From Novosphingobium aquimarinum (GTDB lineage: Bacteria; Pseudomonadota; Alphaproteobacteria; Sphingomonadales; Sphingomonadaceae): a stretch of DNA of 64,000 nt. The stretch lies in the NCBI RefSeq assembly GCF_009746585.1, contig NZ_WRPO01000003.1, positions 1 through 64,000 of the forward strand, read 5' to 3'. Shown here one piece after another: positions 1-64,000 of the stretch. Made by a program: the position numbers and the translations under genes. Numbering within the stretch: position 1 is the first letter of the stretch; every line of letters begins with the position of its first letter. The notes below the pieces were generated by a model, which saw only the letters and a list, made by a program, of their open reading frames with translations, did not search any database and had not been told where the DNA came from.

Positions 1-494
1 TCCCGATGCGCCGTGGCTTCCTCTATCTGGTGGCGATCATGGACTGGGCGACCCGCAAGGTGCTCGCCTGGCGGCTGTCGAACACGATGGACGCCGGCTT
101 CTGTGTCGCGGCGCTGGAGGAGGCGTTGGCCCGGTTCGGCAAGCCGGAAATCTTCAACACGGACCAGGGCAGCCAGTTCACCAGCTACGCCTTCACCAGC
201 GTGCTGCGTGACGCCGAGGTCCGCATCAGCATGGATGGCCGGGGCCGGTGGATGGACAACGTCTTCATCGAACGCCTCTGGCGATCCCTGAAGTACGAGT
301 GCGTCTATCTCCACGCCTTCGAGACCGGCTCGGAGCTGCGGGCTGGCCTTGGCCGGTGGATCACCTATTACAACACCCAGCGTCCGCACTCGGGACTGGC
401 CGGGAGAACCCCGGTCGAGGCCTATCGGCGGATCGGGCAATCAGATCATGGGGGGCATGCCCCCCATGATCTGATGATCAAACAGGCGGCATGA
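1..494 (+). CDS. IS3-family transposase OrfB (5' end outside window)
   Basis: This is the integrase-core half of an IS3-family transposase, which cuts and joins the IS ends. The frame is open from the window edge (codons at 3, 6 and on), so the Met at 6 is internal. DDE residues are visible: an Asp in 'AIMDWATRKVLAW', an Asp in 'NTDQGSQFTS' and the Glu in 'NVFIERLWRSLKYECVY'. The family-typical end 'TYYNTQRPHSGLAGRTPVEAY' follows. The last 18 residues are encoded across a 36-bp perfect palindrome and look appended to the usual family C-terminus. Whether OrfA and the frameshift site are intact cannot be seen. Confidence 0.9.
   Translation, partial: PMRRGFLYLVAIMDWATRKVLAWRLSNTMDAGFCVAALEEALARFGKPEIFNTDQGSQFTSYAFTSVLRDAEVRISMDGRGRWMDNVFIERLWRSLKYECVYLHAFETGSELRAGLGRWITYYNTQRPHSGLAGRTPVEAYRRIGQSDHGGHAPHDLMIKQAA
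440..475. repeat. 36-bp perfect palindrome inside the transposase 3' end
   Basis: The sequence from 440 to 475 equals its own reverse complement with no spacer; the centre is GCA|TGC at 457/458, flanked by runs of five to six G and C. It lies within the transposase reading frame about 80 bp before the IS end. There is no T run after it, so it is not a classical terminator. It could fold into a very stable hairpin or cruciform. Confidence 0.9.
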
Positions 495-555
495 ACGACA
501 ACCGGGATTAGCTTAACTCAGCCGCCAAACTGTCCAAGAACGCGGGACCACCTCA

Positions 556-760
556 GATCGCCCTCATTCAAAACCTGCTTGCCACGCTGTGCGACATAAC
601 CGTCGACCACGTCCGACAGCTCGATCTCGAAGACTTCACGATACTGTCAGAGGAAGTGGCCTTTCAGGTCGGAACGGTCGCAAGCGCTATGGGCTTTCCG
701 CCTCGCTTCTTCTTCGAGCCGCGAGCGGTTGGCGACGCTCAAAGCGAGCGGGTCCATTGA
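556..760 (+). pseudogene. Phage gene remnant truncated by the IS (possibly tail assembly chaperone-like)
   Basis: An open frame runs from the IS right end (first full codon at 557) to TGA at 758-760, giving 67 residues with no start of its own. The segment 'LLATLCDITVDHVRQLDLED' resembles the short helical tail assembly chaperone proteins of Mu-like phages, but the resemblance is weak and the identity is a guess. The 5' part has been removed by the IS. Its stop overlaps the TTG start of the next gene (TTGA), as is common between co-translated phage genes. Confidence 0.45.
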
Positions 761-1410
761 CCGGCACGCCGATCGCCGTCCTGCCACCTGCCGGCGCGAT
801 CTGGCCGGCTGTGCGCGGAGCCGGCGCCCCGCAGTGGATACACTTGCTGCCCGCCGGTACGATTCGCACGGCCGACAAGCACGGTCCCTATGTCGTGGAA
901 TCCATGCACGCGATCGCCAGCAAGCTCGCACCGGGCGATAAGTTGCCGATCGACGAATGCCATTCCACCGATCTCGCCGTGCCGAACGGCGGCAGCGCTC
1001 CCGCGCGCGGCTGGATCATTGCGCTTGAGGCGCGCGCTGATGGCCTTTGGGGCAAGGTTGACTGGACACCCAGCGGGCGCGAGTTGGTCGCCGATCGCGC
1101 CTATCGCGGCATCAGCCCTGTGATCCTGCACGACAAGAGCGGCAACGTCCTCGCCATCCTGCGCGCCAGCCTTACGAACACGCCGAACCTGCAGGGCCTC
1201 GTGACGCTTCATTCGGCAGGCGTCGAGAATGGCGACGATCTCGACGCTGGCGATCGAGAAGTCATCACCAAGCTTGGCCTGACCGAGGATGAGTATCGGC
1301 GCCAGAAGAGCGGCCCCGATCTCGAAGGCCTCGATGAAGCCGATCTCCATGTGATGCGGATGTTCGGCCTAAGCAAGGCGGACTATCTCAACGGCCGAAT
1401 AAAGGAGTGA
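757..1410 (+). CDS. Mu gpI-like prohead protease
   Basis: This 217-residue protein resembles the gpI family of Mu-like phages, the protease/scaffold precursor used in capsid assembly. Family-like segments are 'WIHLLPAGTIRTADKHGPYV', 'LPIDECHSTDLAV', 'ARGWIIALEARADGLWGKVD', 'YRGISPVILHDKSGNVLAI' and 'RASLTNTPNLQGL'. The end 'MFGLSKADYL' is like the normal family C-terminus, so the 3' end seems intact, although the protein is shorter than the roughly 360 residues of Mu gpI. TTG at 757 is chosen because it overlaps the preceding stop and family-like sequence begins there; upstream Met codons lie in a shadow frame. It is orphaned, with no other head gene nearby. Confidence 0.75.
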   Translation: MTGTPIAVLPPAGAIWPAVRGAGAPQWIHLLPAGTIRTADKHGPYVVESMHAIASKLAPGDKLPIDECHSTDLAVPNGGSAPARGWIIALEARADGLWGKVDWTPSGRELVADRAYRGISPVILHDKSGNVLAILRASLTNTPNLQGLVTLHSAGVENGDDLDAGDREVITKLGLTEDEYRRQKSGPDLEGLDEADLHVMRMFGLSKADYLNGRIKE

Positions 1411-1504
1411 CGCGCTCCCCCGTACCTACGTCCAGAACCGCTCCCGGTTATCGGCCGGGCGGCAAGATGAGCGCATCCCGGTCACAATAGCCTGCGACGA
1501 AATA

Positions 1505-1877
1505 CTAGAGAAGGTCGAATATCGACGATTGCCGATCGTCGCGCTCTTCGCTGATGATGCGATAGACGTGGCGTTCGCTATACGCGGTTTGCAGCGCGAT
1601 TTGGGCATTTGTCAGGTTGCCGCGCGAATGCAGGTCGAGCACACGTGCCCGCCGAGCTGCTTGCTTAGGAACATCGATCGAACCACCGCCAGCCCACGCC
1701 GCGAGGCGATCGGCAGCATCCCTGCCCATCACGACGCAAATTTGATGAGCGTCGCCAATCGAGCGGGGGAACATAGAGACGGGTTCCCCCAAAGTGCTCC
1801 GCAAGGCGCTGCGCGTCCATGTCGCCGATTGCTTCAGCGAGTTGACCTAAGGCGTCATCGCCTGCCCGCCTGGTCAT
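1505..1877 (-). pseudogene. Mor-like late-transcription activator, frameshifted
   Basis: Two overlapping frames together give one Mor-family activator. The frame starting at 1877 encodes the N-terminal dimerisation part ('ALGQLAEAIGDMDAQRLAEH', 'GGTRLYVP'). The frame ending at 1505 encodes the rest, including the helix-turn-helix 'LTNAQIALQTAYSERHVYRI'. The switch falls at a run of five G on the plus strand (1765-1769). Removing one base joins 'LYVP' to 'RSIGDAHQICVVMGRDAADR' exactly as expected for the family. The start overlaps the upstream gene's stop (ATGA at 1874-1877). It is either a real inactivating indel or a homopolymer sequencing error. Confidence 0.6.
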
Positions 1878-2398
1878 GGCTTCCTCAGATTGGCCGGAAT
1901 GTCATGCTTGCGCCGGATGACGCAGACGTGCGAGCGCGAGCAGCCGATCTCTGCGGCAATCTCGCTATCATTCCAGCCGAGTGCATTAAGGCGGCGAACT
2001 TCCGCGAGGTGACGGGCAACTCGCTGATCGCGCGCGCCATGGCCTAATCCAAGATCCCTTCGAAGGTGGACGACATAGTCGGGATGCAGACCGACCTTCG
2101 CCGCGATTTTCTTTACCTCCAAACCTTTGCGGCTCAGTCGCTCAACTTCCTTTCGCCGATGTGTCGCGCGCGCCGAGCGGCGGGCTGTGGGAACTTCGGA
2201 AAGCGCCTTAGCCTTCTCAAAGCCGATCGCTTTCGCGATAGGATGATCCGGCGTCATCTCCATCGGCCATTCGAATTCAGTGATCGGCGGCAATGCATCA
2301 GCGGCAGCCATGAGCCTCGCGCGGGCGGCCGACATTCGATCGATGAACGAGGATGCACCTGCGGACGATACGCGAGCAGGCCGAGCGCGCTTCTTCAT
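1874..2398 (-). CDS. Phage regulator with two HTH-like segments, Mor-related
   Basis: A 174-residue basic protein. The middle segment 'MTPDHPIAKAIGFEKAKAL' resembles the Mor-family linker region, and two helix-turn-helix-like stretches follow: 'GLEVKKIAAKVGLHPDYVVH' and 'GWNDSEIAAEIGCSRSHVCV'. It probably binds DNA, but the doubled HTH is not the standard Mor layout and no exact family is assigned. It sits in a chain of start/stop overlaps: its ATG at 2398 overlaps the stop of the ORF upstream, and its own stop overlaps the Mor-like start at 1877. Its position suggests a middle-to-late switch role in the phage. Confidence 0.6.
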   Translation of the reverse strand: MKKRARPARVSSAGASSFIDRMSAARARLMAAADALPPITEFEWPMEMTPDHPIAKAIGFEKAKALSEVPTARRSARATHRRKEVERLSRKGLEVKKIAAKVGLHPDYVVHLRRDLGLGHGARDQRVARHLAEVRRLNALGWNDSEIAAEIGCSRSHVCVIRRKHDIPANLRKP

Positions 2399-2583
2399 GA
2401 CAGCACTCGCGATTGATCAGCGGACCGAAGGTCGCTCGCGCAACAGGCACGAGGATCGAAATAAGAAGGGCTAAGAAGGGGGTCGGGAGCGCATTGGCCG
2501 TCATGGGGCATGCAATCACTCAGCGGCGCTCCACGGGCCTCCTGCGGCAAATTGCCGATGCGATGCCGAGCACGATCATGCAT
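2395..2583 (-). CDS. Small phage ORF, 62 residues, unknown
   Basis: No homology is recognised. The case for it is positional: its ATG at 2583 overlaps the end of the upstream gene (stop at 2576-2578), and its TGA at 2395-2397 overlaps the ATG of the downstream gene, matching the overlaps elsewhere in this operon. The product has five Cys and many Arg, Asp and Pro residues, which is unusual. A competing frame over the same DNA (about 2298-2504) would give a hydrophobic N-terminus, 'LPTPFLALLISILVPVARA'. Which of the two is translated, if either, cannot be decided here. Confidence 0.3.
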   Translation of the reverse strand: MHDRARHRIGNLPQEARGAPLSDCMPHDGQCAPDPLLSPSYFDPRACCASDLRSADQSRVLS

Positions 2584-2851
2584 CGCATTTATCCGACGCG
2601 CAGATTGCCCAAAGTTCGCCGAGCAATTCCAAAGTCTGCTTGGCGGTTTCGTCTGCCTCCGAGAGCAGTATCCGCGACGCGCCACCGATCGCCATGATCT
2701 TGTCGTTATCAAGGTGGCATTCGAGATCGCCAGTGGCATCCTCGATCGTTTCGGCAAGGTGGCGGCAGTACGTGACGCGGTAGCTCAGCTTCGCGAGGAG
2801 TTGGCTGGCCTCGTTGTAGACATCCTCTGCCTTTCGGTTGCTTCGGCGCAT
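2576..2851 (-). CDS. Hypothetical phage protein, 91 residues
   Basis: A mostly helical, charged small protein with no recognised domain, containing 'EDVYNEASQLLAKLSYRV' and 'EADETAKQTLELLGELWAI'. The start at 2851 (MRRSNRK) is chosen because it lies two bases past the stop of the upstream gene; an in-frame ATG at 2890 would overlap that gene by about 40 bases. It is part of the minus-strand early phage operon downstream of the MuA-MuB fusion. Its function is unknown. Confidence 0.5.
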   Translation of the reverse strand: MRRSNRKAEDVYNEASQLLAKLSYRVTYCRHLAETIEDATGDLECHLDNDKIMAIGGASRILLSEADETAKQTLELLGELWAICASDKCDA

Positions 2852-2852
2852 C

Positions 2853-3230
2853 TCAGTTGCTCCCACAAAGCTCTGCTGCCGATGGAGCATCGCCCGAGGC
2901 TACGCGCATCTCTTGGATGATGATTCCGAGTAGCGAGGCGAAGTCGTCGGCATTGACGTGCCCAAGGGTTGGCATGCGAAGGTTCGATGCTTCGACGCAG
3001 AACCCACGAATGGCAGATAACGCGCCGACAGCATGGCTTAGCCGATCCGTGTCGACGATCTTACGCTCCAGTCGACCTGATGCGCCAAGTCTGGGCTTAT
3101 TGCCCGCTGCCTTTGCTCCATAGCCGGGCGCGGTTTGTCCCCCCACGTGCCCGCCATTGCTCGCGAAGGCGCAGCCATTGTCGATTGGTTCGTTCTGATC
3201 GTGAGCAAGTCCGTCTGATTGAAAGGTCAT
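2853..3230 (-). CDS. Hypothetical phage protein, 125 residues
   Basis: No family is recognised. The N-terminal half is Gly/Asn-rich and looks disordered. The C-terminal half, with 'DTDRLSHAVGALSAIRGFCV' and 'DDFASLLGIIIQEMRVASG', is probably helical. The start at 3230 has a good ribosome-binding site, AAGGAG eight bases upstream. It follows the MuA-MuB fusion after 73 bases and runs straight into the next small gene, so all are probably co-transcribed. Confidence 0.5.
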   Translation of the reverse strand: MTFQSDGLAHDQNEPIDNGCAFASNGGHVGGQTAPGYGAKAAGNKPRLGASGRLERKIVDTDRLSHAVGALSAIRGFCVEASNLRMPTLGHVNADDFASLLGIIIQEMRVASGDAPSAAELCGSN

Positions 3231-3303
3231 CCTAAGAACTCCTTAAAGAACGTGGTTAATTCGGGAGGGGAAATGAGCCTATGAAAGGCGCGCATGGAGC
3301 CGC

Positions 3304-4545
3304 TCAGCCGCCCGTGATGATGTCGCGGATGAGGTCCAGCGAGATTGGAGCGTCCCCCGCCTCTCGGCGACAGACGGCGAGTTGGCGATCTGCCAGGCGC
3401 AAGTCACGCTTTGCTCGCCCATCCTTGAAATGGCCGACAAATTCTCGGAGCGCAGCGCCGTCCGTCACTCCGCGAGACTGGGCAAAGATCGTGAGGTCGG
3501 TGTCGGCCAGGTGGGTGTAAGCGAGTGGCAATTCGTAAAGCAGTCGGCTACGAACGGCGCCTGACAGAACGCTTTCGCCTGCGAGCGTTTCTGCCATCGC
3601 GAATTCGTTGTTGCCGACAAAGATCAGACCGACCGGGAAAGGCGTGGTCGTTCGATCGCGATCATTCCAGAACCGCAGCATTTCGATCGCTTCGCGCGAG
3701 AGATACTGCGCTTCGTCGAAGATGCGAGGCTTCATGTCGTCGAAGCGCTTCGCGTCGTTCTTTGCGATGTCGACGATCTGGTGATAGCGCAGCTCTTCGA
3801 TCGTGCGCCGCGACAAATGGAAGGCGTTTTCCGGTAACTCGATGCCGCGCTTGGCGCATTCGGTCCGAAGGCATGTGAGCGTCTCAAGGCGGATGCGCTT
3901 CCAACCTGCGCGTTGCAAAGGTGATTGCCAGCATCCCGCCAGAATGCGCCGCAGCCATTCCGCCAGTTCGACCAATTCGCTATGGTCGCGGCCTGCCGCG
4001 CGGAAGGCCTTGTCGAACGGCCTCGATACCCAGACGCGCTGCTGACCTGCGTCAGAGGGCCGCTTCCGGCCAAATGCATTAAGGTCCCAGCCGTGGTCCT
4101 CGGCCTGCTTCACCCAGTGCTGGACCGTCCGCTTTTTGACATCGTGATGATACACTGCATCGTCGATCGCGGCGCCTCGCTCGCGTGTACCCTTCTCGGT
4201 GTGCATGATGTGCCGCAGGACTGCGAGGCGCTTGCGTTCTTCCTCGGTCTGGTTCGGCGCCGGGATGAACTTCGATGTCATCGGCCGGACTGGCACCGGC
4301 AAATAGACCGGCTCCTCGCTTGCGGTTCTGAACGCCCTCTGAAAGGCCTCTGGGAGGCTGCTCAGAAGCACTTCATACCGGAGGCCAGAGCGACCACCAC
4401 CAGCTTCACCTGAAGCCTGACGAACTAGCAAGATGTGCCCGTTCCAAGGCAACCCCGCCATAGCTTTGCGAAGTGCCTTATGCCCGGCTTGGCGGCTTAT
4501 CCCTGCCAAAAATGCAAATTGCGGAGCAGATAGGAAAGTTGACAT
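3304..4545 (-). CDS. MuA-MuB in-frame fusion lacking the transposase core
   Basis: This 413-residue protein joins two phage Mu transposition proteins. Residues 1 to about 275 match the DNA-binding part of a MuA transposase ('APQFAFLAGISRQAGHKALR', 'LPWNGHILLVR', 'LRRILAGCWQSPLQRAGWKR', 'LRYHQIVDIAKNDAKRFDDM'). From about residue 276 the sequence is the C-terminal half of a MuB-type AAA ATPase: a Walker B-like 'IFDEAQYL', the sensor-like 'GLIFVGNNEF', then the helical end. The MuA DDE domain, the rest of MuA and the MuB Walker A are all missing. The junction is near 3720. ATG at 4545 is chosen because MuA homology begins there, seven bases after the upstream gene's stop. The protein might still bind phage-end DNA. 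Confidence 0.75.
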   Translation of the reverse strand: MSTFLSAPQFAFLAGISRQAGHKALRKAMAGLPWNGHILLVRQASGEAGGGRSGLRYEVLLSSLPEAFQRAFRTASEEPVYLPVPVRPMTSKFIPAPNQTEEERKRLAVLRHIMHTEKGTRERGAAIDDAVYHHDVKKRTVQHWVKQAEDHGWDLNAFGRKRPSDAGQQRVWVSRPFDKAFRAAGRDHSELVELAEWLRRILAGCWQSPLQRAGWKRIRLETLTCLRTECAKRGIELPENAFHLSRRTIEELRYHQIVDIAKNDAKRFDDMKPRIFDEAQYLSREAIEMLRFWNDRDRTTTPFPVGLIFVGNNEFAMAETLAGESVLSGAVRSRLLYELPLAYTHLADTDLTIFAQSRGVTDGAALREFVGHFKDGRAKRDLRLADRQLAVCRREAGDAPISLDLIRDIITGG

Positions 4546-4552
4546 TGTCGGC

Positions 4553-4786
4553 CTATCGCCCGGACGCCACAACAATACGGGCGATGAGGTTGCTCGCGGC
4601 AGGTCCGCGCCATTTGCCCTTGAGGGCGGCGCTCGCATTCTGGCGATGCACATTATTTCTACGGCACCATGCCGCGAGGGAGCTACCCTGACGGACAAAA
4701 CCCGCACGAACTTCCGCGAGTAGTGCTGGGCTAGCCTTTAAATGAGCGATCGTTTCGTTATGCAGAGTACCGTGTGCCATGAGCAC
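4553..4786 (-). CDS. Ner-like small DNA-binding protein of a Mu-like phage
   Basis: A 77-residue protein placed where Mu carries ner, between the repressor and transposase genes. The core 'LAAWCRRNNVHRQNASAALK' reads as a helix-turn-helix. Similar short proteins precede MuA in alphaproteobacterial Mu-like prophages. It should bind the early control region and limit early transcription. The start could be 4786 or the Met at 4780. It is divergent from the repressor gene, with only about 23 bases between the two starts, and the intergenic repeats at 4759-4837 overlap its start. Confidence 0.6.
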   Translation of the reverse strand: MLMAHGTLHNETIAHLKASPALLAEVRAGFVRQGSSLAAWCRRNNVHRQNASAALKGKWRGPAASNLIARIVVASGR

Positions 4787-4837
4787 ATTGATATGCGGAA
4801 TCTCGTGTTATGCAAGAGGAATATACGGAATCGCGTG
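4759..4837. promoter_or_regulatory. Three phased 16-bp direct repeats, probable phage operators
   Basis: Related 16-mers start at 4759 (TATGCAGAGTACCGTG), 4792 (TATGCGGAATCTCGTG) and 4822 (TATACGGAATCGCGTG). The last two differ at two positions and the first differs from the second at four. The spacings of 33 and 30 bp put them on roughly the same helix face. They span the divergent control region: the first lies inside the Ner-like coding start and the third inside the repressor coding start. They are the natural candidates for repressor or Ner binding sites. Confidence 0.5.
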
Positions 4838-5313
4838 CAGGTGAGCGATTGCGTGCGTCAATCGAGGGACGCGGGCTATCGCTTGCCGCTTTCTCACGAC
4901 AGTGCGGAGTCCCTTACCGCAGCTTGCAAGATTATGTTTCTGGGAAAAGCAGGCCTGGCTTCGAGCAGTTAATGAAATTCTCCAATGCAGGTCTCGATGT
5001 CGATTTTATACTCACCGGCAAGACAAAAGATGGTGTTATTGTATCACTTCCTGAGAGCATTTCGCTCGGTGATGGACTATCTTTTGGCAGGAGACCCTAC
5101 AAGGAAACAGAACTGACCGATTTCCGTCAAAAAATTTCTCAAGGTATCCAGTTAAGAGATTGGATCGATATTTGGAATTTTGCCGAGGATTATGTTCCTG
5201 CGAACCTCGAAATCGAGGATAGACGACGTCAAGCTGCTATTGCGCTTGTTGCCACAAGCGTATCAGTCGACCTTGTTCAGCGCTTGCGTCAACTTGGTTG
5301 GCTTAGCGAATAG
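4810..5313 (+). CDS. Phage repressor, XRE-type HTH protein
   Basis: A 167-residue protein with an N-terminal helix-turn-helix at about residues 14-48 ('LSLAAFSRQCGVPYRSLQDY', then 'SGKSRPGFEQLMKF'), followed by a C-terminal part with no recognised peptidase motif. Its place, divergent from the Ner/MuA operon, is that of the immunity repressor in Mu-like phages. The lack of an S24 Ser/Lys autocleavage domain suggests Mu c-type rather than lambda-type induction; that is inference. The codons are AT-richer than in the core genome. Confidence 0.7.
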   Translation: MQEEYTESRAGERLRASIEGRGLSLAAFSRQCGVPYRSLQDYVSGKSRPGFEQLMKFSNAGLDVDFILTGKTKDGVIVSLPESISLGDGLSFGRRPYKETELTDFRQKISQGIQLRDWIDIWNFAEDYVPANLEIEDRRRQAAIALVATSVSVDLVQRLRQLGWLSE

Positions 5314-5397
5314 AACAGGGCCACCATCCATTTTAAGCAAAATTGACACTACTTCTGAAGCCCAATAGCGTGTGCGCTTGGCGTGGAGGAGGGGTGA

Positions 5398-6267
5398 ATG
5401 GCAGAAGAATATACTCAGGCAGCACTATTGAACGTTGTTGCGACACCGCACCCGGAGGGTGTTTACGAGCGACTTCTCCGAAGCGCCGCTTACAACGTTG
5501 TTCAGTATTGGGGCTCCGAACATGCAGCAATAAGCCCGCTCCGAAAGGTGCGTAATCAAGACGGCTTTTTCGATTTCAGCTTATCGCTTTGGATCGAAAT
5601 AAATCCAGACGAGCCGACTATACGAAAAGAGGATTTGGCGAAAGCCAACTTTCCGCGCGAAGGACGAGAGTTTTCCGAAGCTTACGGTATCAACGGCCGC
5701 GTCTTCACCTGCGTCCTGGACACCCAAACTCACGTTATCACGGTCGAGCTCAAAAACGAGGATGGCAAGCGCCTATCGGCAGGAAGAGCCGAACTAATTT
5801 TTCAAAACCTTTTGAGCCCTCTGGTTCTCGGTGCTGATGCCGAAGACGTCGAGGTCACGCTCATCCCGCAAGACGACGCTTTAGATTATGTTCTTGGTTT
5901 CAATAGGTTAGACCGATTGGAAATCCTTGTAAAACTCCCAAATAACGACGATATTACCACCGAGACAAACCGCGTCCTGGGGCGTCTCCGTGAGATGAAT
6001 GCCAAGAGTGAAAAATCTGTCCTTTCTCGTTTGGCGGGTACCGATGGGATAGAGCCAGACGAAGAGCATCAAACTCTGGCTAGGGTTGCGGCCGCTGGCA
6101 ACGGCAAAGTCGAGACTGTTGGCTTAGATGAGGATGGCGAGAAGAGCGAGCGCTCTACTAGAGAGAAACCTAAAATTGTCAGATACATCCTCCAACGAGG
6201 TCAATCCTATCTTGGGGCTATCCGCAGCGTTGCGAGGCAAGCTCGCGACGATCATGACCCCATTTGA
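5398..6267 (+). CDS. DUF4747-family protein
   Basis: This 289-residue protein resembles the uncharacterised DUF4747 family. Family-like stretches are 'WIEINPDEPTIRKEDLAKAN', 'FPREGREFSEAYGINGRVFT', 'HVITVELKNEDGKRLSAGRA' and 'DALDYVLGFNRLDRLEILVK'. There is no signal peptide or membrane segment, and no enzymatic motif I can name. The start at 5398 has a strong ribosome-binding site (GGAGGAGGGG). Its 3' end overlaps the next gene by 14 bases, so the two are probably translated together. Base composition is AT-richer than the flanking core genes, which suggests acquisition. It may be cargo of the adjacent prophage. Confidence 0.75.
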   Translation: MAEEYTQAALLNVVATPHPEGVYERLLRSAAYNVVQYWGSEHAAISPLRKVRNQDGFFDFSLSLWIEINPDEPTIRKEDLAKANFPREGREFSEAYGINGRVFTCVLDTQTHVITVELKNEDGKRLSAGRAELIFQNLLSPLVLGADAEDVEVTLIPQDDALDYVLGFNRLDRLEILVKLPNNDDITTETNRVLGRLREMNAKSEKSVLSRLAGTDGIEPDEEHQTLARVAAAGNGKVETVGLDEDGEKSERSTREKPKIVRYILQRGQSYLGAIRSVARQARDDHDPI

Positions 6268-6763
6268 ACCCTTCAGAATATATTGGCGCATCTATGGCGG
6301 GGTGAAGGAACTCGTCAAATCTCCCTATTTATGGTTCGCGGTAGTACTGACATTAATTTGTCATCCGCTTTGGATGGATCAGGGCTTCCTGGATGACGAG
6401 CGTCCAGTTGCTGAAACGCTCCTCACTGTTGTCCCCGCGCTTATGGCGTTCACGTTAGCAGGTATGGCCATTGTCTTGGCCCTTTCTGGGAAGCAATTCG
6501 TTAGCGCAATTAGGGAAGACGGGCGTGAAAATTCGCTATTCATGCGCGTCGTCGCACTCTTCTTTCATTTCATCCTCGTGCAATCCATGGCTCTCGCTTT
6601 CGCATTCATCTCAGCAAGCTATCCGTCTCTTGACTCGCTAGCAGGACTTGCATTTTTCATGGCTTCTTATGGGGTAGCTTCAGCGGTTGCGATTGCAGCG
6701 ATGCTGCTCAACGTTTCGCGTGTTTATAATGCGTCGAAGGACGATGACGATCCGCCACGATGA
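6254..6763 (+). CDS. Four-helix membrane protein paired with DUF4747
   Basis: A 169-residue protein with four likely transmembrane helices: 'YLWFAVVLTLICHPLWM', 'LLTVVPALMAFTLAGMAIVL', 'MRVVALFFHFILVQSMALAF' and 'LAGLAFFMASYGVASAVAIA'. The tail is charged (KDDDDPPR). No family is recognised. ATG at 6254 is preferred over an upstream Met at 6128, which would lie deep in the DUF4747 gene. The 14-base overlap with that gene points to coupled translation. A soluble protein coupled to a small inner-membrane protein is the layout of several phage-exclusion systems, but nothing in the sequence proves that role. Confidence 0.6.
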   Translation: MTPFEPFRIYWRIYGGVKELVKSPYLWFAVVLTLICHPLWMDQGFLDDERPVAETLLTVVPALMAFTLAGMAIVLALSGKQFVSAIREDGRENSLFMRVVALFFHFILVQSMALAFAFISASYPSLDSLAGLAFFMASYGVASAVAIAAMLLNVSRVYNASKDDDDPPR

Positions 6764-7098
6764 ACGGTGTCCAGGGCGAGAATAATAGAACCCGCGATCG
6801 TCAGCTTTCGGTTTACGAGCAGGTTTACCACCCCTTTCTCTTGGGAAGCGCGAGCTACGAAACGGCGTCGATTTTGCTCTGGTAAACCTGGCCCATAGAG
6901 ATTTGCCACAATCTGACTTGAAAGCCTCAGAAAACTGCCAACCTACGCGCAGACTGGTCACCCTGTTGCCGCAATCCGCGAGCGCAAAACTCTATGGGCC
7001 GCTCCACCGCTCCACCAGGCGCAAAAATACCCGGCAAGACCTCTTGTGTTGCAAAAATACAACACCATATCGCACTGGTCAGGAGGACATACCAAGCC
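6764..7098. other. Intergenic DNA between the accessory region and clpB, with two inverted repeats
   Basis: No gene is supported here. Two inverted repeats are visible: 11 bp at 6820-6830 and 6880-6890 (CAGGTTTACCA and its complement), and 17 bp with one mismatch at 6890-6906 and 6984-7000 (GGCCCATAGAG...). They abut each other at 6890. This is also where the right boundary of the accessory DNA must lie. A possible heat-shock promoter for clpB is at 7043-7070. Confidence 0.6.
7043..7070 (+). promoter_or_regulatory. Possible sigma-32 promoter of clpB
   Basis: CTTG at 7043-7046 and CCATATC from 7065 are spaced by 18 bases and fit the loose alphaproteobacterial RpoH pattern (CTTG, about 17, CYTATNT). 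The site is about 30 bases ahead of the clpB start, and AGGAGG lies at 7081-7086. clpB is a classical heat-shock gene and an rpoH gene is present in this window. The match is imperfect. Confidence 0.4.
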
Positions 7099-9678
<2,580 letters not shown>

Positions 9679-9709
9679 TGGGCCTCCTCCTGATCGGCCC
9701 TTGAACGGA

Positions 9710-9743
9710 ACGGGCGGCGCCTCGCATGAGGGCCGCCCGTTTT
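9710..9743 (+). terminator. Rho-independent terminator after clpB
   Basis: The stem ACGGGCGGC (9710-9718) pairs with GCCGCCCGT (9732-9740) and is followed by a short T run. It begins 31 bases after the clpB stop. Confidence 0.75.
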
Positions 9744-9769
9744 GGCGTGTGGTGGTCGCGAGCGCTGCG

Positions 9770-9908
9770 CCTGCCCTTCGACAAGCTCAGGGCGAGCGGG
9801 GGTGAGTTGGACATCGCACCGCCCTATCCCCCAACATGCACGCACATCCGCTCATCCTAAGCCTGTCGAAGGATCGGGCACGACACCCGCCCCTCGACAA
9901 GTCAGGAT
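9770..9908. repeat. Cluster of short sphingomonad-type palindromic repeats
   Basis: Three partial copies of the 'CTGAGCTTGTCGAAGGG' repeat family lie between the convergent clpB and TonB receptor genes: the complement at about 9770-9798 (CCCTTCGACAAGCTCAGGG), one at 9859-9875 (AAGCCTGTCGAAGGATC) and one at 9890-9908. A related sequence is embedded in valS at 24988-25016. Confidence 0.6.
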
Positions 9909-9925
9909 AGCAAGAAGCCTCGGCC

Positions 9926-12900
9926 TTAAAGGCCCAGCCCGGCCAGGTTCAGCTTCACGCCCGCGTAGAACGTGCGTCCCACCACGTCGTAGATGCCGCT
10001 GCCCGCGCCGGTGCCGGTGAGGCCCTGCGGGGGCAGGCGGTTGCCGATGTTGTCGACGCCGAGGTAGAAATCGAAGTCCTCGTTGGCCGAATAGGCGACG
10101 CGGATGTCGTGGTAGAACACGTCGGTGTAGTACCGGTCTTCCGCATAGTCGGCGTTTTCGGGCGGACGGCCCTGCTTGGAGAACAGATCCTCGTACTCGT
10201 TGATCACCGCCTTGCCGATGTAGCGCATCTGGTAGCCGATGCTGAACTTTCCGGTATCGAAGCCGAGGTTGAGGTTCACCGCGTCCTCGGGATAGTTCAG
10301 CTCGAGCAGCAGCTGGTTGGCGCGGCCCGGATCAGTGGGATCGAGGAACTCGTCGTTCTGCAGCATGTGCGTGTAGGCGACGCGCGCCGACAGGGTCCCG
10401 CCCAGCGAATCGAAGCGATGCGCGTATTGCGCGTTGGCATCGATGCCGCGCACCTTGAGCTTGGCGTAGTTGAGCAGCGAAGCGGTCAGGCTGCCCTCGA
10501 TGATGCGCCCGGTGATCTCGCCTTGCGGCCCGGTGCCCGCGCCTTGCCGTTCGAACAAGTCGCAGAACTGGTTGTCGAGATCGGAAGCGTCGTAGCAGGC
10601 GTCGATGATCTGCTGCGCGCTGGGCGTGGTGATCACGTCGTCGACGGTGATGTCGAAGTAATCGACCGAGAGCGAGAGGCCCGGAACGAACCGCGGCTGC
10701 AACAGCGCGCCCGCGGTGAACGAATCCGAGGTCTCCTCGCGCAGTTCGGGGTTGCCGCCCGACTGATACTGCAGCGAGGCGGTGTAGATGTAGTTGTAGC
10801 CTTCCGGCACGCCGTCCGCGCGGCAATTGGCGACGCGGTTCGCCGAACCTTCCGCCAGGAAGATCTCCGAGCACGGATCATTGAAGTTGCTCTCGAAGTT
10901 GGCACCCAGCGGCGTGTAGAGATCCGCGAGGTTCGGGGCCCGCACCGCACGCGAATAGTTGGCGCGCAGCGTCAGGTCCGGGATCGGCGCGTACATGCCG
11001 CTCGCGTTCCAGGCGGTGACGGTGCCGGTCGAACCCTTGTAGTCGGCGACGCGGCCCGCAAGGTTGACCGTCAGCTCGTGCGCCAGCGGCACATCGGCGA
11101 GGATCGGTAGACGGACTTCGCCGAACAGCTCCTTCACTTCGAACGACGGCGGATCGAAGGTCGGGATGGCGTTGTAGAACGTCTGCCCCGCCTGGACGAG
11201 CGCGTCCTGCTCGTAGCGCGCGGTCTCGCGCCGGTACTCGATGCCGACAACGAGGCCGATGGGTCCGCCCGGCAGTTCGAAGAAGCCGGAGGTGTCACCC
11301 GATAGGAAGGCGTTGCCGACGAGCTGGGTGATCTTGCCGCGCGAGATCGTGTCCTGCACGACGTAGTTGCGCGCCGCCTCGCTGAGCGTGCCGACACCGA
11401 AGTAGTTACCCGGGACGCAAGCCGCGACGTCGGCGGCGAGCGCTGCAGCGGCGAAGTCCGGATCGGCGGCGAAGGGGTTGGGGAACGCCGCCGAGGGATC
11501 GATCTGCGAACGGCACACGATGTTGCCGGTGGCGGGATCGGTCACCGCGTCAGCCGAGAGCAGGTAGCGCTGGTAATTGACGTTACCGAGAACGCGCGTC
11601 GCTTCCTTGAACTCGCCGTAATTGACCGAGGCCTCGTAGGACCAGGCGCTGGACAGATCGCCCCGCGCGCCGGCGACGATGCGATAGGTCTCGCGCTTGG
11701 CATCCTCCTGACGATTGCCGAGATCGGTGACCGAGCGGTACATCTCGAACGGGAAATCGACCGAGGGGTCGCTCACACCGTTGAGCTGGCGGATCAGCGC
11801 CTCCGCCTGCGGATTCAGATACGGATTGTCTGTGGTGAACGTCTCGATGCCGTAGGCCGGCACGAAGAACGGCCCCGAATTGTTGCTGAGCGAATCGGTG
11901 CGGACGTACTTCGCTTCGACGAAAGGCACGAACGCGGGCGAAACCTCGAAGTGGCCGACGAGGTTGGCGCTGAAGCGATCCAGCTTCGGGCGCAGGCCCG
12001 ATTGCTTGCCGCTGCGGAAGTTGTCGCCGTTGCCGCCAACGAACAGCGGAACGGGGAAGCTCAGATCATCGATCCGCTCGCCCGTCTGCTGGACGAGCGA
12101 GCCGTCGGGTTGGAAGAGGTAAGGCACGATCCCGAGATCCGGATCGAACCCGAACACAGTCCCGCCATCCGAATAGTAGCCATAACGCAAGTCGTTGCGG
12201 AACACCCGGTCGGGGATCCCGTCGCTGCCGTTGGGGGTGCCGACGGGATCGCTGTCGAGCTGAACATAAGCGCCAACTTCCCGCGAGAACTTGCGCGACG
12301 GCGCGTAGAAATCATCCGAATGCGCGTATTCGACATTCACCGCGACGTTGCCGCGGCCGTCCGCGAAGTTCGTTCCGGCCAGGCCGCTGACATAGTAGCT
12401 ATTGGCATCGCCGTACTTGCTGATGCCGTTCTGCGCGCGGACCTGGACGCCTTCGTAATCGTCCTTGAGCACAAAGTTGACGACGCCCGCGATCGCGTCC
12501 GAACCGTAGACGGCCGAGCTGCCGCCGGTGACGACGTCGACTCGTTCGATGAGATCGGTCGGGATGGTGTTGACGTCGACCGAGCTCGAGTTGAGCAGGA
12601 CGTCGGAGCCCACATGGCGCCGGCCGTTGACCAGCACCAGCGTGCGCACCGTGCCGAGGCCGCGCAGATCGAGCAGGTTGAGGCCGCCGGTGCCGAGGTT
12701 GCGCGTGGAATTCTGCTGCGAATAGGTCGAACGCAGCGAAGGCAGCTCGTTGAGCACGTCGCCGACCGAGATCTGGCCGGTCTGGAAGAACTCCTCGCCC
12801 GAAACGCTGGTCACGGGGACCGGCGAATCGACGTTGGGAACGCGCAGACGCGTGCCGGTGACGATAATCGCCTCGCTCGCCCCTGTATCGACCGAATCGT

Positions 12901-13000
12901 CGGAAATGGTTTGCGCAAAGGCGCCGGAGGGCATCAGCAACGCAGCCAATGCGACACTGCTCGAACCGCGCAGAGCGGCTCCAACCCACGAATTTTTCAT
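9926..13000 (-). CDS. TonB-dependent outer-membrane receptor
   Basis: A 1024-residue outer-membrane receptor that takes up a large ligand using TonB energy. A signal peptide is visible ('[18 protein letters not shown]'), then a TonB-box-like '[14 protein letters not shown]', a plug domain ('[20 protein letters not shown]', '[20 protein letters not shown]') and a long beta-barrel. The C-terminus '[15 protein letters not shown]' is a little longer than the usual barrel end that stops at Phe. ATG at 13000 (MKNSW) gives the best signal peptide and has GGGAACAG upstream. The ligand is unknown; no transport or catabolic gene is adjacent. Confidence 0.93.
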
Positions 13001-13491
13001 GTCTGTTCCCTGTTTAAAATAGTGACAGTTCGAACGACCCACCCAAGGGTCCGCTCGATTTTTTCTGCCCCACGAGAACGTGCCAGGTTCCCCACCTTAA
13101 GATCAGGTGAACGCCACAGTTGCGCCCGGGATGGTTATCAAATCAATAACGAACAGCTACGGCCAACACACTTTCCAAGAAGTGTGGCGCGGCGGTCACA
13201 AAGCTGCGGCGAGGTCCCGTTTCGGGGTGCGCGCGCGTGGCTTGAATCACCCTGCTACCGCGCCGGTCGCTACCACGCGGTCGCTTTGACGATCGTTCGG
13301 ACGCAAGCTGTCGCTGCCAGTCGCTCCGCCACCATCGGCGTCACCCCGGACTTGATCCGGGGTCCCGCTGGCAGTGCGCGAGGAGAGCTGGACCCCGGAT
13401 CAAGTCCGGGGTGACGAGAGTAAAATTCGACCACGCAGGCGGTAGTCCGGCGTGGATCCGGGAGTGCCGGGTATCGTCCGGCCCGCGCCTT
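13001..13491. other. Intergenic DNA upstream of the TonB receptor, with a dyad and repeats
   Basis: No gene is supported. Besides the inverted repeat at 13340-13415, there is a dyad CACACTT-6-AAGTGTG at 13167-13186, about 170 bases upstream of the receptor start, which could be a regulator site. The remainder shows no clear structure. Confidence 0.5.
13340..13415. repeat. Inverted repeat, 26-bp arms, sphingomonad palindrome family
   Basis: The arms at 13340-13365 and 13390-13415 are perfect complements with a 24-base loop, built on 'CCCCGGACTTGATCCGGGG'. The same core occurs at 28224-28250. It lies between the divergently oriented ends of the TonB receptor promoter region and the FKBP gene and is probably a dispersed non-coding repeat. 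Confidence 0.85.
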
Positions 13492-14034
13492 TTACGGCTG
13501 CGGCACGCCGCCCGGGGCCGCGCCGGGGGCGCCGCCGGGCATGCCGCCGCCGCCCATCTGCATCTGCTGCAGCTGCTGCATGATGCGCTGCTGCTGCTCG
13601 ATCTCGGCGCGGCTCTTGAAGTCGAGCAGTTCGATCTCGAACGTCAGGTCGGTGTTGGCGGGGATCTCGCCCATCTGCTTGTCGCCATAGGCGAGCTCGG
13701 ACGGGATCACGACCTTGTACTTGCCGCCGCGCTGCATCTGCTCGACCGCCTTGGTGAAGCCCGGCACGACTTCGGACAGCGGGAACACGGCGCGCTCGCC
13801 CTGATCGAACACGGTCCCGTCAGGCAGCGTGCCCTTGTAGTTGAGCAGCGCGACATCGTCCGCGGTCGGCGATTCGCCGGTTCCCGCAGTCAGCACTTGC
13901 ACGTCGACCGAAGGCGGCAACGCGGCATAGGCGATCCCGCCCGCCGCCAGCGCGACGACGGCCACCGCGACCCACAACTTGGTGAGCGAGCCCTTGGCGA
14001 TCGGCTGAAGGGGAACGCGGGTGATCTCGGTCAT
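13492..14034 (-). CDS. FKBP-type peptidyl-prolyl isomerase, membrane-anchored
   Basis: A 180-residue prolyl isomerase. After a short cytosolic head there is one membrane segment ('LWVAVAVVALAAGGIAYAAL'), then an FKBP domain ('LLNYKGTLPDGTVFDQGE', 'VVPGFTKAVEQMQRGGKYKV', 'IPSELAYGD', 'LTFEIELLDF'). It ends in a Gln/Met- then Gly/Pro-rich tail. The domain therefore faces the periplasm, where it would help protein folding. ATG at 14034 is preferred, with AGGA about ten bases ahead; a TTG at 14043 is also possible. The C-terminal low-complexity tail is unusual in length. Confidence 0.88.
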   Translation of the reverse strand: MTEITRVPLQPIAKGSLTKLWVAVAVVALAAGGIAYAALPPSVDVQVLTAGTGESPTADDVALLNYKGTLPDGTVFDQGERAVFPLSEVVPGFTKAVEQMQRGGKYKVVIPSELAYGDKQMGEIPANTDLTFEIELLDFKSRAEIEQQQRIMQQLQQMQMGGGGMPGGAPGAAPGGVPQP

Positions 14035-14199
14035 CGTCGGCAAGTCCTGTCAAAACGCGAAAGGGCGCGGGTTACGCCCGCGCTCTCTTGGCCGATTGCT
14101 CGGCGGGCATCAAGGTTCTTGGAAGAGTGGGGTGGGTTTGTTGAACGCTGGTTGGAGTCTTTAAGTTTGGTGCGCTCGTTACATCCGTGACGCGCTTGC

Positions 14200-14277
14200 G
14201 GCACCAGCCCACGCCCCCACCCGACCTCCCATCAGGATACACTCGTGGGAGGTCGGGTGGGGGCGTGGGCTGGTGCC
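14200..14277. repeat. Large hairpin, 32-bp perfect arms
   Basis: Arms at 14200-14231 and 14246-14277 are perfectly complementary around a 14-base loop. It lies between rpsU and the FKBP gene, both on the minus strand. The arms contain C5/G5 runs and no T tract follows, so simple termination is not obvious. Confidence 0.9.
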
Positions 14278-14359
14278 GCCAAGGTTCGCCCGGATGGGCG
14301 GACCGCACAAAACAAACTCGGGCTGGTGCCGCCAAGGTCCGGACGGATGTCCGGACCAT
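14267..14359. repeat. Two direct repeats, each followed by a small hairpin
   Basis: An identical 19-mer (GGGCTGGTGCCGCCAAGGT) occurs at 14267-14285 and 14320-14338. Each copy is followed at once by a short dyad: TCGCCCGGATGGGCGGA after the first and CCGGACGGATGTCCGGA after the second. The first copy shares its 5' bases with the 32-bp hairpin arm, so the three structures form one composite repeat between rpsU and the FKBP gene. No gene is supported in 14035-14416. Confidence 0.75.
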
Positions 14360-14379
14360 ATCTCACTAAAGAGTCTCAA

Positions 14380-14407
14380 ACGGGCCCAGCCAAACCGGCG
14401 CGCCCGT
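14380..14407 (-). terminator. Possible terminator of rpsU
   Basis: ACGGGC at 14380-14385 and GCCCGT at 14402-14407 form a six-base stem just after the rpsU stop. Read on the minus strand it is followed by TTTGAGACTCTTT. The stem is short, so the call is tentative. Confidence 0.4.
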
Positions 14408-14416
14408 CAGCGATCC

Positions 14417-14623
14417 TTACCGCGAACCGTCGCGTTCGAGGCGCTTGCGCTCGAGCTTGCGGGCGCGGCGCACGGCGGCGGCCTTTTCGCGAGCGCGCTT
14501 CTCGGAGGGCTTCTCGTAGTGGCGACGCAGCTTCATTTCGCGATAAACGCCTTCACGCTGCAGCTTCTTCTTGAGCGCGCGGAGGGCCTGATCGACATTG
14601 TTATCGCGAACCATGATCTGCAT
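14417..14623 (-). CDS. rpsU: 30S ribosomal protein bS21
   Basis: A 68-residue basic ribosomal protein of the small subunit. It shows the family features '[19 protein letters not shown]', '[19 protein letters not shown]' and an Arg/Lys-rich end. ATG at 14623 (MQIMVRDNN) is the normal family start; a much longer open frame upstream is not homologous. It is transcribed alone, opposite to crcB. Confidence 0.96.
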
Positions 14624-14940
14624 AAAACGAAACACCTCGTAAAACGTGTGCGGCAGAGCCCCGCATGCCGGCGGGGTTAACCTTCGATAGAAAACAAAAG
14701 CGCGCCGAATCCGAACCGGATCGGCCACATCGGGCGGCCCGGTACCAGTATGATCGCGCGAAGACAAGCGCGAATAGGCGATACGCAGCGCGCAGCCGTG
14801 ACCACCTACATAGGCGTTTGCGCGGTTTTTGCAACGTCGAACCCCAGGATCGAACCGCGCCGGCCACATTGCCGACACCCGCAAAACCCCCGCCCTGCCC
14901 CCTGGCCGCCGCGCGTTTGGAAAACGCCGCGTTCACCGCT

Positions 14941-15360
14941 ATGGGCCGGATCATGCCGCAGCCCTCCTTTCTTGCCGCCTCGCTGTTCGTCGCCGTCGGC
15001 GGCGGGATCGGCGCGTGGCTGCGCTTCATGGTCGGGCGCTTGTGGGTCACGGCGCTGGGCCCGCTTCGCGCCGGCGCCTTTCCCTACGGCACGCTGACCG
15101 TGAACGTGCTCGGCAGCGTCGCGATGGGGCTGCTGGTGGGCTGGCTCGCGCGGTTCGGCAGCCACGGCGAAGGCACGCGGCAGTTGCTGGCGATCGGCTT
15201 GCTGGGCGGTTTCACCACATTCTCCTCGTTCAGTCTCGACGTCGTCGGCCTGATCGAGCGCGGCGCCGCGGGCACGGCCGCCTTCTACGTCGCGGTATCG
15301 CTGGTCGCCGGGTTCGCCGGCCTCTGGCTCGGCCTAGTCACCATGAGGATCGGCGCATGA
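14941..15360 (+). CDS. crcB: Fluoride exporter CrcB/Fluc
   Basis: A 139-residue inner-membrane protein with four helices that forms dual-topology dimers and exports fluoride. Family signatures are 'VAVGGGIGAWLRFMVGRL', 'GTLTVNVLGSVAMGLLVG' and 'GLLGGFTTFSSFSLDVVGL'. The start is 14941 (MGRIMPQPS), or possibly 14953. Its TGA overlaps the next gene's ATG (15357-15360), so it is coupled to the pseudouridine synthase. No crcB-type fluoride riboswitch was recognised upstream. Confidence 0.93.
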   Translation: MGRIMPQPSFLAASLFVAVGGGIGAWLRFMVGRLWVTALGPLRAGAFPYGTLTVNVLGSVAMGLLVGWLARFGSHGEGTRQLLAIGLLGGFTTFSSFSLDVVGLIERGAAGTAAFYVAVSLVAGFAGLWLGLVTMRIGA

Positions 15361-16613
15361 ACTTACCCCGCCATGGCGACGACACGCAGGTCCGCCAATT
15401 CACCATCGATGCCGACGACGACGGCGTGCGGCTCGACCGCTGGTTCAAGCGGCACTTGCCGCAAGTCGGCTTCGCGATCGTCTCGCGCTGGGCGCGCACC
15501 GGCCAGATCCGGGTCGACGGCAAGCGCGCCGACGTCGCCGATCGGCTGGCCGCCGGGCAAGTCCTGCGCGTGCCGCCGGGCGGCGAGGCGAAGCCGGGCG
15601 GCAAGGGCCCGCGTCCGCGCCGTGAACTGACCGAAGAGGAACTCGCGCTCGCCGACGAGATCGTGCTGACGCAGGATCGCGCGGCGATCGTGATCAACAA
15701 GCCGCCGGGACTCGCGACGCAAGGCGGCAGCGGCACCACACGCCACGTCGATGGCCTGCTCGACGCCTACAACCTGGACGGCCCCCGCCCCCGCCTCGTC
15801 CACCGGCTCGACAAGGATACCTCGGGCGTACTGCTGGTTGCCCGCACGCCGGGGAGCGCCGCGTACTTTTCCAAGCGCTTCTCGGGCCGCTCGGCGCGCA
15901 AGATCTACTGGGCGCTGGTGGTCGGCGTGCCCGACGTGGCCGACGGCCTGATCGAACTGCCGCTCGCCAAGCAGCCCGGCACCGGCGGCGAAAAGATGTA
16001 CGTCGACGAGAAAGGCGGCCAGACCGCGCGGACGCGCTATCGCATCGTCGACCGCGCCGGCAACAGCGCCGCCTGGGTCGAGCTGCACCCGCTCACCGGC
16101 CGCACGCACCAGCTGCGGGTGCACATGGCAGCCATCGGCCACCCGATCGTGGGCGACGGCAAGTACGGCGGGCAAGCCGCGTTCCTCACCGGCTCGATCA
16201 GCCGCAAGATGCACCTCCATGCGCGCCGTCTGGTGATCGAACACCCCGACGGCGCGCCGCTCGACGTGACCGCGCCACTCCCCGAACATTTCGCCGCGAG
16301 CATGCAGCAGCTCGGTTTCGATGAGGCCGATGGCGAGATCGTGGTCGAGATGGACGCGCCCGAACCTTCGCGCGAGGAAAAGAAGCGCGCCGCCAAAGCC
16401 TATTCGAAGGATCTGCGCAAGGAACGCCGCGGCGAACGTCGCACGCGCCGCCCGAGCGAGCAGAAGCGCGCGGCAGGGCCTCCCGGCAAGAAGGGTCCGA
16501 AAAGCGCGCCCCCCGGCGCTCCGAAGCGCGGCCCCGGCGCGCAGAAGCGTCCGGCCGCCCCTGGCACCCGTACGGGCGGCAAGCCCACGGGGCCGAAGCG
16601 GGGCAAGCGCTGA
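15357..16613 (+). CDS. RluA-family 23S rRNA pseudouridine synthase (RluC-like)
   Basis: A 418-residue enzyme that turns uridine into pseudouridine in 23S rRNA. It has an N-terminal S4-type RNA-binding domain ('VRLDRWFKRHLPQVGFAIVS') and a catalytic domain with the essential Asp in 'RLVHRLDKDTSGVLL' and the later motif 'ELHPLTGRTHQLRVHM'. After about residue 325 comes an unusual tail of roughly 90 residues rich in Lys, Arg, Pro and Gly. The start overlaps the crcB stop (ATGA). RluC (positions 955, 2504, 2580) is the likely relative, but target sites cannot be read from sequence. Confidence 0.88.
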   Translation: MNLPRHGDDTQVRQFTIDADDDGVRLDRWFKRHLPQVGFAIVSRWARTGQIRVDGKRADVADRLAAGQVLRVPPGGEAKPGGKGPRPRRELTEEELALADEIVLTQDRAAIVINKPPGLATQGGSGTTRHVDGLLDAYNLDGPRPRLVHRLDKDTSGVLLVARTPGSAAYFSKRFSGRSARKIYWALVVGVPDVADGLIELPLAKQPGTGGEKMYVDEKGGQTARTRYRIVDRAGNSAAWVELHPLTGRTHQLRVHMAAIGHPIVGDGKYGGQAAFLTGSISRKMHLHARRLVIEHPDGAPLDVTAPLPEHFAASMQQLGFDEADGEIVVEMDAPEPSREEKKRAAKAYSKDLRKERRGERRTRRPSEQKRAAGPPGKKGPKSAPPGAPKRGPGAQKRPAAPGTRTGGKPTGPKRGKR

Positions 16614-16644
16614 TGCAGCCTGGTCCGATGCGAGCCATCGCCGG

Positions 16645-17295
16645 ATGAAGCTTGCCGTGTTCGATTGCGACGGCACCCTGATCGATGGCCAGGCCTCGAT
16701 CTGCGACGCCATGGAGCTGGCCTTCGCCGGCGCAGGACTCGCGGCGCCGGCGCGCAACGACGTGCGGCGCGCGGTCGGGCTCTCGCTGCCGCAAGCGATC
16801 GCGCGGCTCGCGCCCGAGATCGACGAGGCGACGCGCGTGGCGCTAGTGGCAAGCTACAAGGATGCGTTTCGCGCGGCGCGCAGCGGCGGCACCTTGTCGC
16901 AGACGATGTTCCCCGGTTTGCGCGACGTTCTCGAGCAATTGAGCGCGGGCGGCTGGACGCTGGCGGTGGCCACCGGCATGTCCGACCGGGGCCTCGCGCA
17001 TTGCCTTGCCGCCAATGACATCGCGCACCACTTCGTCACGCTGCAGACCGCCGATCGCCACCCGTCGAAACCGAATCCGGAGATGCTGGAAACCGCGCTG
17101 TTCGAAGCCGGGGCGCAGCCGCGGGAGGCGGTGATGATCGGCGACACCGCCTACGACATGATTATGGCCCGTGATGCCGGCGTGCGCGCGATCGGGGTCG
17201 ACTGGGGCTATCACGAACCGGCCGAATTGACCGCCGCCGGGGCCGAATTCATCGCTGCCACCCCTGCGGCGCTGAGCGAGTATCTGTTGAAATGA
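16645..17295 (+). CDS. HAD-superfamily hydrolase (phosphoglycolate phosphatase-like)
   Basis: A 216-residue cytosolic phosphatase of HAD subfamily IA. The nucleophile motif is 'VFDCDGTLIDGQ' at residues 4-15. The Thr/Ser motif ('VATGMSD'), a Lys in 'HPSKPNPEM' and the acid motif 'MIGDTAYDMIMA' follow. The cap domain is of the helical PGP type. The substrate is unknown. ATG at 16645 begins the family homology. Its stop overlaps the next gene (ATGA), making a tight run with the small membrane protein and ATP12. Confidence 0.88.
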   Translation: MKLAVFDCDGTLIDGQASICDAMELAFAGAGLAAPARNDVRRAVGLSLPQAIARLAPEIDEATRVALVASYKDAFRAARSGGTLSQTMFPGLRDVLEQLSAGGWTLAVATGMSDRGLAHCLAANDIAHHFVTLQTADRHPSKPNPEMLETALFEAGAQPREAVMIGDTAYDMIMARDAGVRAIGVDWGYHEPAELTAAGAEFIAATPAALSEYLLK

Positions 17296-17498
17296 GCGCG
17301 GATCCTGCCCGCAACCGCTTCTTCATCATCCAAGCCGTGCGCTTTGCCGGCGTCGCGCAAGTGATCCTCGGCATGGTGATCGCCGCCGGCCGCTTGGGCC
17401 TACCCGAATGGGTCGGCTGGGTGCTGATCGCGAACGGCGCGCTCGATGCCTTCGTCATCCCGCAAGTTCTCGCGCGGCGCTGGCGGACTCCGAAATGA
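17292..17498 (+). CDS. Small two-helix membrane protein
   Basis: A 68-residue protein with two hydrophobic segments ('AVRFAGVAQVILGMVIAAG' and 'WVGWVLIANGALDAFVIPQV') and a basic tail. No named family is recognised. It overlaps the HAD gene by ATGA at its start and the ATP12 gene by ATGA at its end, which strongly supports translation and points to a shared operon. Its function is unknown. Confidence 0.75.
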   Translation: MSADPARNRFFIIQAVRFAGVAQVILGMVIAAGRLGLPEWVGWVLIANGALDAFVIPQVLARRWRTPK

Positions 17499-18193
17499 AG
17501 CGATTCTGGAAAACCGCCGAAGCCGCGCGCGAAGGCGATCACTGGCGCGTCCTGCTCGACGGGCGCGGGGTAAAGACGGTCGGCGGCAGCCCGCAAGGAC
17601 TGCCCAGCCACGCGCTGGCCGAAGCCATGGCGGCCGAATGGGCGGGGCAAGGCGAGACGGTCGACGCCAGCGCCTTCGTGCTGCGCGATCTTGCCGATTT
17701 CGCGCTGGACGTCGTCGCGCCCGATCCCGCCAATGCCGCGCGCGAACTGCTGCCTTACGCCGAAACCGACACGCTGAGCTATCGCGGCGAACCCGACGAG
17801 CCGCTGTTCGCGCGTCAGGAAGCGGTGTGGGAGCCGCTGCTGGCAGGCGCCGAAGCGCGTTGGGGCGTACGCTTCCCGCGCGTCTCGGGCATCATCGCAA
17901 GCCCCCTGCCCGCCGAGACCCGCGCGAAGATGGCGGCGATCCTCGAAGCGCACGATCCCTTCACCATCGCCGCGCTGACGATGCTGGCGAGCCTTGCCGC
18001 CTCGCTGGTAATCGCGCTCGAAGCGATCGAGCCGGAGGCGGACATCGATGCCTTGTGGGATGCGGCCAATCTCGAGGAGGACTGGCAGGCCGAACTGTGG
18101 GGGCTCGATGCCGAAGCCGAGGCGCGGCGCACGACTCGCCTCGAGGCGTTCCGGCTCGCCGCACGCTTCGCCGCGCTCGCCCGGAGCCGCTGA
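17495..18193 (+). CDS. ATP12 family chaperone for F1-ATPase assembly
   Basis: A 232-residue protein of the ATP12 family, whose mitochondrial relative binds the F1 alpha subunit before assembly. Family-like segments include 'KTAEAAREGDHWRVLLDGRG', 'AAEWAGQGETVDASAFVLRD', 'YAETDTLSYRGEPDEPLFAR' and 'TIAALTMLASLAASLVIALE'. The start at 17495 overlaps the preceding stop (ATGA). The gene is typical of alphaproteobacteria and sits away from the atp operon here. Confidence 0.88.
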   Translation: MKRFWKTAEAAREGDHWRVLLDGRGVKTVGGSPQGLPSHALAEAMAAEWAGQGETVDASAFVLRDLADFALDVVAPDPANAARELLPYAETDTLSYRGEPDEPLFARQEAVWEPLLAGAEARWGVRFPRVSGIIASPLPAETRAKMAAILEAHDPFTIAALTMLASLAASLVIALEAIEPEADIDALWDAANLEEDWQAELWGLDAEAEARRTTRLEAFRLAARFAALARSR

Positions 18194-18205
18194 GGCCCGG
18201 ATCGC

Positions 18206-18943
18206 TTGAAGATCGTCTTCAGCCGCAAGGGTTTCGACAGCACCGCAGGCGGGGTCCCCTCGCCGATCGTCGACGGTGTGCCGGTTTCGCTGCCGATACC
18301 GGCGGCAGACCGGTCCTCGACCAGCTATGCGCAGCGCGGCCACGGCGATCTGGTGGAAGCGGTCACGCGCGGCCGGATCGCGCGCGACGCCTTGTGCCAC
18401 GACGATCCGATGTTCGCCGATGGCCATGTCTGGTTCGGACAATGCGCCGCCGCCGAGGGCCACTTGCGCAAACACGCAGTCGGACCGGGCGACGTGTTCC
18501 TGTTCTTCGGGCTGTTCGCCGAACCCGAGACCGGCGAGCGCCATCATCGCCTGTTCGGCTGGCAACAAATCGCCTGCCATGGCGAGCCCAGCGGACTTCG
18601 CGATCATCCGCAGTGGCGAGACCCGCCGCGCCCGCATCCGCACCTTTCGGGCGACTGGCCGAGCAACAACGCGATTTATTTCGGACCCGGCGACCTCGCG
18701 CGCACGGCCGCGCCGCAGCTGCGCCTCACGCGGCCCGGTGGCCCGCTCAACACTTGGCGCGTGCCCGGCTGGCTGCGCCGGCTGGGCCTGACGTACCACG
18801 CCAATCCCAAGCGCTGGCTTCCGGGCGACGCGCTCGACAGCGCCAAACGCGGGCAGGAGTTCATCTGCGATATCGGCGAGGAGCCCGAACCTCGGCGCTG
18901 GCTCGATGCAGTGAGGCAGGCCATGGCGAACGAAGCGCGCTGA
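18206..18943 (+). CDS. Nmad3-like (nucleotide modification associated domain) protein
   Basis: A 245-residue protein that resembles the putative Nmad3 family: 'MKIVFSRKGFDSTAGGVPSP' at the N-terminus (the initial M comes from TTG), then 'HDDPMFADGHVWFGQCAAAE' and 'VGPGDVFLFFGLFAEPETGE'. The family is linked to modified nucleotides by genome context only, so the activity is unknown. TTG at 18206 is the start because homology begins right there and no ATG is near. It follows ATP12 by 12 bases and probably shares its transcript. No phage or DNA-modification genes are beside it. Confidence 0.7.
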   Translation: MKIVFSRKGFDSTAGGVPSPIVDGVPVSLPIPAADRSSTSYAQRGHGDLVEAVTRGRIARDALCHDDPMFADGHVWFGQCAAAEGHLRKHAVGPGDVFLFFGLFAEPETGERHHRLFGWQQIACHGEPSGLRDHPQWRDPPRPHPHLSGDWPSNNAIYFGPGDLARTAAPQLRLTRPGGPLNTWRVPGWLRRLGLTYHANPKRWLPGDALDSAKRGQEFICDIGEEPEPRRWLDAVRQAMANEAR

Positions 18944-18985
18944 AAGGGGGCGGAGAGGACTCTTGAAGGCCCAACCCCAACTCTT

Positions 18986-19080
18986 CCGTCATGCTGAACT
19001 TGTTTCAGCATCCATGGTGCCACCCGGTCAGACCTGAGCAGAGCGGCGGAATGGATGCTGAAACGAGTTCAGCATGACGG
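18986..19080. repeat. Inverted repeat, 30-bp arms, between convergent genes
   Basis: The arms at 18986-19015 and 19051-19080 contain 'TCATGCTGAACTTGTTTCAG' and its near complement, matching at about 28 of 30 positions around a 35-base loop. It is a dispersed intergenic repeat of the type common in this group and may also act as a bidirectional terminator between the Nmad3 gene and the Mla operon. Confidence 0.8.
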
Positions 19081-19118
19081 GAAATATAGAAGCCCCGAAC
19101 CCAGCGCGGCTGCTCGGC

Positions 19119-19745
19119 CTAGCCCCCGACCCAGTCCGCCACTTGCCCGGCGACATCGTTCGCGGCGCTGTTGAGTGCGGAGGCGACCGGGGCCGCTTCG
19201 GCAACGACGCCGGGAATGCGGCTTTCGAGCCGACGCGTGGTGACGGTGCCGTCGACCCCGGTCCGCATCGCCTCGAAGCGCACGATCACGGCCTGCTGGG
19301 GCGCATCGTAGCCCATCTGCAGCAGACGGCCGCCGATCATGGTCTGGCCCGCGACTTCGAAATCGCCGCCTTCCACCACGATCCTTCCGGTCTTGGCGCG
19401 CAAGGTTTCGGCGAGCAGCGCGCGGAATTGCCGGGCGGGCTTTTCCACCCAGGCAACGTCTTTTAGGTACGCGATCGTCGCGGCATCGACGCGGACCGGC
19501 ACGCGCAGCATGTCGAGCGAGCGGTCGGTATCCGGGTTCAGCACCACGATCGCATCGGACATCTTGCCGTTGCTCACCGCGCCGGTATCCGCGGCGGTGC
19601 GCGGCGTCAGCGAAATCAGCTGGTCGGGCGTCTTGCCGCCGAGCCCGAGACAGCCCGACAGCGCCACGGTGCCCGCCAGCACTCCTGCCATTGCGAGAAC
19701 TCTCGCCACTGGCCACCTCTCGAAGCTTGGTGTCGCGCGCTTCAT
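19119..19745 (-). CDS. ABC-transport auxiliary lipoprotein (PqiC/DUF330-like) of the Mla operon
   Basis: A 208-residue lipoprotein, last gene of a lipid-transport operon. The signal peptide ends in a lipobox, 'GTVALSGC', and the mature part ('RVPVRVDAATIAYLKDVAWV', 'EKPARQFRALLAETLRAKTG', 'IVVEGGDFEVAGQTMIGGRL') fits the ABC-transport auxiliary family. It is probably anchored in the outer membrane and partners the MCE protein. ATG at 19745 is preferred: it has AAGGAAAG upstream and gives a normal signal peptide. An ATG at 19805 overlaps the upstream stop but would give a 40-residue leader. Confidence 0.82.
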   Translation of the reverse strand: MKRATPSFERWPVARVLAMAGVLAGTVALSGCLGLGGKTPDQLISLTPRTAADTGAVSNGKMSDAIVVLNPDTDRSLDMLRVPVRVDAATIAYLKDVAWVEKPARQFRALLAETLRAKTGRIVVEGGDFEVAGQTMIGGRLLQMGYDAPQQAVIVRFEAMRTGVDGTVTTRRLESRIPGVVAEAAPVASALNSAANDVAGQVADWVGG

Positions 19746-19801
19746 CGACTGTTCTTTCCTTGCTGGCTGCCCGTGCATCCGCGGCGTCTGCGTTTCGTGC
19801 G

Positions 19802-20740
19802 TCATGGCTCGTAATCCGGCAGCTTCTGACCCTTGAGCAGCGCTCCCGCGCCCTGCTCGTCGATCTTCTCGGTGACGTTGCGCAGCGCGCGGCTAGTGGA
19901 GCGCAAGTCGCGGATCGCGGCTTCGGCGGCGGGCAACGTCGATTCCGAAACCTGGCGCAGCGCGGGCTGCGCGGTGTCCATCGTCTGGTTGAGCTTGTCC
20001 ATCGCCTTCTGTGCCGATGCCAGCGTCTGGCGCAGCTGAATGGCGAGGCTCGATCCCTCGTCGCCCAGCAGCGCGTCGGCCTTGCCGGCCACGCCTTCGA
20101 ACGCCGCCATCGTGCGCGTCGCTTGCGAGAGCGCACTTTGCAGCTCGGTCATCGTCGCCTTGAACTGCGGTGTCGTCTCCGCGAGATCGGCCGTCATCCG
20201 GTTGGTGTTGGCCAAAATGCCGGACAGCGATTGGCGGTTCTCTTCATTCAGCAGCAGATTGAGGTTCTCGGTCAGCGTCGCCAGCCGTTCGAGCAGCAGC
20301 GGCGCGTTGGCCAGCAATTCGCCCAGGCCGCCGGGCTTGGTCGGGATCACCGGCACGCCTTCCGGCCCCGGCTCGGTGATGCGCGGCGCGCCCTTCTGGG
20401 CGCCTTCCAGCTGAATGTCGGAAACGCCGGTGAAGCTGCCCTGGATCGTCGCGGTGGTGCCCACGGTGATCGGCACCTTTTCATCCACCTTCACGCGAAC
20501 GCGGATGAAGCTGGGATCCTTGGGCCACAGCTCGATCTGGCTCACCTGGCCCACCGGCACGCCCGCGTAAGCGACTTCGGAGCCCTTCGCGAGCCCGTCG
20601 ACCGATTGCTTGAAGAAGATGTCGTAATCGTTGCGCGCACCTTCGTTCAGGCGCGCGATCCAGATTATGAATGCCGCGACCATGGCCAGCAGGAGGATGG
20701 TAACCGCCCCGACCCAGACGTGATTTGCTCTGGTTTCCAT
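19802..20740 (-). CDS. mlaD: MCE-domain substrate-binding protein (MlaD-like)
   Basis: A 312-residue protein anchored by one N-terminal helix ('VWVGAVTILLLAMVAAFIIW') with a periplasmic MCE domain ('YDIFFKQSVDGLAKGSEVAY', 'AGVPVGQVSQIELWPKD', 'ATIQGSFTGVSDIQLEGA') and a long helical tail. MCE rings form the lipid channel of Mla-type transporters, moving phospholipid between the membranes. The C-terminal coiled region is longer than in E. coli MlaD. It lies between the ATPase and lipoprotein genes. Confidence 0.9.
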   Translation of the reverse strand: METRANHVWVGAVTILLLAMVAAFIIWIARLNEGARNDYDIFFKQSVDGLAKGSEVAYAGVPVGQVSQIELWPKDPSFIRVRVKVDEKVPITVGTTATIQGSFTGVSDIQLEGAQKGAPRITEPGPEGVPVIPTKPGGLGELLANAPLLLERLATLTENLNLLLNEENRQSLSGILANTNRMTADLAETTPQFKATMTELQSALSQATRTMAAFEGVAGKADALLGDEGSSLAIQLRQTLASAQKAMDKLNQTMDTAQPALRQVSESTLPAAEAAIRDLRSTSRALRNVTEKIDEQGAGALLKGQKLPDYEP

Positions 20741-20749
20741 TCGTTCGCC

Positions 20750-21640
20750 TTATGGCTCCCTGTCCGCGGGCTTGTCCAATGCTGCATGATCGGGACCCGA
20801 TGCGTCCACGGCCGCCTGCGCTGCCGCCGCCTCTTCTGCAGCCTCGTCCTCCCCGCGTTCATGCGTGGTAAGGGCGGCGCGGCCGCGCGGCCCGTTGAAG
20901 TATTCCTGGATCCAGGGGTGATCGAGCGCCAGCAGTTCGGCAATCGACCCCACCGCAATCACCTTCTTGTCCGCGATCACGGCCACCCGATCACAGATCT
21001 CGTACAGTGTATCGAGATCGTGGGTGATCAGAAACACTGTAAGTCCCAAGGTTTCCTGCAGTTCCTTGGTCAAGCTGTCGAACGCGGCGGCGCCGATCGG
21101 ATCGAGGCCCGCGGTCGGCTCGTCGAGGAACAGCAATTCCGGATCGAGCGCAAGCGCGCGCGCCAGGCCGGCGCGCTTGCGCATACCGCCGGAAAGCTCG
21201 GAGGGATACTTCAACGCCGCGTCGTCCGGCAGGCCCGAAAGCCGCACCTTGAACTGCGCGATTTCGCGCCGCAGATCGTCGCCCAGCTCGGGGTAGAACT
21301 GCTTGAGCGGCACTTCGACGTTCTCGCCCACGGTCAGCGTGGAGAACAGCGCGCCGCCCTGGAACAGCACGCCCCAGCGCGATCGGATGTCGATCTCGCC
21401 CTCTTCCTGCGATTCGTCCATCGGATGGCCGAGCACGCGGATCTCACCCGAAACCGGCTGCTGCAACCCGATGATCGAGCGCATCAGCACCGACTTGCCG
21501 GTGCCGGACCCGCCGACCACGCCGATGATCTCGCCACGCTTCACTTCGAGGTCGAGGTTGTCGTGCACGGTGAACCCGTTGAAGGCGTTGGTGAGGCCCT
21601 TGACCACGATCGGGCAATCGGTTTTCGGATCGACGCTCAT
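20750..21640 (-). CDS. mlaF: ABC transporter ATPase (MlaF-like)
   Basis: A 296-residue ATPase that powers the MlaE permease. Walker A 'GGSGTGKSVLMRSIIGL', signature 'YPSELSGGMRKRAGLARALA', Walker B 'LLFLDEPTAGLDPI' and the switch His in 'LITHDLDTLYEI' are all present. ATG at 21640 overlaps the permease stop (ATGA). After about residue 258 there is an Ala/Glu-rich tail not found in the core fold. The next gene (MCE) starts nine bases downstream. Confidence 0.93.
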   Translation of the reverse strand: MSVDPKTDCPIVVKGLTNAFNGFTVHDNLDLEVKRGEIIGVVGGSGTGKSVLMRSIIGLQQPVSGEIRVLGHPMDESQEEGEIDIRSRWGVLFQGGALFSTLTVGENVEVPLKQFYPELGDDLRREIAQFKVRLSGLPDDAALKYPSELSGGMRKRAGLARALALDPELLFLDEPTAGLDPIGAAAFDSLTKELQETLGLTVFLITHDLDTLYEICDRVAVIADKKVIAVGSIAELLALDHPWIQEYFNGPRGRAALTTHERGEDEAAEEAAAAQAAVDASGPDHAALDKPADREP

Positions 21641-22752
21641 GCCCAGCCGATCTCGGTGAAGAAAATCGCGAAGAAGGCGTCGATCACGATGACGGTGAAG
21701 ATCGCGGTGACCACCGATTGCGTGGTCCTGAGCCCCACTTCCTCGGCGTTTCCTTTGACCTGCATGCCATGGTAGCAGCCCGCCAGCGCGATCACGAGCG
21801 CGAAAACCGGCGCCTTGATCAGGCCGACCCAGACGTCGGTGATCGGCACCACTTCCTGAATGCGCTGGAGGAACGTGAGGAACGGGATGTCGAGCGCGAA
21901 GTTCGAGATGAAGGCACCGCCGACGATCGCGAGCACCGCCGAGTAGAAGCCCAGCAGCGGCATCATCACCATCGAGGCCAGCACGCGCGGCACCACCAGC
22001 GTTTCCATCGGCGCGACGCCGATCGTGCGCATCGCGTCGACTTCCTCGGTCAACTGCATCGTGCCGATCTGCGCGGCGAAAGCCGAGCCAGAGCGACCCG
22101 CGACCATGATCGCGGTCATCAAAATGCCGAGTTCGCGCATCGAGAGGCGGCCGGTCAGGTTGATCGTGTAGATTTCGGCCCCGAACTGCGCCAGCTGCAC
22201 CGCGCCCTGCTGGGCGATGACGATGCCGATGAGGAAACTCATCAACCCGACGATCCACAGCGAGTTGATGCCGATGTACTGCATGTGATGCACCATCGCC
22301 GTCCAGCGCATCCGCGAGGGGTGACGGATGACGCTTCCCAAGGCGGCCATGAGCGCGCCGAGGAACGTGACAATGTCGACCAGGCCATGCCCCCAGGCGA
22401 CGATGCGATCGCCCACGTCGCTGATCGAGCGGACCACGACGTTGGGCTCTGCCTCTGTCTCGGTCTCTTCCTCGTCGACCTGGCTGACCGCCTTCAGCAG
22501 GCGCGTCGCGTTTTCGTCGGCGCCGACGATCTCGGCATCGTGGCGCGCGGCGAAGCGGGTGGTGACCCAGGCGCCGGTGGTGTCGATTTCGGTGATCTCG
22601 GAAAGGTCGATCTTGGCCAGCGGCTGGTCGATCGTCTCCAGATCGCGCTCGAGCTTGCCGATCGCATAGACGCGCAACGGGCCGCGTAAGGCCAACGTCG
22701 CGGCGCCGCCCTGGTCTCCTTCAGACAGCGTATACTCGGCCAACTCGCGCAT
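21637..22752 (-). CDS. mlaE: MlaE-type permease with N-terminal STAS domain
   Basis: A 371-residue inner-membrane permease of the Mla/Yrb family. Residues 1 to about 95 form a STAS domain ('[20 protein letters not shown]'), the role of separate MlaB in E. coli, so the two subunits are fused here. The permease part shows '[20 protein letters not shown]', '[20 protein letters not shown]' and 'VEALRT'-type coupling sequence ('[20 protein letters not shown]'). It is the first gene of mlaEFD plus the lipoprotein, all overlapping or nearly so. It is divergent from valS. Confidence 0.92.
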
Positions 22753-22881
22753 CTAACCCTCGTCATGGTCGAAAACGGCTGCTGCGGCAAGGGGTTCCCC
22801 AATGTCGACAAGTCGATGTCGTTCAGTTGCGCGGCCGGTGTGCCTTGCGTGCACCCGCGCGCGCTGGCAAAGCGCCGCGCC

Positions 22882-25662
22882 ATGACCGAGAACGCCACGC
22901 CGCCCTCCGCGCAGTCGCCCGAGCCGTCGCTGCCCAAGACCTTCGATCCCGCCGCGATCGAGGCGCACTGGTACGCGCATTGGGAAGACAACGGCCTGTT
23001 CCGCCCCGAACGCCCCGATGCCGCGCCCTTCACCATCGTCAATCCGCCGCCCAACGTCACCGGCTCGCTGCACATCGGCCACGCGCTCGACAACACCCTG
23101 CAGGACATCGTCATCCGCTACGAGCGGCTGCGCGGTAAGGATGCGCTGTGGGTGGTGGGCACCGACCACGCGGGGATCGCCACACAGATGGTGGTCGAGC
23201 GGCAGATGAACGAACGCGGCGAGAAGCGCACCGACATGGGCCGGGACGCCTTCATCGCCAAAGTCTGGGAGTGGAAGGAAGAATCGGGCGGCACCATCAC
23301 CCGCCAGCTCCGCCGCCTGGGCTGTTCGATGGACTGGAGCCGCGAGCAGTTCACCATGGACCCGCATTTCACCAAGGCCGTGGTGAAGGTGTTCGTCGAT
23401 CTCTACAACCAGGGCCTGATCTACCGCGACAAGCGGCTGGTGAACTGGGATCCCAAGCTGGGTACCGCGATTTCCGACCTCGAAGTCGAGACTCGCGAGG
23501 TGAGCGGCCACTTCTGGCACTTCCGGTACCCGCTGTCGGACGGCTCAGGCCACATCTCAGTCGCCACCACGCGGCCCGAAACGATGCTGGCCGACATGGC
23601 CGTCGCGGTGCATCCCACCGATGAGCGCTATGCCGCTCTCGTGGCGCGCGGCGCCAAGGTGACGCTGCCGATCACGGGGCGCGAGATCCCGATCGTCGCT
23701 GACGAGCACGCCGATCCCGAGCTGGGCTCGGGCGCGGTGAAGATCACGCCGGGGCATGATTTCAACGACTTCGAAGTGGGCAAGCGCGCCGGGATCGCGG
23801 CGGGCGACATGCTCAACATGCTCGATGCAGAGGCGAAGGTCTGGCAGACGGCGGACGGCCTGATCCCGGCGGACCTCGTCGGGCTCGACCGCTTCGAGGC
23901 GCGCAAGCGTGTGGTCGAGCTGATGGATACCGACGGCCTTCTCGAACGCGTCGAAGAACGCGTGATCCAGACGCCCTACGGCGACCGCGGCGGCGTGGTG
24001 ATCGAGCCCTGGCTGACTGACCAGTGGTATGTCGATGCCCATACCCTCGCCCAGCCGCCGCTCGAGGCGGTGCGTTCCGGCGCGATCGAGATCGTGCCCA
24101 AGACCTGGGAAAAGACCTTCTTCAACTGGATGGAGAACATCCAGCCCTGGTGCGTCTCGCGCCAGCTCTGGTGGGGACACCGGATTCCGGCGTGGTATGC
24201 GGATGATGGTTCTGTCTTCGTCGCAGAAACCGAGGAAGAGGCGCTGGCGCTGGCAGACGGCAAAGCGCTCTCTCGCGACGAAGACGTGCTCGACACGTGG
24301 TTCTCCTCGGCGCTGTGGCCGTTTGCCACGCTCGGCTGGCCGGACGGAGAAGAACCCACCCCCAACCCCTCCCGCATGCGGGAGGGGAGCGAGACTTGCC
24401 GAGCCGAAGGCGAGGCTAGTCGCAGCGGGGTGGGCACCTCCCTGCTCGCCAAGCACTACCCCAACGACCTGCTGATTTCGGGTTTCGACATCCTGTTCTT
24501 CTGGGATGCGCGGATGGCGATGCAGGGGATCCACTTCATGAAGGAAGTGCCGTGGAAGCGGCTCTACCTGCATGGGCTGGTGCGCGCGGCCGACGGGCAG
24601 AAGATGTCGAAGTCCAAGGGCAACGTGGTCGATCCGCTGGGCCTCATCGACCAGTACGGCGCCGACGCGCTGCGCTTCTTCATGGCGGCGATGGAAAGCC
24701 AGGGCCGTGATGTGAAGATGGATGAGAAGCGGGTCGAGGGGTACCGCAACTTCGCGACCAAGCTGTGGAACGCGGCACGGTTCTGCCAGGCCAACGGCAT
24801 CGCCGCGAGCACTTCGATCGCGGCGCCGGCGGCGACCAGCGCGGTCAATCGCTGGATCATCGGCGAAGTGGTCGCGACGCTCGCCGAGCTCGACAAGGCA
24901 ATGGCCGAGCTGCGCTTCGACGCCGCCGCGAACGCGATCTACCACTTCGTCTGGGACCAGTTCTGCGACTGGTACATCGAGCTGATCAAGCCTGTCCTGA
25001 GCAATGCCGAAGGGGGACAGTTCGACGAGGAGACCAAAGCCGTCGCCGGCTGGGTGCTCGACCAGATCCTGGTCATGCTCCACCCGTTCATGCCGTTCGT
25101 CACCGAGGAACTGTGGAGCAAGATGGGCGACCGGCCCGGCTACCCGCTGATCACCGCGCAATGGCCCGCGCCGGAAGCTACGGTGGATGCGGAGGCGAAG
25201 GCCGAAGTCGAATGGCTGATCGCGCTCGTCGGCAATCTGCGCGGCGCGAAAGCCGAACTCGGAATCGCGCCGGGTGCGCGGCTGACGGCCTACGTTGCAG
25301 ACCCGTCCGATACGACGCGTGCGATCGTCGGCCGCAATGGCGGCGCGATCGATCGGCTGGCCCGGCTCGATGCGATCCACTTCGAACCGGCCCCGGCTGG
25401 CGCGGCGATGCAAGTCGGCGCGGGCGATGCGACGCTGGCGATCCCGCTCGAAGGCGTGATCGACATCGCGGCCGAAAAGGCCCGGCTGGAGAAGGCGCGC
25501 GCGGCGTCGCTCAAGGAAGCGACGGCGCTCGAGGGGCGGCTGCAGAACCCCAAGTTCGTCGAGAAGGCCAAGCCCGAGGCGGTCGAGAAGGCGCGCGCCG
25601 ATCACGCGCACCACGCCGCCGAGGCCGAGCGGCTGGCGGCGGCGCTGGCGCGGCTGGGGTGA
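22882..25662 (+). CDS. valS: Valyl-tRNA synthetase
   Basis: A 926-residue class I synthetase that charges tRNA-Val. The HIGH motif is in '[15 protein letters not shown]', the KMSKS motif in '[16 protein letters not shown]', and the end is the usual coiled coil ('[20 protein letters not shown]'). ATG at 22882 is chosen because homology starts soon after; an upstream Met at 22765 lies in poorly conserved sequence. Two internal stretches look repeat-derived: about 27 residues around 492-518 ('[16 protein letters not shown]...') and 'PVLSNAEGG' near residue 705. Both keep the frame open. The core motifs are intact, so it should be active. Confidence 0.95.
24355..24436. repeat. Repeat-derived in-frame insertion in valS
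   Basis: This 82-bp stretch matches the intergenic element at 25693-25807: both begin CCCACCCCCA-CCCCTCCCGCA and share the 23-base end GCTAGTCGCAGCGGGGTGGGCAC (split here for reading: 24414-24436). In valS it encodes about 27 residues between '[10 protein letters not shown]' and '[13 protein letters not shown]', where other synthetases have no such sequence. Confidence 0.75.
24988..25016. repeat. Second repeat-like sequence inside valS
   Basis: The stretch reads CCTGTCCTGAGC-AATG-CCGAAGGGG and resembles the dispersed 'CCTGTCCTGAGCTTGTCGAAGGG' element with a few changes. It encodes 'PVLSNAEGG' at the end of the helix 'DWYIELIK'. Part of this (KPV) is native to the family, so the insertion is short and the call is less certain than for 24355-24436. 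Confidence 0.55.
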
Positions 25663-25692
25663 CATCCCGGGGGTCGGGTGCTGGCTTTAAGG

Positions 25693-25807
25693 CCCACCCC
25701 CAGCCCCTCCCGCAAGCGGGAGGGGAGCGAGAGAGTACCGCCCACCCGCTTGCGGGAGGGCCGCGAGACTTGCGGGCTTGCCCGCTAGTCGCAGCGGGGT
25801 GGGCACA
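25693..25807. repeat. Intergenic dispersed repeat with hairpins, downstream of valS
   Basis: The 342-base gap between valS and queE holds this element and no supported gene. It contains two hairpins (CCCTCCCGCAAGCGGGAGGG near 25705-25724 and CCCGCTTGCGGGAGGG near 25745-25760) and the end GCTAGTCGCAGCGGGGTGGG. Related sequence is inside valS at 24355-24436. The rest of the gap, 25808-26004, shows no feature I can name. Confidence 0.75.
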
Positions 25808-26004
25808 GCGCGCGCGCCGAAATCGCTTTCCTACAAACCTCGCATCCGCCACCGTCCGCCCCGGTTTCGGCCGCACCGCCAGAAAAACGACACCGCACGC
25901 GTGTCACCCACGCCAAATGACGCATTATCCATGACAATCAGCAGCTTGCACGCCGTACTTGCGAGACCCCCTGTGTCACCTTTGTCACCTTCGCGCGGCG
26001 GCGG

Positions 26005-26736
26005 ATGCTGACGCTCGCCACCACCACGCCCGGCGAGCCGGAGATCTTCGCCGCGATCCAGGGCGAAGGCGCCTCGATGGGGCGCCCTTGCGTGTTCGTG
26101 CGCCTCTCGCGCTGCAACTTGGCCTGCGAATGGTGCGACACCGCCTATACCTGGCACTTCGAAGGCGACAACCGCCCCCACCGCGACGATCTCGCCTTCG
26201 ACCGGCAGGCCAACCAGATCGCGCTGGACGAGGCCGACGTGGCCGCGCGGATCGCCGCGCTGGGGCAGACGCGGCTGGTCGTGACTGGGGGCGAGCCGCT
26301 GCTGCAAGGCGCGGCGCTGGCCCGCCTGATCGCGCAGCTTCCGGGCGTCCGCGTCGAGATCGAGACCAACGGCACCGTCGCCCCGCATTCCGCGCTCGAT
26401 CCGCTCATCGCGCAATACAACGTCAGCCCCAAGCTCGCGCACAGCGGCAATCCGGCCGACCTTGCGCTGCTTCCCGAACGCCTTGCCGCCTTCGCCGCGG
26501 ATGAACGTGCGTGGTTCAAGTTCGTGATCGCCGAACGGACAGACCTGGCAGAAGTCGAGGCGATCGTCGCCGCGCATGGCATAGCCCCGGAGCGCGTGTT
26601 CCTGATGCCCGAAGGCCGCGACAGCGAAACCCTGCGCCAGCGGGGCGCGTGGCTGGCCGATGCCGCCGTGGCACGCGGCATGGCCTATTCCGACCGGCTG
26701 CACATCCACTTGTTTGGAGACACCAGAGGCACATGA
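26005..26736 (+). CDS. queE: 7-carboxy-7-deazaguanine synthase QueE
   Basis: A 243-residue radical-SAM enzyme that contracts 6-carboxytetrahydropterin to 7-carboxy-7-deazaguanine on the way to queuosine. The [4Fe-4S] motif is CX3CX2C in 'RCNLACEWCDTAYTW', preceded by 'FAAIQGEGASMGRPCVFVRL'; the SAM-binding 'VVTGGEPLLQG' follows. The start at 26005 is the family start. Its TGA overlaps the next gene (ATGA). No other queuosine genes are in the window. Confidence 0.93.
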   Translation: MLTLATTTPGEPEIFAAIQGEGASMGRPCVFVRLSRCNLACEWCDTAYTWHFEGDNRPHRDDLAFDRQANQIALDEADVAARIAALGQTRLVVTGGEPLLQGAALARLIAQLPGVRVEIETNGTVAPHSALDPLIAQYNVSPKLAHSGNPADLALLPERLAAFAADERAWFKFVIAERTDLAEVEAIVAAHGIAPERVFLMPEGRDSETLRQRGAWLADAAVARGMAYSDRLHIHLFGDTRGT

Positions 26737-28193
26737 GCGAGACACGGTCAGAACTGCCGGTCGATACCAGTCCCGAAGCCGTGTTCCCGCCCACGGGGGC
26801 CACTCCGGCAGCGAAGCCGATGAAGGGCGATCTCACGCAGGGCCCGATCCTCAAGACGCTGATCGCGTTTTCGATCCCGATGCTGATCGGCAACGTCATT
26901 CAGTCGCTTAACGGCTCGATCAATGCGATCTGGGTCGGTCGGCTGATCGGGGAAAGCGCACTGGCCGCCACGGCCAACGCCAACAACGTGATGTTCCTGC
27001 TGTTCGGCGCGGTGTTCGGCTTCGGCATGGCGACCACAGTGCGGGTCGGCCACCATTTCGGCGCGCGCGACCTCGACGCCGCGCGCGCCAGCTTCGGCAC
27101 CGGGCTCGGGTTCTGCACGATCATCGCGGTCGGCGCCGGGATCATCGGATGGTTCTGGACGCCGTCGCTGCTGCGCCTGCTCTCGACGCCGGAGGAAAGC
27201 CAGCTGCAGGCGCTGGCCTATCTGCGCGTGATCTTCGTGATCATGCCGCTCGGCACGATTTCGATGCTGGTCTCGATGGGACTGCGCGGCGCGGGCGATG
27301 CCAAGACGCCGCTTTACGCGATGATCCTGACCGTGCTGCTCGACATCGTGCTCAATCCGCTGCTGATCCGGGGCTACGGCCCGATCCCGTCGCTCGGCAT
27401 CGCCGGGTCGGCGATTGCCACGGGCTTCGCCAATTTCGTCGGTTCCGCGGCGATGATCACGACGATGTACCTGCGCGACTTGCCGCTGCGACTGCGCGGG
27501 CCCGAGCTCGGCCACCTCATTCCCAAAAGCCGCGAGCTGGCGTTCGTTGTCACCAAAGGCATCCCGATGGGGGCGCAGATGCTGATCATTTCCTCTGCCG
27601 GGCTGGTGATGATCGGCCTCGTCAACCGCGAGGGGCTGTTGACGGCGGCGGCCTACGGCGCGGCGCTGCAATTGTGGAACTACATCCAGATGCCCTCGCT
27701 GGCGCTGGGTTCGGGCGTGAGCGCGATGGTCGCGCAGAACGTGGGGGCGGGAAACCACACGCGGGTCGGGCGGATCACGTTGATCGGCATCGCGGCCAAC
27801 GTGGTGATGACGGGCGTGCTGGCCGCGCTCCTGCTGATGTTCGACCGGCCGATGCTGGCGCTGTTCCTGGGCGCGGATAGCCCCGCGGTCCCGATCGCGC
27901 GGCATATGCAGCTGATCGTGACCTGGTCGTTCATTCTTACCGGCGCGACGATGATCCAGGTCGGCACGATGCGCGCTTACGGGGTGGTGTTCCTGCCGCT
28001 GGTGGCCCTGCTGATCGCGCTCTACGGGGCGCGGCTGGGCTTCTACTTCGTCGCCTATCCGCTGCTGGGTGCCGATGCGCTGTGGTGGGCCTATCCCTTC
28101 GGCTCGGTCGCCGCCGTCGCGCTGATGAGCGCGGCCTGGGCCTGGACGCGCAAGCGCCAGCAGGCCGGCGCCTTCGAGACCGTGGCGCGGTGA
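26733..28193 (+). CDS. MATE-family efflux transporter
   Basis: A 486-residue inner-membrane multidrug/metabolite exporter with about 12 helices in two similar halves ('IAFSIPMLIGNVIQSLNGSI', 'MGLRGAGDAKTPLYAMILT'; second half 'GIPMGAQMLIISSAGLVMIG', 'SLALGSGVSAMVAQNVGAGN'). It uses an ion gradient; the substrate is unknown. The N-terminal 40 residues are cytosolic and Pro/Ala-rich. The start overlaps the queE stop (ATGA), so the two are translated together, although no shared function is known. Confidence 0.9.
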   Translation: MSETRSELPVDTSPEAVFPPTGATPAAKPMKGDLTQGPILKTLIAFSIPMLIGNVIQSLNGSINAIWVGRLIGESALAATANANNVMFLLFGAVFGFGMATTVRVGHHFGARDLDAARASFGTGLGFCTIIAVGAGIIGWFWTPSLLRLLSTPEESQLQALAYLRVIFVIMPLGTISMLVSMGLRGAGDAKTPLYAMILTVLLDIVLNPLLIRGYGPIPSLGIAGSAIATGFANFVGSAAMITTMYLRDLPLRLRGPELGHLIPKSRELAFVVTKGIPMGAQMLIISSAGLVMIGLVNREGLLTAAAYGAALQLWNYIQMPSLALGSGVSAMVAQNVGAGNHTRVGRITLIGIAANVVMTGVLAALLLMFDRPMLALFLGADSPAVPIARHMQLIVTWSFILTGATMIQVGTMRAYGVVFLPLVALLIALYGARLGFYFVAYPLLGADALWWAYPFGSVAAVALMSAAWAWTRKRQQAGAFETVAR

Positions 28194-28223
28194 TCGCGGC
28201 TTGCGTCACAAGCGTCCCCGATC

Positions 28224-28312
28224 GTCACCCCGGACTTGATCCGGGGTGACGCTACTTGGAGAGCGGCCACGCAAGTAGAAGCGGGATCCCGGGTCAGGCC
28301 CGGGATGACGAA
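28224..28312. repeat. Two palindromic repeats between MATE and HerA-like genes
   Basis: The palindrome at 28224-28250 (arms GTCACCCCGGA...TCCGGGGTGAC) has the same core as 13340-13365. A second dyad at about 28284-28308 has arms ATCCCGGG/CCCGGGAT. The convergent genes on each side end within 40 bases, so these may also serve as terminators. Confidence 0.75.
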
Positions 28313-28329
28313 GAGGAAATGCGCGGCGC

Positions 28330-30021
28330 TTACCGCCCCTGGGCGCGCCAGCGCTGGACGGTGCGTTGGACCATTTCCTCGTCGCCGCCGCTGTCCTGCC
28401 ACAGCTCGGAGAACGAGGGATCGCCCGAGGCGGGGCGCTTGTGTTCCTCGAGCGTATCGAACGAGACGCGGATCGGGATCGACACGCCCTCGCCGCAGAT
28501 GATGCACTCGCGATTGCGCAGCGCCGGGATCGAATCGAGAAAGCCGCGCGCGCCTTCGGGCATCGCCGCGCGGACGAAGGCCTGGTCGCGATCGTTGTTG
28601 AGGCGCATCGAGATGATCGTGCCGCACTGCGAGAGCACGCCTTCGGCAAGGTCGGACGGGCGCTGGGTGATGAGGCCCAGCGAGATGCCGTATTTGCGGC
28701 CCTCCTTGGCGATGCGCGAGAGGGTCCGGCCGACCGAGGAGCCGTCGGCGTTCTTCTCGTTGGGCACGTAGCGGTGCGCTTCCTCGCACACCAGCATGAT
28801 CGGGCGCGTCCGCTCCTCGCGGCCCCAGACGGCGAAGTCGAACACCAGGCGCGACAGCACCGCCACCACCGTCGAGGTGATGTCGGACGGCACGCCCGAG
28901 ACGTCGATGATCGTGATCGGCCGGCCGCGGGCGGGCAGACGGAAGATCTTGCCGAGGAAATCGGCCATCGTATCGCCCACCAGCATGCCCGAGAACATGA
29001 ACTGGAAGCGCGGATCGGACTTGAGCTCGTCGAGCTTGTTCTTGATCCGCTGGTAGGGCGCGCTGGTACGGCCCTTGTCCAGCTTGCCCATCTCGTTGTT
29101 GAGGATGTTGCCGAGGTCGGACAGCAGATAGGGGACCGGTGCGTCGACGGTGATCTTGCCGAGCTGATCGGCAAGCCGGTTCTTCATCCGCGCTTCGAGC
29201 AGGCACTTGGCGAGGATCTCGGCATCGTCCTGCCGGTCGTTGCCGCGCGAGGTGAGCAGGACCTCGCAGTGTTCCTCGAAGTTCATCAGCCAGTACGGCA
29301 TGTTGAGGTTGGTGACGTCGAAAGTCTCGCCAGTATGGCGGAACGCGGCGCCGTATTCGCCGTGCGGATCGATCATCACGATATGGCCCTCGGGCGCATG
29401 CTCGCAGATGCGGTGCAGGATCAGCGCGGCGCTGGTCGATTTGCCGGTGCCGGTGGAGCCGAGCAGCGCGAAGTGCTTGCCGAGCAGCGCATCGACGTAG
29501 AGCCCGGCGCGGATGTCCTTGGTTGGGTAGACATTGCCGATCTGAATCGAGGTGCGCCCGTCGCTGGCGTAGATCTGGCGCAAGTCCTCGCTGGTCGCGG
29601 GATAGACCAGCGCGCCGGGGATCGGATAGATGGTGACGCCGCGGCGGAAGGAATGGATGCGCCCGGTCAGGCGCTCCTCCTCGCCCTCGCCGAGGAAATC
29701 AGCCGCGGCGAGAATCCCGCCGGGGATCTTGGTGTCCTTCTTCTGACTGCGCACGCTCGCCAGCAGCCAGCCGTTGCCGACGCGGATCTTGACCTGGCTG
29801 CCGACTTGTCCGGACAAGGCGACCGAAGGATCGGAGTCCGAGGAACACTCGCTCAAGCGATTGAGATCAAGCGCGATCCTGCTGCCCGAGCCCGCGATTT
29901 CGAGCACGATTCCGATCGGTTCGGCGGCGTTTTCGAATGGCGGCGCGCCGGGCAGATCCTGCACATCCCTGGCTTGCGCAGGCTGGGTCGCGGAAAAGTC
30001 GCTCTTGCTCAAATCGGACAT
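28330..30021 (-). CDS. HerA-like DUF87 ATPase
   Basis: A 563-residue ATPase of the HerA/FtsK type. An N-terminal HAS-barrel-like part ends near residue 150 ('GRTSIQIGNVYPTKDIRAGL'). Walker A is 'LLGSTGTGKSTSAALILHRI', Walker B 'PIMLVCEEAHRYVP' and the later motif 'RKYGISLGLITQRPSDLAEG' is typical. In archaea HerA works with the nuclease NurA in end resection, but no NurA is adjacent; in alphaproteobacteria such genes are usually solitary and of unknown role. ATG at 30021 (MSDLSKSD) is preferred over 30039. Confidence 0.85.
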   Translation of the reverse strand: MSDLSKSDFSATQPAQARDVQDLPGAPPFENAAEPIGIVLEIAGSGSRIALDLNRLSECSSDSDPSVALSGQVGSQVKIRVGNGWLLASVRSQKKDTKIPGGILAAADFLGEGEEERLTGRIHSFRRGVTIYPIPGALVYPATSEDLRQIYASDGRTSIQIGNVYPTKDIRAGLYVDALLGKHFALLGSTGTGKSTSAALILHRICEHAPEGHIVMIDPHGEYGAAFRHTGETFDVTNLNMPYWLMNFEEHCEVLLTSRGNDRQDDAEILAKCLLEARMKNRLADQLGKITVDAPVPYLLSDLGNILNNEMGKLDKGRTSAPYQRIKNKLDELKSDPRFQFMFSGMLVGDTMADFLGKIFRLPARGRPITIIDVSGVPSDITSTVVAVLSRLVFDFAVWGREERTRPIMLVCEEAHRYVPNEKNADGSSVGRTLSRIAKEGRKYGISLGLITQRPSDLAEGVLSQCGTIISMRLNNDRDQAFVRAAMPEGARGFLDSIPALRNRECIICGEGVSIPIRVSFDTLEEHKRPASGDPSFSELWQDSGGDEEMVQRTVQRWRAQGR

Positions 30022-30091
30022 CAGGCACCCTGGCTGCACGTAAGTCAGTGAAGCACTTAGGATCTTACCGTTAAGAACGACCTAATTCGGC

Positions 30092-30844
30092 TCAGATCAG
30101 CGCGAACAGCCGCCCTGCGATCCAGCCCATCGCGATCGAGAGCGCGACCGCCACGAGGCCATAGAGAAACCCGTACTGGTCGGCGAACTCGGCGATGGCG
30201 CGCTCGATCCCGAGCTTGTGGACGATCACGGTGCTGCTGGCCGACGCCACCACCTGCCCTTTGGTGATGGCGAAAGTCTCGGCAGTGTACGTGCCGGTGG
30301 GCACCCGCGACGGCAGCGCGATCCGCGCCTGGTACAGCACTTGCTCACTCACCGTCACGCCTTCTTCCTCCTGGCGGTAGAGGCCGGTGCGCTGGTTGAG
30401 ATCGACGAGGCCGGACGCGAACCGCTGCTGTTCCTCCGGATCGATCGCGCCGATGGGCGAAAGCTGCAGCCACCGGAGCCCCAACTCGTAGATCGCCGCG
30501 GTTTTGTCATCCACGATTCTGTCGATCGGTCGCGTCGAGGCCAGCGCGAAATACGAGGGCGCGGAGCGCAGCTCGATGCTGTCGGCGTTGACCCAGATCC
30601 CCGCGACTTTCGCCTTTTCGCGCACCACGATCGCTTGCGTCGGGCCTTTCAGCACCACCACGATGTCGTAGTCCTGCGCGGCGCGCGTGCCCTCCGGGCT
30701 CAGGATCGCGCCGAACAGCAGCAGCTCGGTGCCGGTGAAGCCCTGCCGCAGCCGGACTTCGTGCTGCGAGACTTCGGGCACCAGGATCGCGTCGCGCGCG
30801 CCGGACAGCACCAGGAGCAGGACGAGCGCGATCACGGTCCTCAT
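30092..30844 (-). CDS. TIGR02186 family transmembrane protein
   Basis: A 250-residue protein with a signal sequence ('VIALVLLLVLSGARD'), a periplasmic beta-rich domain ('ELLLFGAILSPEGTRAAQDY', 'ALASTRPIDRIVDDKT', 'GTYTAETFAITKGQVVAS') and one C-terminal helix ('FLYGLVAVALSIAMGWIAGR'). This matches TIGR02186, a family of alphaproteobacteria with no known function. It begins by overlapping the TauE gene stop (ATGA at 30841-30844), a pairing that recurs in the group and suggests a joint transport role. Confidence 0.85.
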   Translation of the reverse strand: MRTVIALVLLLVLSGARDAILVPEVSQHEVRLRQGFTGTELLLFGAILSPEGTRAAQDYDIVVVLKGPTQAIVVREKAKVAGIWVNADSIELRSAPSYFALASTRPIDRIVDDKTAAIYELGLRWLQLSPIGAIDPEEQQRFASGLVDLNQRTGLYRQEEEGVTVSEQVLYQARIALPSRVPTGTYTAETFAITKGQVVASASSTVIVHKLGIERAIAEFADQYGFLYGLVAVALSIAMGWIAGRLFALI

Positions 30845-31755
30845 AGCGGGGCCACGGTGTAGATCTCGTCCGGCTGGTAGCCGAGGCCGAGCGCCATGCG
30901 CAGCGCGACGAGCAGCACGATCACCGCCAGCACCAGGCGCAGTTTCACCGGGCTCGCTTTCTGCGCGAACTGCGCGCCCAGTTGCGCGCCGGTGACCGAC
31001 CCCAGCAGCAGCAGGCCGGCAAGCACGATGTCGACCGCGCGCGTGGTCATCGCATGCATCATCGTGGTCGCCATGGTGACGAACAGGATCTGGAACAGCG
31101 ACGTGCCGACCACGACGTTCGCGCTCATGCCCAGGATGTAGAGCATCGCCGGCACCAGCACGAAGCCGCCGCCGATCCCCATCAGCATGGTCAGAATGCC
31201 CGTCAGGATCCCGAGGATCAACGGCGCCAGAGGTGAAATGTAGAGCCCCGAACGGTAGAAGCGCCAGCGCATCGGCAGACTGGCGACGAGGGGATGGTGC
31301 CGCCGCTTGCGCGCCGCAGGGCGCACGCCGGTCTTCTCGGCGCGCAGCGTCTGGATCGATTCGTTCGCCATCAGGCTGCCGATCGAGCCGAGCAGCAGGA
31401 CGTAGAGCAGGTTGATGACCGTATCGATCTGGCCGAGCGCGGTCAGCAAGTTGAACAGGCCGGCGCCGATGCCCGTGCCGATGATGCCGCCAGCCACCAT
31501 GACCCCGCCGATCTGGAAATCGACACCGCCGCGCCGGTAATGCGCGAACATCCCCGAAACGCTCGCGCCGGTGACCTGGCTGGCGGCCGACGCGGCCGAG
31601 ACCGTCGGCGGCACGCCGTAGAAGATCAGCAGCGGCGTCGTCAGGAACCCGCCGCCCACGCCGAACATGCCCGAAAGCAGTCCGGTCAGCGCGCCGAGAC
31701 CGACGATGACGAGGCCATTGACCGAAAGGTTGGCGATGGGAAGATAGACGTCCAT
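30841..31755 (-). CDS. TauE/SafE family anion exporter
   Basis: A 304-residue inner-membrane protein with about eight helices in two repeats, each with the Gly-rich entry 'GLLSGMFGVGGGFLTTPLL' and 'GILTMLMGIGGGFVLVPAML'. TauE/SafE proteins export sulfite or sulfoacetate or move other small anions; the substrate here is unknown. The cytosolic loop between the repeats is basic ('KTGVRPAARKRRHH'). It overlaps the TIGR02186 gene downstream. Confidence 0.9.
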   Translation of the reverse strand: MDVYLPIANLSVNGLVIVGLGALTGLLSGMFGVGGGFLTTPLLIFYGVPPTVSAASAASQVTGASVSGMFAHYRRGGVDFQIGGVMVAGGIIGTGIGAGLFNLLTALGQIDTVINLLYVLLLGSIGSLMANESIQTLRAEKTGVRPAARKRRHHPLVASLPMRWRFYRSGLYISPLAPLILGILTGILTMLMGIGGGFVLVPAMLYILGMSANVVVGTSLFQILFVTMATTMMHAMTTRAVDIVLAGLLLLGSVTGAQLGAQFAQKASPVKLRLVLAVIVLLVALRMALGLGYQPDEIYTVAPL

Positions 31756-31802
31756 CCTGGCGTGTTCGCTACCGCAGCGAAAGGAAACAGGAAAGGCGCG
31801 TT

Positions 31803-32900
31803 TCAGAAACCTGAGGATAGGGTGAGAGCGGGGCCCGATCGCGGTTCGGCATCCCCCGCGACCCGTAAGCGCCAATCGAGCGCCAGCCGCGCTCCGCTCG
31901 ATCGCGACAAAGGCAGCCAGATCGTCGCGCTCGGTCCGATGTCGAGCCGCGCCGCGCCTTTTTGCGCCCCGCCCCAAGCGCCGGCGCCAATGCGTGCGCT
32001 CGCCCCCCCGACCTTTGCGAGCGAGCGGTCGATGCGCAGCTGACCGTCCGCGAAGGCCGTGGCGAATGCGCCTCCGACATACCCCGCTTGCGCATAGACC
32101 TCTGCCTGCAGGTGCGCCGGCAGGGCAACAGGAGCGAGTTCCGTGACGACGAAGGCCGCAGGCTGGGCCTTGAGGCCGCCCGAACCATCCACGGCCCGGA
32201 CTTCGGCGGCCGCGGAAACCGGAATTCGTGCGATCGGTCGCACCCCCAGCCCAAGAGCGGCTTGCTGCTCGCTGGGACCGCGCAAGGTGGTGGTCGCACG
32301 CAAGTAAGCGAAGGGGCGGCGAGCGCTGCCCGGCGCCAGGCGATAGCGCAGAATGCCGCCGGCCTGGCTGGCACCGTAGCTCGCAGGGCGCAGGCCCGAC
32401 GCTGCCTCGCCGCCGCTGCCTCTGCGCAGCAACATCCAGCCATCGCCGGACCAGCGGTTCTGCGCCGCGGTTGCCGCCGGCGTGGCTACGAAGGGCCGAT
32501 AGGGAGCCACCTCGTTTCTTGGATGACCGGCATCGGCCAAGCGCGCCGCACCGCGCGGCCCTTCTTGCGACCCGGTTTGCGACGACAAACCGAAGATCAT
32601 GCGAGAGCGCCGCCCGCGCATCAGCGAAGCCGGCAAAACCCTCCTCGTTCCCCCGGCAGAGGCGCGGCGTTCGGTTGCTCCGAAGCCGACCAACGATCGT
32701 GCGGGCCCGGGCTTGCTCGCCTCGGCATCGTGCAGCGCCAAGGCATGGGCTGGGGTCGGCGGCAAGGCCGGATGCGGTGTGTCCGGAAGCGGCACTTGCA
32801 GCAGCGGCAGCGCGCTGAAAGTCGCGACGCGAACGGTGACCCAGGCAATCAGCATCAGCCCCAGCCCCTTGAGCGGGCCGCCCTTGCCACGCACCCGCAT
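31803..32900 (-). CDS. Small beta-barrel-like partner of the NfrB-like protein
   Basis: A 365-residue protein with one N-terminal hydrophobic stretch ('GLGLMLIAWVTVRVATFSAL'), a Pro/Ala-rich linker and then alternating strands that end in Phe ('SGPALTLSSGF'), as outer-membrane barrels do. 'RWSGDGWMLLRRGSG' and 'YGASQAGGILRYRLAP' recall the C-terminal domain of the phage N4 adsorption protein NfrA. Full-length NfrA has a long TPR region that is absent here. It overlaps the glycosyltransferase stop by one base (TGATG), so the two act together. Confidence 0.65.
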   Translation of the reverse strand: MRVRGKGGPLKGLGLMLIAWVTVRVATFSALPLLQVPLPDTPHPALPPTPAHALALHDAEASKPGPARSLVGFGATERRASAGGTRRVLPASLMRGRRSRMIFGLSSQTGSQEGPRGAARLADAGHPRNEVAPYRPFVATPAATAAQNRWSGDGWMLLRRGSGGEAASGLRPASYGASQAGGILRYRLAPGSARRPFAYLRATTTLRGPSEQQAALGLGVRPIARIPVSAAAEVRAVDGSGGLKAQPAAFVVTELAPVALPAHLQAEVYAQAGYVGGAFATAFADGQLRIDRSLAKVGGASARIGAGAWGGAQKGAARLDIGPSATIWLPLSRSSGARLALDWRLRVAGDAEPRSGPALTLSSGF

Positions 32901-34381
32901 CACTCGGCCGCCGCCATCGCATAACCACCCGTCCGCAGCGCGGGCGTCGCCAGCGTGATCGACGGATGGAGCGCGTGGTCGGTCTTGTCCCAAATCGGGC
33001 GTTCGCCGCGCAGGGTCCGGGCATAAGCGAAGACGGCCCGGCGACCAGCGATGATCGCGATGATGTTGGACACCGGAATGCGCATCAAGGCGCGCAAACC
33101 TTCGATGATCCCGTATTCGCGAGAGGTGAAATGGAAGCGCCACAGGGCGCGCCAGGCGAAGCTGGTGAAGCTTATGGCGAGCAGGACCTTGAGGATCGGC
33201 GACATACTATACGTGCTCTCCCATCCCGCAAACCGCGCCACGATGAGCACGCCTTCGATTCCCAGAAGCAGATAGGCCGTCCCGAGCACCAGGGCAGTGA
33301 GCGGCCCGCAGCGATCGCGCAGCGCCATCCAAATCTCGACAGGCCGTGCCGACCAACCGAGCCGGTCCCAGCTTTGCAGGGAAATGCCATGGATCCAGCG
33401 GCTCTTCTGCCGGATCGCGGCATCGAGGGTACTGGGAAAGAAGGCCCGGGTGGCGACGAGATCGCCATATCTGTCGTGGCGGCGCACGAAGCGCGAGCGG
33501 CGGCCCCGCGACACGATGAGGCCCAGCTCGTAGTCTTCGGTCAGACATTCCGAGGCAAAGGGCCCCGCCTCGCCTTGCGCGCGCCGCTCGTCGAACAGCG
33601 CCTCTATCGCGCTGCGCGAAAAGCCGCAGCCGACCCCGGCGGCGGGAATGCCTGCTCCCAGAATGTCGCGCACCACCATCGACTTGGCATGCGCCTCGGC
33701 GAATTCATCCGAATAGTGCCCACCGACGAAATGCGACGCGCGCTGCGGCTCCGGTCGAACCGGTAGCTGCACGAAATCGACCGGCCCCAAGGTGGAATCG
33801 ATCAGTGCCAGAGCATCGGGATGCACCATATCCTCGGCATCGTGCAGCACGAGGCTGCGGAAACGCCGGGCCGATCGCGCTTCGTCCTCGCACAGGGCGC
33901 GGTACAAGCGGTTGAGGCAATCCGCCTTGGTCGTCGGGCCCGGCTGATCGTTAACCACGAACCGCACGCGATGATCGCTTCCGGCGGCTTCCACCGCGGC
34001 CGTCAGCGTCGCCTCGTCGTTGGGGTACAGCCCGATATAAAGGGTGAGTTCGTCGTGCCGCCAAGCGTCCAGAGTGTGGCGGATCATCGGTCCGATCACT
34101 TCGGCTTCCCGCCAGGCCGGCACGAAGACCGCCGCGGGTCCGGTTAACGGCTGCGTCCCGTCGCCGGCGAGAATTCTGGAGCGTGGAACACGACCGGTGA
34201 GCCGGTACCACAACCACAATGCATCGACCGCCAATTCGTCGACAGCGCTAATCGCAAACCAAGAGGCTGCGAACAGCAGCAGTTCCCACTGCACCATTTG
34301 CAGCACATCCAGCGTGTGCTGCAGGACTTCCACCGCCGCCACGGATGTCCCCCGACCCATTTTGCCCAGGATCTTATACAT
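32900..34381 (-). CDS. NfrB-like family 2 glycosyltransferase, inner membrane
   Basis: A 493-residue processive-type glycosyltransferase resembling the N-terminal domain of NfrB. N- and C-terminal helices flank a GT2 domain with the acidic motifs 'LYPNDEATL' and 'LVLHDAEDMVHPDAL', the catalytic Asp in 'ECLTEDYELGLIV' and the QXXRW motif in 'AAIRQKSRWIHGISLQSWDR'. In E. coli NfrA/NfrB make and export a secreted glycan that phage N4 uses. The C-terminal MshEN domain of E. coli NfrB is lacking. The start may be 34381 or the Met at 34360; neither has a strong binding site. Confidence 0.8.
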   Translation of the reverse strand: MYKILGKMGRGTSVAAVEVLQHTLDVLQMVQWELLLFAASWFAISAVDELAVDALWLWYRLTGRVPRSRILAGDGTQPLTGPAAVFVPAWREAEVIGPMIRHTLDAWRHDELTLYIGLYPNDEATLTAAVEAAGSDHRVRFVVNDQPGPTTKADCLNRLYRALCEDEARSARRFRSLVLHDAEDMVHPDALALIDSTLGPVDFVQLPVRPEPQRASHFVGGHYSDEFAEAHAKSMVVRDILGAGIPAAGVGCGFSRSAIEALFDERRAQGEAGPFASECLTEDYELGLIVSRGRRSRFVRRHDRYGDLVATRAFFPSTLDAAIRQKSRWIHGISLQSWDRLGWSARPVEIWMALRDRCGPLTALVLGTAYLLLGIEGVLIVARFAGWESTYSMSPILKVLLAISFTSFAWRALWRFHFTSREYGIIEGLRALMRIPVSNIIAIIAGRRAVFAYARTLRGERPIWDKTDHALHPSITLATPALRTGGYAMAAAE

Positions 34382-34443
34382 TTATACTTAATGCGTCCGC
34401 AAGTGGGTTGCGCAGGTCGACCAGATCGACAAAAGGAGCGCGA

Positions 34444-35640
34444 ATGAGCCTCCAACGACATTGGGCAAATCGCCTTGCGCGTACCATCAGCAAGATGTTC
34501 GGCGGCGAGGCCGCCGGCGGCATCCTGCTCATCGTCGTCGCGATCGCGGCCATGCTCGCTGCCAATTCGCCGCTGCAGCACACCTATCACGACCTGTTTC
34601 ACGACCGGCTGGCGTGGACGCCCATTCCCAAGCTCGACACGCTGCATCTGTGGATCAACGATGGGCTGATGGCGGTTTTCTTCTTCGTCGTCGGCCTCGA
34701 GATCAAGCGCGAGGTGCTCGACGGGGAGTTGTCCGATGCCAAGCGCCGCCGCCTGCCGGTACTCGCCGCTGCGGCCGGTATGATGGTTCCCGCGCTGGTC
34801 TATCTCACCATCGCCGGGACGGGGCAGCCGATGCAGCGCGGTTGGGCGATCCCCGCCGCCACCGATATCGCCTTTGCGGTCGGCGTGCTGGCGCTGCTGG
34901 GCAAGCGCGTGCCCGCCTCGCTCCGCCTGTTCCTGCTGACCGTCGCCATCGTCGACGATCTCGGTGCCGTCGCCATCATCGCGGTCTTCTACACGGCCGG
35001 GATCAAGCTGGCCTGGGGGCTCGGCGGGCTCGGCTTCCTCGCCACCCTGATCGCCGCCAACCGCTTCGGCTTCCATCGCTACTGGCTGTTCCTGGTGCTG
35101 GGCATCGGGATGTGGTTCTGCGTGCTTTACAGCGGGATCCACGCCACCGTCGCCGGCGTGCTGGCGGCCTTCTGCGTACCGCTGACGGTGACGCGCGGGG
35201 ATTCCATGCTGCTCCGGCTCGAACATGCCCTGGTGCCTTGGAACAGCTTCGTGATCGTCCCGCTGTTCGGCTTCGCCAACGCCGGTGTGGCCCTCGCAGG
35301 GATCGGCTTCGACGGCCTGTTCGACCCGATCCCGCTGGGTGTCCTGCTCGGCCTGTTCATCGGCAAGCAGGTCGGGATCTTCGCCGCGATCTTCGCATCC
35401 GACCGCATCGGTTTCGCGCCGCGGCCCGAAGGCGCGAGCTGGGCGCAGCTGTGGGGCATGGCGGTGCTGTGCGGGATCGGCTTCACCATGAGCCTGTTCA
35501 TCGGCGCCCTCGCCTTCCCGCGCTATCCGCTCCTGATCGAGGAGGCGAAGCTCGGCGTTCTGGCGGGATCGCTGCTCTCCTCGGTGCTCGGCTACGCGGT
35601 GCTGCGCTTCGCAAGCCGGCCCGCAAAGCTCCCCGCCTAG
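34444..35640 (+). CDS. nhaA: Na+/H+ antiporter NhaA
   Basis: A 398-residue inner-membrane antiporter that expels Na+ in exchange for protons. The ion-binding Asp pair is in 'LTVAIVDDLGAVAIIAVFY'; 'NDGLMAVFFFVVGLEIKREV' and 'GIGFTMSLFIGALAFP' are further family signatures. The start at 34444 follows an AAAGGAGCG site. It stands alone, divergent from the NfrB-like gene. Confidence 0.96.
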   Translation: MSLQRHWANRLARTISKMFGGEAAGGILLIVVAIAAMLAANSPLQHTYHDLFHDRLAWTPIPKLDTLHLWINDGLMAVFFFVVGLEIKREVLDGELSDAKRRRLPVLAAAAGMMVPALVYLTIAGTGQPMQRGWAIPAATDIAFAVGVLALLGKRVPASLRLFLLTVAIVDDLGAVAIIAVFYTAGIKLAWGLGGLGFLATLIAANRFGFHRYWLFLVLGIGMWFCVLYSGIHATVAGVLAAFCVPLTVTRGDSMLLRLEHALVPWNSFVIVPLFGFANAGVALAGIGFDGLFDPIPLGVLLGLFIGKQVGIFAAIFASDRIGFAPRPEGASWAQLWGMAVLCGIGFTMSLFIGALAFPRYPLLIEEAKLGVLAGSLLSSVLGYAVLRFASRPAKLPA

Positions 35641-35669
35641 TTCGCGCCTAGGCTCGGGAGCGCCGAGGC

Positions 35670-36089
35670 TTACCAGCTGCCGACATTGGGCATGCTCGCC
35701 CAGGGTTCCTCGGCAGGCAGCGTCCCGTCCTGCAGCAGTTCCACCGAGATCCCGTCGGGCGTGCGCACGAAGGCCATGTGCCCATCGCGCGGCGGGCGGT
35801 TGATCGTCACGCCCGCATCCATCAGGCGGCGGCACGTCGCGTAGATATCGTCGACCCGGTATGCGAGGTGGCCGAAGTTGCGCCCCCCGCTGTAATCTTC
35901 CGGATCCCAGTTGTGCGTCAGTTCGACTTCCGCGACCCCTTCCTGTCCGGGAGCGGCGAGAAAGATCAGCGTGAAGCGGCCCTTCTCGTTGTCGAAACGG
36001 CGCACTTCCTCGATGCCCAGCAAGCGAAAGAACGCCACGGTCGCATCGGGATCGGTGACGCGGATCATGGTGTGGAGAAATTTCGTCAC
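35670..36089 (-). CDS. gloA: Glyoxalase I (lactoylglutathione lyase)
   Basis: A 139-residue VOC-fold enzyme that converts the methylglyoxal-glutathione adduct to lactoylglutathione. The four metal ligands are visible: His in 'FLHTMIRVTD', Glu in 'VAEVELTHNWD', His in 'NFGHLAYRVDD' and Glu in 'DGISVELLQDG'. Length and the lack of insertions fit the Ni-type bacterial enzyme. It is convergent with nhaA. Confidence 0.93.
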   Translation of the reverse strand: MTKFLHTMIRVTDPDATVAFFRLLGIEEVRRFDNEKGRFTLIFLAAPGQEGVAEVELTHNWDPEDYSGGRNFGHLAYRVDDIYATCRRLMDAGVTINRPPRDGHMAFVRTPDGISVELLQDGTLPAEEPWASMPNVGSW

Positions 36090-36188
36090 GGTATATCCTT
36101 CAATTCGTCGCTAGCAAAGAACGGTTCATCGCTCAGAAAGGCGATAGTCTGCACCTTCCATAGCATCAAGAGCGAGGGAGAGCCGTCC

Positions 36189-36944
36189 ATGTCCGATGTT
36201 AACCCAGACGAGCCCGTGCGTGCCACTGGCTTCTTTTCGAGGCCTTCAACCCTTCTGTGGCTCGGCAGTTCCGCGCTGCTCGCAGTGGGCCTGGTGATCG
36301 GCGGATATCTGCTCGGCGACGGCCTGCTCCGCGCGCAGCAGGCGAACCGGTCCGTCACCGTGCGCGGCCTCGCCGAGCGCGACGTGACTGCGGATCTTGC
36401 GACCTGGACGATCACGTATTCCGCCAGCGCGGGCGACCTGGCCGGCGCGCAAGCCGGCGTCGACCGCGACACGCGCGAGATCCGCGCGTTCTTCGCCGAT
36501 CTCGGGTTTCCGTCCGAAGCGCTGCAGCCGACCGGCGTCAACGTCTCGCAATTCACCAACGACGGCGTCACCACTTACACCGTGCGCCAGCGCATGAGCT
36601 TGCGCAGCAACGACATCAAGCGCGCGCAGGATGCGGTGAAGCGCCAGTTCGAACTGGTGCGGCGCGGGGTGATGCTCGAAGACGGCTCGGGCATGGCTTA
36701 TACCTTCACCAAGCTCAACGACATCAAGCCGGGAATGGTCGCGGATGCGACCAAGGACGCGCGCGCCGCAGCCGAACAATTCGCCAAGGACAGCGGCACC
36801 AGCGTCGGCGCGATCAAGAGCGCGACCCAAGGCTACTTCTCGATCGATGCGCGCGACGGGGACAGCAGCGGCGAGTGGGGCGTGGCCGGATCGCCTTACA
36901 AGAAGGTCCGCGTCGTCACGACGGTCGACTTCTACTTGCAGTGA
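36189..36944 (+). CDS. SIMPL-domain (DUF541) protein, membrane-anchored
   Basis: A 251-residue protein with one N-terminal membrane helix ('TLLWLGSSALLAVGLVIGGY') and a periplasmic SIMPL domain ('SVTVRGLAERDVTADLATWT', 'SLRSNDIKRAQDAVKRQFEL', 'ARAAAEQFAKDSGTSVGAIK'). The family is linked to oxidative-stress tolerance and envelope functions, but its biochemical role is unknown. The start at 36189 has GAGGGAGA upstream. A bidirectional terminator follows at 37001-37034. Confidence 0.85.
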   Translation: MSDVNPDEPVRATGFFSRPSTLLWLGSSALLAVGLVIGGYLLGDGLLRAQQANRSVTVRGLAERDVTADLATWTITYSASAGDLAGAQAGVDRDTREIRAFFADLGFPSEALQPTGVNVSQFTNDGVTTYTVRQRMSLRSNDIKRAQDAVKRQFELVRRGVMLEDGSGMAYTFTKLNDIKPGMVADATKDARAAAEQFAKDSGTSVGAIKSATQGYFSIDARDGDSSGEWGVAGSPYKKVRVVTTVDFYLQ

Positions 36945-37000
36945 AACCCTGACCGCGTCGGGCCGCACGTCCGAACGGCTCCGGGCATATGAAGAACGAC

Positions 37001-37034
37001 AAAGGCCTGCCCGGCGCGAACCGGACAGGCCTTT
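37001..37034. terminator. Bidirectional terminator
   Basis: AAAGGCCTG (37001-37009) and CAGGCCTTT (37026-37034) form a stem flanked by A and T on either side. It lies between the convergent SIMPL and TorF-type porin genes and can serve both. Confidence 0.85.
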
Positions 37035-37057
37035 CCGTGTAGCAAATCTGATTAAGA

Positions 37058-37795
37058 TCAGAAGCTGACCGAAAGCGTGCCGACGACCGCACCATCAGTG
37101 AAATCGTAGTCGCCCGGCGCGTAATCGCCCTCGGCATCGATGTAGGACACGCCGACCGAGAGATTGTCGTTCACGGCGAATTGGGCGCCGATCGACCAGT
37201 CGAAGGCATTGCCGTCGTTGGTGTAGGTCAGGAAGCCGTCGGTGTAGCCGATGTGGCCGGACACCGAGACCGGCGTGTTCGGGATACCGATGCCGACATC
37301 GGCGTAGAGATAGAGGTTGTCGTCACCGCCAAGCGAATCCTGCTCGAACGCATAAGCGACGCCGAGCGTGGTTTCGGCCGGACCGAACGTGAAGCCGACA
37401 GAGCCGTAAGCCTCGAAGTAATCGAAATCGCCCGGCCCCGCGTTCGGGTAGAGATAGGCGATCAAGCCGACGTCGGCGGTAACGCCGCTGGTCACTTCGC
37501 CGGTCCAACCACCGTAGATGTCGAGTTCGGTGTGGCCGTAGCCCACGGTGTCCTCATCGAGCGAGGAGCCCCAGGTGCCGATGTAGAAACCGCTCGAATG
37601 GCTGAGGTCGATGCCGCCTTGAATGGCGATGTCGCCACCCGACAAGTCCACGCCGCGGAAGCGGTATTCAGTCACCAGCGCGGCGTTGCCGGAGATCGTG
37701 ATCCCCGAATCATCCTGCGCCAGTGCCGGCGTCGCGGCGATCGCCGCACCTGCGAAAAGAGAAGCGGCCACGAGGCCGCGGATGGACGTAAGCAT
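37058..37795 (-). CDS. TorF-family putative porin
   Basis: A 245-residue outer-membrane protein with a signal peptide ('LVAASLFAGAAIAATPALAQ') and an all-beta mature part that ends in Phe ('GAVVGTLSVSF'). The sequence 'NAALVTEYRFRGVDLSGGDI' and the tyrosine/glycine-rich strands fit the TorF/TIGR02001 family of putative porins, often of unknown substrate. ATG at 37795 (MLTSI) gives the best signal peptide; an upstream Met at 37810 is possible. It is transcribed alone from a promoter in the AT-rich DNA around 37830-37990. Confidence 0.85.
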   Translation of the reverse strand: MLTSIRGLVAASLFAGAAIAATPALAQDDSGITISGNAALVTEYRFRGVDLSGGDIAIQGGIDLSHSSGFYIGTWGSSLDEDTVGYGHTELDIYGGWTGEVTSGVTADVGLIAYLYPNAGPGDFDYFEAYGSVGFTFGPAETTLGVAYAFEQDSLGGDDNLYLYADVGIGIPNTPVSVSGHIGYTDGFLTYTNDGNAFDWSIGAQFAVNDNLSVGVSYIDAEGDYAPGDYDFTDGAVVGTLSVSF

Positions 37796-38050
37796 GCTCA
37801 GTTCCCTCACTGTTGTGTCTGCTTCGTCCCACCTGCGCCATCGCCGTCACCTCTTTGTTCTGGGCGTCCGGTCGATGGAGTAATGTTGCTGCATGTTTCT
37901 GTTGCGTTGCACAAGATCAAAAACCTTGCGTAGCCGATAGGCGCACTTGGTGTTGATTTTTTGCCACGGCCTACTGAATAGAGCGGCTTTCGATCAGGTA
38001 ACGGTTGCGAAAGAGCCACACGAACCCAAATCGTTCGTGGACGTAGGCTT

Positions 38051-38878
38051 ATGAAAATTCTCGATCTCTTCAGGAAAGGCGCTGCGGCTACCGGCGCCGC
38101 GCGCAGCCGGACACGGGTGGGCTCCATCCCCGAAGGACAGCGTGTCTACGCGATCGGCGACGTTCACGGCTGTCTCGATCACGCGCTCGAACTCGCCCGC
38201 GCCATCGAAAGCGACGATGCGCAGCGCGGCCCCGCGGACACGACCGTGATCTTCCTCGGCGACCTGATTGATCGGGGCCCGAGCAGTGCGACGATGCTGG
38301 AATTCGTGCGCCAGTGGTCGAAGGAGCGCCGCGTGCGGGTGCTGATGGGCAACCACGAGGAAATGTTTCTGCAAAGCTTCGATGAGCTCGAAGTGTTCGC
38401 CTATTTCATGCGTTATGGCGGCCGCGAGACGGTGCTATCCTATCCGATCGACGCGCGGGCGTTCGCCGGCGCCGACCTGGTCGAAGCACACGCGATGATG
38501 CGCGCTGCCGTACCGCAGGCCGATCGGGAGTTCATCGCCGACTTCGAACACCGGATCGTGATCGGCGACTACGCCTTCGTCCATGCGGGCATTCGCCTCG
38601 GCATCGGCATCGAGCAGCAGTTGCTGACCGACCTGCACTGGATGCGCGAGCCGTTCCTCAGCCACGATGCGCCGCTCGATCACATCGTCGTGCACGGCCA
38701 CACGATCACCGACGCCCCGGATTTCCGCAACAGCCGCATCGGCATCGACACCGGCGCCTTCGCCACCGGCCGCCTGACCGCGCTCGCCCTGGAAGGCGAC
38801 CAACGCTGGTTCCTGGAAGCCGCCACCCAGGACGACGGCTCGATTGCTACGCGGTCCTTTGGGTTTCCCGAGGGTTAG
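38051..38878 (+). CDS. Metallophosphoesterase (Ser/Thr protein phosphatase family)
   Basis: A 275-residue cytosolic phosphatase. All metal-binding motifs are seen: 'YAIGDVHGCLDHAL', 'IFLGDLIDRGPSSATML', 'RVLMGNHEEMF', 'YAFVHAGIRLG' and 'IVVHGHTITDAP'. It belongs with PrpA/ApaH-like proteins, but protein and dinucleotide substrates cannot be told apart by sequence. The start at 38051 is the first Met, with weak Shine-Dalgarno support. It lies at the left edge of an AT-richer accessory patch. Confidence 0.9.
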   Translation: MKILDLFRKGAAATGAARSRTRVGSIPEGQRVYAIGDVHGCLDHALELARAIESDDAQRGPADTTVIFLGDLIDRGPSSATMLEFVRQWSKERRVRVLMGNHEEMFLQSFDELEVFAYFMRYGGRETVLSYPIDARAFAGADLVEAHAMMRAAVPQADREFIADFEHRIVIGDYAFVHAGIRLGIGIEQQLLTDLHWMREPFLSHDAPLDHIVVHGHTITDAPDFRNSRIGIDTGAFATGRLTALALEGDQRWFLEAATQDDGSIATRSFGFPEG

Positions 38879-38889
38879 AGGTCAGGGCG

Positions 38890-38964
38890 CTACGGCAGTT
38901 TTGCGCTGATCGAGGCCAGCAGCGGCACTTCCTCGGACACGACGACTTTACGGACTTGAGCTAA
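38890..38964 (-). pseudogene. 3' stub of an unidentified gene at the edge of the accessory patch
   Basis: On the minus strand a 24-codon open frame ends in TAG at 38890-38892 and reads 'RKVVVSEEVPLLASISAKLP' after 'LAQV'. A TGA blocks it at once upstream (38965-38967). Codon use is GC-rich like the core genome, whereas DNA to the right becomes AT-rich. This looks like the C-terminus of a core gene whose 5' part was lost when the patch was inserted. The identity is unknown, and chance cannot be ruled out. Confidence 0.3.
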
Positions 38965-38999
38965 TCAGCATAGCTAAGAGAAATCGCACGGAGGAATGG

Positions 39000-39533
39000 A
39001 TGATTCGTGGTTTATGCAAGGCTTCATTGATCATTGCTTTGCTGACATTTTCGGCGTCCGCCTCTTCGGTGCCATCATCGTCGGGGATGGAGTTTGACTG
39101 CGACGTGCCCGCTGATCATTACTCTTCCATATCACAGGACCTGATTGGTGTTCCGACTATCAGGGGATTAGTGCGGGCAATTGAACTGCGCCCTGGTAAC
39201 TACCTGCCTCTAGCTGGGGCGCGAATAGTAAGCCCCGATGGGAAACGAAGTGTTACTTTCCAAATAATTGCTGATTCACCTCGCGCAAGGCAATTTGACG
39301 TTATACTAAGCACTCAAAATAACGAGACTTCCAATCGGAAAACGGTGGCACAGGTAGCGGCGGAATCCGATATTCAGTTCAGCCTGTCCCTAGCCGATGC
39401 TGGCAAAGCGACACTGGTACTCGACGACATGAGTTTCGATACCGACTTCGAACCTCTTCCTAGCGCACGCGGAAAGGCGTTTTGTTCTACCGCGCAATTC
39501 AAATTTTTCGACTTGGCATTCTCGTCAATCTGA
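39000..39533 (+). CDS. Hypothetical secreted protein
   Basis: A 177-residue protein with a signal peptide ('LCKASLIIALLTFSASASS'). The mature part has two Cys (in 'MEFDCDVPADHY' and 'GKAFCSTAQFKFFDLAF') that could form one disulfide, and a strand-rich middle. No family is recognised. A GGAGGA site lies six bases before the start. Its AT-rich codons differ from its left neighbour, suggesting acquisition. Confidence 0.6.
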   Translation: MIRGLCKASLIIALLTFSASASSVPSSSGMEFDCDVPADHYSSISQDLIGVPTIRGLVRAIELRPGNYLPLAGARIVSPDGKRSVTFQIIADSPRARQFDVILSTQNNETSNRKTVAQVAAESDIQFSLSLADAGKATLVLDDMSFDTDFEPLPSARGKAFCSTAQFKFFDLAFSSI

Positions 39534-39663
39534 TTGACTTACGGACCACCTCCCACGATCTGCCTTCCGTTTGCGGCTCGTGTCGGTGCTCCCGATGGCC
39601 GGCATGCCAGCTAATCGCTTCTTACGCCTGAGAGCGGACTTACCAGACACGACGAGATTGCGG

Positions 39664-39957
39664 TCAATAGCCTTGGAATGCGCGAATGGTCGCTCTCGTC
39701 AGCTTCACAACGCCTGCACCAATGAGAGTCCCATATGCAGCCCAAAGCGACAAACCTAGGGCGAGGGCGATCCAGTACCCAACTTCGCCTGCTCTTGGTA
39801 TCCTAATAAACACAGGCGCAGCCGTGAAAAATGAGAACAGGAACGGCCAGATCAAGCGAGGCGCTTGACGTCGACAAATCAGCGCTACACCCATCGTAGC
39901 AATGGCAACGAACGCATTGTAGGGAAGGATAAGGATCGCCGAAAAGTCCCCGCCCAA
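39664..39957 (-). CDS. Doubtful small membrane protein, no ATG start
   Basis: The frame encodes about 97 residues with three hydrophobic segments ('AILILPYNAFVAIATMGVAL', 'IWPFLFSFFTAAPVFIRI', 'GYWIALALGLSLWAAYGTLI'). The only plausible start is TTG at 39957, without a clear ribosome-binding site, and a TAG closes the frame about 60 bases upstream. It may be a gene with a rare start, or a 5'-truncated remnant. No family is recognised. Confidence 0.4.
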   Translation of the reverse strand: MGGDFSAILILPYNAFVAIATMGVALICRRQAPRLIWPFLFSFFTAAPVFIRIPRAGEVGYWIALALGLSLWAAYGTLIGAGVVKLTRATIRAFQGY

Positions 39958-40018
39958 GATTACCCGTTTGCTTGTCGTCTTGATAGACGGGAAAAAAATC
40001 GGGGCTGATGTCCGCTAA

Positions 40019-40127
40019 CCACGACTTTTCGGTCATTGGTAGCGTGCCGCGCGGCCCATGTTAGCAGCCATGGCGGCTTATCGCGTATTCACCCCACAAG
40101 CCGCCATTCCGGAAGCGACGACATCGC
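40019..40127. repeat. Left copy of a ~105-bp direct repeat bracketing the MarR locus
   Basis: The stretch is nearly identical to 41183-41291 (offset 1164 bp). From 40042 to 40113 only two positions differ; the flanks are more diverged. The repeat carries an inner dyad, ATGGCGGCTT...AAGCCGCCAT. Between the copies are exactly one regulator gene and one divergent membrane-protein gene. Confidence 0.85.
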
Positions 40128-40133
40128 TGCCTG

Positions 40134-40586
40134 TCATTCAGATGAGGTTGGCGCCGCAGGCGTCTTGTCGCGATAAACGATCTTTTGCATCAGTGCGACA
40201 AGCTGCCGCTGTTCCTGCGCTGACAGGCCGGCCATTGTTTCGGAATTGATAGACTTGGCCGCCTCAATTGCCGCATCGCGCAGCCCTCTTGCATGGTCGG
40301 TCAACCAAATCCGCTGCACCCGGCCATCTGCCTCGTCCTTTTGACGCCGAACAAGCCCATCGCGTTCCATGCGTGCCAAGGTGTTGGCCATGGTGGCCTG
40401 TTCAATGTCGAGACGTTCGACCAGCTCCTTTTGCGTCAGTCCGTCTCCTTCCCACAGTTCCAGCAGTGCCGGGAATGTGCCCGGGGTAAGCCCAAGCGGC
40501 CGGATGCGCGCAGCCAGCCCTCTCTCGAACAGCCGCGCCGTGTGATTTACGAGGTATCCGGCTGATAGGTCTTTGGAAAATTTCAT
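40134..40586 (-). CDS. MarR-family transcriptional regulator
   Basis: A 150-residue winged-helix repressor. The DNA-binding part reads 'LTQKELVERLDIEQATMANT' and the wing 'VRRQKDEADGRVQRIWLTD'. ATG at 40586 (MKFSKDLSAG) is chosen since homology begins there; the longer frame upstream crosses the control region. It is divergent from a membrane-protein gene at 40667. Two dyads in between are the likely operators, so it probably represses itself and its neighbour in response to a small ligand. Confidence 0.88.
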   Translation of the reverse strand: MKFSKDLSAGYLVNHTARLFERGLAARIRPLGLTPGTFPALLELWEGDGLTQKELVERLDIEQATMANTLARMERDGLVRRQKDEADGRVQRIWLTDHARGLRDAAIEAAKSINSETMAGLSAQEQRQLVALMQKIVYRDKTPAAPTSSE

Positions 40587-40601
40587 AGCGCGCTGATAGC
40601 A

Positions 40602-40642
40602 CTTGCATAGCAAGCTATACAAGTTTACATAGCTGACTATGT
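40602..40642. promoter_or_regulatory. Two dyads, likely MarR operators
   Basis: At 40602-40623 there is an imperfect 22-bp palindrome with arms CTTGCATAGC and GCTATACAAG. At 40627-40642 a second has arms ACATAG and CTATGT around CTGA. Both lie in the 80-base space between the divergent MarR and membrane-protein genes, as is usual for MarR autoregulation. Confidence 0.6.
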
Positions 40643-40666
40643 TTTCGGAAAACGCGGAAGGTTTCC

Positions 40667-41122
40667 ATGGCGAAAATGATCCACCCCATCGCAGGCGCAA
40701 TTGCTTTGCTCACAATCGGTTTCTTCTGGTTATCCACGGTGTCGTCAGAACTGCTTGGCAGTGAAGCGCTGGTCGTCACCGTCAAGACCATGATCCCGTG
40801 GGGCTTCCTGATCCTGATCCCATCGTTGATGGCGGCGGGCGGCTCCGGTCTTCAATTGGGCAGGGGATGGCGCAACCCGTTGGTCGCCGTGAAGCGCAAG
40901 CGCATGCCAATCATTGCAGGGAATGGTATTCTGGTTCTGATACCGTCAGCTCTTTATCTGTCGTTCAAGGCTCAGGCGGAGACTTTCGATGCTTGGTTTT
41001 ACATCGTGCAAACGATTGAGCTGATTGCGGGCGCGGTGAACATCGCCCTGCTCAGCCTCAACATGCGCGACGGACTGCGTCTGACCCGCAAACGTCCGGC
41101 GATGGACGACGCCAGTACTTGA
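40667..41122 (+). CDS. Four-helix membrane protein under MarR control
   Basis: A 151-residue protein with four likely helices: 'IAGAIALLTIGFFWLSTV', 'VKTMIPWGFLILIPSLMAAG', 'GNGILVLIPSALYLSFKAQA' and 'FYIVQTIELIAGAVNIALLS', and a basic tail. No named family is recognised. Its place opposite a MarR regulator suggests inducible export or stress protection, which is inference only. Confidence 0.75.
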   Translation: MAKMIHPIAGAIALLTIGFFWLSTVSSELLGSEALVVTVKTMIPWGFLILIPSLMAAGGSGLQLGRGWRNPLVAVKRKRMPIIAGNGILVLIPSALYLSFKAQAETFDAWFYIVQTIELIAGAVNIALLSLNMRDGLRLTRKRPAMDDAST

Positions 41123-41182
41123 GCAAGTCGCATATCCCTATGCGTGGCCGCTACGGATGCTCCTGATGTGATCGGCAGCTTC

Positions 41183-41291
41183 CCACGACATCTCGGGCAT
41201 CGGGAGCGTGCCGCGCGGCCCATGTTAGCAGCCATGGCGGCTTATCGCGTATTCATCCCACAAGCCGCCATTGCGGACACGAAGACGTTGC
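41183..41291. repeat. Right copy of the ~105-bp direct repeat
   Basis: This is the partner of 40019-40127 in the same orientation. The 230-base gap between the membrane-protein gene and the lipoprotein gene holds this repeat and nothing else I can support. Confidence 0.85.
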
Positions 41292-41352
41292 GGACGTTAC
41301 GCAGAAATCTTAGCCTACAAGTCTGTGCACGCCCTACCTGTTCGAGAAATTC

Positions 41353-41760
41353 GTGGGAGTGTTGAGGTGGTCGGCCGCGCCTTGTTTTTTAGCGTTCATT
41401 GGTGCGTGTTCGCAGGCGGCAGAATTGATCGATGATCGGCCGTTAGGGACAATTGAGCAAGTTGAATTAGCTGCCAAAAAGTGCGGAGTTGCTGAATGGC
41501 ATCTAGACGAAGTTTTCGCTTTCGATGCACCGCAAACCGACGAACGTCATCTTTCCTTCAAAGTTGCGTCTCTTCCTCACGAAGAAGTCGATGATCCCAA
41601 TGGTAGAACTTGGAACAGGACCAAGCGTGTTGAACGGATTGAGGCGTGCCTTTTGAATTCTTTCGACGAGCAAGGTGTTCGTGTGCCAATGCTTGGCGCT
41701 GCTCGCTCGGTTAGCTGCCAAGGCTCAGCCTGCGACGGATTCGAACGCCAGCCACAATGA
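41353..41760 (+). CDS. Hypothetical lipoprotein
   Basis: A 135-residue protein starting at GTG (41353), with a short hydrophobic leader and a possible lipobox ('CFLAFIGACSQ'). The mature part has a charged middle and a pair of Cys near the end ('SVSCQGSACDGF'). No family is recognised. Its stop overlaps the start of the CPCC gene (ATGA at 41757-41760), so the two are probably co-translated. AT-rich codon use suggests acquisition. Confidence 0.55.
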   Translation: MGVLRWSAAPCFLAFIGACSQAAELIDDRPLGTIEQVELAAKKCGVAEWHLDEVFAFDAPQTDERHLSFKVASLPHEEVDDPNGRTWNRTKRVERIEACLLNSFDEQGVRVPMLGAARSVSCQGSACDGFERQPQ

Positions 41761-42032
41761 TGCCCAAACGCACTGACATTTCCGCTCTCCATCAGTGTCC
41801 GTGCTGTTACAACCGCACACTCAACGAGCGCGGCAGTTTTGAAATTTGTCCCGTTTGCTTTTGGGAAGATGATGGCCAAGATAACCACGATGCAGAAGTG
41901 GTAAGAGGCGGACCAAATGGCGGGCTATCATTTACGGTTGCTCGCTCAAATTACCAAGCCATAGGCGCGTGTGAACAAAGCGCAGTAGATCATGTTCGAG
42001 CCCCGACAGCATTCGAAACTGACGAGCGCTGA
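41757..42032 (+). CDS. CPCC-type cysteine-rich protein
   Basis: A 91-residue protein with a zinc-ribbon-like N-terminus, 'CPCCYNRTLNERGSFEICPV' followed by 'CFWEDDGQDNHD', which matches the small Cys_rich_CPCC family. Two CxxC pairs should hold one zinc. Family members are widespread small proteins of unknown role, often near toxin-immunity or polymorphic loci. It overlaps the lipoprotein gene by ATGA. Confidence 0.75.
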   Translation: MMPKRTDISALHQCPCCYNRTLNERGSFEICPVCFWEDDGQDNHDAEVVRGGPNGGLSFTVARSNYQAIGACEQSAVDHVRAPTAFETDER

Positions 42033-42169
42033 TCTTCCGCTCCCCATGGCAAACTCGTCATTACGCGGGTTCCTCCCGTCCCCCGAAAGCAGACAACCGC
42101 TTGCATGCTCTCATCGAGGCCAGCCGCTCGCGCCTATAGCTTCCGCCCTGTCGAAAGCGCATAAAGGTG

Positions 42170-42613
42170 CCGGGGAGCCTGTAAGCCGGGTTCTGTCCGG
42201 CGAGCGGTATCGCTTGCGCGACCGGCCCCGCCGGGGCAGCCATTCCTCTTACGCGGCGCATTGCTGCGACCGCTCCAGCGACCAACCCGGTCCGCCTCGG
42301 CCCGAAACAGGCCTGCCCCGAACCTTGCGATCCTTGGCGCGCGGACCCTATTCGGTCTTGCTCCGGGTGGGGTTTGCCATGCCGCTACCCGTTACCGGGA
42401 GCGCGGTGCGCTCTTGCCGCACCCTTTCACCCTTGCCTGAAGTTCGAAGACCCCATCGGCGGTCTGCTCTCTGTGGCACTTTCCCTGAGCTTCGCGACAG
42501 CTTGCGCCCTCGCTCGCCCGGCGGGCGTTACCCGCCACCCTCGTTTCGTGGAGCCCGGACTTTCCTCGACACACCTTGCGGTGTGGCGCGGCTGCCCGGC
42601 TCCCCGGCGCGAG
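42170..42613 (-). ncRNA. rnpB: RNase P RNA (rnpB)
   Basis: On the minus strand the 5' region reads CGAGGAAAGTCCGGGCTCC (complement of 42552-42570 or so), the hallmark of bacterial RNase P RNA, and the 3' region contains ACAGAACCCGGCTTACAGGC at about 42178-42197. The distance between them (about 400 nt) fits a type A RNA. It is the catalytic RNA that removes the 5' leader of tRNA precursors. The exact ends are approximate. Confidence 0.93.
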
Positions 42614-42646
42614 CGCCTCTGACACGGATTGCCCGCGAAGGAAAGC

Positions 42647-43354
42647 TCAGCGCGCGCGACCGATGTCGCGTTGCAGCAGCAGCTCGAACAGGATGCCGCC
42701 GATCTCGCCGTCGATCTCGCCGTCGATGACCATCGGCCGGAAGCGGCGCTGGAACGCGCGCACCGCGGCGTGGCCGTCGGAAATGTCGTAGCCGAAGCGT
42801 TCGAGCGCGAGATAGAAACCGCCGGGATTGTCGTAGAACAGGTTCATCTTGGCCGGCGGGGCTTCGAGCGCGAGCCCGATCTGGGCGAGGCGATGCCAGT
42901 CGAAATATTCGCCCGGATCCTGCTTGCGCGCGGGCGCCACGTCCGAATGGCCGACGACGTTGGCGCGCGGAATGTCGTGCCGGTCCATGATGTCGCCGAG
43001 CAGCGGCAGCAGCGCGTCCATTTGCGGCTCCGGGAAAGGACGGTAGCCCCATTCGTGCCCCGGATTGGCGAGTTCGATGCCGATGCTGGCGGAATTCACG
43101 TCGGTGATCCCCCGCCAGTAGGACTTGCCCGCGTGCCAGGCGCGCTTTTCCTCGGGAACGAGGCTGGTGACCGAGCCCTCTTCGTCGATCAGGTAATGCG
43201 CGGAGACCTTGGCTTCGGGATCGCACAGCCGCGCGAGCGCTTCATCGGCGCTCTTCATCCCGGTGTAGTGCAGCACCACCATGGTGATGGGCGCTGTGCG
43301 ATCATCGCAATTCGGAGAGGAAACGACCCGGTTGACCAGCCAGCGATTGATCAC
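42647..43354 (-). CDS. N-acetylmuramoyl-L-alanine amidase (AmiD-like)
   Basis: A 235-residue Amidase_2 enzyme that cuts the bond between muramic acid and the peptide. Zinc ligands are visible: His in 'MVVLHYTGMKSADEAL', His in 'VVGHSDVAPARKQDPG' and the Asp of the same motif. A C-terminal peptidoglycan-binding domain follows ('FYLALERFGYDISDGHAAVR', 'AFQRRFRP'), as in AmiD. There is no signal peptide from this start, so it may act in the cytosol on recycled wall fragments like AmpD. It ends with 'DGEIDGEIGGILF', containing a short tandem. Confidence 0.88.
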   Translation of the reverse strand: MINRWLVNRVVSSPNCDDRTAPITMVVLHYTGMKSADEALARLCDPEAKVSAHYLIDEEGSVTSLVPEEKRAWHAGKSYWRGITDVNSASIGIELANPGHEWGYRPFPEPQMDALLPLLGDIMDRHDIPRANVVGHSDVAPARKQDPGEYFDWHRLAQIGLALEAPPAKMNLFYDNPGGFYLALERFGYDISDGHAAVRAFQRRFRPMVIDGEIDGEIGGILFELLLQRDIGRAR

Positions 43355-43372
43355 CGCGCCGCCTCGCCCGAC

Positions 43373-44041
43373 TCAGGCGTCCGGAAGCACGGCGCCGAGC
43401 ACCAGGGCATCGTCGGCAAGCGCGAATTGCAGCTCCCCCTCGAGCACGGTGGCCAGTTCGTGGAGCATCGCCGCCGGCGCGGTGCGGCTCGAAAGATCCG
43501 CGCGATCGAGCTTGCCCGAAATCGCCCGCCCGATGTCCGCGTCGAACGCGATCTTCGGGCCAGAGGCGCGCACCACGATCTCGCTGGCGTGGTCGCGCTG
43601 TTCGGCGGCCAGATCCAGCGTACCGCCGCGCGGCAAGGCGTCGATCCCGATCAGGGCGAAGTTCAGCAGCGTCTTGATCGCCGGCTTGGGCAACGAACTG
43701 CTACCCAGCGCCCAGTTGATCGTCAGCCGCTCGTTATCGGCCACAAGGGCATCGACCAGCAACCGCGCTTCGGTCACCGGCACGAGATCGCCGAAGCCAC
43801 CCGCGGCGCCGAAGGCAAGGCGAAAGAACTTGAGCTTGTCCGCCGAGACGCGCGCGCTTTGCTCGAGCAGTTCGAAGCAGCGCCGGCGCATGTCCGGGTC
43901 CTTCTCGTCGGCCAGCAGTTCGAGCCCGTTCGACAAGGCGCCGACCGGGCTGAGCATGTCATGGCACAACCGCGAGCACAAAAGGCTGGCGAGTTCGAGC
44001 GAGCTCGTGGTGTTCATCGTGTCAACGGTTCCGTTCGTCAT
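43373..44041 (-). CDS. chpT: Histidine phosphotransferase ChpT
   Basis: A 222-residue phosphotransferase that passes phosphate from CckA to the cell-cycle regulators CtrA and CpdR in alphaproteobacteria. The phospho-accepting His is in 'CSRLCHDMLSPVGALSNGLE'; a degenerate ATPase-like C-terminal domain follows ('KPAIKTLLNFALIGIDALPR'). The start is 44041 or the Met at 44017. It sits beside the amidase gene with 18 bases between. Confidence 0.88.
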   Translation of the reverse strand: MTNGTVDTMNTTSSLELASLLCSRLCHDMLSPVGALSNGLELLADEKDPDMRRRCFELLEQSARVSADKLKFFRLAFGAAGGFGDLVPVTEARLLVDALVADNERLTINWALGSSSLPKPAIKTLLNFALIGIDALPRGGTLDLAAEQRDHASEIVVRASGPKIAFDADIGRAISGKLDRADLSSRTAPAAMLHELATVLEGELQFALADDALVLGAVLPDA

Positions 44042-44110
44042 CTTGCCCTTCGGCTAGGTCTGCCTGGTGCTCTGGCACCAGTCCTCTCCCCTGCCCGACA
44101 TGCGATGTGA

Positions 44111-44530
44111 TCATCCATCCGCCTCGCGACAAGCGACACTTTCGAATCCTTTTACCGTATCGCGCCAGAATGCAACCTGTCCGGCAGCAACGATTGCCCA
44201 AATCCGCAAATCACCGGTGGAATGTTCGCGATCGGTCGCAGAGGGCCGTGCCGGACCTTGCGGATGCGAGTGATAGTAACCGATCACTGCCGGCCCGTCC
44301 GCCCGCGCCGCCCGATGCGCACCCAGCAGCGTGGCCGGATCGATTTCGAAATGCCGCAACGGATCGGCCGCGACGTTGGCCGCCGGTAGGATGGACGCGA
44401 TCGCGTCGCCCGTCCCCAGCAGCAGCCCGCAGCATTCGGCGGGATGCGCGTGCCGCGCCTCGGCGAGCAGTTTGTCGTACAGACCCGCCGCAATCGTTAT
44501 CGGCACCCCACTTGAACCGTCATCGGGCAT
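44111..44530 (-). CDS. JAMM/Mov34 (M67-type) metalloprotease-like protein
   Basis: A 139-residue protein with a complete JAMM motif: Glu in 'HPAECCGLLLG' and 'YYHSHPQGPARPSATD' (HxHx7Sx2D). Bacterial members cut isopeptide-like bonds on sulfur-carrier or ubiquitin-like proteins, or act in cysteine synthesis; no such partner is adjacent. The start is placed at 44530 (MPDDG). An in-frame ATG at 44548 would overlap the divergent rluD start. Confidence 0.83.
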   Translation of the reverse strand: MPDDGSSGVPITIAAGLYDKLLAEARHAHPAECCGLLLGTGDAIASILPAANVAADPLRHFEIDPATLLGAHRAARADGPAVIGYYHSHPQGPARPSATDREHSTGDLRIWAIVAAGQVAFWRDTVKGFESVACREADG

Positions 44531-44546
44531 GGTGGAAAGCCTAGCC

Positions 44547-45494
44547 ATGAACGCGCCGCGCGAACAAGTCATGACAGGAACGCTCATTGCGAACGGGCAG
44601 CGCCTCGACAAGGCGCTCGCCGAAGCGACGGGGCTTTCGCGCGAGCGGGTGAAGGCGCTGATTGCGGAAGGCCGCGTTTCGCTCTCGGACGCGGTCGTGC
44701 GGCAACCCTCGGCCAAGCCGGAGGATGGCGTGTCTTACGCCGTCGTCGTTCCCGAGGCGGTCCCGCTGGAAGCGGAGGCACAGGCGATCCCGCTCGATAT
44801 CGTTTTCGAGGACGATCATCTCGTGGTGATCGACAAGCCGGCGGGCCTCGTCGTCCACCCTGCCGCGGGCAATCCCGACGGCACCCTGGTCAACGCGCTG
44901 CTGCACCATTGCCGGGGGCAGCTTTCGGGCATCGGCGGCGTCGCGCGGCCGGGCATCGTCCATCGCATCGACAAGGATACCTCGGGGCTCCTCGTGGTCG
45001 CGAAAACGGACGCCGCCCACGAAGGCCTCGCGCGGCAATTCGCCGACCATTCGATCGGGCGCGCCTACCGCGCGGTGGTGAACGGGCGCCCGGTTCCGGC
45101 CAGCGGCACGGTGCGCGGCGCGATCGGGCGATCGAACCATGACCGCAAGAAGATGGCGCTGGTGGAGGACGGGCGCGGCAAGCATGCCGTCACGCACTAT
45201 CGGACCCTCGAACTCCTGTCCGGAGCCAGCCTCATCGAGTGCCGCCTGGAGACCGGGAGAACCCATCAGGTGCGCGTTCACATGTCGTCAATTGGCCATG
45301 CGCTAATAGGGGATCCTGTCTATGGGCGCAAATCTTCCCAGCTTCAGCCGGTCGTCAAACGACTCGGGTTTCGCCGACAAGCTTTGCATGCGGCGGAACT
45401 CTCCTTCGTCCATCCCGTTAGTAGGGAAACAGTCCGGTTCGTCAGCCCCATTCCGCCCGACATGACCGCTCTGATTGACGAATTGCGACACTGA
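44547..45494 (+). CDS. rluD: 23S rRNA pseudouridine synthase RluD
   Basis: A 315-residue enzyme that modifies helix 69 of 23S rRNA (positions 1911, 1915, 1917 in E. coli). It has an S4 domain ('QRLDKALAEATGLSRERVKA') and a catalytic domain with Asp in 'PGIVHRIDKDTSGLLVVAKT' and the later 'CRLETGRTHQVRVHMSSIGH'. The start at 44547 follows GGTGGAAAG. It lies just ahead of rpoH, separated by a likely promoter. Confidence 0.93.
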   Translation: MNAPREQVMTGTLIANGQRLDKALAEATGLSRERVKALIAEGRVSLSDAVVRQPSAKPEDGVSYAVVVPEAVPLEAEAQAIPLDIVFEDDHLVVIDKPAGLVVHPAAGNPDGTLVNALLHHCRGQLSGIGGVARPGIVHRIDKDTSGLLVVAKTDAAHEGLARQFADHSIGRAYRAVVNGRPVPASGTVRGAIGRSNHDRKKMALVEDGRGKHAVTHYRTLELLSGASLIECRLETGRTHQVRVHMSSIGHALIGDPVYGRKSSQLQPVVKRLGFRRQALHAAELSFVHPVSRETVRFVSPIPPDMTALIDELRH

Positions 45495-45505
45495 AATCGG
45501 ATTTA

Positions 45506-45516
45506 TGTGCTATAGT
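45506..45516 (+). promoter_or_regulatory. Extended -10 promoter element ahead of rpoH
   Basis: TGCTATAGT at 45508-45516 is an extended -10 hexamer (TGn then TATAGT), about 75 bases before the rpoH start. No well-spaced -35 is obvious, as expected for an extended -10 promoter. Confidence 0.4.
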
Positions 45517-45589
45517 GTTCGTGTGGCCGCAAGCTAAGGTGCCTACCAGGGCCTTCGATCGTCGGCCGACGTAGAAAGGATCAGGAAAC

Positions 45590-46498
45590 GTGAGCGATAC
45601 GCAACGCAAGCTGCCCGCGGTGCCCGCCCTCGGCGGGGAGCAAAGCCTCAACCGCTATCTTACCGAAATCAAGAAGTTCCCGGTGCTGACGCCCGAGCAG
45701 GAATACATGCTCGCGAAGCGCTACGAGGAGCATGAGGACCCCGAGGCTGCGGCCCAGCTGGTCACCAGCCACCTGCGACTCGTCGCCAAGATCGCGATGG
45801 GCTATCGCGGTTATGGCCTGCCCGTCTCCGAGCTCATCTCGGAAGGCAATATCGGTCTCATGCAAGGCGTGAAGAAGTTCGATGCCGAACGCGGCTTCCG
45901 TCTCGCGACGTACGCGATGTGGTGGATCAAGGCTTCGATCCAGGAATACATCCTGCGTTCGTGGAGCCTGGTGAAGATGGGCACGACCGCGGCCCAGAAG
46001 AAGCTGTTCTTCAATTTGCGCCGCATGAAGAAGAATCTCGACGCCTACGAGGACACCGATCTGCACCCCGACGATGTCGCCAAGATCGCGACGACGCTGG
46101 GCGTGTCCGAGGTCGAAGTCGTCAACATGAACCGCCGGATGATGATGGGCGGCGATGCCTCGCTCAACGTCTCGCTGCGCGAGGAAGGCGAAGGCCAGTG
46201 GATGGACATCCTGCAGGATGACAATCCGCTGCAGGACGAGATCGTCGCCAACGCCGAAGAGAAGACCGTGCGTCACGACATGCTGATCGAGGCGATGGAC
46301 TCGCTCAACGATCGCGAGCGTGACATTCTCACCGAACGCCGCCTGACCGAAGACCCCAAGACGCTCGAAGAGCTCAGCCAGGTCTATCACGTCAGCCGCG
46401 AGCGCGTGCGCCAGATCGAAGTGCGCGCGTTCGAAAAGCTTCAGAAGGCGATGAACCGGATCGCGACCGACAAGAAGCTCATGCCTGCCATGGCCTGA
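45590..46498 (+). CDS. rpoH: RNA polymerase heat-shock sigma factor RpoH (sigma-32)
   Basis: A 302-residue sigma-70-family factor. Region 2 is 'ELISEGNIGLMQGVKKFDAE' and 'RLATYAMWWIKASIQEYILR', followed by the RpoH box 'QKKLFFNLRRMKKN' that marks the heat-shock class, and region 4 with 'TLEELSQVYHVSRERVRQIE'. It should direct transcription of genes such as clpB in this window. The start at 45590 (GTG) is preceded by AGGA. Alphaproteobacteria often carry more than one rpoH; only this one is seen. Confidence 0.95.
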   Translation: MSDTQRKLPAVPALGGEQSLNRYLTEIKKFPVLTPEQEYMLAKRYEEHEDPEAAAQLVTSHLRLVAKIAMGYRGYGLPVSELISEGNIGLMQGVKKFDAERGFRLATYAMWWIKASIQEYILRSWSLVKMGTTAAQKKLFFNLRRMKKNLDAYEDTDLHPDDVAKIATTLGVSEVEVVNMNRRMMMGGDASLNVSLREEGEGQWMDILQDDNPLQDEIVANAEEKTVRHDMLIEAMDSLNDRERDILTERRLTEDPKTLEELSQVYHVSRERVRQIEVRAFEKLQKAMNRIATDKKLMPAMA

Positions 46499-46524
46499 CG
46501 CTTACCGTCATACCGAAGTCTTGG

Positions 46525-46551
46525 AACGGGTCGCCCAAAAGGCGGCCCGTT
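46525..46551. terminator. Terminator of rpoH
   Basis: AACGGGTCGCC (46525-46535) pairs with GGCGGCCCGTT (46541-46551) around CAAAA with one mismatch, and is followed by TCTAGTATTT. It lies between the convergent rpoH and SDR genes. Confidence 0.75.
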
Positions 46552-46578
46552 CTAGTATTTGCGCGAGATGCGCGGGTG

Positions 46579-47322
46579 TCAGCCCGCGTTGAGCGCGGCG
46601 AATACGGCGTCGTACTTTTCCTGGTCGATCGTGGCGCGCAAAGGGACGACCCGCTGCACGGCGATGACCGGCGGCGTGGGAACCTGCGCAAACAGGCCCA
46701 TCACTTCGTCGATGTACTCGTCGAGCGGCATATAGCCTTCGCGAGTCGATTGGCCCGGGGTCAGACCGGTCTGCACGCCCGGAGGTGCCAGTTCGATCAC
46801 TTCGACCGCATCCTTCAGGGCAAAGCGCAAGGAGTCGGTCCAGGACCGCGCCGCCGCTTTGGTCGCCGAATAGACCGCGCCTCTGACCGACGGTACATAG
46901 GCGAGCCCCGAGGTGACGTTGACGATCGCGGCATCGGGCGCGGTGCGCAGATGATCGACCAGCGCGTTGGTCATGCGCAACGGGCCCAGGATGTTGGTGG
47001 TGATCATGTCCTCGTCATCGGCAAGATCGCGCGCCGCGGCCGCGTCTTCCAGCCGCATGATCCCGGCGTTGTTGACGAGCACGTTCAGCGCCGGGAATTC
47101 GGCGACGACGCCCCGCGCGAAATCGGCGACCGCTTCGGGATCGGTCACGTCGAGAACGCGCGGATGGATGCGATCCCGGCCTTTCGCGGTCTCCTCGAGA
47201 CCCTTTTGCGAGCGGGCGGTCGCGATGACGGTATTGCCGGCCTCGCTCCAGCGCCAGGCCAGCTGCTGTCCGATGCCCGCGCTCGCCCCGGTGATAAGGA
47301 TGGTATTGCCACTGGTTTTCAT
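46579..47322 (-). CDS. Short-chain dehydrogenase/reductase (DltE-like)
   Basis: A 247-residue NAD(P)-dependent oxidoreductase with a classical SDR layout: cofactor motif 'TGASAGIGQQLAWRW', 'LVNNAGIM', and catalytic 'YSATKAAARSW'. 'APPGVQTGLTPGQ' after the active site is typical of DltE-type SDRs. The substrate is unknown. ATG at 47322 (MKTSGN) is preferred to one at 47346. Confidence 0.88.
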   Translation of the reverse strand: MKTSGNTILITGASAGIGQQLAWRWSEAGNTVIATARSQKGLEETAKGRDRIHPRVLDVTDPEAVADFARGVVAEFPALNVLVNNAGIMRLEDAAAARDLADDEDMITTNILGPLRMTNALVDHLRTAPDAAIVNVTSGLAYVPSVRGAVYSATKAAARSWTDSLRFALKDAVEVIELAPPGVQTGLTPGQSTREGYMPLDEYIDEVMGLFAQVPTPPVIAVQRVVPLRATIDQEKYDAVFAALNAG

Positions 47323-47474
47323 GAGAACGTCCCGTTCGCCAGGCACCCGACGGTGCGATGCCCAACATTTAGGGTGCCGCTCCGCCTTAAGGAATGAGCG
47401 CGCGCGGAGGTTTTCCGCCGAGCCGGTCTCGTGCAGCGATGGCGCTCGCAGCGTCGAGGCGCTAGCTTGCGATC

Positions 47475-48194
47475 ATGGCAACCAAACCCAAGCCGCGATC
47501 TAGGAAACGAGGAGCAGGATCACGAATGGTGCGATTTGTCGCAAAGCTGGTGATCTATTTCATCGTGATCAGCGTCGCCGTGACGCTCGTCTACCGCTTC
47601 GTGCCGCCGCCCGTGACGGTGACGATGGTCACCGACGGCAACGGCATCACCAAGGACTGGACCGCGCTGTCCCGGATCGATCGCAACATGGTCGACGCCG
47701 TGATCGCGGGCGAAGACGGCAAGTTCTGCACGCATTCGGGCTTCGATGAGGAAGCGATCCGCAACGCGATGGAGCGCAATGCCGAAGGGGGCCGCCTGCG
47801 CGGCGGCTCCACGATCAGCCAGCAGACCGCCAAGAACGTGTTCCTGTGGCAAGGCGAAGGCTGGAGCCGCTACGTGCGCAAGGGGCTGGAAGTCTGGTTC
47901 ACCTTCCTCATCGAGACTTTGTGGGACAAGCGGCGGATCATGGAAGTCTATCTGAACGTCGCCGAGACCGGGATCGGCACGTACGGCGTCGAGGCAGGGG
48001 CCATGCGCTACTTCGGCAAGTCGTCCGCCAGCCTCACGCGCAACGAGGCCGCGCGTATGGCTGCGGCCCTCCCCAGCCCGAAAAAGCGCTCGGTCAAGAA
48101 CCCCAAGGGCTTCACCCGCCGCTACGGCAACACCATCGCCGCGCGCGTCGGCGTGGTGCGCCGCGACGGGCTGGATGCCTGCGTTTACGAATAG
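47475..48194 (+). CDS. mtgA: Monofunctional peptidoglycan glycosyltransferase MtgA
   Basis: A 239-residue glycosyltransferase of family 51 that polymerises lipid II without a transpeptidase domain. It has a basic head, one membrane helix ('LVIYFIVISVAVTLVYRFV') and the GT51 motifs 'VIAGEDGKFCTHSGFD', 'RGGSTISQQTAKNVFLW' and 'KRRIMEVYLNVAETG'. The start at 47475 is the first Met. It is transcribed alone. Confidence 0.94.
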   Translation: MATKPKPRSRKRGAGSRMVRFVAKLVIYFIVISVAVTLVYRFVPPPVTVTMVTDGNGITKDWTALSRIDRNMVDAVIAGEDGKFCTHSGFDEEAIRNAMERNAEGGRLRGGSTISQQTAKNVFLWQGEGWSRYVRKGLEVWFTFLIETLWDKRRIMEVYLNVAETGIGTYGVEAGAMRYFGKSSASLTRNEAARMAAALPSPKKRSVKNPKGFTRRYGNTIAARVGVVRRDGLDACVYE

Positions 48195-48208
48195 ACCTTC
48201 GAGGACAC

Positions 48209-48240
48209 GAAAAAGGGGAGGAGGCTCGCGCCCCCTCCCC
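48209..48240 (-). terminator. Terminator of the Oar-like receptor gene
   Basis: Read on the minus strand, a GGGGAGG...CCTCCCC stem is followed by TTTTTCG. It sits between the convergent mtgA and receptor genes, 28 bases past the receptor stop. Confidence 0.75.
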
Positions 48241-48268
48241 CTCATCTCATGGCGATCGGCGGGACCGA

Positions 48269-51200
48269 TCAGAAATCGTAGCTGACGCCCAACTTCAGAC
48301 GCCAGACGGACGAGCTGAAGTTGATCTGATTGTCAGCCGCGATCGCGTCGGCGCCGCGGAAGCCGGTGATGATGTAGCGACCCGCTGAATCGACACCCGT
48401 TGTCGAAGCAACGTTCTGGAGACCCGAGAAGTCCCGGCGGCGCTGGACGTTCCAGCCGCTGTCGAGGAAGTTCAGGAAGTTATCCATCGTCGCGTAGAGC
48501 TTGATCTTGTCGTCGCGCCCGAAGAACGTTCCCGGACCGGGCAGTTCCTGCGAGAACGAAAGATCCATGTCGTAGTACCAGCTACCCGAGCAAGTGTTGC
48601 GCTCGATCGACTGGCCGACATATTTCTTGGCGCAGTTCAGGCTGTTGGCATAGGCCGCGAGCCCCGCCACCGCTTCGGCGTTCGAAGTCGGGGAGACATT
48701 CGGATCGTCGATGCCGGTCGGCAGATAGACGAGCGCGTTGTCGTTGCCGGACGAGGAGTCGTTGAACACGCCGCTACCCGAGAACGTCAGACTATACGGA
48801 CGGCCCGATCGCGCAATGAACGTGAAGCCAAGGCGAGTCTGCAGGTCGGACACGAACTCTTCCGCGAACGAGGCCGACAGCGTGAAGTTGTGCTTCGAGC
48901 TGAAGAAGCTGCGCGAGGCGGCAGGGTTCTGCCGGTCGAAGGCCGCAGTCCGGTCATAATTCGAACCGGCGGTCGAGTTGTACATGTTCCGGCGATCTTC
49001 TGCATCGGTATAGGCATAGCCGAAGCTGAAGTAGCTCGAACCGCCTTGCGTGAAGATACCGCCTTCCACGTTCTTCGATAGGATGAAGGAAGCGATCTTG
49101 CTGTCGTAGCCCTTCTGATTGGTCAGCTGCAATTCGTCGTCGCGGCTCGTCGCGAAACAAGCGGCGGTGACGTTCTCGAAGACCGGTCCGGGGTCGAGGT
49201 TCACAAGCGATGCGTCGCAACCTGCCGCGGTCGGATCGATCGCGCGGTAGATCGGGCGGCCATCGATGGCGAAGCCCGAAATGCCGCGGCTGGGATCCGG
49301 GATCTGCGAAAGATCAACGATCGTCAGCGGGTTGCGGTAACGGCTGTAGATGAAGTCCAGGTTCATGTGCCAGCCGCTCAAGAGGCCGTTGCCGGCCGGG
49401 CCGAGGTCCGTAGCGAAACCGAGGTTCGCACGCACGACGGTGGGCATTTTAAGGTCCGGACTGATCGACTGGGTGTCGCCGCGGCCGGCCGCGGCCGCAG
49501 CCGAACCGGATGCCTGGAAGCACGTCGGGAGGCCGGTGAAGGTGCCGCCGACCACCACATCGATGGGTTCGGTGCCGCAAGCCGCATCCTGCGTGGTGCC
49601 TTGCGCGAAACCGCGACCGTCGTTCTGGAAGGCGTTGCCGAACCACACGACGGGGTCGCCGCCCGAGAAGATCCCGACGCCGCCACGAAGCTGCGAGCGC
49701 GAGAGGAACGAGAAGTCATCCATGTCGTACGTGAAGGCAACGCGCGGCATCACGATCGCGGGCAGGTTGCTGAAGCTCGAGGTGTTGGCAAAGCCATAGC
49801 GGGACACGAAATTGGGGTTCACCGTCGGATGGCCACCGTCGTACCAGTCGACCCGGACCCCCGCCGTAAGGGCGAACTGCGGCGTTGCCTGCCACTCGTC
49901 CTGGATGAAGGCGGAATAGATGTCGCGAGTGAACGAGGCGGCAGCCGCATTGACGTCGCCGGTTGCCGAGAAGTTACCGAATGCGCCCTCGACGCTACCT
50001 GAAACGACGTTACCCGGGGTATTGAAGGTTTCGTTGTTGCCGGTTCCCGGCGAAAGGATGCCTTCGCGCAGATCGTCAATGTTGCGGAAGACGAGCGTGC
50101 CGGTCGCGTTCTGGACGAACAGGTTGAACAGGCTTGCGTGGTTCACTTCGGCACCGATCTTCAGTCGGTGATTGCCCGCTTCAAGCGTGCCCGCGAAACG
50201 ATACTGGTCGATCGTGGACTGCAGATCGTTGGCCGAGCGCGAGAACCCCGGGCCGGCTTCGACCGCGCCGGGAGCACCGCTGCCGTTGTCGACACCGACG
50301 ATGATGCGCGGAATGGGATTGCCCGACTGCGCTTCACCGCCGCCAATCGGATCCTGAAGGTCCTGCACTTCCGAACGCGAATAGCGAAGCTCGGTCGAGA
50401 AGGTGTCGCTCCACTGCGAATAGAGTCGCGCCGAGTAGTAATTCGACTCGGTGCCCGAGAGGTAATAGGTGTTGCCACCGACCACGGTACCCGCGAACGA
50501 TCCGGTGGAAGCCTGATCGTCGGAGCGCACGCTCGATTCCTCGAGCCGCTGGTAGGTCACCTCGAGGCGATGGTCGTCGGTGATCTGCAAGTCGCCGCGC
50601 ACGAAGTAGCGGTCGTTCTTGAACGGCCGGCTCGTCAACAGCGGCCCCGTCTCGACGCCGTAGACCGAGCTGAGAACGTCGGAGATCGCATTGAACTGAT
50701 CGACCGTGACGCCGGTGATCTCGGTGGGGTATCCGCCGCCGACAGGGCCTTCATCCTGCGAATCGGCGGATTCCTGATGCTCGTAAGCACCGAAAATGAA
50801 CAGCCGGTCCTTGATGATGGGACCGCCGAGATAGGCGCCCCAGCGCTCCTGCTTCTGCACCGGAGCGACATTGAAACCGTCTACCGAATCGCCGCGCAGG
50901 CCATTGTCGGAATATTCGTAGAAGCCGCCAAAGTGGTATTCGTTCGAACCCGACTTCGTGACGACGTTGATCGCGCAGCCGGTAAACTGGCCATAGTCGA
51001 CGTCGAACGGTGCGAACTGCACCTGCGTCTCGCGGATCGCGTCGTAAGGGATCGGGGTGGAGCTGCGCGAGGAAAACCCGGTGTCGTTGAGACCGTAGAG
51101 GTCGCCCTGACCGATGCCGTCGACGGTGAAGGCGTTGCCACGGTCATTGCCGCCGAGGCAGGAAATACGATCCTGGCCCGAGCCACCATCGTCGCGATCG

Positions 51201-51700
51201 AGGCTGACGCGCGGATCGAGACGAATGACGTCCCGCACGTCGCGATTGAATGAGGGCGTGGTCTCGAGAACGAGCTCATTGAAGCTCGTGCCGGGGCCGA
51301 CCGCCATCGTTGCCGCCCGCACGCGGCTGGCGGTGACGACGATCGCGCCCTCGCCCGACGTCAAGGTGAAGGTGAGGTTCGTGTTACCCTGAAGCGAGGT
51401 AAAGATGTCGGGGGCCGACTGCCCCTCGAACCCCGGAGCCGAGGCCGAGACCTCGTAAGGGCCACCGGTGACCAGATTGGTCGCCAGAAAGCTGCCGGTC
51501 GAACCGGTCGTGACCGTGCGCGTGGCGCCGGTGCGCGTATCGGTGACGGTGACCGTCGCGCCGCTCACGGGCGATCCGCCCTCGTCGGTGACGACACCTT
51601 CGATTGCGGTCGTGATCTGCTGCGCGACCGCGACGGCCGGCAATGCGACGGAAATCGAAACGCCGGCGACGCCGGCTGCCAAAAGCGAAAGGTACCTCAT
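48269..51700 (-). CDS. Oar-like TonB-dependent receptor with carboxypeptidase-regulatory domain
   Basis: An 1143-residue outer-membrane protein. A signal peptide ('VAGVSISVALPAVAVAQQ') is followed by a carboxypeptidase-regulatory-like domain ('TTAIEGVVTDEGGSPVSGAT', 'VTVTDTRTGATRTVTTGSTG') at about 30-115, a plug ('RDVRDVIRLDPRVSLDRDDG') and a very long barrel that ends in 'RLKLGVSYDF'. This architecture is that of OmpA-related Oar receptors, some of which take up peptides. The substrate is unknown. A 386-base AT-rich upstream region should hold its promoter. Confidence 0.92.
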   Translation of the reverse strand: MRYLSLLAAGVAGVSISVALPAVAVAQQITTAIEGVVTDEGGSPVSGATVTVTDTRTGATRTVTTGSTGSFLATNLVTGGPYEVSASAPGFEGQSAPDIFTSLQGNTNLTFTLTSGEGAIVVTASRVRAATMAVGPGTSFNELVLETTPSFNRDVRDVIRLDPRVSLDRDDGGSGQDRISCLGGNDRGNAFTVDGIGQGDLYGLNDTGFSSRSSTPIPYDAIRETQVQFAPFDVDYGQFTGCAINVVTKSGSNEYHFGGFYEYSDNGLRGDSVDGFNVAPVQKQERWGAYLGGPIIKDRLFIFGAYEHQESADSQDEGPVGGGYPTEITGVTVDQFNAISDVLSSVYGVETGPLLTSRPFKNDRYFVRGDLQITDDHRLEVTYQRLEESSVRSDDQASTGSFAGTVVGGNTYYLSGTESNYYSARLYSQWSDTFSTELRYSRSEVQDLQDPIGGGEAQSGNPIPRIIVGVDNGSGAPGAVEAGPGFSRSANDLQSTIDQYRFAGTLEAGNHRLKIGAEVNHASLFNLFVQNATGTLVFRNIDDLREGILSPGTGNNETFNTPGNVVSGSVEGAFGNFSATGDVNAAAASFTRDIYSAFIQDEWQATPQFALTAGVRVDWYDGGHPTVNPNFVSRYGFANTSSFSNLPAIVMPRVAFTYDMDDFSFLSRSQLRGGVGIFSGGDPVVWFGNAFQNDGRGFAQGTTQDAACGTEPIDVVVGGTFTGLPTCFQASGSAAAAAGRGDTQSISPDLKMPTVVRANLGFATDLGPAGNGLLSGWHMNLDFIYSRYRNPLTIVDLSQIPDPSRGISGFAIDGRPIYRAIDPTAAGCDASLVNLDPGPVFENVTAACFATSRDDELQLTNQKGYDSKIASFILSKNVEGGIFTQGGSSYFSFGYAYTDAEDRRNMYNSTAGSNYDRTAAFDRQNPAASRSFFSSKHNFTLSASFAEEFVSDLQTRLGFTFIARSGRPYSLTFSGSGVFNDSSSGNDNALVYLPTGIDDPNVSPTSNAEAVAGLAAYANSLNCAKKYVGQSIERNTCSGSWYYDMDLSFSQELPGPGTFFGRDDKIKLYATMDNFLNFLDSGWNVQRRRDFSGLQNVASTTGVDSAGRYIITGFRGADAIAADNQINFSSSVWRLKLGVSYDF

Positions 51701-52086
51701 TTTATAAGCCCCTGTATGGTAGCCACACCCATGGTCCGCACCCTCGGACCTGCTGCAACGTTCCGGAATCAGTGGAATGTCGCGCCTGCTAACACCAGTC
51801 CTTTATGACAACAGTCGGACAATGCGAGATCTTCCATCGAACTTTTGCCGAAGCGTTTCGCGAGACTAAAAAAAATCCTTATATTACAAACTCCAATCTT
51901 TCGCTTGCCCGTTTTTTCTTGCTAGCAGCGACAATTCTGCAACACTTCGGACACGCTCAAACGAGCCTTGTGCGCCGCACCATTCGTGACACTTCGATGA
52001 CTAGGTGAGGTCATCGCCAGTCGCGCGAGGCATGGTAACGTGGTCACATTTCTTGATGGGCGCATCGATAGCTGCAATGTCGGGGC
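51701..52086. other. Divergent intergenic region between the Oar-like receptor and the CDF exporter
   Basis: No gene is supported in these 386 bases. The stretch 51860-51960 is AT-rich for this genome (AAAAAAAATCCTTATATTACAA near 51868) and is a plausible promoter zone for the receptor on the minus strand. I could not place -35 and -10 boxes with confidence. Confidence 0.5.
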
Positions 52087-53007
52087 ATGGCTGCGGTGCA
52101 CGATCATCATCATCATCATTCCCCGGGGCCGGAAGTCGCCGGAAATCGCGCTTTTGCGATCGCAGTGGGCCTCAACCTCGTGTTCGTCGTTGCCGAGACC
52201 GTCGCCGGGCTCGCCAGTGGATCGATGGCGCTGCTGGCGGATGCGGGGCACAATCTCTCGGATGTGCTGTCGCTGGTGCTGGCATGGGCCGCGAGCATTC
52301 TGGCGGCGCGCCCTCCCTCGCCGCGCTATACGTACGGGTTCAAGAGCTCCTCGATCCTCGCGGCGATCGCCAATGCCGCTCTGCTGTGGGCGGCGATCGG
52401 CGCGATCCTGGTCGAGACGATCCGACGTTTCGCCGATCCCGCCCCGATCGCGGGATGGACGATGATCGTGGTCGCCACGATCGGGATCGCGATCAACGCG
52501 CTGTCCGCGCTGCTCTTTGCCCGCGGGAGCAAGACCGACCTCAACTTGCGCGCCGCTTTCCTTCATCTGATGGCGGACGCGGCGGTTTCCGCAGGAGTGG
52601 TGATCGCCGGCCTCGTCATCCTGTGGACCGGCGCCGCGATCATCGATCCGATCACTTCACTGGTCATTACCGCGGTGATCGCCTGGTCAAGCTGGGGCTT
52701 GCTGCGCGATGCGCTGCGGATGGGAATGCTCGGAGTGCCCGATCAGATCGACCTGGCCGACGTGCGACAGTTCCTGGAAAGCCGCGAGGGCGTCTGCGCG
52801 GTCCACGATCTGCACGTCTGGCCGATGAGCACCACCGAGACCGCGCTGACCGCGCATCTGGTGGTCGAAAGCGGCTATCCCGGCGATGCGTTTCTGCACA
52901 CCCTGGCTCACGACCTGCACCACGATTTCGGGATCGGCCATCCGACCTTGCAGATCGAAACCGGGACCGGCGGCGAATGCAGCTTGCAAAGCGAGGCCGT
53001 GATCTAA
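52087..53007 (+). CDS. Cation diffusion facilitator (zinc/metal exporter)
   Basis: A 306-residue inner-membrane metal/proton antiporter. The N-terminus carries a His cluster ('MAAVHDHHHHHSP'), the metal-site motif is in 'ALLADAGHNLSDVLSLVL', the second pair in 'LRAAFLHLMADAAVSAGV', and the cytosolic C-terminal domain follows ('VCAVHDLHVWPMSTTETALT'). It resembles ZitB/CzcD and probably exports zinc or cobalt. Confidence 0.92.
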   Translation: MAAVHDHHHHHSPGPEVAGNRAFAIAVGLNLVFVVAETVAGLASGSMALLADAGHNLSDVLSLVLAWAASILAARPPSPRYTYGFKSSSILAAIANAALLWAAIGAILVETIRRFADPAPIAGWTMIVVATIGIAINALSALLFARGSKTDLNLRAAFLHLMADAAVSAGVVIAGLVILWTGAAIIDPITSLVITAVIAWSSWGLLRDALRMGMLGVPDQIDLADVRQFLESREGVCAVHDLHVWPMSTTETALTAHLVVESGYPGDAFLHTLAHDLHHDFGIGHPTLQIETGTGGECSLQSEAVI

Positions 53008-53042
53008 GGCTCGGTCACCAATTTCAGACAAACACGAGCCTT
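53006..53042. terminator. Probable bidirectional terminator
   Basis: AAGGCTCG (53006-53013) pairs with CGAGCCTT (53035-53042) around a 21-base loop, with T's following on the plus strand. It lies between the CDF gene and the convergent FkbM gene. Confidence 0.5.
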
Positions 53043-53082
53043 TCGCGGGAGACCGATCCGGATTGATCGCCCGCGAGGAACT

Positions 53083-53997
53083 TCAGCACAGCAATTCGCC
53101 GACGTGGCGTTCGACCTCCGCTGGCCTGGCGACGAGGAAGTAGTTCTCGCTGAACGGCTTGGTTTGCAGGAACGCCCGCAAGTCGCCGGTGAAGTGCTCC
53201 AGCGTGCCATCGTCCTGCACCGCATAGAGTTCGCGCCCGTTGCCGCCACATAAAGGGACGAGCGCGTCAAGCGTGCTGTGCCGCTCCCAGCGATCCAGTC
53301 CCAGCTCGATCATGATCGCGCAAGCGGGCGATCGCGCCAGGGTCCGCGCCGCGCCCTTGAGGATGAACGATTCGTACCCCTCGGCATCGAGCTTGATCAG
53401 ATCGACAGGCGCGGCGTTCCCCAGATAGGCGTCGAGCGTTTCGACCTCGACGGGGAACGAGACACCGGCATCCTGATCGCCGATCAGATTGGCGGATGCC
53501 ATATTGCTTCGCGAGCGCGTCAGCGTGGCCGTGCCCTGCGTATCGCCGAGCGCGAGCGGCAGGACTTTGGCGAACCCCGTCAGCCCGTTGATCTTCAGGT
53601 TCTCGACACAGACATCATAGACTTCGGGATTGGGTTCGAAGGCGATCAGGGTGCCGCCGGCCCCGATCTTCGCCCCGAGCTTCACCGCATAGTATCCCAT
53701 GTTCGCCCCGATATCGAGGACATGCATCCCCGGCTGCGCATAGGCGCACAGGACCCGGTCGACATTGGTTTCCCAATGACCGCCCATCAGGATCCAGGGC
53801 GTGATGTTGCGATCCTCGGTGTTGACGAAGAACGGCTGCCCCGTGCTGAGGTACGTCAGCCCCCAGCCGTCGTTGAGGGGATAATAAGGACGGTTGGACC
53901 GTTGGCCGTAAAGGTCGGCATGCTGCGCCGCGACGTGAAAGGTTTTCTCCACGTAGGTCTTGATGAACGCAATGTCCTCTTCGCTTAGCCCCGCCAT
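53083..53997 (-). CDS. FkbM-family methyltransferase
   Basis: A 304-residue SAM-dependent methyltransferase of the FkbM type. The SAM motif is 'HVLDIGANMGYYAVKLGAKI', followed by 'LIAFEPNPEVYDVCVENLKI' and 'PVDLIKLDAEGYESFILKGA'. Members methylate hydroxyls of sugars or polyketides; here the neighbours make it a likely sugar O-methyltransferase. It is the last gene of the minus-strand glycan locus, 45 bases after the reductase gene. Confidence 0.85.
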   Translation of the reverse strand: MAGLSEEDIAFIKTYVEKTFHVAAQHADLYGQRSNRPYYPLNDGWGLTYLSTGQPFFVNTEDRNITPWILMGGHWETNVDRVLCAYAQPGMHVLDIGANMGYYAVKLGAKIGAGGTLIAFEPNPEVYDVCVENLKINGLTGFAKVLPLALGDTQGTATLTRSRSNMASANLIGDQDAGVSFPVEVETLDAYLGNAAPVDLIKLDAEGYESFILKGAARTLARSPACAIMIELGLDRWERHSTLDALVPLCGGNGRELYAVQDDGTLEHFTGDLRAFLQTKPFSENYFLVARPAEVERHVGELLC

Positions 53998-54042
53998 CTT
54001 TACCCCCTACCAGCCGGGCATGCCGATCGTTGGCGTGCCTGC

Positions 54043-54903
54043 CTATCCATTGCACCGTTCCGCTTCGAGCAAGTCCGCAACATAGTCGGCGAGGCCATCG
54101 CGCCAGTCGCGCATCAGGTTCATTCCTTCATCGTCGAGGCGTTGATTGATGGCTGTTTCGTTGGGCGAAACCGGCGCCAGTCTGGGAAAGGCCGGCCCCG
54201 GAACGACCCGGCACTCGATCTGGGCGAGCCGGACGATCTCGGCCACGTAATCGTAACGGCTCGCCGAACCGCCCGCAGTGGCGTTGTAGAGCCCCTGCCC
54301 GCCCGCTTCGATCAGGTGCACAATTTGCCTGGCAAGGTCCGTACAGTTTGTCGGGACGCCGCGCTGGGAGGTATCGCTCGCCATCTGCGCCGTCTGCCGG
54401 GCCTCGATTATCCGCTTCCACACGAAGTTCTTCGGACCCGCAGCATCGCCGCCAAACAGCCAGCCGGTGCGCACGATGATGTGGCGGCACCCGCTTTGCC
54501 GCACGGCCTGTTCGCCCGCGAGCTTGTGGCGGTGGTGGACCGTGGTCGGCTGGCCCCGGTCGGTCTCGACATAAGGCGTGTCCTTCCAGGCGCCGTAGCA
54601 TCCGGTGCTGGAGACATGGACCAGCCCCGCCCCCGCCTGCGCGCAGAGCTCCGCGAGCCGGGCCGGAAGGGCGACGTTCGCACGATAGTCCGTGTCCGGA
54701 TCGCGCTCCGCTTGCTCGACATCGGTATGCGCGGCGCAATGGATGACCCAATCGGGCTGCAGCACCGCGAACGCCTCGCAAGCCGCTGCGCCGCCGCCCT
54801 CCAGCAGCCGCCAGTCGAGCAGGCGCAGCTGTGCCGGCGGGATCTCGCGAGTCATCGCCTGACCCAGCATGCCGCCCCAACCCGTGACTGCCAGAATGGT
54901 CAT
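54043..54903 (-). CDS. RmlD-like nucleotide-sugar reductase with altered active site
   Basis: A 286-residue SDR-fold protein resembling dTDP-4-dehydrorhamnose reductase, the enzyme that reduces the 4-keto group. The cofactor motif is 'VTGWGGMLGQAM', then 'PDWVIHCAAHTDVEQAERDP' and 'AGLVHVSSTGCYGAW'. The catalytic YxxxK is expected at 'TTVHHRHKLAGEQAV'; Lys is there but the Tyr is His. The end 'DWRDGLADYVADLLEAER' fits the family. ATG at 54903 overlaps the upstream stop (ATGA). In this locus it should act on a CDP-sugar. Confidence 0.8.
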   Translation of the reverse strand: MTILAVTGWGGMLGQAMTREIPPAQLRLLDWRLLEGGGAAACEAFAVLQPDWVIHCAAHTDVEQAERDPDTDYRANVALPARLAELCAQAGAGLVHVSSTGCYGAWKDTPYVETDRGQPTTVHHRHKLAGEQAVRQSGCRHIIVRTGWLFGGDAAGPKNFVWKRIIEARQTAQMASDTSQRGVPTNCTDLARQIVHLIEAGGQGLYNATAGGSASRYDYVAEIVRLAQIECRVVPGPAFPRLAPVSPNETAINQRLDDEGMNLMRDWRDGLADYVADLLEAERCNG

Positions 54904-55331
54904 CGCGCCCATTCCCATCGGAAACGATCGAGTTCGCTCGTCACCGCCTCGGCAGGATCATGCGGCAGGTCGGCGATGTTGAGCAGCATGCTCGTTTGCG
55001 CATCGAGACCGCCGAACGCCATCCACAGCCCCGGACTCACGGTCAACCGGGCGTAATCGTCCGTGGGGCTCAGAACGATATTCGCGAAGCGGCCGGCGGC
55101 TTCGTCGTGGACGCGAAACTGGATGCGACCCACCGGCACCACCAGATTGAGCGTCATGCGCGTGTGCCTCTTCCAACCCTTGATCGCGCCGCTGTCGATC
55201 AGCGAAAAATAGGCCTCGCCGAAGTCCATGCACCCGGGATCGCCCGCCTTCATCGCATGAAAGATCGGACCGTTCAGGCTCGGGATCTGGCGCAAGGGGG
55301 TCAACAGAACGCCCAACATGCCTGTGGTCAT
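54900..55331 (-). CDS. RmlC-like cupin epimerase (COG1898 type)
   Basis: A 143-residue cupin of the dTDP-4-dehydrorhamnose 3,5-epimerase family. The typical RmlC 'RGLHYQ' is replaced by 'GAIKGWKRHTRMTLNLVVPV', the form of the COG1898 branch found in other nucleotide-sugar loci; the His there may be the base. It probably epimerises the CDP-4-keto-6-deoxy sugar made by the neighbouring dehydratase. The start at 55331 is one base from the dehydratase stop region, and its stop overlaps the reductase start. Confidence 0.78.
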   Translation of the reverse strand: MTTGMLGVLLTPLRQIPSLNGPIFHAMKAGDPGCMDFGEAYFSLIDSGAIKGWKRHTRMTLNLVVPVGRIQFRVHDEAAGRFANIVLSPTDDYARLTVSPGLWMAFGGLDAQTSMLLNIADLPHDPAEAVTSELDRFRWEWAR

Positions 55332-55332
55332 T

Positions 55333-56466
55333 TTAGCCGCTCCACACCAATTGGCGGTCGCGAGCCAAGGCGAGGTAGCGATCGATATGGCCTTGCGTGA
55401 CCGCATAGGGATCTTCGCCGAGGCGGACGACGCGGCGATACCAGCTTCCGGTGAGGTCGACGCACTCGTCGTAAGTGAGATTGGGCCTCCAGCGCAGGCA
55501 CAGCAGCGCCTTGTCGACGTTGAGCTTGAGCAGGCCCGCTTCGTGAAACGGGACATTGTCGATCACTGCGTAGCTTTCCCTCGGCGCATCAAAGCCCCAG
55601 ACCCTGGCCAGATCGCTGAGCAGTTCGACGACGGTGGCATTCTGTTCGCCGCGCGGGCCGAAATTGAAGCTTTCGCCGTTCAGCGCCTCGTCGCTCGCAA
55701 GCGCTTGCGCCAAGGCGAGGTACCCGCTCAGCGGTTCGAGCACATGCTGCCAGGGTCGCGTCGCGGTGGGTGAGCGGATCTGTACGGTCCGGCCATCGCG
55801 CCACGCCCGGATGCAGTCCGCAACGATCCGATCCGCCGCCCAGTCGCCTCCGCCGATGACGTTGCCCGCGCGCGCCGTGGCGATCCGCAACGAGGGCAGC
55901 TTGGTCAGGAAGGACTGGTGATAGGCATGGAAGGCCAGTTCGGCGGCGCCTTTCGAGCCGCTGTAGATGTCTTTGCCACCCAGCCGGTCGGTCTCGCGAT
56001 AGCCCCATTCCCATTCGACGTTTTCATAGGCCTTGTCGCTAGTGATGAGCACGACGGTGCAGGGCCACTCCACCTCGCGCAGCACGTCGCACACCGTCGC
56101 GGTGCCCATGACGTTGGTCTCGAACGTCGCCAGAGGATCGGCGTAGGACGTCGAGACGATCGCCTGCGCGGCGAGATGAAACACGAAGTCCGGCCGGAAT
56201 TCCGCCACGACTTTGGCCAGCGCCGCCCGATCCCGCACGTCGCCCCGCTCGTCGCGAATGAAGCGGGCGATACGCGCGGCTTCGAACACCGAGGGCTGCG
56301 TCGGCACGCGATCGGAATAGCCGCACAACTCCGCGCCAAGCTGCTGCAGCCAGCACGTCAGCCAGGATCCCTTGAAGCCGGTATGGCCCGTGACCAGAAC
56401 GCGCTTGCCGGCAAAGACCCCCGCGAACGGTGCGGCCGCTTCGCAGGTAATCCGCTCCTGGCGCAT
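55333..56466 (-). CDS. rfbG: CDP-glucose 4,6-dehydratase
   Basis: A 377-residue NAD-dependent SDR that turns CDP-glucose into CDP-4-keto-6-deoxyglucose. The NAD motif is 'VLVTGHTGFKGSWLTCWLQQ', the catalytic pair is in 'DIYSGSKGAAELAFHAYHQS' and 'TATRPWQHVLEPLSGYLALA' is the family-typical sugar-binding part. ATG at 56466 overlaps the cytidylyltransferase stop by one base (TGATG). No RfbH dehydratase follows, so the pathway leads to a 6-deoxy rather than a 3,6-dideoxy sugar. Confidence 0.92.
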   Translation of the reverse strand: MRQERITCEAAAPFAGVFAGKRVLVTGHTGFKGSWLTCWLQQLGAELCGYSDRVPTQPSVFEAARIARFIRDERGDVRDRAALAKVVAEFRPDFVFHLAAQAIVSTSYADPLATFETNVMGTATVCDVLREVEWPCTVVLITSDKAYENVEWEWGYRETDRLGGKDIYSGSKGAAELAFHAYHQSFLTKLPSLRIATARAGNVIGGGDWAADRIVADCIRAWRDGRTVQIRSPTATRPWQHVLEPLSGYLALAQALASDEALNGESFNFGPRGEQNATVVELLSDLARVWGFDAPRESYAVIDNVPFHEAGLLKLNVDKALLCLRWRPNLTYDECVDLTGSWYRRVVRLGEDPYAVTQGHIDRYLALARDRQLVWSG

Positions 56467-57266
56467 CACCAGCGCTTCCACGGTGCTTCGCCGCGATCCC
56501 ACAAGTCGCGCATGAAGATGATGTCGCGCAAGGTATCCATCGGCTGCCAGAAGCCATCGTGCCGGAAGGCGTTGAGCTGCCCTTCGCGCGACAGGGTCTC
56601 CAGTGGATCGCGCTCCAGGATCGTGTCGTCCGATCCGATGAGATCCTTCACGCTGGGCTCGAAGACCATGAACCCGCCATTGATCCAGCCTTCGCCGATC
56701 TGCGGCTTCTCGGTGAAGGACTTGACGCACTCGCCGTCGATCTCGAGCCCGCCGAACCGTGCCGGAGGACGCGTCGCCGTGAGCGTCGCGCGCCGCCCGC
56801 AAGCGACATGCGAGGCAAGCAAGGCCTCCACGTCAAGATTGGCCAGACCATCGCCATAGGTCGCCATGAAACGGCGCGCCCCCAGGAAATCCGCCGCGCG
56901 CCCGATCCGGCCTCCGGTCATCGTGTCGAGGCCGGTATCGAGCAGATGCACCGTCCAGGGCTCGCCCGATCGACTGTCGTGGCACTGGATTTCGCCACTC
57001 ATCAAATCGACCGTCACGCTGTTGTGCCAGTTCCGGTAGTTGAGGAAGAACTCCTTGATCCGCTCACCCTTGTACCCGAGGCAGATGATGAATTCGCGCG
57101 AGCCGAAACTCGCGTAGTATTTCATGATATGCCAAAGGATCCGGTAGCCGCCGATCTCGACCATCGGCTTGGGCTTGGTTTCCGTCTCCTCGCGCAGCCG
57201 CGTGCCGAGTCCCCCGGCCAGGATCACCACGGGAATGTCTTCCAACACGACCATCTCCCGGACCAT
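56466..57266 (-). CDS. rfbF: Glucose-1-phosphate cytidylyltransferase
   Basis: A 266-residue nucleotidyltransferase that makes CDP-glucose from CTP and glucose-1-phosphate. The signature 'VVILAGGLGTRLREETETKP' with 'KPMVEIGGYRILWHIMKYYA', 'FMATYGDGLANLDVEAL' and 'WINGGFMVFEPSVKDLI' is clear. The start is 57266 or 57254; both sit just past the preceding gene's stop, so coupling is likely. Confidence 0.93.
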   Translation of the reverse strand: MVREMVVLEDIPVVILAGGLGTRLREETETKPKPMVEIGGYRILWHIMKYYASFGSREFIICLGYKGERIKEFFLNYRNWHNSVTVDLMSGEIQCHDSRSGEPWTVHLLDTGLDTMTGGRIGRAADFLGARRFMATYGDGLANLDVEALLASHVACGRRATLTATRPPARFGGLEIDGECVKSFTEKPQIGEGWINGGFMVFEPSVKDLIGSDDTILERDPLETLSREGQLNAFRHDGFWQPMDTLRDIIFMRDLWDRGEAPWKRW

Positions 57267-57270
57267 GTGA

Positions 57271-59700
57271 TCAGCGCTCGCCCGAACCGGCGGCATCGCG
57301 CCCAAACCAGCCCCACGCTCCCGTCGCCTTCGTCGGCACCAAGTGGCGCAGGCGCTGACCGACGGTCGAGCCGCTGTGCATCAGATCGATCGTGATCTGG
57401 CGGACAGCGAACGCGGATTCCTCGGTGCAATGGATGCGGACTTCCGCGAACTCGGAGGGCTTGCCGATGGTGAACTCGAACATGGCGGTGCGGCCGTTGG
57501 AAACGGCTTGCAGGTCGATCGCGTCCATCAAGCAGCGCTCTCCGTATTCGCCCGAGACTTCGGCCCGCGCGCCTGCCAGATGCGCACCGCCAACGAACCG
57601 GACGGTGACTCGATACGTCCCCGCGTCGAGCGAGACATACGGGCCGAACACCAGGCAGCCCGCGGCACCATCAGTTCGGATCATATCGCCCTCGATCCGC
57701 CCGACGATGCTGCGCAGGCCCGAACGGGCAGTGAAACGACCCAGCGAACTCTCGGGAATTCCGGCTTCGAGCCGCTCGATATCGTCGAGCAGGACATTCG
57801 CCTGCCCGCCTCTCTGCGCGGAATGTTCGGCGTAGAACGATCCGGCGTCATGCCAGCTGCAGGCGAAGTGATGGCACAGCGACGTGTTCTCGGTCAGCGC
57901 GTCGAGCTCGAACGGCTTTTCCGCCTGGCCGGTGGGCGACAGCGGCGCGAAGTACGCCTGCGGATAGACCCGCACGCGCGCGACATCGATCGGCTCGTCG
58001 AGCCGCGGCATCGTGCCCATCCCTTCGCGATTATGCCCCTTGTGCGCGAAGTACGAGGCGGTCAGCTGCGGCGCCCAGAAGTAGAAGTTCTTCTTTCGCC
58101 ACACGACGAGGTCGCCCATGCTTTCGTAGACCGCGCACATGAACCGGGCGAGCTCGCTCTGCGGCCGGGACGCCATCGTGTGGGCCGTGTACCAGCCGCC
58201 GTCGCGCTTATCGATGCCGATGAACGCATCGTAATTGTGCGCCTGCTCGAGCTCTTCGATCAACGTCCGGAATTTCGCGCCGTCGTAGACCTCGACGTCG
58301 GCGTCGAGATAGACGCCGCCATATTCGCGTAAGACATACCATCGGAAGTAGTCGGTCAGGAACGCGTGGTCCTGCTCCTGGTGCAGCCGCTTGACGTAGT
58401 CATTGCAGTCCATCGGCAGATTGGCCGCATTCCAGTGCATGATCTGGAAGTCGGGGAGCTCGCGTTCCCAGGTATCGAGATAGGGGCGGAACTGGTCGGG
58501 CCTTCCGTCGAAGCCGAAATAGATGCGATGCAGGATCTTGAGGTCGGAGAGCTTGGCGATCTCCAGTCCCTGGATGGTGATGCGATCGACGTTTTCGCCG
58601 CTCAGCACGCATTCCAGATCCGCAATCGCGGCTTCGTCGACCGCAAACCGGACCTTGATCTCCTCGTCGAGCGGGAACTCGAAGCGATCCAGAGCCAGGG
58701 ACTTGCGACCGTTGTCCGCAGTGATGCTCAGCGTCGCCGCGCCGCTTCCGGGCCGCTCGGCGAGGCGGAGCCGTGCCTCGTATTCGCCTTGCGGCAAGCT
58801 GACGTACGGGCCGAAGCAGATGACCCCGTTTGCCGAGAAGGCGCGAATGCCGTCGTCGGTGTGCTCGCCCGACTGGGTTTCCAGCCAAGATGCATCGTAG
58901 ACTCGGGGAAACAGCAGCGCACGCTGTAGATTCCGCCGGTATTCTTCGAAAGTAGCGGCCCGTTCGCGTGCGTCCTTCAACCGGCGGTTCTTGCTGAAGT
59001 CGACATTCGAATTGGCGAACATGTGGTACACACATGTTTTCCCCGGCTGGTAATCCAACTCCATGCCGGTAATCGCGAATTTCGGCGAGAAGTACGTCTG
59101 CGGATAGACTTTGCACCGATCGAGCACGACCGGCTCGTCGATGTTCTTGATGAAACCATCATCGGCCGTGTTGATGCCCTTGTTGATGAAGTACAAGGCC
59201 ATCAGCTGCGGTCCGATCAGCCCCCGCGTCTCGCGCCAGGGCCACAAGCTGCCCAACTGATCTTCGTAGAGCGACTGCATGAAGCGGACGAGCTCCGCGT
59301 CCTTCCTCGCACCTATGGTTTGCGCGGTGGGGTGGCCGTTGCTGCGCTCCTCCACGCCGAAAAAGCAGTCGTACGCGCTGCTCTGGAACAGTTGATCGAT
59401 GATCCGCGAGAAGACCGCGCCGTCGACGATTTCGCAATCGGCATCGAGATAGACGCCGCCGTACTCGGCCAGCAGTTTCCAGCGAAAATACTCCGCCAGA
59501 AACACGGGTGCATTCGCCTTGGCCGCGCGTCTGGTCCACTCGTTCGCGTTGACGTCGAGATTATCGGCGTTCCAGCGCATGATCGTGTAGCCGGGCATCT
59601 GCTGAACCCAGCTATCCAGGAAATGCTCGAAGGGGTCTCGATAAGGCGCGAAATTCTCAAAGTAGATTCTGTGCAAGATCCTGGGATTGCCGTGATCCAT
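57271..59700 (-). CDS. Double GT32-like glycosyltransferase with two FGPY modules
   Basis: An 809-residue protein with four parts: a glycosyltransferase domain at 1 to about 270 with DXD in 'LAEYGGVYLDADCEIVDG' (Asp86/Asp88); a beta-rich module at about 286-383 ('VICFGPYVSLPQGEYEARL'); a second glycosyltransferase at about 388-630 with 'REYGGVYLDADVEVYDG' (Asp466/Asp468); and a second module at about 673-776 ('CLVFGPYVSLDAGTYRVTV'). Both catalytic halves keep 'TDYFRW/AEYFRW' and resemble GT32 enzymes (mannosyl/galactosyl transfer). It probably adds two sugars in turn. It is the first enzyme gene of the CDP-sugar operon. Confidence 0.83.
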   Translation of the reverse strand: MDHGNPRILHRIYFENFAPYRDPFEHFLDSWVQQMPGYTIMRWNADNLDVNANEWTRRAAKANAPVFLAEYFRWKLLAEYGGVYLDADCEIVDGAVFSRIIDQLFQSSAYDCFFGVEERSNGHPTAQTIGARKDAELVRFMQSLYEDQLGSLWPWRETRGLIGPQLMALYFINKGINTADDGFIKNIDEPVVLDRCKVYPQTYFSPKFAITGMELDYQPGKTCVYHMFANSNVDFSKNRRLKDARERAATFEEYRRNLQRALLFPRVYDASWLETQSGEHTDDGIRAFSANGVICFGPYVSLPQGEYEARLRLAERPGSGAATLSITADNGRKSLALDRFEFPLDEEIKVRFAVDEAAIADLECVLSGENVDRITIQGLEIAKLSDLKILHRIYFGFDGRPDQFRPYLDTWERELPDFQIMHWNAANLPMDCNDYVKRLHQEQDHAFLTDYFRWYVLREYGGVYLDADVEVYDGAKFRTLIEELEQAHNYDAFIGIDKRDGGWYTAHTMASRPQSELARFMCAVYESMGDLVVWRKKNFYFWAPQLTASYFAHKGHNREGMGTMPRLDEPIDVARVRVYPQAYFAPLSPTGQAEKPFELDALTENTSLCHHFACSWHDAGSFYAEHSAQRGGQANVLLDDIERLEAGIPESSLGRFTARSGLRSIVGRIEGDMIRTDGAAGCLVFGPYVSLDAGTYRVTVRFVGGAHLAGARAEVSGEYGERCLMDAIDLQAVSNGRTAMFEFTIGKPSEFAEVRIHCTEESAFAVRQITIDLMHSGSTVGQRLRHLVPTKATGAWGWFGRDAAGSGER

Positions 59701-59986
59701 GAATTGATCTCTCGCTCCCCGTAGGCGTGAACACGCGCCCTGCCGGGCAAGAGCGATGCCGTCGCGCCCAGGTGCATGCAGTCACCACTGCTACTGCGGG
59801 GGAAGGAGCGGCGCGATACAGGGACATGCGTAGTTTTTGCACTTTGCGCCGAAAGGTTTGCGCCAAAAGGGAGCAAAGACCTTCAGGGCCTGGCGCGAGG
59901 TTTGGAGGCGCGCAAGGCGCGCGAATCTGCCGCGCTAGGCACGAACGGCCGATCCGCTCGTGCGCCGGTTCAGCGCCAATCGAGAG

Positions 59987-61084
59987 TCAGAGGGGCCGCG
60001 CAACGCGCTGTGCACGTGGCAGCGGCCCGATCCATTCCAATCCGACGCCGCCGAAGCGCACTGTCAGCGGATCGCTCGTCATCGCATGGACGCGGGCTTC
60101 AAGTGGAAGCGTATGATCGGCGACCTCGAAGTCGAGAACGCACGTCCCATCCGAAGCCGAACTGATCGTAACTTGGCGCATGGCCAGGACGACGCGGGTT
60201 TCGCTGACGATTTCCACGCGCAGCGGCGCCACGGTGTCGGCTTCGAGGGCAACGCTGGCGCGCCAGCGACCCGGCGGGAGATAGAAATAGGGGCCGAAGA
60301 CGAGGCAGGCCGGTTCGGCCGCGGTCAGCGAGCGGGCGCCGTCCGCATCGGCGGCATCGTGATAGCTGAAGAGTTCGGGTTGCCACCGGATCGAACCGTC
60401 CTGCCGGTATTCGCCTTTCGAAAGCGCGGCGAAAGCTTCGCAATAGGCCTCGGACGCTTGCGCGGACAATCGATCGGTCCATTTGCGGACGCGGCCGTCC
60501 CCGACATGATTCGGGTGCCAGTGCGTCGCCGGATCGAACCAGTCCGGCTCGTATCCCAGCTCGGCCAAGGACGCGGTATGGCTGCGGACCGATGCGACTT
60601 TCAGCTTCTCGAAGATGGCGGCGTAGTCCGACGGGTCGCGTTCGATCGACAGGAAGGCGGCGATCTCGCCGATGGTGGACTTGCGGCGCGCAAAGCGCGT
60701 CTCGTAGGCGAGATGCAGATGGCGCGGGACATCGCTGCGAACGACGGCGATGCTGGCCACCGACAGCGCGATCTGCCGCGTGACGTCCTGAGCGGCGTGC
60801 CCGAAGCGATCCTGCATCGAGAGCAGCGAGTCGCGCGGGTCGCGTGTCGACACGATCAGGTGCCCCCCGCTGACGCGCAACAGCGCCAGCCATTGCGGAT
60901 CGAGCGAATGCGCCTTGATCACCACATGACGAGCGTCGGTTGTACCCAGTTCCGTCAGCAGATCCTGCGCGCGGTCGGCGTAGAGGCTCACTGCGGGCTC
61001 TCCGCGCCCCGCCACGAGTTCGCGCACGACATTGAAGATCCAGGTCGAGGCGCTTCCAGGCATGCCGAGAACGACGGCAATCAT
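59987..61084 (-). CDS. Sulfotransferase-like protein with a C-terminal FGPY module
   Basis: A 365-residue protein. Residues 1 to about 225 look like a sulfotransferase: a PAPS 5'-phosphate loop '[17 protein letters not shown]' and the 3'-phosphate motif '[20 protein letters not shown]'. From about 258 onward is the same module as in the neighbour: '[20 protein letters not shown]' and a beta-rich end. It may sulfate the surface glycan. ATG at 61084 (MIAVVLG) is chosen because the P-loop follows at once. A 286-base gap without supported genes separates it from the glycosyltransferase. Confidence 0.75.
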
Positions 61085-61389
61085 CGGCTGCCACTCGCGC
61101 CTTTGGCCCACATCGCACGGCACTCGGGTGCGAAAGGCGACTTGTCAGCTTTCCGCGCCATCAGGACGACGCTAGCAACACCGCGATCGCCGCGCGATAA
61201 GCAGAACGCCGCGTTTTCGGGCACAGCCGCATGGGAATGGATCGCGCGCCCTGCCGCATCAAGGGCGGCGGCACGAAGGCTTGAAACCGCGGCAGCGGAG
61301 GGCATTCCTCCGTCCCCAAAAGCAAGAGGCCGCCCGGCGGAACCGGGCGACCTCTTGATGCTATCGAGTTGTGGCTATCCGCCTAAACG
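61085..61389. other. Intergenic DNA between the glycan locus and clpX
   Basis: Apart from the clpX terminator at 61324-61356 nothing is supported. A 74-residue open frame on the minus strand (61081-61305) has no recognised homology and no good start signal. Confidence 0.5.
61324..61356 (-). terminator. Terminator of clpX
   Basis: AAGAGG...GCCCGG and CCGGGC...CCTCTT form a long stem with a small internal loop. On the minus strand it is followed by GCTTTTG. It lies 34 bases after the clpX stop. Confidence 0.75.
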
Positions 61390-62652
<1,263 letters not shown>

Positions 62653-62767
62653 TCTCTGCCGCTAGGCCCCCGATGAGGCGACTCGCCGACCTTACTATCT
62701 GGTCGGCCTCATGATCAATCCTGCCACACATTTGCTTGCTCAAGACTGAAGACGTTCCTACGCTTCG

Positions 62768-63439
62768 TTATTCCTTGGTCTCCGCCTTCTCCGCATCCGG
62801 ACGGCTTTCGAAGACCTTGTCGACGATCCCAAATCCCAGCGCCTCGTCGGCTTCCAGGAAGGTATCGCGGTCCATCGCCTTCTCGATCTCGTCTAGCGTC
62901 TTGCCGGTGTACTTCACGTAAAGATCGTTCAGGCGCTTGCGCATACGCAGGATTTCGCGCGCCTGGATCTCGATGTCGGCGGCCATGCCGCGTGCACCGC
63001 CGGAGGGCTGGTGGACCATGATCCGGGCGTTCGGCAGCGCGATGCGCATGCCCGGCTCGCCGGCTGCAAGCAGGAAGCTGCCCATCGAGGCGGCTTGGCC
63101 GATGCATACGGTCGAAACGCGCGGACGGATGTACTGCATGGTGTCGTGGATCGCCATGCCCGCCGTAACGACGCCGCCCGGCGAGTTGATGTACATCGAG
63201 ATGTCCTTGGAAGGATTCTCGGATTCGAGGAACAACAGCTGCGCCACGATCAGCGAAGCCATGCCGTCCTCGACCTGACCCGTCACGAAGACGATGCGCT
63301 CGCGCAGCAGGCGCGAGAAGATGTCGAAACTGCGCTCACCGCGGCTGGTCTGCTCGACCACCATGGGCACGAGCGCGCCGGTCACGGGGTCGGTAGTGAA
63401 TTTGCCCTGGCTTCCGGAGTGGCCGAAAAGGTCGATCAT
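62768..63439 (-). CDS. clpP: ATP-dependent Clp protease proteolytic subunit ClpP
   Basis: A 223-residue serine protease that forms the tetradecameric ClpP chamber. The catalytic Ser is in '[16 protein letters not shown]', the His in '[16 protein letters not shown]', with Asp further on ('[17 protein letters not shown]'). ATG at 63439 ([11 protein letters not shown]) is preferred to 63481, because homology begins there. It lies between tig and clpX in the conserved order. Confidence 0.96.
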
Positions 63440-63775
63440 GAGGGTCCTCTTGCTTCTGACCCGCATATGTCGCGTCCTCATCAGCGATGTTCAAGGGCAT
63501 TAACCGATAATCCGCCCGGACGGATGTGGATGAATGTCCCGCCGGATGAGCTGAAGCGCCGCATGAAGGCCTGATCTGCCTGCTTTCCCGGATCAGGATC
63601 GGGCGCATCGAATGGGTCGTCGCCCTGTGCCCCCGCGGCGCGAACCGTTGAACCGGGGAGATGAATCCGGTGCCGCGCATAGACTGAGAGCCTGAACGAT
63701 ACGGCCCAACGCGAACGGCCCGGCGGATGGTGCACCGGGCCGTCTGCGTGCCATGCGGCAAGATGCCAAGAGATC
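63440..63775. other. Intergenic DNA between clpP and the trigger-factor-like gene
   Basis: These 336 bases hold a terminator-like stem at 63715-63743 and should hold the clpP promoter. No gene is supported: the open frames here lack homology. Confidence 0.5.
63715..63743 (-). terminator. Terminator of the gene at the window end (trigger factor)
   Basis: ACGGCCCGG (63715-63723) pairs with CCGGGCCGT (63735-63743) around an 11-base loop, about 30 bases after the stop at 63776. No strong T run is seen on the minus strand, so efficiency is uncertain. Confidence 0.5.
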
Positions 63776-64000
63776 TTATTCGTCGGAAGCAGACGCTTTC
63801 TTGGCCGGAGCCTTCTTGGCGGCGGGCTTCTTCGCTGCGGGCTTCTTGGCCGGAGCGTCGCCGTCGGCATCCGCCTTCTTGGCAGCCGCCTTCTTCGCGG
63901 GCGCCTTCTTGGCGGCGGGCTTGGCTTCGGCCTCATCGCTCTTCGCTTCATCGGCCTTGGCGTCATCAGCCTTGGTTTCGTCGCCACCATCTTCGGAAGC
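63776..64000 (-). CDS. tig: C-terminal tail of trigger factor (probable), 5' part outside window
   Basis: The minus-strand frame from the window edge to TAA at 63776-63778 encodes about 74 residues made of 'KADDAKADEAKSDEAEAKPA'-type acidic/Ala sequence, then Ala/Pro/Lys repeats ('PAKKPAAKKPAAKKAPAKKA') and a final SASDE. By position (upstream of clpP-clpX) this is the extended C-terminus of trigger factor, which in this group often ends in such a tail. The folded domains are outside the window, so the identity rests on gene order. Confidence 0.6.
   Translation of the reverse strand, partial: ASEDGGDETKADDAKADEAKSDEAEAKPAAKKAPAKKAAAKKADADGDAPAKKPAAKKPAAKKAPAKKASASDE

Follow-up and report, generated by a model that had tools for sequence, protein, structure and literature searches.

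In phage lambda, the soluble protein RexA and the small membrane protein RexB (PF15969/PF15968) are encoded one after the other, directly behind the repressor gene, which we take to be cI. The product labels of the lambda record are garbled, and rexA and rexB were identified separately. Comparable pairs have been published. A 2026 paper counts five described RexAB-like systems, and it gives the way in which T4 rII activates lambda RexAB as unknown. In lambda, CarolAnn, Sbash, and Pseudomonas putida, the soluble protein has been proposed to be the infection sensor, and the membrane protein to damage or depolarise the membrane (PMC6426596, PMC6426606, PMC12894663); for P. putida RexAB, leakage was seen and depolarisation was not. 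CarolAnn gp44/gp43 (Gordonia) and Sbash gp30/gp31 (mycobacteriophage) consist of a cytoplasmic and a four-helix membrane protein. The cytoplasmic protein has a weak HHpred match to DUF4747, the gene pair is required for defence, and the CarolAnn genes come straight after the repressor gene. Butters gp30/gp31 is also a soluble and four-helix membrane pair with a prophage-defence phenotype, but its published roles are reversed (PMC7542560). In the P. putida prophage P1, RexABpp (PP_5643/PP_5644) joins a RexA-like DNA-binding protein to a four-helix membrane effector and lies downstream of a CI-like repressor.

Sbash, CarolAnn, and Butters have been published as DUF4747-motif systems, and a 'DUF4747/CarolAnn prophage system' was described, in the accessible text, with DUF4747 as an immune operon at 17 of 443 capK/capS loci (EMBO J 2026, PMC13373217). 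Thus, DUF4747 is already known as part of exclusion or immune systems, and the statement of an earlier note on the present DNA that the family has no known function does not hold. In addition, the B3-like transposable phages Fc02 and Ps56 of P. aeruginosa carry superinfection-exclusion genes near the ner/repressor region. However, these are Olg1, which resembles a DEDDh exonuclease, and ORF10, encoded on opposite strands, and the text available on them describes no pair of a RexA-like and a membrane protein.

Here, we analysed the first 64,000 nucleotides of contig NZ_WRPO01000003.1 of Novosphingobium aquimarinum (hereafter the window). We found that a DUF4747 gene and a gene for a four-helix membrane protein follow the repressor-like gene of a Mu-like prophage remnant (Table 1). 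Because the first protein has a fold match to lambda RexA and the genes are ordered as repressor, rexA, and rexB, the best reading is a RexAB-type exclusion pair, and we consider it probable that the two genes, carried downstream of a Mu-like prophage repressor, exclude phages by abortive infection in the manner of RexAB. The earlier note had suggested a defence or superinfection-exclusion module in general terms, and the predicted RexA fold supports this suggestion in a more specific form. By computation, we obtained the pair and its conservation, a predicted fold for the DUF4747 protein, the assignment of its partner as a membrane protein, and the order of the genes.

Table 1. Coordinates of the gene pair and of the prophage features around it in the window
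Feature	Position	Strand	Evidence
Transposase with integrase-core domains, contig edge	6-494		
Homologue of Mu-like_Pro (Mu I protein family, head protease)	589-1410	+	E 3e-34
A/B fusion made by deletion: N part from transposase A, C part from protein B	3304..4707	-	G027 frames
Ner-like HTH protein, prophage early region	4553..4786	-	phrog_15281 E 2.6e-12, phrog_925 E 2.3e-6
HTH repressor-like protein, putative prophage c gene	4810..5313	+	HTH_3 E 2.1e-5, 24.9 bits (cut-off 23); phage transcriptional-regulator PHROGs
DUF4747 protein, 289 aa, intact ORF; proposed RexA-like DNA-binding sensor	5398..6267	+	PF15931, phrog_10040, predicted fold
Four-helix membrane protein, 169 aa from ATG 6254; proposed RexB-like effector	6254..6763	+	phrog_20580, AlphaFold2, conserved position
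Candidate phage left-end sequence (predicted; phage/host boundary approximate)	6984..7018	.	Inverted pair, similar sequence in L109

The first protein of the pair belongs to PF15931 (E = 8.1e-23, 81.6 bits against a curated Pfam cut-off of 27) and matched phrog_10040 (E = 3e-34). Its AlphaFold2 model, built from a 46-row alignment, had a pLDDT of 93.2 and a pTM of 0.89. In a Foldseek comparison with 350,542 PDB chains, the top match of this model was lambda RexA (8twq_A, E = 5.6e-6, probability 1.00), and RdgC came next (2owl_A, E = 1.1e-5; 2owy_A, E = 7.6e-5). Four chains reached E < 0.001, each of them RexA or RdgC; beyond this value followed another RdgC chain and then the kinetochore protein CENP-L. 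Furthermore, VIA gave Z scores of 7.9 for CENP-N, 7.7 for RexA, and 5.5 for RdgC, where CENP-N and RexA are tied by VIA's own rule and a Z under 8 can, as VIA cautions, reflect a common arrangement. For the modelled dimer-DNA complex of RexABpp, the published DALI Z against RexA is 8.8, to be set beside the VIA Z of 7.7 for the window protein. According to the available part of the RexA crystal-structure paper (PMC11077077), RexA has RdgC and the kinetochore proteins IML3/CHL4 as relatives; thus, the matches of our model are the relatives reported for RexA itself. The global TM-score between the model and RexA was 0.28, and this low value may reflect a different angle between the domains, as the same paper argues for RexA and RdgC. 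On the predicted model, the soluble component would therefore share the RexA fold expected of a RexAB-type pair. The DUF4747 profile found no match among PDB sequences at E up to 1. Residues N12, H18, Y23, H112, P181 N182, N235 G236, and P258 are nearly invariant in the family.

The gene directly downstream encodes a four-helix membrane protein, as in RexAB-type systems. The protein matched phrog_20580 over residues 26-123 (E = 3.2e-15), and its AlphaFold2 model (mean pLDDT 87.5) has helical segments at residues 24-40 (broken), 51-77, 95-122, and 127-165, all four long enough to span a membrane. The nearly invariant residues are Y14 G15 G16, P61, L63, G65, F66, L68, H105 F106, and Q110. A search of the model against PDB and BFVD structures gave nothing under E 0.001. 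The top BFVD row was an unnamed siphovirus protein (E = 0.012), and rank 4 was a 165-aa protein of phage Sbash with the length of Sbash gp31, a match that is not significant (E = 0.83) and suggestive only.

The earlier note had described a soluble DUF4747 protein and a four-helix protein whose genes overlap by 14 bases. Both proteins were found as described, and the overlap has this length if the partner starts at ATG 6254. However, the true start, and hence the overlap, is uncertain because the partner frame is open 5' of this ATG back to 6128, inside DUF4747, and because the partners in two other loci (L011, L019) lack a start near the equivalent of 6254, the nearest possible start there overlapping DUF4747 by at least 56 bases. 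Seven loci from the clade of the window have a partner frame that stays open for 140-239 bases into DUF4747. A long coding overlap was considered and was not convincing, with synonymous-shuffle p values of 0.08-0.47 in six of these seven loci and a Fisher combined p of 0.058. Among twelve other loci given the same shuffle, L062 alone stood out (217 bases open, p = 0.004).

No sequence relation of the pair to lambda RexAB, CarolAnn, or Butters was detected. Neither window protein matched PF15969/PF15968 or the PADLOC RexA/RexB models at E up to 1. Both the Pfam families and the PADLOC models do detect the lambda proteins; therefore, the window pair lies outside that sequence family. The DUF4747 profile did not match lambda RexA, CarolAnn gp44, or Butters gp30, and the partner profile did not match RexB, CarolAnn gp43, or Butters gp31, single-sequence targets that make this a weak test. 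The hhalign probabilities against single CarolAnn gp44 and gp43 were 0.23% and 0.06%, respectively. CarolAnn gp44 is 370 aa long and has no Pfam match at E up to 1, in contrast to the 289-aa window protein with its PF15931 domain. A known PADLOC defence family was also considered, and no model fits the window pair or the L012 pair. The settings differ as well. Lambda rexAB sits in a lambdoid prophage and the window pair in a Mu-like one; RexABpp, unlike the window pair, is separated from its repressor by two genes; and the 'DUF4747/CarolAnn prophage system' is, in the text available, regulated by CapK/CapS, whereas the window pair follows a prophage repressor-like gene. By its predicted fold and its layout, the pair nevertheless appears to be a member of the RexAB kind.

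The earlier note had also placed the pair beside the immunity repressor of a Mu-like remnant and had called both genes AT-rich, and our results agree with it on both points. The HTH_3 gene ends 84 bases before the DUF4747 gene on the same strand, and the A/B fusion and the Mu-like_Pro homologue lie in the same region. Compared with 0.637 for the window, GC is 0.511 in the DUF4747 gene, 0.502 in the membrane gene, and 0.480 in the repressor-like gene, and GC3 is 0.516 and 0.521 in the two genes of the pair against 0.888 in clpB. The Mu-like remnant is real. The name Ner was given by gene position, with no family match behind it. A promoter and terminator scan gave no plus-strand site between the repressor and DUF4747, and its totals were close to the shuffle expectation and thus uninformative.

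A related stretch of prophage early region lies beside clpB in genome G027 of the same genus (L109, 1513-9140). Residues 53-331 of the A/B fusion match a frame of about 695 aa in G027, and residues 328-464 match a separate frame of 290 aa; these two frames match phrog_310 (transposase) and phrog_296 (DNA transposition protein), respectively. The deletion that fused A and B is about 1.6 kb relative to the G027 sequence, and only residues 20-305 of the about 695-aa A were found in the genome of the window (57 contigs). Therefore, the prophage is defective. Both ORFs of the pair are intact. The Mu I-protein homologue and the A/B fusion lie on opposite strands; hence, the remnant has been rearranged or is a composite, and more of the prophage may lie elsewhere because the window is the start of the contig.

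The similarity between the window and G027 on the clpB side ends at window position 7043. Beyond it, G027 has a short region, a 175-aa repressor-like gene, a Ner-like gene, A, and B. The G027 repressor-like protein reaches 22.1 bits for Phage_CI_repr (cut-off 22) and yielded no blastp match with the repressor of the window (E up to 10), and the Ner-like proteins at the same position are 37% identical. No DUF4747 pair was seen in L109, and DUF4747 had no match anywhere in G027. GC is 0.507 for window positions 4786-7042, 0.599 for 1500-4700, and 0.665 on the clpB side. Since the region of low GC is also the one in which the window departs from G027, the repressor and the pair look like an exchanged cassette, and they may be one exchangeable immunity cassette. 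At the candidate phage end, there is an inverted pair (6890-6906/6984-7000), and sequence similar to 6984-7018 is found in the same place in L109, which suggests that the two stretches reach the same phage end. The clpB-side similarity starts mostly at 7040-7043 in the top-scoring relatives and goes back to 6981 with looser settings. At the clpB site in five relatives, the upstream ORFs differ and no target duplication was readable.

To estimate conservation, both genes were used as starting points. DUF4747 is uncommon and was found in 2/98 relatives, 2/385 genomes at class level, and 7/398 at phylum level, with the genome of the window counted each time; genome G037, from the same genus, carries a DUF4747 pair. 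The 26 loci found through DUF4747 come from 9 genomes, 2 plasmids, 12 viral contigs, and 3 genome contigs; several of these loci duplicate one another, having been reached along two routes, and a third plasmid match, which is the DNA of L004, was left out. The partner family was adjacent in 24 of these 26 loci (partner profile, E 1e-3). The other two are L017, which has a diverged membrane protein beside DUF4747 with 28.6 bits against the larger partner profile, and L020, a deletion remnant described below. Conversely, DUF4747 was adjacent in 40 of 45 loci in the largest search that started from the partner and in 2/2, 5/5, and 4/4 loci in the smaller ones. The five misses are L063 and L082, which begin at or near a contig end, L079, which does have DUF4747 but whose partner is cut by the contig end, and the two loci without DUF4747, L046 and L048.

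The two genes are on the same strand and at most 24 bases apart in 75 loci that have both, except L027 with its broken DUF4747 frame. Furthermore, the distance matrices of DUF4747 and the partner were correlated (r = 0.68; none of 2000 permutations as high). The 73 pairs with both ORFs longer than 150 aa gave 52 non-redundant pairs after removal of DUF4747 proteins at least 90% identical. Independent profile libraries gave the same picture: all 46 aligned DUF4747 rows matched PF15931, and all 46 aligned partner rows matched phrog_20580. The earlier note had asked whether DUF4747 homologues mostly lack a membrane partner and whether the partner is a chance neighbour found only here; the homologues do carry one, the partner is a conserved family, and the conservation of the pair across loci rules out a chance neighbour. 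In some loci, the pair has decayed or changed. At L020 (2739-3035), the start of DUF4747 is joined to the apparent end of the partner, a deletion remnant of a pair. At L046 and L048 (about 4961-6579), the partner is present without DUF4747 and other genes take its place; L045 and L049, with similar neighbours, do have DUF4747. The DUF4747 gene of L027 and the partner gene of L023 are each split between frames.

The pairs are carried by phages, small Acinetobacter plasmids, and chromosomes, in some of the last beside apparently ordinary chromosomal genes. A transposable-phage transposase was found in 13 of 49 viral records (Mu-transpos_C in 8/47, an L102-like one in 5/49, no overlap), a count of joint presence in a record, where the transposase and the pair may or may not stem from one phage. 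Three genome loci (L098, L101, and L102) also have such a transposase within the fetched stretch; L101 and L102 were assigned by their 35% similarity to one another, since their Pfam integrase-core matches are below cut-off. Thus, transposable phages are frequent carriers, and we found no report of DUF4747 pairs in them in the available parts of the literature searched. By tblastn, the phage collection gave no match to the DUF4747 proteins of the window and of L004, to the window partner, or to the A/B fusion. Likewise, viral contigs yielded no relative when the queries were a two-row DUF4747 alignment (A7) and the A/B fusion. As for the regulator, 8 of the 49 viral records, including the near-identical stretches L059 and L060, have a co-directional HTH_3 gene no more than 2.1 kb upstream, when only the 35 matches over the family cut-off are counted. 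The nearest upstream gene was listed for 59 loci, and the direct repressor neighbours among those tested with Pfam were the window and L013/L101. At the transposable-phage locus L101, the order is repressor, DUF4747, and partner, and the repressor has Phage_CI_repr and S24 domains. Most pairs, however, have no recognised repressor close upstream, and clustering with repressors occurs only occasionally.

These results bear on what the pair does. Its main role could be to tune the lysis-lysogeny switch of the prophage, like lambda RexA, with exclusion as a secondary effect. The repressor adjoins the pair in the window and in L101, and lambda RexA can bias the lambda switch according to the available text of PMC11077077. 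However, only the 8 of 49 viral records mentioned above have an HTH_3 gene over the cut-off close upstream, the pairs also occur on small plasmids and beside chromosomal genes, and the window prophage is defective and yet has kept both ORFs intact, so that such a role seems highly unlikely. Still further down in probability, and close to negligible, is the view that the membrane protein serves in lysis like a holin, or has another late function, and stands beside DUF4747 incidentally. The membrane protein has a weak Pfam match to Phage_holin_2 (E = 0.096, below cut-off), but it stands beside DUF4747 in phages, plasmids, and chromosomes alike, and a single family, phrog_20580, covers every aligned partner.

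A better candidate than these, though an unlikely one, is the division of roles published for Butters, in which the DUF4747 protein would be a toxic or antiviral effector that the membrane protein keeps inactive at the membrane until infection. Butters gp30/gp31 is a similar soluble and four-helix pair without sequence match to the window proteins, and co-inheritance of both genes suits an effector and its keeper equally well. In contrast, the accessible part of the 2026 paper states that lambda, CarolAnn, Sbash, and P. putida need both genes and that the membrane protein is the effector, and the partner kept without DUF4747 at L046 and L048 would not be explained by a pure keeper. The predicted fold, the partner, and the order support a sensor and a membrane effector, and the computed results do not strictly separate the Butters scheme from it.

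For the RexAB-type exclusion pair that we prefer, the mode of action is proposed by analogy with lambda, CarolAnn, Sbash, and the RexAB pair of P. putida; the analogy covers binding to DNA, triggering, damage to the membrane, exclusion of phages, and co-expression with the repressor. As a cytoplasmic sensor of RexA/RdgC fold, the DUF4747 protein would dimerise and bind DNA, and the product of the downstream gene would act as a four-helix effector in the membrane. A lysogen would make both proteins along with the repressor. On infection by a second phage, the DUF4747 protein would be engaged by the DNA or the replication proteins of the incoming phage, and the engaged protein would activate the membrane protein. 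The inner membrane would then be damaged, growth would stop, and the infection would be aborted.

Furthermore, we put forward, as a tentative idea with less than even chances, that DUF4747 with phrog_20580 may be a large, separately evolved Rex-type branch missed by PADLOC, and that transposable (Mu-like, B3-like) phages may repeatedly acquire the pair, sometimes as a repressor-rexA-rexB cassette. If this is true, linking exclusion to the repressor as lambda does would be a habit shared more widely by temperate phages and not a peculiarity of lambda, and an RdgC-like sensor would watch the DNA intermediates of foreign phages while tolerating the transposition of its own phage. The sequence-distinct branch (52 non-redundant pairs) and the nearly invariant residues give comparative material for residues of sensing versus those of the membrane lesion, and the pair tells defence-finding tools which families to include.

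Two further occurrences deserve mention. In a Salmonella Welikade isolate, the available Table 1 of PMC11181664 gives a unique DUF4747 gene of 894 bp and, at the next locus tag, a hypothetical gene of 606 bp; judged by size alone, these are what would be expected of a pair. On two Acinetobacter plasmids (L006, 2130-2718; L005, 2137-2722), an annotated toxin-antitoxin pair stands beside the DUF4747 pair, the types being BrnT/BrnA and a RelE/ParE-type toxin with NadS.
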